Below, one piece after another: positions 1 to 10,126 of a stretch of DNA of 10,126 nucleotides. The stretch lies in NCBI GenBank assembly GCA_031290675.1, contig JAITNC010000222.1:1-10126 (forward strand). The letters run 5' to 3'. The position numbers and the translations under genes are program-made. The stretch is from Campylobacteraceae bacterium (lineage in GTDB: Bacteria; Campylobacterota; Campylobacteria; Campylobacterales; Campylobacteraceae). Within the stretch, counting starts at the first letter, position 1, and the number at the start of each line of letters is the position of its first letter. A model generated the notes under the pieces. The model was not told the origin of the DNA. It made no database searches and was given only the letters and a program-made list of their open reading frames with translations.

Positions 1-4
1 TTTA

Positions 5-108
5 ATAAAACCTTACAAGGAAAAGTTATAAATATAACAAGAGTGGTGTTTTTAATGCGGCTTGGGTACAATGCAATGTCTTTATCTCAACACAAAGCTT
101 ATAAATGA
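5..108 (+). pseudogene. decayed partial copy of the 5' end of the following gene
   Basis: Bases 5-75 repeat, with a few small gaps and substitutions, the Shine-Dalgarno region and first codons of the gene at 142. The shared parts include ATAAAACC, TTACAAGG, AATATAACAAGAG and GCGGCTTGGGTACAAT. The position of the start ATG is ATA here (28-30). Reading on gives INITRVVFLMRLGYN, against MNITREAFLTRLGYN in the intact gene. After base 75 the similarity stops and the frame ends at TGA 106-108. The frame is also open back to the window edge, so it could be the tail of a longer upstream reading frame. Most likely it is the remnant of a tandem duplication, and not translated because the start is lost. 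Confidence 0.6.
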
Positions 109-141
109 ATATCTGATAAAACCTTTACAAGGAGAGAAGTT

Positions 142-474
142 ATGAATATAACAAGAGAGGCGTTTTTGACGCGGCTTGGGTACAATGTAACGGACGCACT
201 GTTGGCGCAGCTTGAAAAAGTGAGCGGCAACACCACAGAGTTTGAGCGCATAGCGAGCCACATCGTAACGCTAAACGACACGCTGAGGGCGTATGACTCA
301 TTTGTCGTACTTTCCAACTCACACGACTTTTTGAAGATAAAAAATCAAGCCAAAGCGGGGTTTGCCGCCGAAGCCAACAGCCTTATAAACAGTTGGGCAA
401 AAAAGTATAAAGTAGATATTGAGAAGGTTGATGGCAAAGAAACGTTTTATATCAAGGGCTACGAGAAGGGCTAA
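142..474 (+). CDS. hypothetical protein, 110 residues
   Basis: I do not recognise the family. The ATG at 142 is preceded by a strong AAGGAGAG at 127-134, which fixes the start. The product has no signal peptide and no membrane segment, so it should be cytoplasmic. Its first two thirds look helical, with alternating charged and hydrophobic residues (for example LLAQLEKVSGNTTEFERIA), followed by a Lys-rich C-terminus ending in YEKG. GC content is higher than in the lipoprotein operon downstream. A degenerate copy of its start lies immediately upstream, which suggests local tandem duplication. No terminator is obvious after the stop; the next promoter starts within about 25 bases. It is probably a real gene because of its ribosome-binding site and codon use; the function is unknown. 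Confidence 0.7.
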   Translation: MNITREAFLTRLGYNVTDALLAQLEKVSGNTTEFERIASHIVTLNDTLRAYDSFVVLSNSHDFLKIKNQAKAGFAAEANSLINSWAKKYKVDIEKVDGKETFYIKGYEKG

Positions 475-498
475 ACAACATCACTTTATCACAATAAG

Positions 499-526
499 TT
501 GTTTGTAAGACTAAAACGAATATAAT
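499..526 (+). promoter_or_regulatory. sigma70-type promoter of the lipoprotein operon
   Basis: A perfect -10 TATAAT lies at 521-526 and a fair -35 TTGTTT at 499-504, with a 16-base spacer. Transcription would begin near 533, just before the palindrome at 536-551. The same layout, without gaps, occurs at 2160-2187 before the barrel gene. Confidence 0.6.
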
Positions 527-535
527 TTTTGCTCG

Positions 536-551
536 ACTTGTTTAGACAAGT
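536..551 (+). promoter_or_regulatory. 16-base palindrome ACTTGT-TTAG-ACAAGT, shared operator or 5' mRNA hairpin
   Basis: Perfect 6-base arms surround a 4-base loop. It begins 10 bases after the end of the -10 and ends 23 bases before the start codon at 575. The same palindrome, at exactly the same distances from the -10 and from the start codon, occurs at 2197-2212. At this position it could be a repressor site overlapping the initial transcribed region, or a stem-loop at the extreme 5' end of the mRNA. The sequence alone does not decide between these. Confidence 0.6.
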
Positions 552-574
552 TAGAAAACATTAAGGATTTTACT

Positions 575-973
575 ATGTTGTTGAAAAATAGCACCGTAAG
601 CCGCATCGTGGGATTTGTGCTTGTTTTGGTTTTTTTAGGCGGTTGTTCATCTTTATTTGATCCAAAATCAGACGAACAATTGACAGTTGCCAAAGCTCAA
701 AAAGAGATAAAAGTGGGTATGAGTTCCGCTGAAGTTATTGAGGTTATGGGCTCACCAAACATCATCTCCACCGATAGCGATAGACGAGAGGTTTGGGTAT
801 ATGATAAAATCTCAACCCAAGAAGCTTCAAAAAGTGCCTCAGGCGGACTTATATTATTTTTTAGCGGTAGAAGCTCAAGTTCCGCAAAATCCCAAAGAAC
901 TCTTACTGTAATTGTCAAATTTGACAGCGAGCAAAAAGTAAGAGATGTCGCATACCATACTTCAAGTTTTTAA
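575..973 (+). CDS. BamE/SmpA-like lipoprotein
   Basis: 132 residues. The N-terminus has a basic start, a hydrophobic stretch and a lipobox LGGC with the acylated Cys at residue 24, so this is a lipoprotein in the periplasmic face of a membrane. Residues about 39-78 fit the SmpA/OmlA (BamE) fold signature: a helix with KVGMSSAEVIEVMGSPN, then REVWVYD. A Ser/Gly-rich loop with a hydrophobic patch (LILFF, 92-96) interrupts the domain before the final strands (TLTVIVKF). BamE is part of the outer-membrane protein assembly complex, but many unrelated lipoproteins carry this domain. I therefore call only the domain, not a Bam role. It is the first gene of a three-lipoprotein operon; a 16-base gap leads to the next gene. 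The AAGGA at 563-567 supports the ATG at 575. Confidence 0.82.
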   Translation: MLLKNSTVSRIVGFVLVLVFLGGCSSLFDPKSDEQLTVAKAQKEIKVGMSSAEVIEVMGSPNIISTDSDRREVWVYDKISTQEASKSASGGLILFFSGRSSSSAKSQRTLTVIVKFDSEQKVRDVAYHTSSF

Positions 974-989
974 ATTATAGGAGATTTAT

Positions 990-1544
990 TTGAAAAAATA
1001 TATTATTAATGTATTTTTGATGTGTGCAGCTATGATATTTTTATCGGGGTGTACATCAACTCCTACTGCAAAAGATATGGTAAGTATAGAAGAATCTACG
1101 CTTCAAGAGAGGCAGATGCAGACGAGAAGCTTTGACACAGCAAATGAGTCTGTGATATTTTCATCAAGCGTTGCGACACTTCAAGACCTTGGATTTAACA
1201 TAGACGAAATCGATAGAAATTTTGGGTTGATCACGTGCTCAAAGACGAGAGATGCGAGGGAAGTTGGTGCGCAGGTAGGCAATTTTTTCTTAGGCCTTGC
1301 GGGTGCTCTCGTAGGTATTCACGTCGGTGACAATACTGACAATATGCAAACTATCTTAGTTACAGTTGTGACCACCCCCAAAGAGATACAAGACAAGACA
1401 AATGTCAGAATAAACATCAAAAGAATCATCAGAAACAAACAAGGGTATATCAAAACGATTGAAACCGTTAGCGAACCTAGCATATATGATGAATTTTTTG
1501 GAAGATTATCAAAAGCAGTTTTTTTGGAGGCAAGTAACATATGA
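990..1544 (+). CDS. lipoprotein, paralogue A, with Gly-rich hydrophobic insert
   Basis: 184 residues. The start is TTG at 990, chosen because AGGAG (979-983) lies 6 bases upstream and the signal peptide MKKYIINVFL begins there. The lipobox is LSGC with Cys at residue 21. The body shares with the next gene a conserved core (QTRSFD, then SVATLQDLGF, then a TCSK/TATK strand) and the ending FFGRLSKAVFLE. Between these, residues about 92-113 form a Gly/Ala-rich hydrophobic segment (GNFFLGLAGALVG) that the paralogue lacks. This could be a glycine-zipper-like membrane hairpin. I do not know a named function for the family. The last bases overlap the next start codon as ATGA, so the two are translationally coupled. 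Confidence 0.8.
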   Translation: MKKYIINVFLMCAAMIFLSGCTSTPTAKDMVSIEESTLQERQMQTRSFDTANESVIFSSSVATLQDLGFNIDEIDRNFGLITCSKTRDAREVGAQVGNFFLGLAGALVGIHVGDNTDNMQTILVTVVTTPKEIQDKTNVRINIKRIIRNKQGYIKTIETVSEPSIYDEFFGRLSKAVFLEASNI

Positions 1545-1975
1545 AAAGATATTTCAGTTTAGTTGGTATATTGGTGGTGGCAGTAGTTTTTATTGGTTGT
1601 GCTACGGACTCAAAACAGTTGATACTCGACGATGTTCAACAGGTAGAGGTCAGAAGTTATCAGACCAGGACATATGAACAGCCAAAGCCTGCGGTATTGA
1701 GAGCTGTAGTTTCTACGCTACAGGACTTAAGCTTCATAGCCGACAAAGTAGATATGGAAAGCGGTACGGTTACAGCGACCAAATTAACTCAGCGTGCATC
1801 ATTAAAAATCACTATAGTCGCCAGGGAAAAGGGCGATAACGCGACCAATGTCAGGGCAAATGCTCAGTTTAGTTCCGCAGGCTCGATGCCAAAAGCGGTA
1901 GATGACCCTGAAACATACAATGCATTTTTTACAGCATTGGACAAGGCAGTATTTTTAGATAATGAGGGAATATAA
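1541..1975 (+). CDS. lipoprotein, paralogue B
   Basis: 144 residues. The lipobox is FIGC with Cys at residue 20. Its core (QTRTYEQPK, RAVVSTLQDLSF, GTVTATK) and its C-terminus (FFTALDKAVFLD) match the preceding gene closely, so the two are tandem paralogues. This one is about 40 residues shorter because the Gly-rich segment and part of the following strands are missing. The ATG is inside the ATGA overlap with the upstream stop. The gene is followed at once by a strong terminator, which ends the operon. It is probably a periplasm-facing envelope lipoprotein. Function is unknown; the pairing suggests that the two products interact or substitute for each other. Confidence 0.8.
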   Translation: MKRYFSLVGILVVAVVFIGCATDSKQLILDDVQQVEVRSYQTRTYEQPKPAVLRAVVSTLQDLSFIADKVDMESGTVTATKLTQRASLKITIVAREKGDNATNVRANAQFSSAGSMPKAVDDPETYNAFFTALDKAVFLDNEGI

Positions 1976-2001
1976 AAAACAGGCACATTTGTGCCTGTTT
2001 T
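1976..2001. terminator. bidirectional rho-independent terminator
   Basis: A perfect 12-base inverted repeat (AAAACAGGCACA, then TGTGCCTGTTTT) surrounds a 2-base centre. On the plus strand it is followed by TTTTA and ends the lipoprotein operon. On the minus strand the T run is longer (TTTTTT), so it would also stop transcription from the right. Confidence 0.9.
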
Positions 2002-2010
2002 ACTTATAAC

Positions 2011-2130
2011 TCATCTCTCTTTAGCCTGTGTCACATCGCTTCTTAAGGTATAGCCTAAAATATCAAAATTACACCCCGTGATTTTGGGCAAATGTTCTAT
2101 TTTTGATAAAATCTTGCTAAAATTTCTCAA
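2011..2130 (-). CDS. candidate small protein, 39 residues
   Basis: This minus-strand frame begins at TTG (2130-2128) and stops at TGA (2013-2011), ten bases before a terminator whose longer T run is on this strand. The product would be Lys/Arg-rich with a Pro-Gly-Cys centre (LPKITGCNFDILGYTLRSD). It has no convincing Shine-Dalgarno; a GGTGAT lies farther upstream. It may be a small gene, the remnant of a gene, or chance in a 260-base gap. The rest of the gap holds the promoter of the barrel gene. Confidence 0.25.
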   Translation of the reverse strand: MRNFSKILSKIEHLPKITGCNFDILGYTLRSDVTQAKER

Positions 2131-2159
2131 TATTATTTAAATATCACCATTATAATAAG

Positions 2160-2187
2160 TTACTTATAAGATAAAATTAAATATACT
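2160..2187 (+). promoter_or_regulatory. promoter of the outer-membrane barrel gene
   Basis: A -10 TATACT lies at 2182-2187 and a -35-like TTACTT at 2160-2165, with a 16-base spacer as in the lipoprotein promoter at 499-526. The -35 lies within a 13-base perfect palindrome ATAAGT-T-ACTTAT (2155-2167), whose counterpart at 494-506 is imperfect. A second possible -10, TATAAT, is at 2151-2156. Confidence 0.5.
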
Positions 2188-2195
2188 TTTCAATC

Positions 2196-2213
2196 AACTT
2201 GTTAAAACAAGTT
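2196..2213 (+). promoter_or_regulatory. palindrome AACTTGT-TAAA-ACAAGTT, second copy of the shared element
   Basis: Perfect 7-base arms surround a 4-base loop. The core 2197-2212 starts 10 bases after the end of the -10 (2187) and ends 23 bases before the TTG start at 2236. Both distances equal those at 536-551. It is a candidate operator or 5' mRNA hairpin shared by the two transcription units. Confidence 0.6.
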
Positions 2214-2235
2214 AAAATCTTATAAGGAGAATATT

Positions 2236-2847
2236 TTGAAAAAAATGTCATTTAGAAAATTGTTACTTATCGGAAGCTTAATGGGACTTACTGTCTCGCC
2301 TGTGTTGGCTGACGACAATGGTTGGTTTGTAGGTGTCGAGGGGGGGGCAGGCAAGGTATTTGCTGGTGATGCCGTTGACGGCACCTCTATAGATTTTGGC
2401 ATCAAAGCCGGTTACTATCTGAACGCTAACTCAAGAGCTTATGTTGCTTACAACAGAAATAGCAATGCAGAAACAACATACGCTACATCCTACAATTCAA
2501 ACAACGGTATTACTACTACTTGGAGTAGTACAACCAGTGTAGATGTACTTGGAGCAGGATATGATGTTTTGTTAGGACAGAGTAGCTTAAAGCTTGTTGC
2601 AGGTGGTCAAGTCGGACTTGGTATGGTTACCTTTGAAGAAGAGATTTCCAATAGTGCAGGTGCCTCGATTGCTGTTTCGGACAGTAAAATAGGACTAAAT
2701 CTTGGTCTTAAAGTGGGCGGTCTTTATGACATCACCGAAAACCATAAAGTTGAGTTAGGGCTTAAAGCCGCATTAACTACCGTTACAGTTGATGATTCGT
2801 ATACAAAACATATTGGAATTTACGCTGGATATAGCTACAAATTCTAA
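2236..2847 (+). CDS. outer-membrane beta-barrel protein
   Basis: 203 residues. TTG at 2236 is chosen over the in-frame ATG at 2245 because AAGGAGA (2224-2230) is well spaced only for the TTG. A signal peptide ends at VLA, with cleavage after residue 25. The mature part of about 178 residues shows alternating hydrophobic/polar strands and Gly-rich turns, starting GWFVGVEGGAG and ending YAGYSYKF with the C-terminal Phe typical of outer-membrane barrels. The size fits an eight-stranded OmpA-like or OmpX-like barrel. A Ser/Thr/Asn-rich stretch (about residues 75-100) would be a long surface loop. Codons 34-37 contain a run of eight G (2340-2347), which could allow slippage. The gene stands alone between its own promoter and a terminator. 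The specific function is unknown. Confidence 0.85.
   Translation: MKKMSFRKLLLIGSLMGLTVSPVLADDNGWFVGVEGGAGKVFAGDAVDGTSIDFGIKAGYYLNANSRAYVAYNRNSNAETTYATSYNSNNGITTTWSSTTSVDVLGAGYDVLLGQSSLKLVAGGQVGLGMVTFEEEISNSAGASIAVSDSKIGLNLGLKVGGLYDITENHKVELGLKAALTTVTVDDSYTKHIGIYAGYSYKF
2340..2347 (+). repeat. G8 homopolymer inside the barrel gene
   Basis: Eight consecutive G fall in the codons GAG GGG GGG GCA, about 105 bases after the start codon. The frame is open at this length. One extra G leads to TGA within about ten codons; one G fewer leads to TAG within about sixteen codons. Poly-G tracts of this length are known phase-variation sites in Campylobacter surface genes. Confidence 0.7.
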
Positions 2848-2874
2848 TTTTTGCCCTCCACACGGGGGGCAAAA
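2848..2874. terminator. bidirectional terminator between convergent genes
   Basis: The inverted repeat TTTTGCCCTCC (2849-2859), loop ACAC, GGGGGGCAAAA (2864-2874) makes an 11-base stem with one G-T wobble. It is flanked by T or A runs on both sides. It sits between the barrel gene and the convergent protease-like gene and can serve both. Confidence 0.85.
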
Positions 2875-3456
2875 CTACTCCCTCTCCTCAATCCACGCCA
2901 ATATCACCATCTTAAATGTAGCGTAAAACATCAAAGCATACCCTGCGATTTTGACAAGCATACTCACAAACCAATCATAACCAACCAATCCAAAAGCCGA
3001 TAGAACCGTGTAAAAATCGTGATAGCCATCAACGCCGAGAAAAGAGTTGGAAGCGCTCACATACAGCCCTTCGTGAGCGGTTGCGATATACCAAGCGGTG
3101 TATTGGGACGAGAAGCCTACAAAAAACAGCCCTATATAAAAACCAAAGTTATCTCCTCGCTTCTTGCAGATGCAGCCCGGCAAAAATGGAAAAAGCAACT
3201 GAAAAAGCGTGCCGTTTAGAGCTGTGAAAAAATCAGGACAATGAGCCAAATAACACACCCCATGTCCGCTTTCGTGCACCCAGCCAAGCGTAGTGTTTAT
3301 CACGTAAGAGTAGAGGATAAAAATCTCTTTTAAAAAACTATCTCCGTACAAAAAATGCTCATAAGGTTTGTATTTCATAAATAACAGCAAAAACAAAAAG
3401 CACAGTATTGCTATCGTTTTTTGCGCTGTTTTTGTGATTTTTGGCTCATTTTCCAC
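2875..3456 (-). CDS. membrane zinc metalloprotease-like protein (M50-like)
   Basis: 193 residues. The start is GTG (3456-3454), the only usable start before an in-frame stop upstream; its ribosome-binding site is weak. Residues 14-27 form a hydrophobic membrane segment. HESGH at 61-65 fits the HExxH zinc motif and lies in a hydrophobic context (TTLGWVHESGHGV), as in intramembrane M50 proteases. Further hydrophobic stretches follow around 84-97, 104-126, 148-166 and 169-188. VDGYHD at 142-147 could supply the third zinc ligand in the place of the LDG motif of M50 proteins. No PDZ domain is present. It would be an inner-membrane protein. The substrate is unknown and no partner gene is adjacent. 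A non-proteolytic membrane protein with a retained motif cannot be excluded. Confidence 0.75.
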   Translation of the reverse strand: MENEPKITKTAQKTIAILCFLFLLLFMKYKPYEHFLYGDSFLKEIFILYSYVINTTLGWVHESGHGVCYLAHCPDFFTALNGTLFQLLFPFLPGCICKKRGDNFGFYIGLFFVGFSSQYTAWYIATAHEGLYVSASNSFLGVDGYHDFYTVLSAFGLVGYDWFVSMLVKIAGYALMFYATFKMVILAWIEERE

Positions 3457-3517
3457 TTTGTCGTCCGCTTTAAAATAATTTCAAGATTTTTAGCTTGTAT
3501 ATTTTAGCGTCTCATTG

Positions 3518-3542
3518 GTAGTTTTTACTTAAATCAAAACAA
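3518..3542 (+). repeat. left direct repeat flanking the two-gene cassette
   Basis: The sequence gtagtttttacttaaatcaa followed by A-ACAA. It matches 5441-5465 in 24 of 25 positions in the same orientation. It lies between the start of the protease-like gene and the end of the 271-residue gene. Confidence 0.8.
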
Positions 3543-3557
3543 CAGAGCACAGATACT

Positions 3558-4373
3558 TTAAAATAAAGGAGGGCTATATGTACCTTTTTTATCGGGATAA
3601 AATATACCGATTATCGTAAAAGGATTTGGAGCAAACTTATCATAAAGATGCGTAGTACCTAAGAAAAAATATAAGTCTTTGGCGTCGGTAAAGTTATCTA
3701 ATTGTTTTAGAACTCCCATTTTTGCTTCATCTCTTGTCTGTTGTTTTCTTAAATTATTGTATAGCTGAAAAAATTCCCAATCAAGTATTGTCATGTCGCT
3801 TTCATAACCATCAATATCTTGAAATTCTATCTTAAAGCTATATGGGATTTTTGGCATATTGGTCAAATTTACGCTATCGTCATTGTCGAAAAGTGAGGCA
3901 TTCGCATCTTTAAATTGATTTTTTTCTGCTTGTGTCCAAGTTTCATCATCATCTTTATATTCTGCGTAATTTCTTATTATTTTTGCAGGCTTGAAGGTTG
4001 CCAAAGATATACCACTCTTTTTATGCTCAGAGATAAGCTCCTTTATACTTCTATAAATTTTATTTTTAAAAAGATAATCTTTGCGTTTTTGCCAATTATT
4101 TATTGTATCCAAATGACCAACAATCTCTATATCTTCCGAACTTTCAAGCCTGTGGCTTTCGGGTCTATGGTCTTTAGTGTTTTTGATAACAGGTACTCTG
4201 ATAATATCATATTTTTTATATTGTTTATCCTCAGACAATTTTCTAAACTGGACAGGATAAAGCCGTATCCACGAACCGTCTTTTCGCAAGCCTGCCGTGC
4301 AGACCAATTCGGTATATGTTTTTGAAATAACAGGATATGTCTTAACCGTGATAAGTATATCCTCTTTTGCCAT
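3558..4373 (-). CDS. conserved hypothetical protein, partner of the DUF488 fusion
   Basis: 271 residues, no signal peptide or membrane segment, so cytoplasmic. I do not recognise a named domain. Visible blocks are an N-terminal strand-rich part with LRKDGSWIRLYPVQFR (29-44), then YDIIRVPV and DHRPESHR (68-75), and a variable charged middle. The C-terminal part has PYSFKIEFQDIDG (177-189), ILDWEFFQLYNNL (196-208), and FFLGTTHLYDKFAPNPFTIIGIFYP (236-260; this stretch looks like a conserved core). The ATG follows the upstream stop after one base (TAA C ATG), so translation is coupled to the DUF488 gene. The coding sequence is clearly more AT-rich than cstA, which suggests acquisition. My impression from related proteins is that such a partner often accompanies DUF488 fusions, but I cannot name a tested function. 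Confidence 0.7.
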   Translation of the reverse strand: MAKEDILITVKTYPVISKTYTELVCTAGLRKDGSWIRLYPVQFRKLSEDKQYKKYDIIRVPVIKNTKDHRPESHRLESSEDIEIVGHLDTINNWQKRKDYLFKNKIYRSIKELISEHKKSGISLATFKPAKIIRNYAEYKDDDETWTQAEKNQFKDANASLFDNDDSVNLTNMPKIPYSFKIEFQDIDGYESDMTILDWEFFQLYNNLRKQQTRDEAKMGVLKQLDNFTDAKDLYFFLGTTHLYDKFAPNPFTIIGIFYPDKKGTYSPPLF

Positions 4374-4374
4374 G

Positions 4375-5274
4375 TTATATATGCCTAATCTCTAATTTGT
4401 ATGATGTATTTATCTTGGTTGCTATACAACCTCTGTGGCACATATTTACATCTTTTTCGTAGCACATTATAGCCATTCTATCGTAGGTATCGTATAGATA
4501 CAAGAGTTGTTCCAAATCTTTTTTTGCATACTTTAAAGTGCTATCTTTATATATATCAAAAAGTGCTGCGTAGTCCTCTTTGGTTTTTAGGTTTTTTCTC
4601 TCTTCTGATGCTATCCCCAAACTTGGGATATGAATATATTTTATGTTAATTTTCTCAAGCGTATTAGCCAAAAATGCTTTTGAAAACCCAAACTTCATAC
4701 TTAGCGCATTTTTCCTTACATCAACCAATATCCGCACATCATTTTTTATCAGGTTGTTGATAAAACTCTCAATACTCTTACCTTCATACCCAATGGTAAA
4801 AAATTGTTTTTCGCATATATACGGTTTGTGTGATTTTATTATTTGCTTGTCTATATGCTCATCTGCTATTTTGCTGTTTATCGCAAAGTATGGGAAGTTA
4901 TTATATACATGAGATATCAATTCTTTGCCTCTGATATTATTAAATCTTTTGCTAAAATCTTTTAGTTTTATTTGTTCGTTTTTATCCAAGAAGTCTAAAA
5001 AATTGATTGTGGTCGATTTTTTCTCATAAATTTCTGCATTTGATAAAAATCCATATTGTCGCATCGTATTCATATCATTGTTGGCTTGAAAAGAGTAGCA
5101 ACCATACATATAAGGTACAAAGTCATAGCTTTTATCCTGCTGCTCATCAACATACAAAAACAGAAGTTTTTGAAAGTCAATTTTTGACAACTGAGCACCA
5201 CTGCTTTCCAATAGTGCTAGTGCCAATCGTTGTCTTTTGTATGTCGGTAACTCTCTCGTAATAATATTTTTCAC
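4375..5274 (-). CDS. Panacea/SocA-like domain fused to DUF488 domain
   Basis: 299 residues. The start is GTG (5274-5272) with GGAG (5285-5282) seven bases upstream; no better in-frame start exists before a stop. Residues about 12-80 resemble the SocA/Panacea (DUF4065-like) winged-helix antitoxin fold: DFQKLLFLY (33-41), YDFVPYMYGCYSF (50-62), MRQYGFL. Residues about 157-295 are a DUF488 domain: FTIGYEGKSIESFI, LVDVRKNALSMKFGFSK (183-199), SLGI, and the closing MCYEKD (270-275) and CHR (279-281). DUF488 function is not established; its Asp/Arg and Cys-His-Arg motifs suggest an enzyme or a nucleic-acid or nucleotide binder. It is the first gene of a two-gene unit with its own promoter and AT-rich composition unlike its neighbours. 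The N-terminal assignment is from pattern memory and is less sure than DUF488. Confidence 0.78.
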   Translation of the reverse strand: MKNIITRELPTYKRQRLALALLESSGAQLSKIDFQKLLFLYVDEQQDKSYDFVPYMYGCYSFQANNDMNTMRQYGFLSNAEIYEKKSTTINFLDFLDKNEQIKLKDFSKRFNNIRGKELISHVYNNFPYFAINSKIADEHIDKQIIKSHKPYICEKQFFTIGYEGKSIESFINNLIKNDVRILVDVRKNALSMKFGFSKAFLANTLEKINIKYIHIPSLGIASEERKNLKTKEDYAALFDIYKDSTLKYAKKDLEQLLYLYDTYDRMAIMCYEKDVNMCHRGCIATKINTSYKLEIRHI

Positions 5275-5295
5275 ACAAATACTCCATTGTCGCTT

Positions 5296-5322
5296 ATTAT
5301 ATTAATTTGTCTATTCTATCAA
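5296..5322 (-). promoter_or_regulatory. promoter of the DUF488 cassette
   Basis: On the minus strand, -35 TTGATA (5322-5317) and -10 TATAAT (5301-5296) are 15 bases apart. The start of transcription would be near 5289, giving a leader of about 15 bases to the GTG at 5274. Confidence 0.5.
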
Positions 5323-5334
5323 AAATATCTCCCA

Positions 5335-5354
5335 TTTTGCTGCACGATGCAAAA
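5335..5354. promoter_or_regulatory. inverted repeat upstream of the cassette promoter
   Basis: TTTTGC, 8 bases, GCAAAA. It sits just upstream of the -35 of the DUF488 promoter, centred about 55 bases before its predicted transcription start, where an activator could bind. The remainder of the gap to cstA is AT-rich and includes an 8-base AT-only hairpin (5369-5387). Confidence 0.25.
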
Positions 5355-5440
5355 ATCTGCCACATTTTATTTTTATGAAATAAAAATTATCCCCAAAAAT
5401 TTAATGTTAAGTTAAAATGATTTGTGATAGCTTCTTGCTA

Positions 5441-5465
5441 GTAGTTTTTACTTAAATCAACACAA
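5441..5465 (+). repeat. right direct repeat flanking the two-gene cassette, within the cstA leader
   Basis: The first 20 bases are identical to 3518-3537; one mismatch at 5461 is followed by ACAA again. It ends 12 bases before the cstA ATG, directly before its Shine-Dalgarno GGGGG. This copy therefore probably belongs to the ancestral cstA upstream region. Confidence 0.8.
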
Positions 5466-5477
5466 TGGGGGTGCGAT

Positions 5478-7610
5478 ATGTCGTACAAAAGTAGCGAGGG
5501 CAAGAGTATCTTGCCTAAGATTGCATGGGGTTTGATTGCGATAGTAGGAGCGTTTGCTTTGGGCTATGTAGCGCTCAGGAGAGGCGAGGCCATCAATGCC
5601 GTGTGGGTTTTGATAGCTTCTGTTTGTGTGTATCTTATAGGCTACAGATATTATGGGCTTTACATAGCCGACAAAGTTGTACTGGCTGATAAGACACGTC
5701 TGACGCCGGCTTTCCGCCACAATGACGGACTTGATTATGTGCCGACCAACAGAGTGATACTTTTTGGACACCACTTCGCGGCTATCGCAGGAGCCGGTCC
5801 TTTGGTCGGTCCTGTTTTGGCGGCGCAGATGGGTTATCTGCCCGGTATGTTGTGGCTTTTGGCGGGCGTCGTGCTAGCCGGAGCCGTGCAAGACTTTTTG
5901 GTGCTGTTTGTCTCCACGAGGCGCGATGGGCGCTCTTTGGGCGAGCTCATCAAGCAAGAGATGGGCACTGCCGCCGGAGTGATAGGCCTCATAGCGTGTT
6001 TTATGATTATGGTCATCATCTTGGCGATACTTGCGATAGTCGTCGTCAAAGCCCTTGCTCACAGCCCTTGGGGTACATTTGCCGTAGGGTTTACGATACC
6101 TTTGGCGCTCATCATGGGCGTGTATCTTAGATTTATAAGACCCGGAAGGATTTTGGAGATATCTATTTTCGGTTTTATAGGACTTATAGCGGGCATATTG
6201 CTCGGCGGTGTAGTAGCGGAAAGCCCGACGTGGGCGAGCGTATTTGACCTCAGCGGCGAAACGCTCACTTGGATAGTCATAGTTTATGGCTTTATCGCAT
6301 CTGTCATACCTGTATGGCTTTTGCTCGCACCTCGTGATTATCTCTCTACATTTTTAAAGATAGGCGTTATTTTGGGGCTTGCTCTTGGTATCTTGATAGT
6401 GATGCCTATGCTTGAGATGCCAGCCCTCACAAAATACGCTTTCGGCGACCACGGCCCCGTTTGGAGCGGCAGTTTGTTTCCGTTTTTGTTTATAACGATA
6501 GCGTGCGGAGCTGTTTCGGGATTTCACGCACTCATAGCTTCAGGCACAACGCCAAAAATGTTACCAAACGAAAAGGACGCGAGATTTATCGGTTATGGCG
6601 GAATGCTTATGGAGTCTTTCGTGGGTATCATGGCTCTTATAGCCGCTTCCATCATCAATCCGGGTGTCTACTTTGCTATGAACGCCCCGCTCGCCGCTCT
6701 CAACCCTGAGGGCTTGCAAGATATAGCTATCGCCGCCGCACAGACAGTGAGCAATTGGGGATTTGTCATCAATCCTGAAGACCTCACGAGGTTGGCTTCA
6801 GATGTCGGCGAACAGAGCATCATCTCCCGCACGGGCGGCGCACCAACGCTTGCTGTCGGTATGGCGCTCATCATACACAGCGTGTTTGAGTCTATGGGCT
6901 CAAGTATGGCGTTTTGGTATCACTTCGCGATTTTGTTTGAGGCGCTGTTTATCTTGACGGCGGTTGATGCGGGCACGAGGTCGGCTAGATTTATGCTTCA
7001 AGATTTGTTGGGTCTTGTACACCCTACTTTGAAAAAGACAAGTTCTATCCCTGCAAATCTTTTCGCGACACTGTTGGTCGTAAGCTCTTGGGGTTACTTC
7101 CTCTACGCCGGCGTCGTAGACCCTCTGGGCGGCATCAATACGCTATGGCCGCTGTTTGGTATATCAAATCAGATGTTGGCCGCTATCGCTTTGATGTTGT
7201 GCACAGTTGTACTCTTTAAGATGAAACAGCACAAATACGCTTGGGTTCCGATACTGCCGACGGCTTGGCTGCTCATTTGTACGATGATAGCCGGTTGGCA
7301 AAAAGCGTTTTCGTCCGACCCTGCTATCAGCTTTTTGGCTAAAGCGGCGCAGTTGAAAGATATGATAGCGAACGGCTTCACGCCAAGCGCGACATTTAAG
7401 AGCGTGGAGCAGGTGGAGCAGGTCATATTTAACAACCAGCTGGACGGCGTTTTGACGGTAGTGTTTATGATAGTCGTCGTGGCGTTGGGAGTGTTTACCA
7501 TCAAATCGTGCATTGAGGGTTACAAAAACCCCAAACCTTCGTCCAACGAAGTCCCTTACGAGCCTATGCCGTCTAACGCTGAGGATATCCTAAGGGGAGC
7601 GGTTCATTAG
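5478..7610 (+). CDS. cstA: CstA family pyruvate/peptide transporter
   Basis: 710 residues, close to the about 700 of E. coli CstA and BtsT (YjiY). This is a polytopic inner-membrane protein with roughly 16-18 hydrophobic segments. Family motifs are visible: NRVILFGHHFAAIAGAGP (91-108), GPVLAAQMGYLPGMLWL and GAVQDF (135-140), then CGAVSGFHALIASGTTPKM in the middle. E. coli members import pyruvate; CstA of Campylobacter jejuni has been linked to peptide and pyruvate uptake, so the substrate here is one or both. The ATG at 5478 has GGGGG at 5467-5471. It heads a cluster with ybdD and yjiA, the same order as E. coli btsT-yjiX-yjiA. GC content is clearly higher than in the cassette upstream. No BtsSR-type regulator is in the window. 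Confidence 0.95.
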   Translation: MSYKSSEGKSILPKIAWGLIAIVGAFALGYVALRRGEAINAVWVLIASVCVYLIGYRYYGLYIADKVVLADKTRLTPAFRHNDGLDYVPTNRVILFGHHFAAIAGAGPLVGPVLAAQMGYLPGMLWLLAGVVLAGAVQDFLVLFVSTRRDGRSLGELIKQEMGTAAGVIGLIACFMIMVIILAILAIVVVKALAHSPWGTFAVGFTIPLALIMGVYLRFIRPGRILEISIFGFIGLIAGILLGGVVAESPTWASVFDLSGETLTWIVIVYGFIASVIPVWLLLAPRDYLSTFLKIGVILGLALGILIVMPMLEMPALTKYAFGDHGPVWSGSLFPFLFITIACGAVSGFHALIASGTTPKMLPNEKDARFIGYGGMLMESFVGIMALIAASIINPGVYFAMNAPLAALNPEGLQDIAIAAAQTVSNWGFVINPEDLTRLASDVGEQSIISRTGGAPTLAVGMALIIHSVFESMGSSMAFWYHFAILFEALFILTAVDAGTRSARFMLQDLLGLVHPTLKKTSSIPANLFATLLVVSSWGYFLYAGVVDPLGGINTLWPLFGISNQMLAAIALMLCTVVLFKMKQHKYAWVPILPTAWLLICTMIAGWQKAFSSDPAISFLAKAAQLKDMIANGFTPSATFKSVEQVEQVIFNNQLDGVLTVVFMIVVVALGVFTIKSCIEGYKNPKPSSNEVPYEPMPSNAEDILRGAVH

Positions 7611-7616
7611 ATTTAC

Positions 7617-7636
7617 GGGGGCGATTATCCGCCCTC
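7617..7636 (+). other. intercistronic stem-loop between cstA and ybdD
   Basis: GGGGGCG, loop ATTATC, CGCCCTC make a 7-base stem with one G-T wobble, seven bases after the cstA stop. No T run follows, so it is not a typical terminator. It could protect the cstA mRNA from 3' decay or set the ratio of cstA to downstream expression. Confidence 0.5.
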
Positions 7637-7653
7637 AACCAAAAAGGAAAAAA

Positions 7654-7851
7654 ATGCTTGAAAAAATAGTAAAAAGCGGAAAATATCTCGCCCAAGCGGC
7701 AAGGCTTATGGTAGGCGTGCCCGATTATGACTCTTACGTGCAGCATATGAGAGTTACGCACCCCGAGCAGACGCCGATGAGTTATGAGGAGTTCTATAGA
7801 AACAGAGTTGAGGCAAGATACGGCGGTAAAAGCGGCGCGAAATGCTGCTAA
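7654..7851 (+). CDS. ybdD: YbdD/YjiX family small protein (DUF466)
   Basis: 65 residues, the normal length for the family. It matches the family from end to end: the start MLEKIVKSGKYLAQAARLMVG, then PDYDSYVQHMRVTHPEQTPMSYEEFYR, and the closing ARYGGKSGAKCC with the conserved C-terminal Cys pair. YbdD/YjiX is encoded next to CstA/BtsT in many bacteria and is thought to be needed for or to modulate that transporter. AAGGA (7643-7647) supports the ATG. The next gene starts ten bases after the stop. Confidence 0.93.
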   Translation: MLEKIVKSGKYLAQAARLMVGVPDYDSYVQHMRVTHPEQTPMSYEEFYRNRVEARYGGKSGAKCC

Positions 7852-7861
7852 AGGCGACTGT

Positions 7862-8857
7862 ATGCAGCCTATTTTTGTGACCATCTTGAGCGGTTTTTTG
7901 GGTTCCGGAAAAACTACGCTCATCAACTATCTTTTGAAGCACAACGACGGCGAAAAGATAGCCATCATAGAGAATGAATTTGGCGAGGTAAATATAGACA
8001 AAGCGCTGCTAAGCTCTGGCGACGAGACGCAAATCATTGAGCTTAGCAACGGCTGCGTCTGCTGCAGCATAAGAGGCGAGCTTACGAAGGCGCTCAGCGA
8101 GCTGGCACGGCGCAAAGAGGCGGGAGAGTTGGAAGCCTCAAGATTTATCATAGAAACGACGGGTTTGGCAGACCCTGCGCCTATCATTCAGACATTTTTT
8201 GTTGATGAGTTTCTCAAGGAGAGATTTGTGCTGGACGCCGTCATAACGCTCGTGGACGCTGCGCACATTCAGCGACAACTGGACGAACACAGAGTCGCGG
8301 CATCTCAAATAGGATTTGCCGAGCGGCTCATCTTGACAAAAACTGACTTGATAGACGAAAAAGAGCGCAAAGAGGTGCTGGAGCGTTTAAATGCTATCAA
8401 CAAAAAGGCGCAAATCTGGCAAGCCGACAATGGCGCATTGGAAAAAAGTGTCTGGATAGGCATCAACGCATTTGAGCTTGACGAGAGCCTGAAGTGCGAA
8501 GAGGGCTTTTACCAAAAGATGAAATTTACGAGATTTAGCACCGAGAAAATCAACTCCTACAACGACAATATCAGCTCTTTTGTTTTGGAAGGCGGCGAGC
8601 TTGACTTTCAAAAAACAGACGCTTTTTTGGAGGAGATGATAGAAACGTACGGCAATGATATGCTAAGATACAAGGGCATACTCTGCGTCAAAAACAGACC
8701 CGAACGCCTCATCATACAAGGGGTACATAAAGTAGCGGGGTTTGATTGGGGCAGGGCGTGGGAGAAAAGTGAGGAGCGAAAATCTCTGATGGTCATCATC
8801 GGCAGAGAGTTGCCGCGAGAGGCGATAAAAAAGAGATTTTTGGAGTGTGTGGTTTGA
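7862..8857 (+). CDS. yjiA: YjiA/CobW family (COG0523) GTPase, putative metallochaperone
   Basis: 331 residues. The ATG at 7862 is chosen because AAGG (7851-7854) is well placed and the family N-terminus (PIFVTILSGFLGSGKTT) starts here. An in-frame ATG at 7784 lies inside ybdD and would add 26 unrelated residues. The P-loop is GFLGSGKTT at 11-19. The metal-binding CVCC is at 65-68 in SNGCVCCSIRGEL. ETTGLADP follows, and the guanine-specificity motif reads TKTD in place of NKxD. The C-terminal CobW_C domain is complete, with LRYKGILCVKN and IIQGVHKV. E. coli YjiA binds zinc and other metals and hydrolyses GTP. The client is unknown. Its position matches that of yjiA beside btsT-yjiX in E. coli. 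Confidence 0.92.
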   Translation: MQPIFVTILSGFLGSGKTTLINYLLKHNDGEKIAIIENEFGEVNIDKALLSSGDETQIIELSNGCVCCSIRGELTKALSELARRKEAGELEASRFIIETTGLADPAPIIQTFFVDEFLKERFVLDAVITLVDAAHIQRQLDEHRVAASQIGFAERLILTKTDLIDEKERKEVLERLNAINKKAQIWQADNGALEKSVWIGINAFELDESLKCEEGFYQKMKFTRFSTEKINSYNDNISSFVLEGGELDFQKTDAFLEEMIETYGNDMLRYKGILCVKNRPERLIIQGVHKVAGFDWGRAWEKSEERKSLMVIIGRELPREAIKKRFLECVV

Positions 8858-8886
8858 GTGATTTTTAATTTATACAAGGAGTTTTG

Positions 8887-9897
8887 ATGAGCAGAATATT
8901 TACTTCAGGCAAGATAGGCGCTTTAGAGCTAAAAAACAGGATTATTATGCCGCCTATGTGTATGTTTAGCGCAGGAGATGACGGCAAACCCGTGAAGTTT
9001 CACGAGATACATTACGGTGCAAGAGCGCTCGCCGGGGTGGGGCTTATCATCGTGGAGGCGACTTCCGTACACCCCAAGGGCGGATTGAGCGTGAAGGATT
9101 TGGGGCTTTGGAGCGACGAGCAGATAGAAGCGCATAAAAATATCGTTGATGTCTGCCACGCCTTTGGCTCTCATATCGCCGTGCAAATCAACCACGCAGG
9201 CAGGAAAGGTTACGAAGAAAGTGCCTCCGCAAGCGGTATACCTTACTTGGAGGGCGATAAAACACCTGCAAGATTGAGCATTGAGCAGATAGAAGAGATA
9301 AAAGATGCGTTTGTAAACGCCGCCAAAAGAGCCAAGAGAGCGGGTTATGACGCTGTGGAACTGCACGCTGCGCACGGATTTTTATTGAGCGAATTTTTGT
9401 CGCCAATAGCAAATAAAAGGGACGACAAATACGGCGGAAGCCTGCAAAATAGAAGCAGATTTGTGTTAGATACCGCCAAAAAGATAAAAGATGAGGCGAA
9501 AATCACGCTTATCGTGCGTATCTCGGCTGAAGAGTGGGTAGAGGGCGGCTGGAGTTTGGCAGATAGTGTGTATCTCGCCAAAGAGCTTGAAAAAGCGGGT
9601 GCAGACGCCGTACACGTAAGTTCGGGTGGTCTGAGCAACGTTCAACCGTTGATGCCGCCATTGGTGCCGCTGTATCAATCAGCCTACGCCAAAGAGATAA
9701 AAAAACATCTAAATATCCCACTCATAGCTGTGGGGATTATCACAAAAGCAAGCGAGGCGGAAGCTCTACTGTTGGGCGATGTGTGCGATTTTGTGGCTAT
9801 CGGCAGAGAGCTTTTGTCAAATCCAAACTTTTGTCTTTACGCCGCCAAAGCGTTTAAAGAGAAGGTCATACCGCAGTACGAGAGGGGTAATTTCTAA
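8887..9897 (+). CDS. NADH:flavin oxidoreductase, old yellow enzyme of the YqjM class
   Basis: 336 residues, the length of Bacillus YqjM/NamA (338). ATG at 8887 is chosen because AAGGAG (8876-8881) is 5 bases away; a TTG directly before it is too close. It is an FMN-binding TIM barrel. PMCMFS (23-28) carries the YqjM-type regulatory Cys25. NHAGRKG is at 102-108. The substrate-binding pair H160 and H163 is in HAAHGF, followed by EFLSP. RISAEEW, the FMN-phosphate GIIT and AIGRELL follow. The C-terminal QYERG (R333) corresponds to the arginine that YqjM inserts in the neighbouring subunit. The usual reaction is NAD(P)H-dependent reduction of activated C=C bonds. Two active-site Tyr of YqjM (28 and 169) are Phe here (F27, F165). 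It follows yjiA after 29 bases and is probably co-transcribed. Confidence 0.9.
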   Translation: MSRIFTSGKIGALELKNRIIMPPMCMFSAGDDGKPVKFHEIHYGARALAGVGLIIVEATSVHPKGGLSVKDLGLWSDEQIEAHKNIVDVCHAFGSHIAVQINHAGRKGYEESASASGIPYLEGDKTPARLSIEQIEEIKDAFVNAAKRAKRAGYDAVELHAAHGFLLSEFLSPIANKRDDKYGGSLQNRSRFVLDTAKKIKDEAKITLIVRISAEEWVEGGWSLADSVYLAKELEKAGADAVHVSSGGLSNVQPLMPPLVPLYQSAYAKEIKKHLNIPLIAVGIITKASEAEALLLGDVCDFVAIGRELLSNPNFCLYAAKAFKEKVIPQYERGNF

Positions 9898-9901
9898 AAA
9901 A

Positions 9902-9918
9902 GTGGGGGGGTGCGCCTC
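9902..9918 (+). terminator. weak hairpin after the old yellow enzyme gene
   Basis: A G7 run, TGCG and CCTCC can form a 5-base stem with a UNCG-type tetraloop and one G-U wobble. No T run follows, so termination is doubtful. The rest of the gap up to 10058 shows nothing I can name. Confidence 0.25.
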
Positions 9919-10058
9919 CTGCTCTCGCTTAGGCTCACTAAGCAATGTCATACTATGTATATTGGTCAAAATTGGCAAATATAGCAAAAACACGAGATAC
10001 ACGCAACACAAAGTCAAATAAGCGCATTATATACTAATGCACTTACTTGATAACCAAC

Positions 10059-10126
10059 TTATCCAAATAGTCTTGCGAACCAACTCTTCTTTTTTGCATT
10101 TTGTTCTATAATTTTTGCACAAGCTT
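10059..10126 (-). CDS. C-terminus of a convergent gene, cut by the window edge
   Basis: Read from the window end on the minus strand, one frame gives ACAKIIEQNAKKKSWFARLFG and then TAA (10061-10059). The basic, aromatic tail of the form KKKSWFARLFG is typical of real protein C-termini, often in membrane-associated proteins. The other frames are either stopped or unlike protein. Only 21 residues are visible, so no function can be given. Confidence 0.45.
   Translation of the reverse strand, partial: ACAKIIEQNAKKKSWFARLFG

Follow-up and report, generated by a model that had tools for sequence, protein, structure and literature searches.

The stretch of DNA analyzed here, referred to as the window, comprises 10,126 nucleotides from a Campylobacteraceae bacterium, and it carries on its forward strand two transcription units which are each preceded by a copy of the same 84-base module. 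The first unit is an operon of three genes (575-1975), of which the leading gene (575..973, target 1) encodes a BamE-domain lipoprotein (PF04355 in Pfam, with an E of 2.5e-6 that passes the cut-off), while the second (990..1544) and third (1541..1975) encode lipoprotein-like products that match no Pfam family. The second unit begins with a gene (2236..2847, target 2) for a probable outer-membrane beta-barrel of 203 aa, which matches Pfam and NCBIfam barrel models below their curated cut-offs. Module copy 1 lies on the same strand at 491..574, upstream of the lipoprotein operon, and module copy 2 at 2152..2235, upstream of the barrel gene, and both appear to consist of a promoter with putative operators.

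The original prediction described these two stretches as an ungapped pair with 58 of 84 bases identical, in which the promoter boxes, a palindrome and the spacing to the start codon all fall in register, and a direct re-count over the window confirms this description. The 58 identities are not exceeded by any other ungapped pairing of 84-base stretches in the window, and the value is far above those obtained from base shuffles of both stretches (mean 27.8, sd 4.0, maximum 47 in 20,000 shuffles). The -10 boxes assigned from the sequence, TATAAT at 521..526 and TATACT at 2182..2187, are in both copies separated by 9 bases from an exact ACTTGT-N4-ACAAGT palindrome, which is taken as the right-hand putative operator (ACTTGTTTAGACAAGT at 536..551 in copy 1, ACTTGTTAAAACAAGT at 2197..2212 in copy 2), and the end of the palindrome is in both copies 23 bases from the start codon. 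Exactly two loop bases differ within the palindrome, as had been stated, and its arms are conserved between the copies at 12 of 12 positions (p 0.0079 if the 58 matches were randomly scattered). The candidate -35 boxes, TTGTTT at 499-504 and TTACTT at 2160-2165, are also present in register in both copies, 16 bases from the -10, but the corresponding region in the set of 53 related loci described below has T-richness alone and no sharp box. The -10 does have a counterpart in those loci, where a -10-like, A/T-rich stretch occupies the corresponding position with respect to the palindrome.

When the whole assembly (245 contigs, 1.44 Mb, completeness 81%) was searched, three exact palindromes were found, against one for a reversed control pattern. 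The third lies at positions 2737-2752 of contig C139, inside the same module, which there stands upstream of a truncated barrel-gene start followed by a lipoprotein-like reading frame. In this region (around 2737-2900; L097, L003) the barrel start breaks off after the signal peptide and a different lipoprotein-like frame comes next, an arrangement that looks like promoter capture. Allowing up to three mismatches gave 18 and 20 places on the two strands of the genome and 14 and 12 for the control, which adds nothing clear; of six further places with two mismatches (L249-L254), five are in long open frames and one (L252) is intergenic without a module. At one locus of genome G005 (L006) an exact palindrome is present and the module is absent. 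A comparison of the module with Rfam produced no match, the sub-threshold matches being elsewhere only.

The palindrome recognized by eye is one half of a twin-operator module. The original prediction was correct in regarding it as real but overlooked a second operator 52 bp upstream, of which the AATAAGTT common to both window copies is the remnant. In the same-genus relatives L007, L008 and L009 the two sites read CCTTGT-N4-AYAAGT and ACTTGT-N4-ACAAGT, at distances of 52, 52 and 53 bp, and in both window copies the outer half of the left-hand site is eroded. The left-hand putative operator of copy 1 (484..499, CTTTATCACAATAAGT) fits at 8 of 12 arm positions and has the offset of the CCTTGTNNNNAYAAGT site in L007 and L008; that of copy 2 (2145..2160) fits at 6 of 12, with the promoter-side half ATAAGT alone left at the 52-bp offset of the relatives. 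Twin palindromes 46 to 59 bp apart around a promoter, the arrangement found across the family, are thus seen in the window with the right-hand member exact and the left-hand member eroded.

The relatives also show what adjoins the module when it is intact. In L007-L009, 96 to 98 bp separate the start codon of a barrel-type gene from that of a divergently transcribed gene, 84 to 90 codons long, which encodes an HTH_3/XRE protein. With copy 2 as a DNA query, seven clear module copies (E 3e-14 or better) were recovered from 14 genomes of the genus, copy 1 being too diverged for recovery by this search: two in the window's own genome (copy 2 and C139) and one each in G006, G007, G008, G011 and G013, and the modules in relatives are 78-82% identical to copy 2. 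All five of the homologous modules outside the window's genome, found in 5 of the 13 other genus genomes, adjoin an XRE gene, which has no internal stops in G006, G007, G008 and G011 and is decayed in G013. In the last of these (L021, contig C112, 369-557 and 690-764), a decaying XRE gene stands beside a near-intact module and a barrel gene, whose product is a relative of target 2 (33% identity, E 7e-24), and this locus would represent an intermediate between the intact pairs and the state of the window.

Beyond the genus, 71 of 153 family genomes contain XRE relatives (E 1e-8 or better), and the best 80 of 190 loci in a scan of species genomes include members of Campylobacteraceae, Helicobacter, Arcobacter, Sulfurimonas and Sulfurovum; relatives of the twin-operator module were found in Campylobacter, Helicobacter, Aliarcobacter and Sulfurimonas. 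Several XRE matches in family genomes carry internal stops, so that loss of the regulator beside such modules may be frequent. The predicted structure of the relatives' regulator is a five-helix fold whose third helix comprises residues 47-53 (pLDDT 95.6). The closest folds are C.BclI, which is the best match, C.AhdI and SinR, with 2cro and 3jxb also among the fold matches, and in sequence-profile matching SinR (3qq6) is best and C.BclI second. The N4 spacing of the palindrome recalls CRP/FNR-like operators, an assignment that was dropped once the divergent XRE genes emerged.

Twin operators were sought systematically in a scan of 126 distinct XRE proteins taken from 165 loci. A like palindrome pair with a score of at least 20 was found in 47 of the 126 upstream regions and in 2 of 378 dinucleotide shuffles, the pairs being chosen partly for likeness and the shuffles rarely yielding such pairs; the remaining 79 loci are below this score. 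At a score of 19 or more the counts are 54 of 126 and 4 of 378. One locus (L071) was removed because its sites are not centred palindromes, which leaves the 53-locus set. In this set the distance between the centre of the left operator and the start codon of the XRE gene is 7 to 21 bp in 52 loci and 35 bp in one, while the distance from the right operator centre to the start of the target has a median of 30.5 bp in the 50 loci with a divergent frame (range -18 to 154, the target start having been picked mechanically) and is 31 in both window copies. The operator centres are 46 to 59 bp apart across the family, a spread that leaves strict helical phasing unsupported, and because the spacing varies, DNA looping between the operators is not claimed.

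The sequence of the operators varies across this set together with that of the regulators. Partial Mantel correlations between operator and recognition-helix residues 43-53, controlled for distance in the rest of the protein, are 0.46 for the right operator and 0.51 for the left (n=53, p 2e-4), and none of 5000 permutations reached 0.46. When the set is thinned to 32 representatives that share less than 75% identity, the correlation is 0.37 (p 2e-4), and with the 16 that share less than 65% it is 0.41 (p 4e-4, a single permutation exceeding it); a variant run with slightly different columns gave 0.44, while the best 11-residue window not overlapping the helix gives 0.24 or less. Residue 20, which is outside the helix, likewise shows an effect on the operator. 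The correspondence can be read residue by residue: ACTTGT-N4-ACAAGT goes with helices reading S-C-A-E or S-L-A-E, and C or L at residue 51 goes with ACTTG operators in 11 of 12 loci (the exception, L153, has C). With F or Y at this residue the operators are ACTTAT in 7 of 7 loci, with N they are ATATCCTA in 6 of 6, with G they are CTCTAT-like in 8 of 9, and with V or M, which mostly accompany G at residue 47, they are of ACTAAC type in 15 of 17, the other two being shifted in register. In the sequences compared, the putative operator follows the recognition helix of the adjoining regulator, and a candidate recognition code can thereby be offered for a little-described XRE family.

This correspondence bears on the alternative raised in the original prediction, that the palindrome is a conserved 5' mRNA hairpin which controls stability or translation as a stem-loop at the end of the message. 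The palindrome does lie at the predicted 5' end, both copies are predicted to form a 7-bp stem with a 4-base loop (-5.7 and -5.3 kcal/mol over 28 bases, z -2.0 and -5.0), and the compensatory arm changes between operator classes are what an RNA stem would also require. The predicted stem is weak, however, and the left-hand palindrome, which is upstream of the target's -10, falls outside the target mRNA. Left and right sites are moreover alike in sequence beyond what self-complementarity demands, and the operator tracks the XRE recognition helix better than it tracks any non-overlapping part of the protein. The hairpin accounts for neither the left-hand site nor the correspondence with the helix, is not needed, and is considered very improbable.

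The link between the ACTTGT class and its helices was also approached from DNA alone, by searching 398 genomes of the order for a half-site combined with the ACTTGT-N4-ACAAGT pattern. There were 11 matches outside the window's genome, of which five adjoin an XRE gene. The helix reads SCAE in one of these, SCGE in another and SLAE in the other three; one of the genes carries a stop, and two of the five loci (L263, L269) had previously entered the set in a different way. The other six have no XRE gene: four are in long open frames and two are beside genes for a MarR (L262) and a GntR/UTRA (L270) regulator, so that the palindrome alone is not diagnostic.

In the window itself no intact divergent XRE gene stands beside the modules, unlike in the relatives, but there are signs that one once did. 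Beside copy 2, on the minus strand at 2099..2140, is what probably remains of a divergent XRE gene, namely its first 14 codons, with the start codon altered and one stop: the translation of this stretch, LNNIEKF*QDFIKN (2140-2099), is 57% identical to the regulator's first 14 residues, MKNIESFPEDFTKN. The remnant is short and weak. In tblastn it is the best window match of the query L047, at the expected place (E 0.065), it is matched by L050 and L051 at E 1.6 and 1.4, and its DNA alignment is marginal against composition shuffles (p 0.036). The remnant on C139 is clearer: 25 bases align at 92% (query L007, E 1.8e-5, shuffle p 0.002) and cover IVSCAEICRN, which is the recognition helix, with the SCAE codons kept. 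This is the helix type seen with ACTTGT operators, the class to which both exact palindromes of the window belong; copies 1 and 2 retain no helix, and beside copy 1 no regulator remnant was seen in the shuffle test (p 0.45). The SCAE remnant and the decayed genes together imply that the window's operators most likely come from a SCAE-type pair whose adjoining regulators have been lost. The original prediction, which recognized the duplicated promoter and palindrome, missed this decay of the adjoining regulator gene and with it the orphan state of the module. The assembly, which is 81% complete, yielded no intact gene for a cognate XRE protein, and its single XRE match (C168) has a different recognition helix.

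Two other accounts of the present state must be weighed at this point. Another dimeric regulator, of MarR, GntR, CRP/FNR or TetR type, may have taken over the palindromes in the window's genome, as would be consistent with the presence of ACTTGT-N4-ACAAGT beside MarR and GntR genes in other genomes of the order and with the failure to find a cognate XRE gene. Against such a takeover, every one of the five modules in genus relatives adjoins an XRE gene or its decayed remains, the C139 copy keeps XRE codons with matching recognition residues, and no other regulator-like gene was recognized next to the window's two copies; the idea is judged very unlikely. The decayed regulator genes, the eroded left operators and the lack of an intact cognate regulator in the assembly would suit a functionless leftover, in which the duplicates are kept merely as promoters and the palindrome is passive. 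The copies have diverged to 58 of 84 identities, yet all 12 right-operator arm positions agree (p 0.008), and the palindrome of the third copy is exact as well, which makes passive retention an unlikely, though not negligible, explanation.

The module is instead likely to consist of the operators of an XRE repressor, duplicated and separated from its regulator, a reading based on comparison of sequences: the module homologues, the adjacency of XRE genes in relatives, the covariation of operator and helix, and the regulator remnants. The suggestion of a regulon controlled by a dimeric regulator is well supported by these comparisons, and a likely class can now be named for promoters that previously had none, namely an XRE-type HTH protein of about 84 aa. 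We infer DNA binding, repression, autoregulation and the existence of a trans-acting regulator in the window's genome along the following lines. In the intact relatives the small divergent XRE protein would bind, as a dimer, to two like palindromes about 52 bp apart, of which the left closely precedes the start codon of the regulator gene, at about 42 bp upstream from where the target's transcript is inferred to start, and the right closely follows the -10 of the target, covering about +2 to +17. Occupancy of a site at this position should block transcription of the target, so that in the simplest interpretation binding most likely blocks both promoters, giving autorepression as well as repression of the target, although activation from the left site is possible. 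Repression would be lifted by some signal or by loss of the regulator protein. In the window's genome, where the lipoprotein operon, the barrel gene and the truncated barrel start with its lipoprotein frame on C139 are each preceded by the module, either one regulator would still act in trans on all three modules or the modules would have been released from control. It thus seems that a formerly private switch has come to stand before several genes.

Activation from the left site is the core of a further alternative, in which a dimer at about -42 activates the target and a dimer at the right-hand site represses it, in the manner of the controller (C) proteins of restriction-modification systems. 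C.BclI, C.AhdI, C.Esp1396I and C.Csp231I have a small XRE fold like that of the relatives' regulator, and such C proteins control their own gene from two palindromic operators, a likeness to the twin-operator module. The centre of the left operator does lie at this distance from the inferred start, controller proteins are the nearest folds, and 7 of 15 family members are matched by the control-protein models of PADLOC. It is, however, the right-hand operator that is exact in the window, the left-hand one being half eroded, and the family shows spacings between the sites of anything from 46 to 59 bp. A combined activator-repressor switch is considered unlikely, though not negligible. The module also differs from the controller systems in other respects. 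The targets are divergent, and the ACTTGT class has a gap of about 36 bp between its 16-bp sites, whereas the spacers are reported as 18 bp for C.Csp231I and 25 bp for EcoO109I (PMC4321490). No restriction or DNA methylase families were found by Pfam in nine frames of the window, or in 50 divergent target frames of relatives, where 22 Pfam families were recognized. Repressors of the SinR and CI-Cro type share the HTH fold of the relatives' regulator, which differs from them in its size (about 84 aa), in its operators and in its linkage to one divergent target; SinR and CI carry a separate oligomerization domain, and the XRE protein of about 84 aa has none. Within the titles and abstract openings surveyed, subscription papers being outside the scope, there is no account of these regulators or of the module in Campylobacterota.

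The order of the three lipoprotein genes is kept in L012-L016 and in Helicobacter sp. MIT 11-5569 (L173), and this operon, with its own local XRE regulator in 4 of 6 loci, differs in that respect from BamE-domain lipoproteins as a group, to which target 1 belongs. In L014-L016 the gene opposite the operon is a divergent XRE gene, broken by stops in L014, and the operators are of CCTATAGG type; in L173 the operon is likewise opposite a divergent XRE gene, and the operators are ACTTAT. The original prediction had looked to orthologous upstream regions in close relatives to keep the palindrome, and the outcome is mixed: a homologous module is retained in 5 of 13 genomes of the genus besides the window's own, but the operon orthologues in the same-genus loci L012 and L013 have no palindrome, and there is no XRE match on their contigs among the matches listed. 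Because the operator types differ among lineages, the same lipoprotein operon appears to be under at least three operator classes, or none.

The proposal that the regulon is one of envelope genes fits the window's own targets but does not extend to the wider family, whose targets are mixed. The Pfam families among the 50 target frames include barrels (6), GGDEF (4) and BamE (3), as well as glycosyltransferases, FkbM-type proteins and TerD; the target is in each case the first frame of 60 aa or more, a mechanical choice that is surely wrong for some loci (e.g. L051). A hydrophobic N-terminus was found in 28 of 50 target frames and, among the non-target frames of 150 aa or more from these loci, in 23 of 55, and a lipobox in 12 of 50 and 7 of 55, respectively. 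Signal-peptide-like starts are therefore not clearly commoner in targets than in neighbouring frames, and envelope targets as a family-wide rule were rejected. In Sulfurimonas and Sulfuricurvum (L155, L156, L158, L164) the ACTTGT class is linked to other targets, hinting that a switch of this type also serves signalling genes, GGDEF and PAS being among the target families of the set.

In its broadest form, the proposal would be that small XRE repressors throughout Campylobacterota are exchangeable cassettes, each made up of a regulator, its twin operators and a single divergent target, that residues 47 and 51 set the operator class in a code that can be read, and that modules captured by new genes then lose the local regulator and become a small trans regulon, the window showing the transition. 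This generalization is put forward tentatively, as one whose prospects fall slightly short of even. The case allows the spread of a local regulator and target switch to several genes to be followed, from regulator genes that are intact through those in decay to those that have been lost.

Other repeats of the same length occur in the window. Positions 1-84 and 115-198 are identical at 57 of 84 bases, which reflects a repeat of the start region of a 110-aa frame (142-474) that has no confident family. Positions 3488-3571 and 5411-5494 are identical at 53 of 84 and have TAGTTTTTACTTAAATCAAMACAA in common; the latter stretch is the leader of a CstA gene (5478-7610, Pfam CstA E 1.5e-248), and no such gene follows the copy at 3488-3571, so that the repeated leader is possibly another moved promoter.
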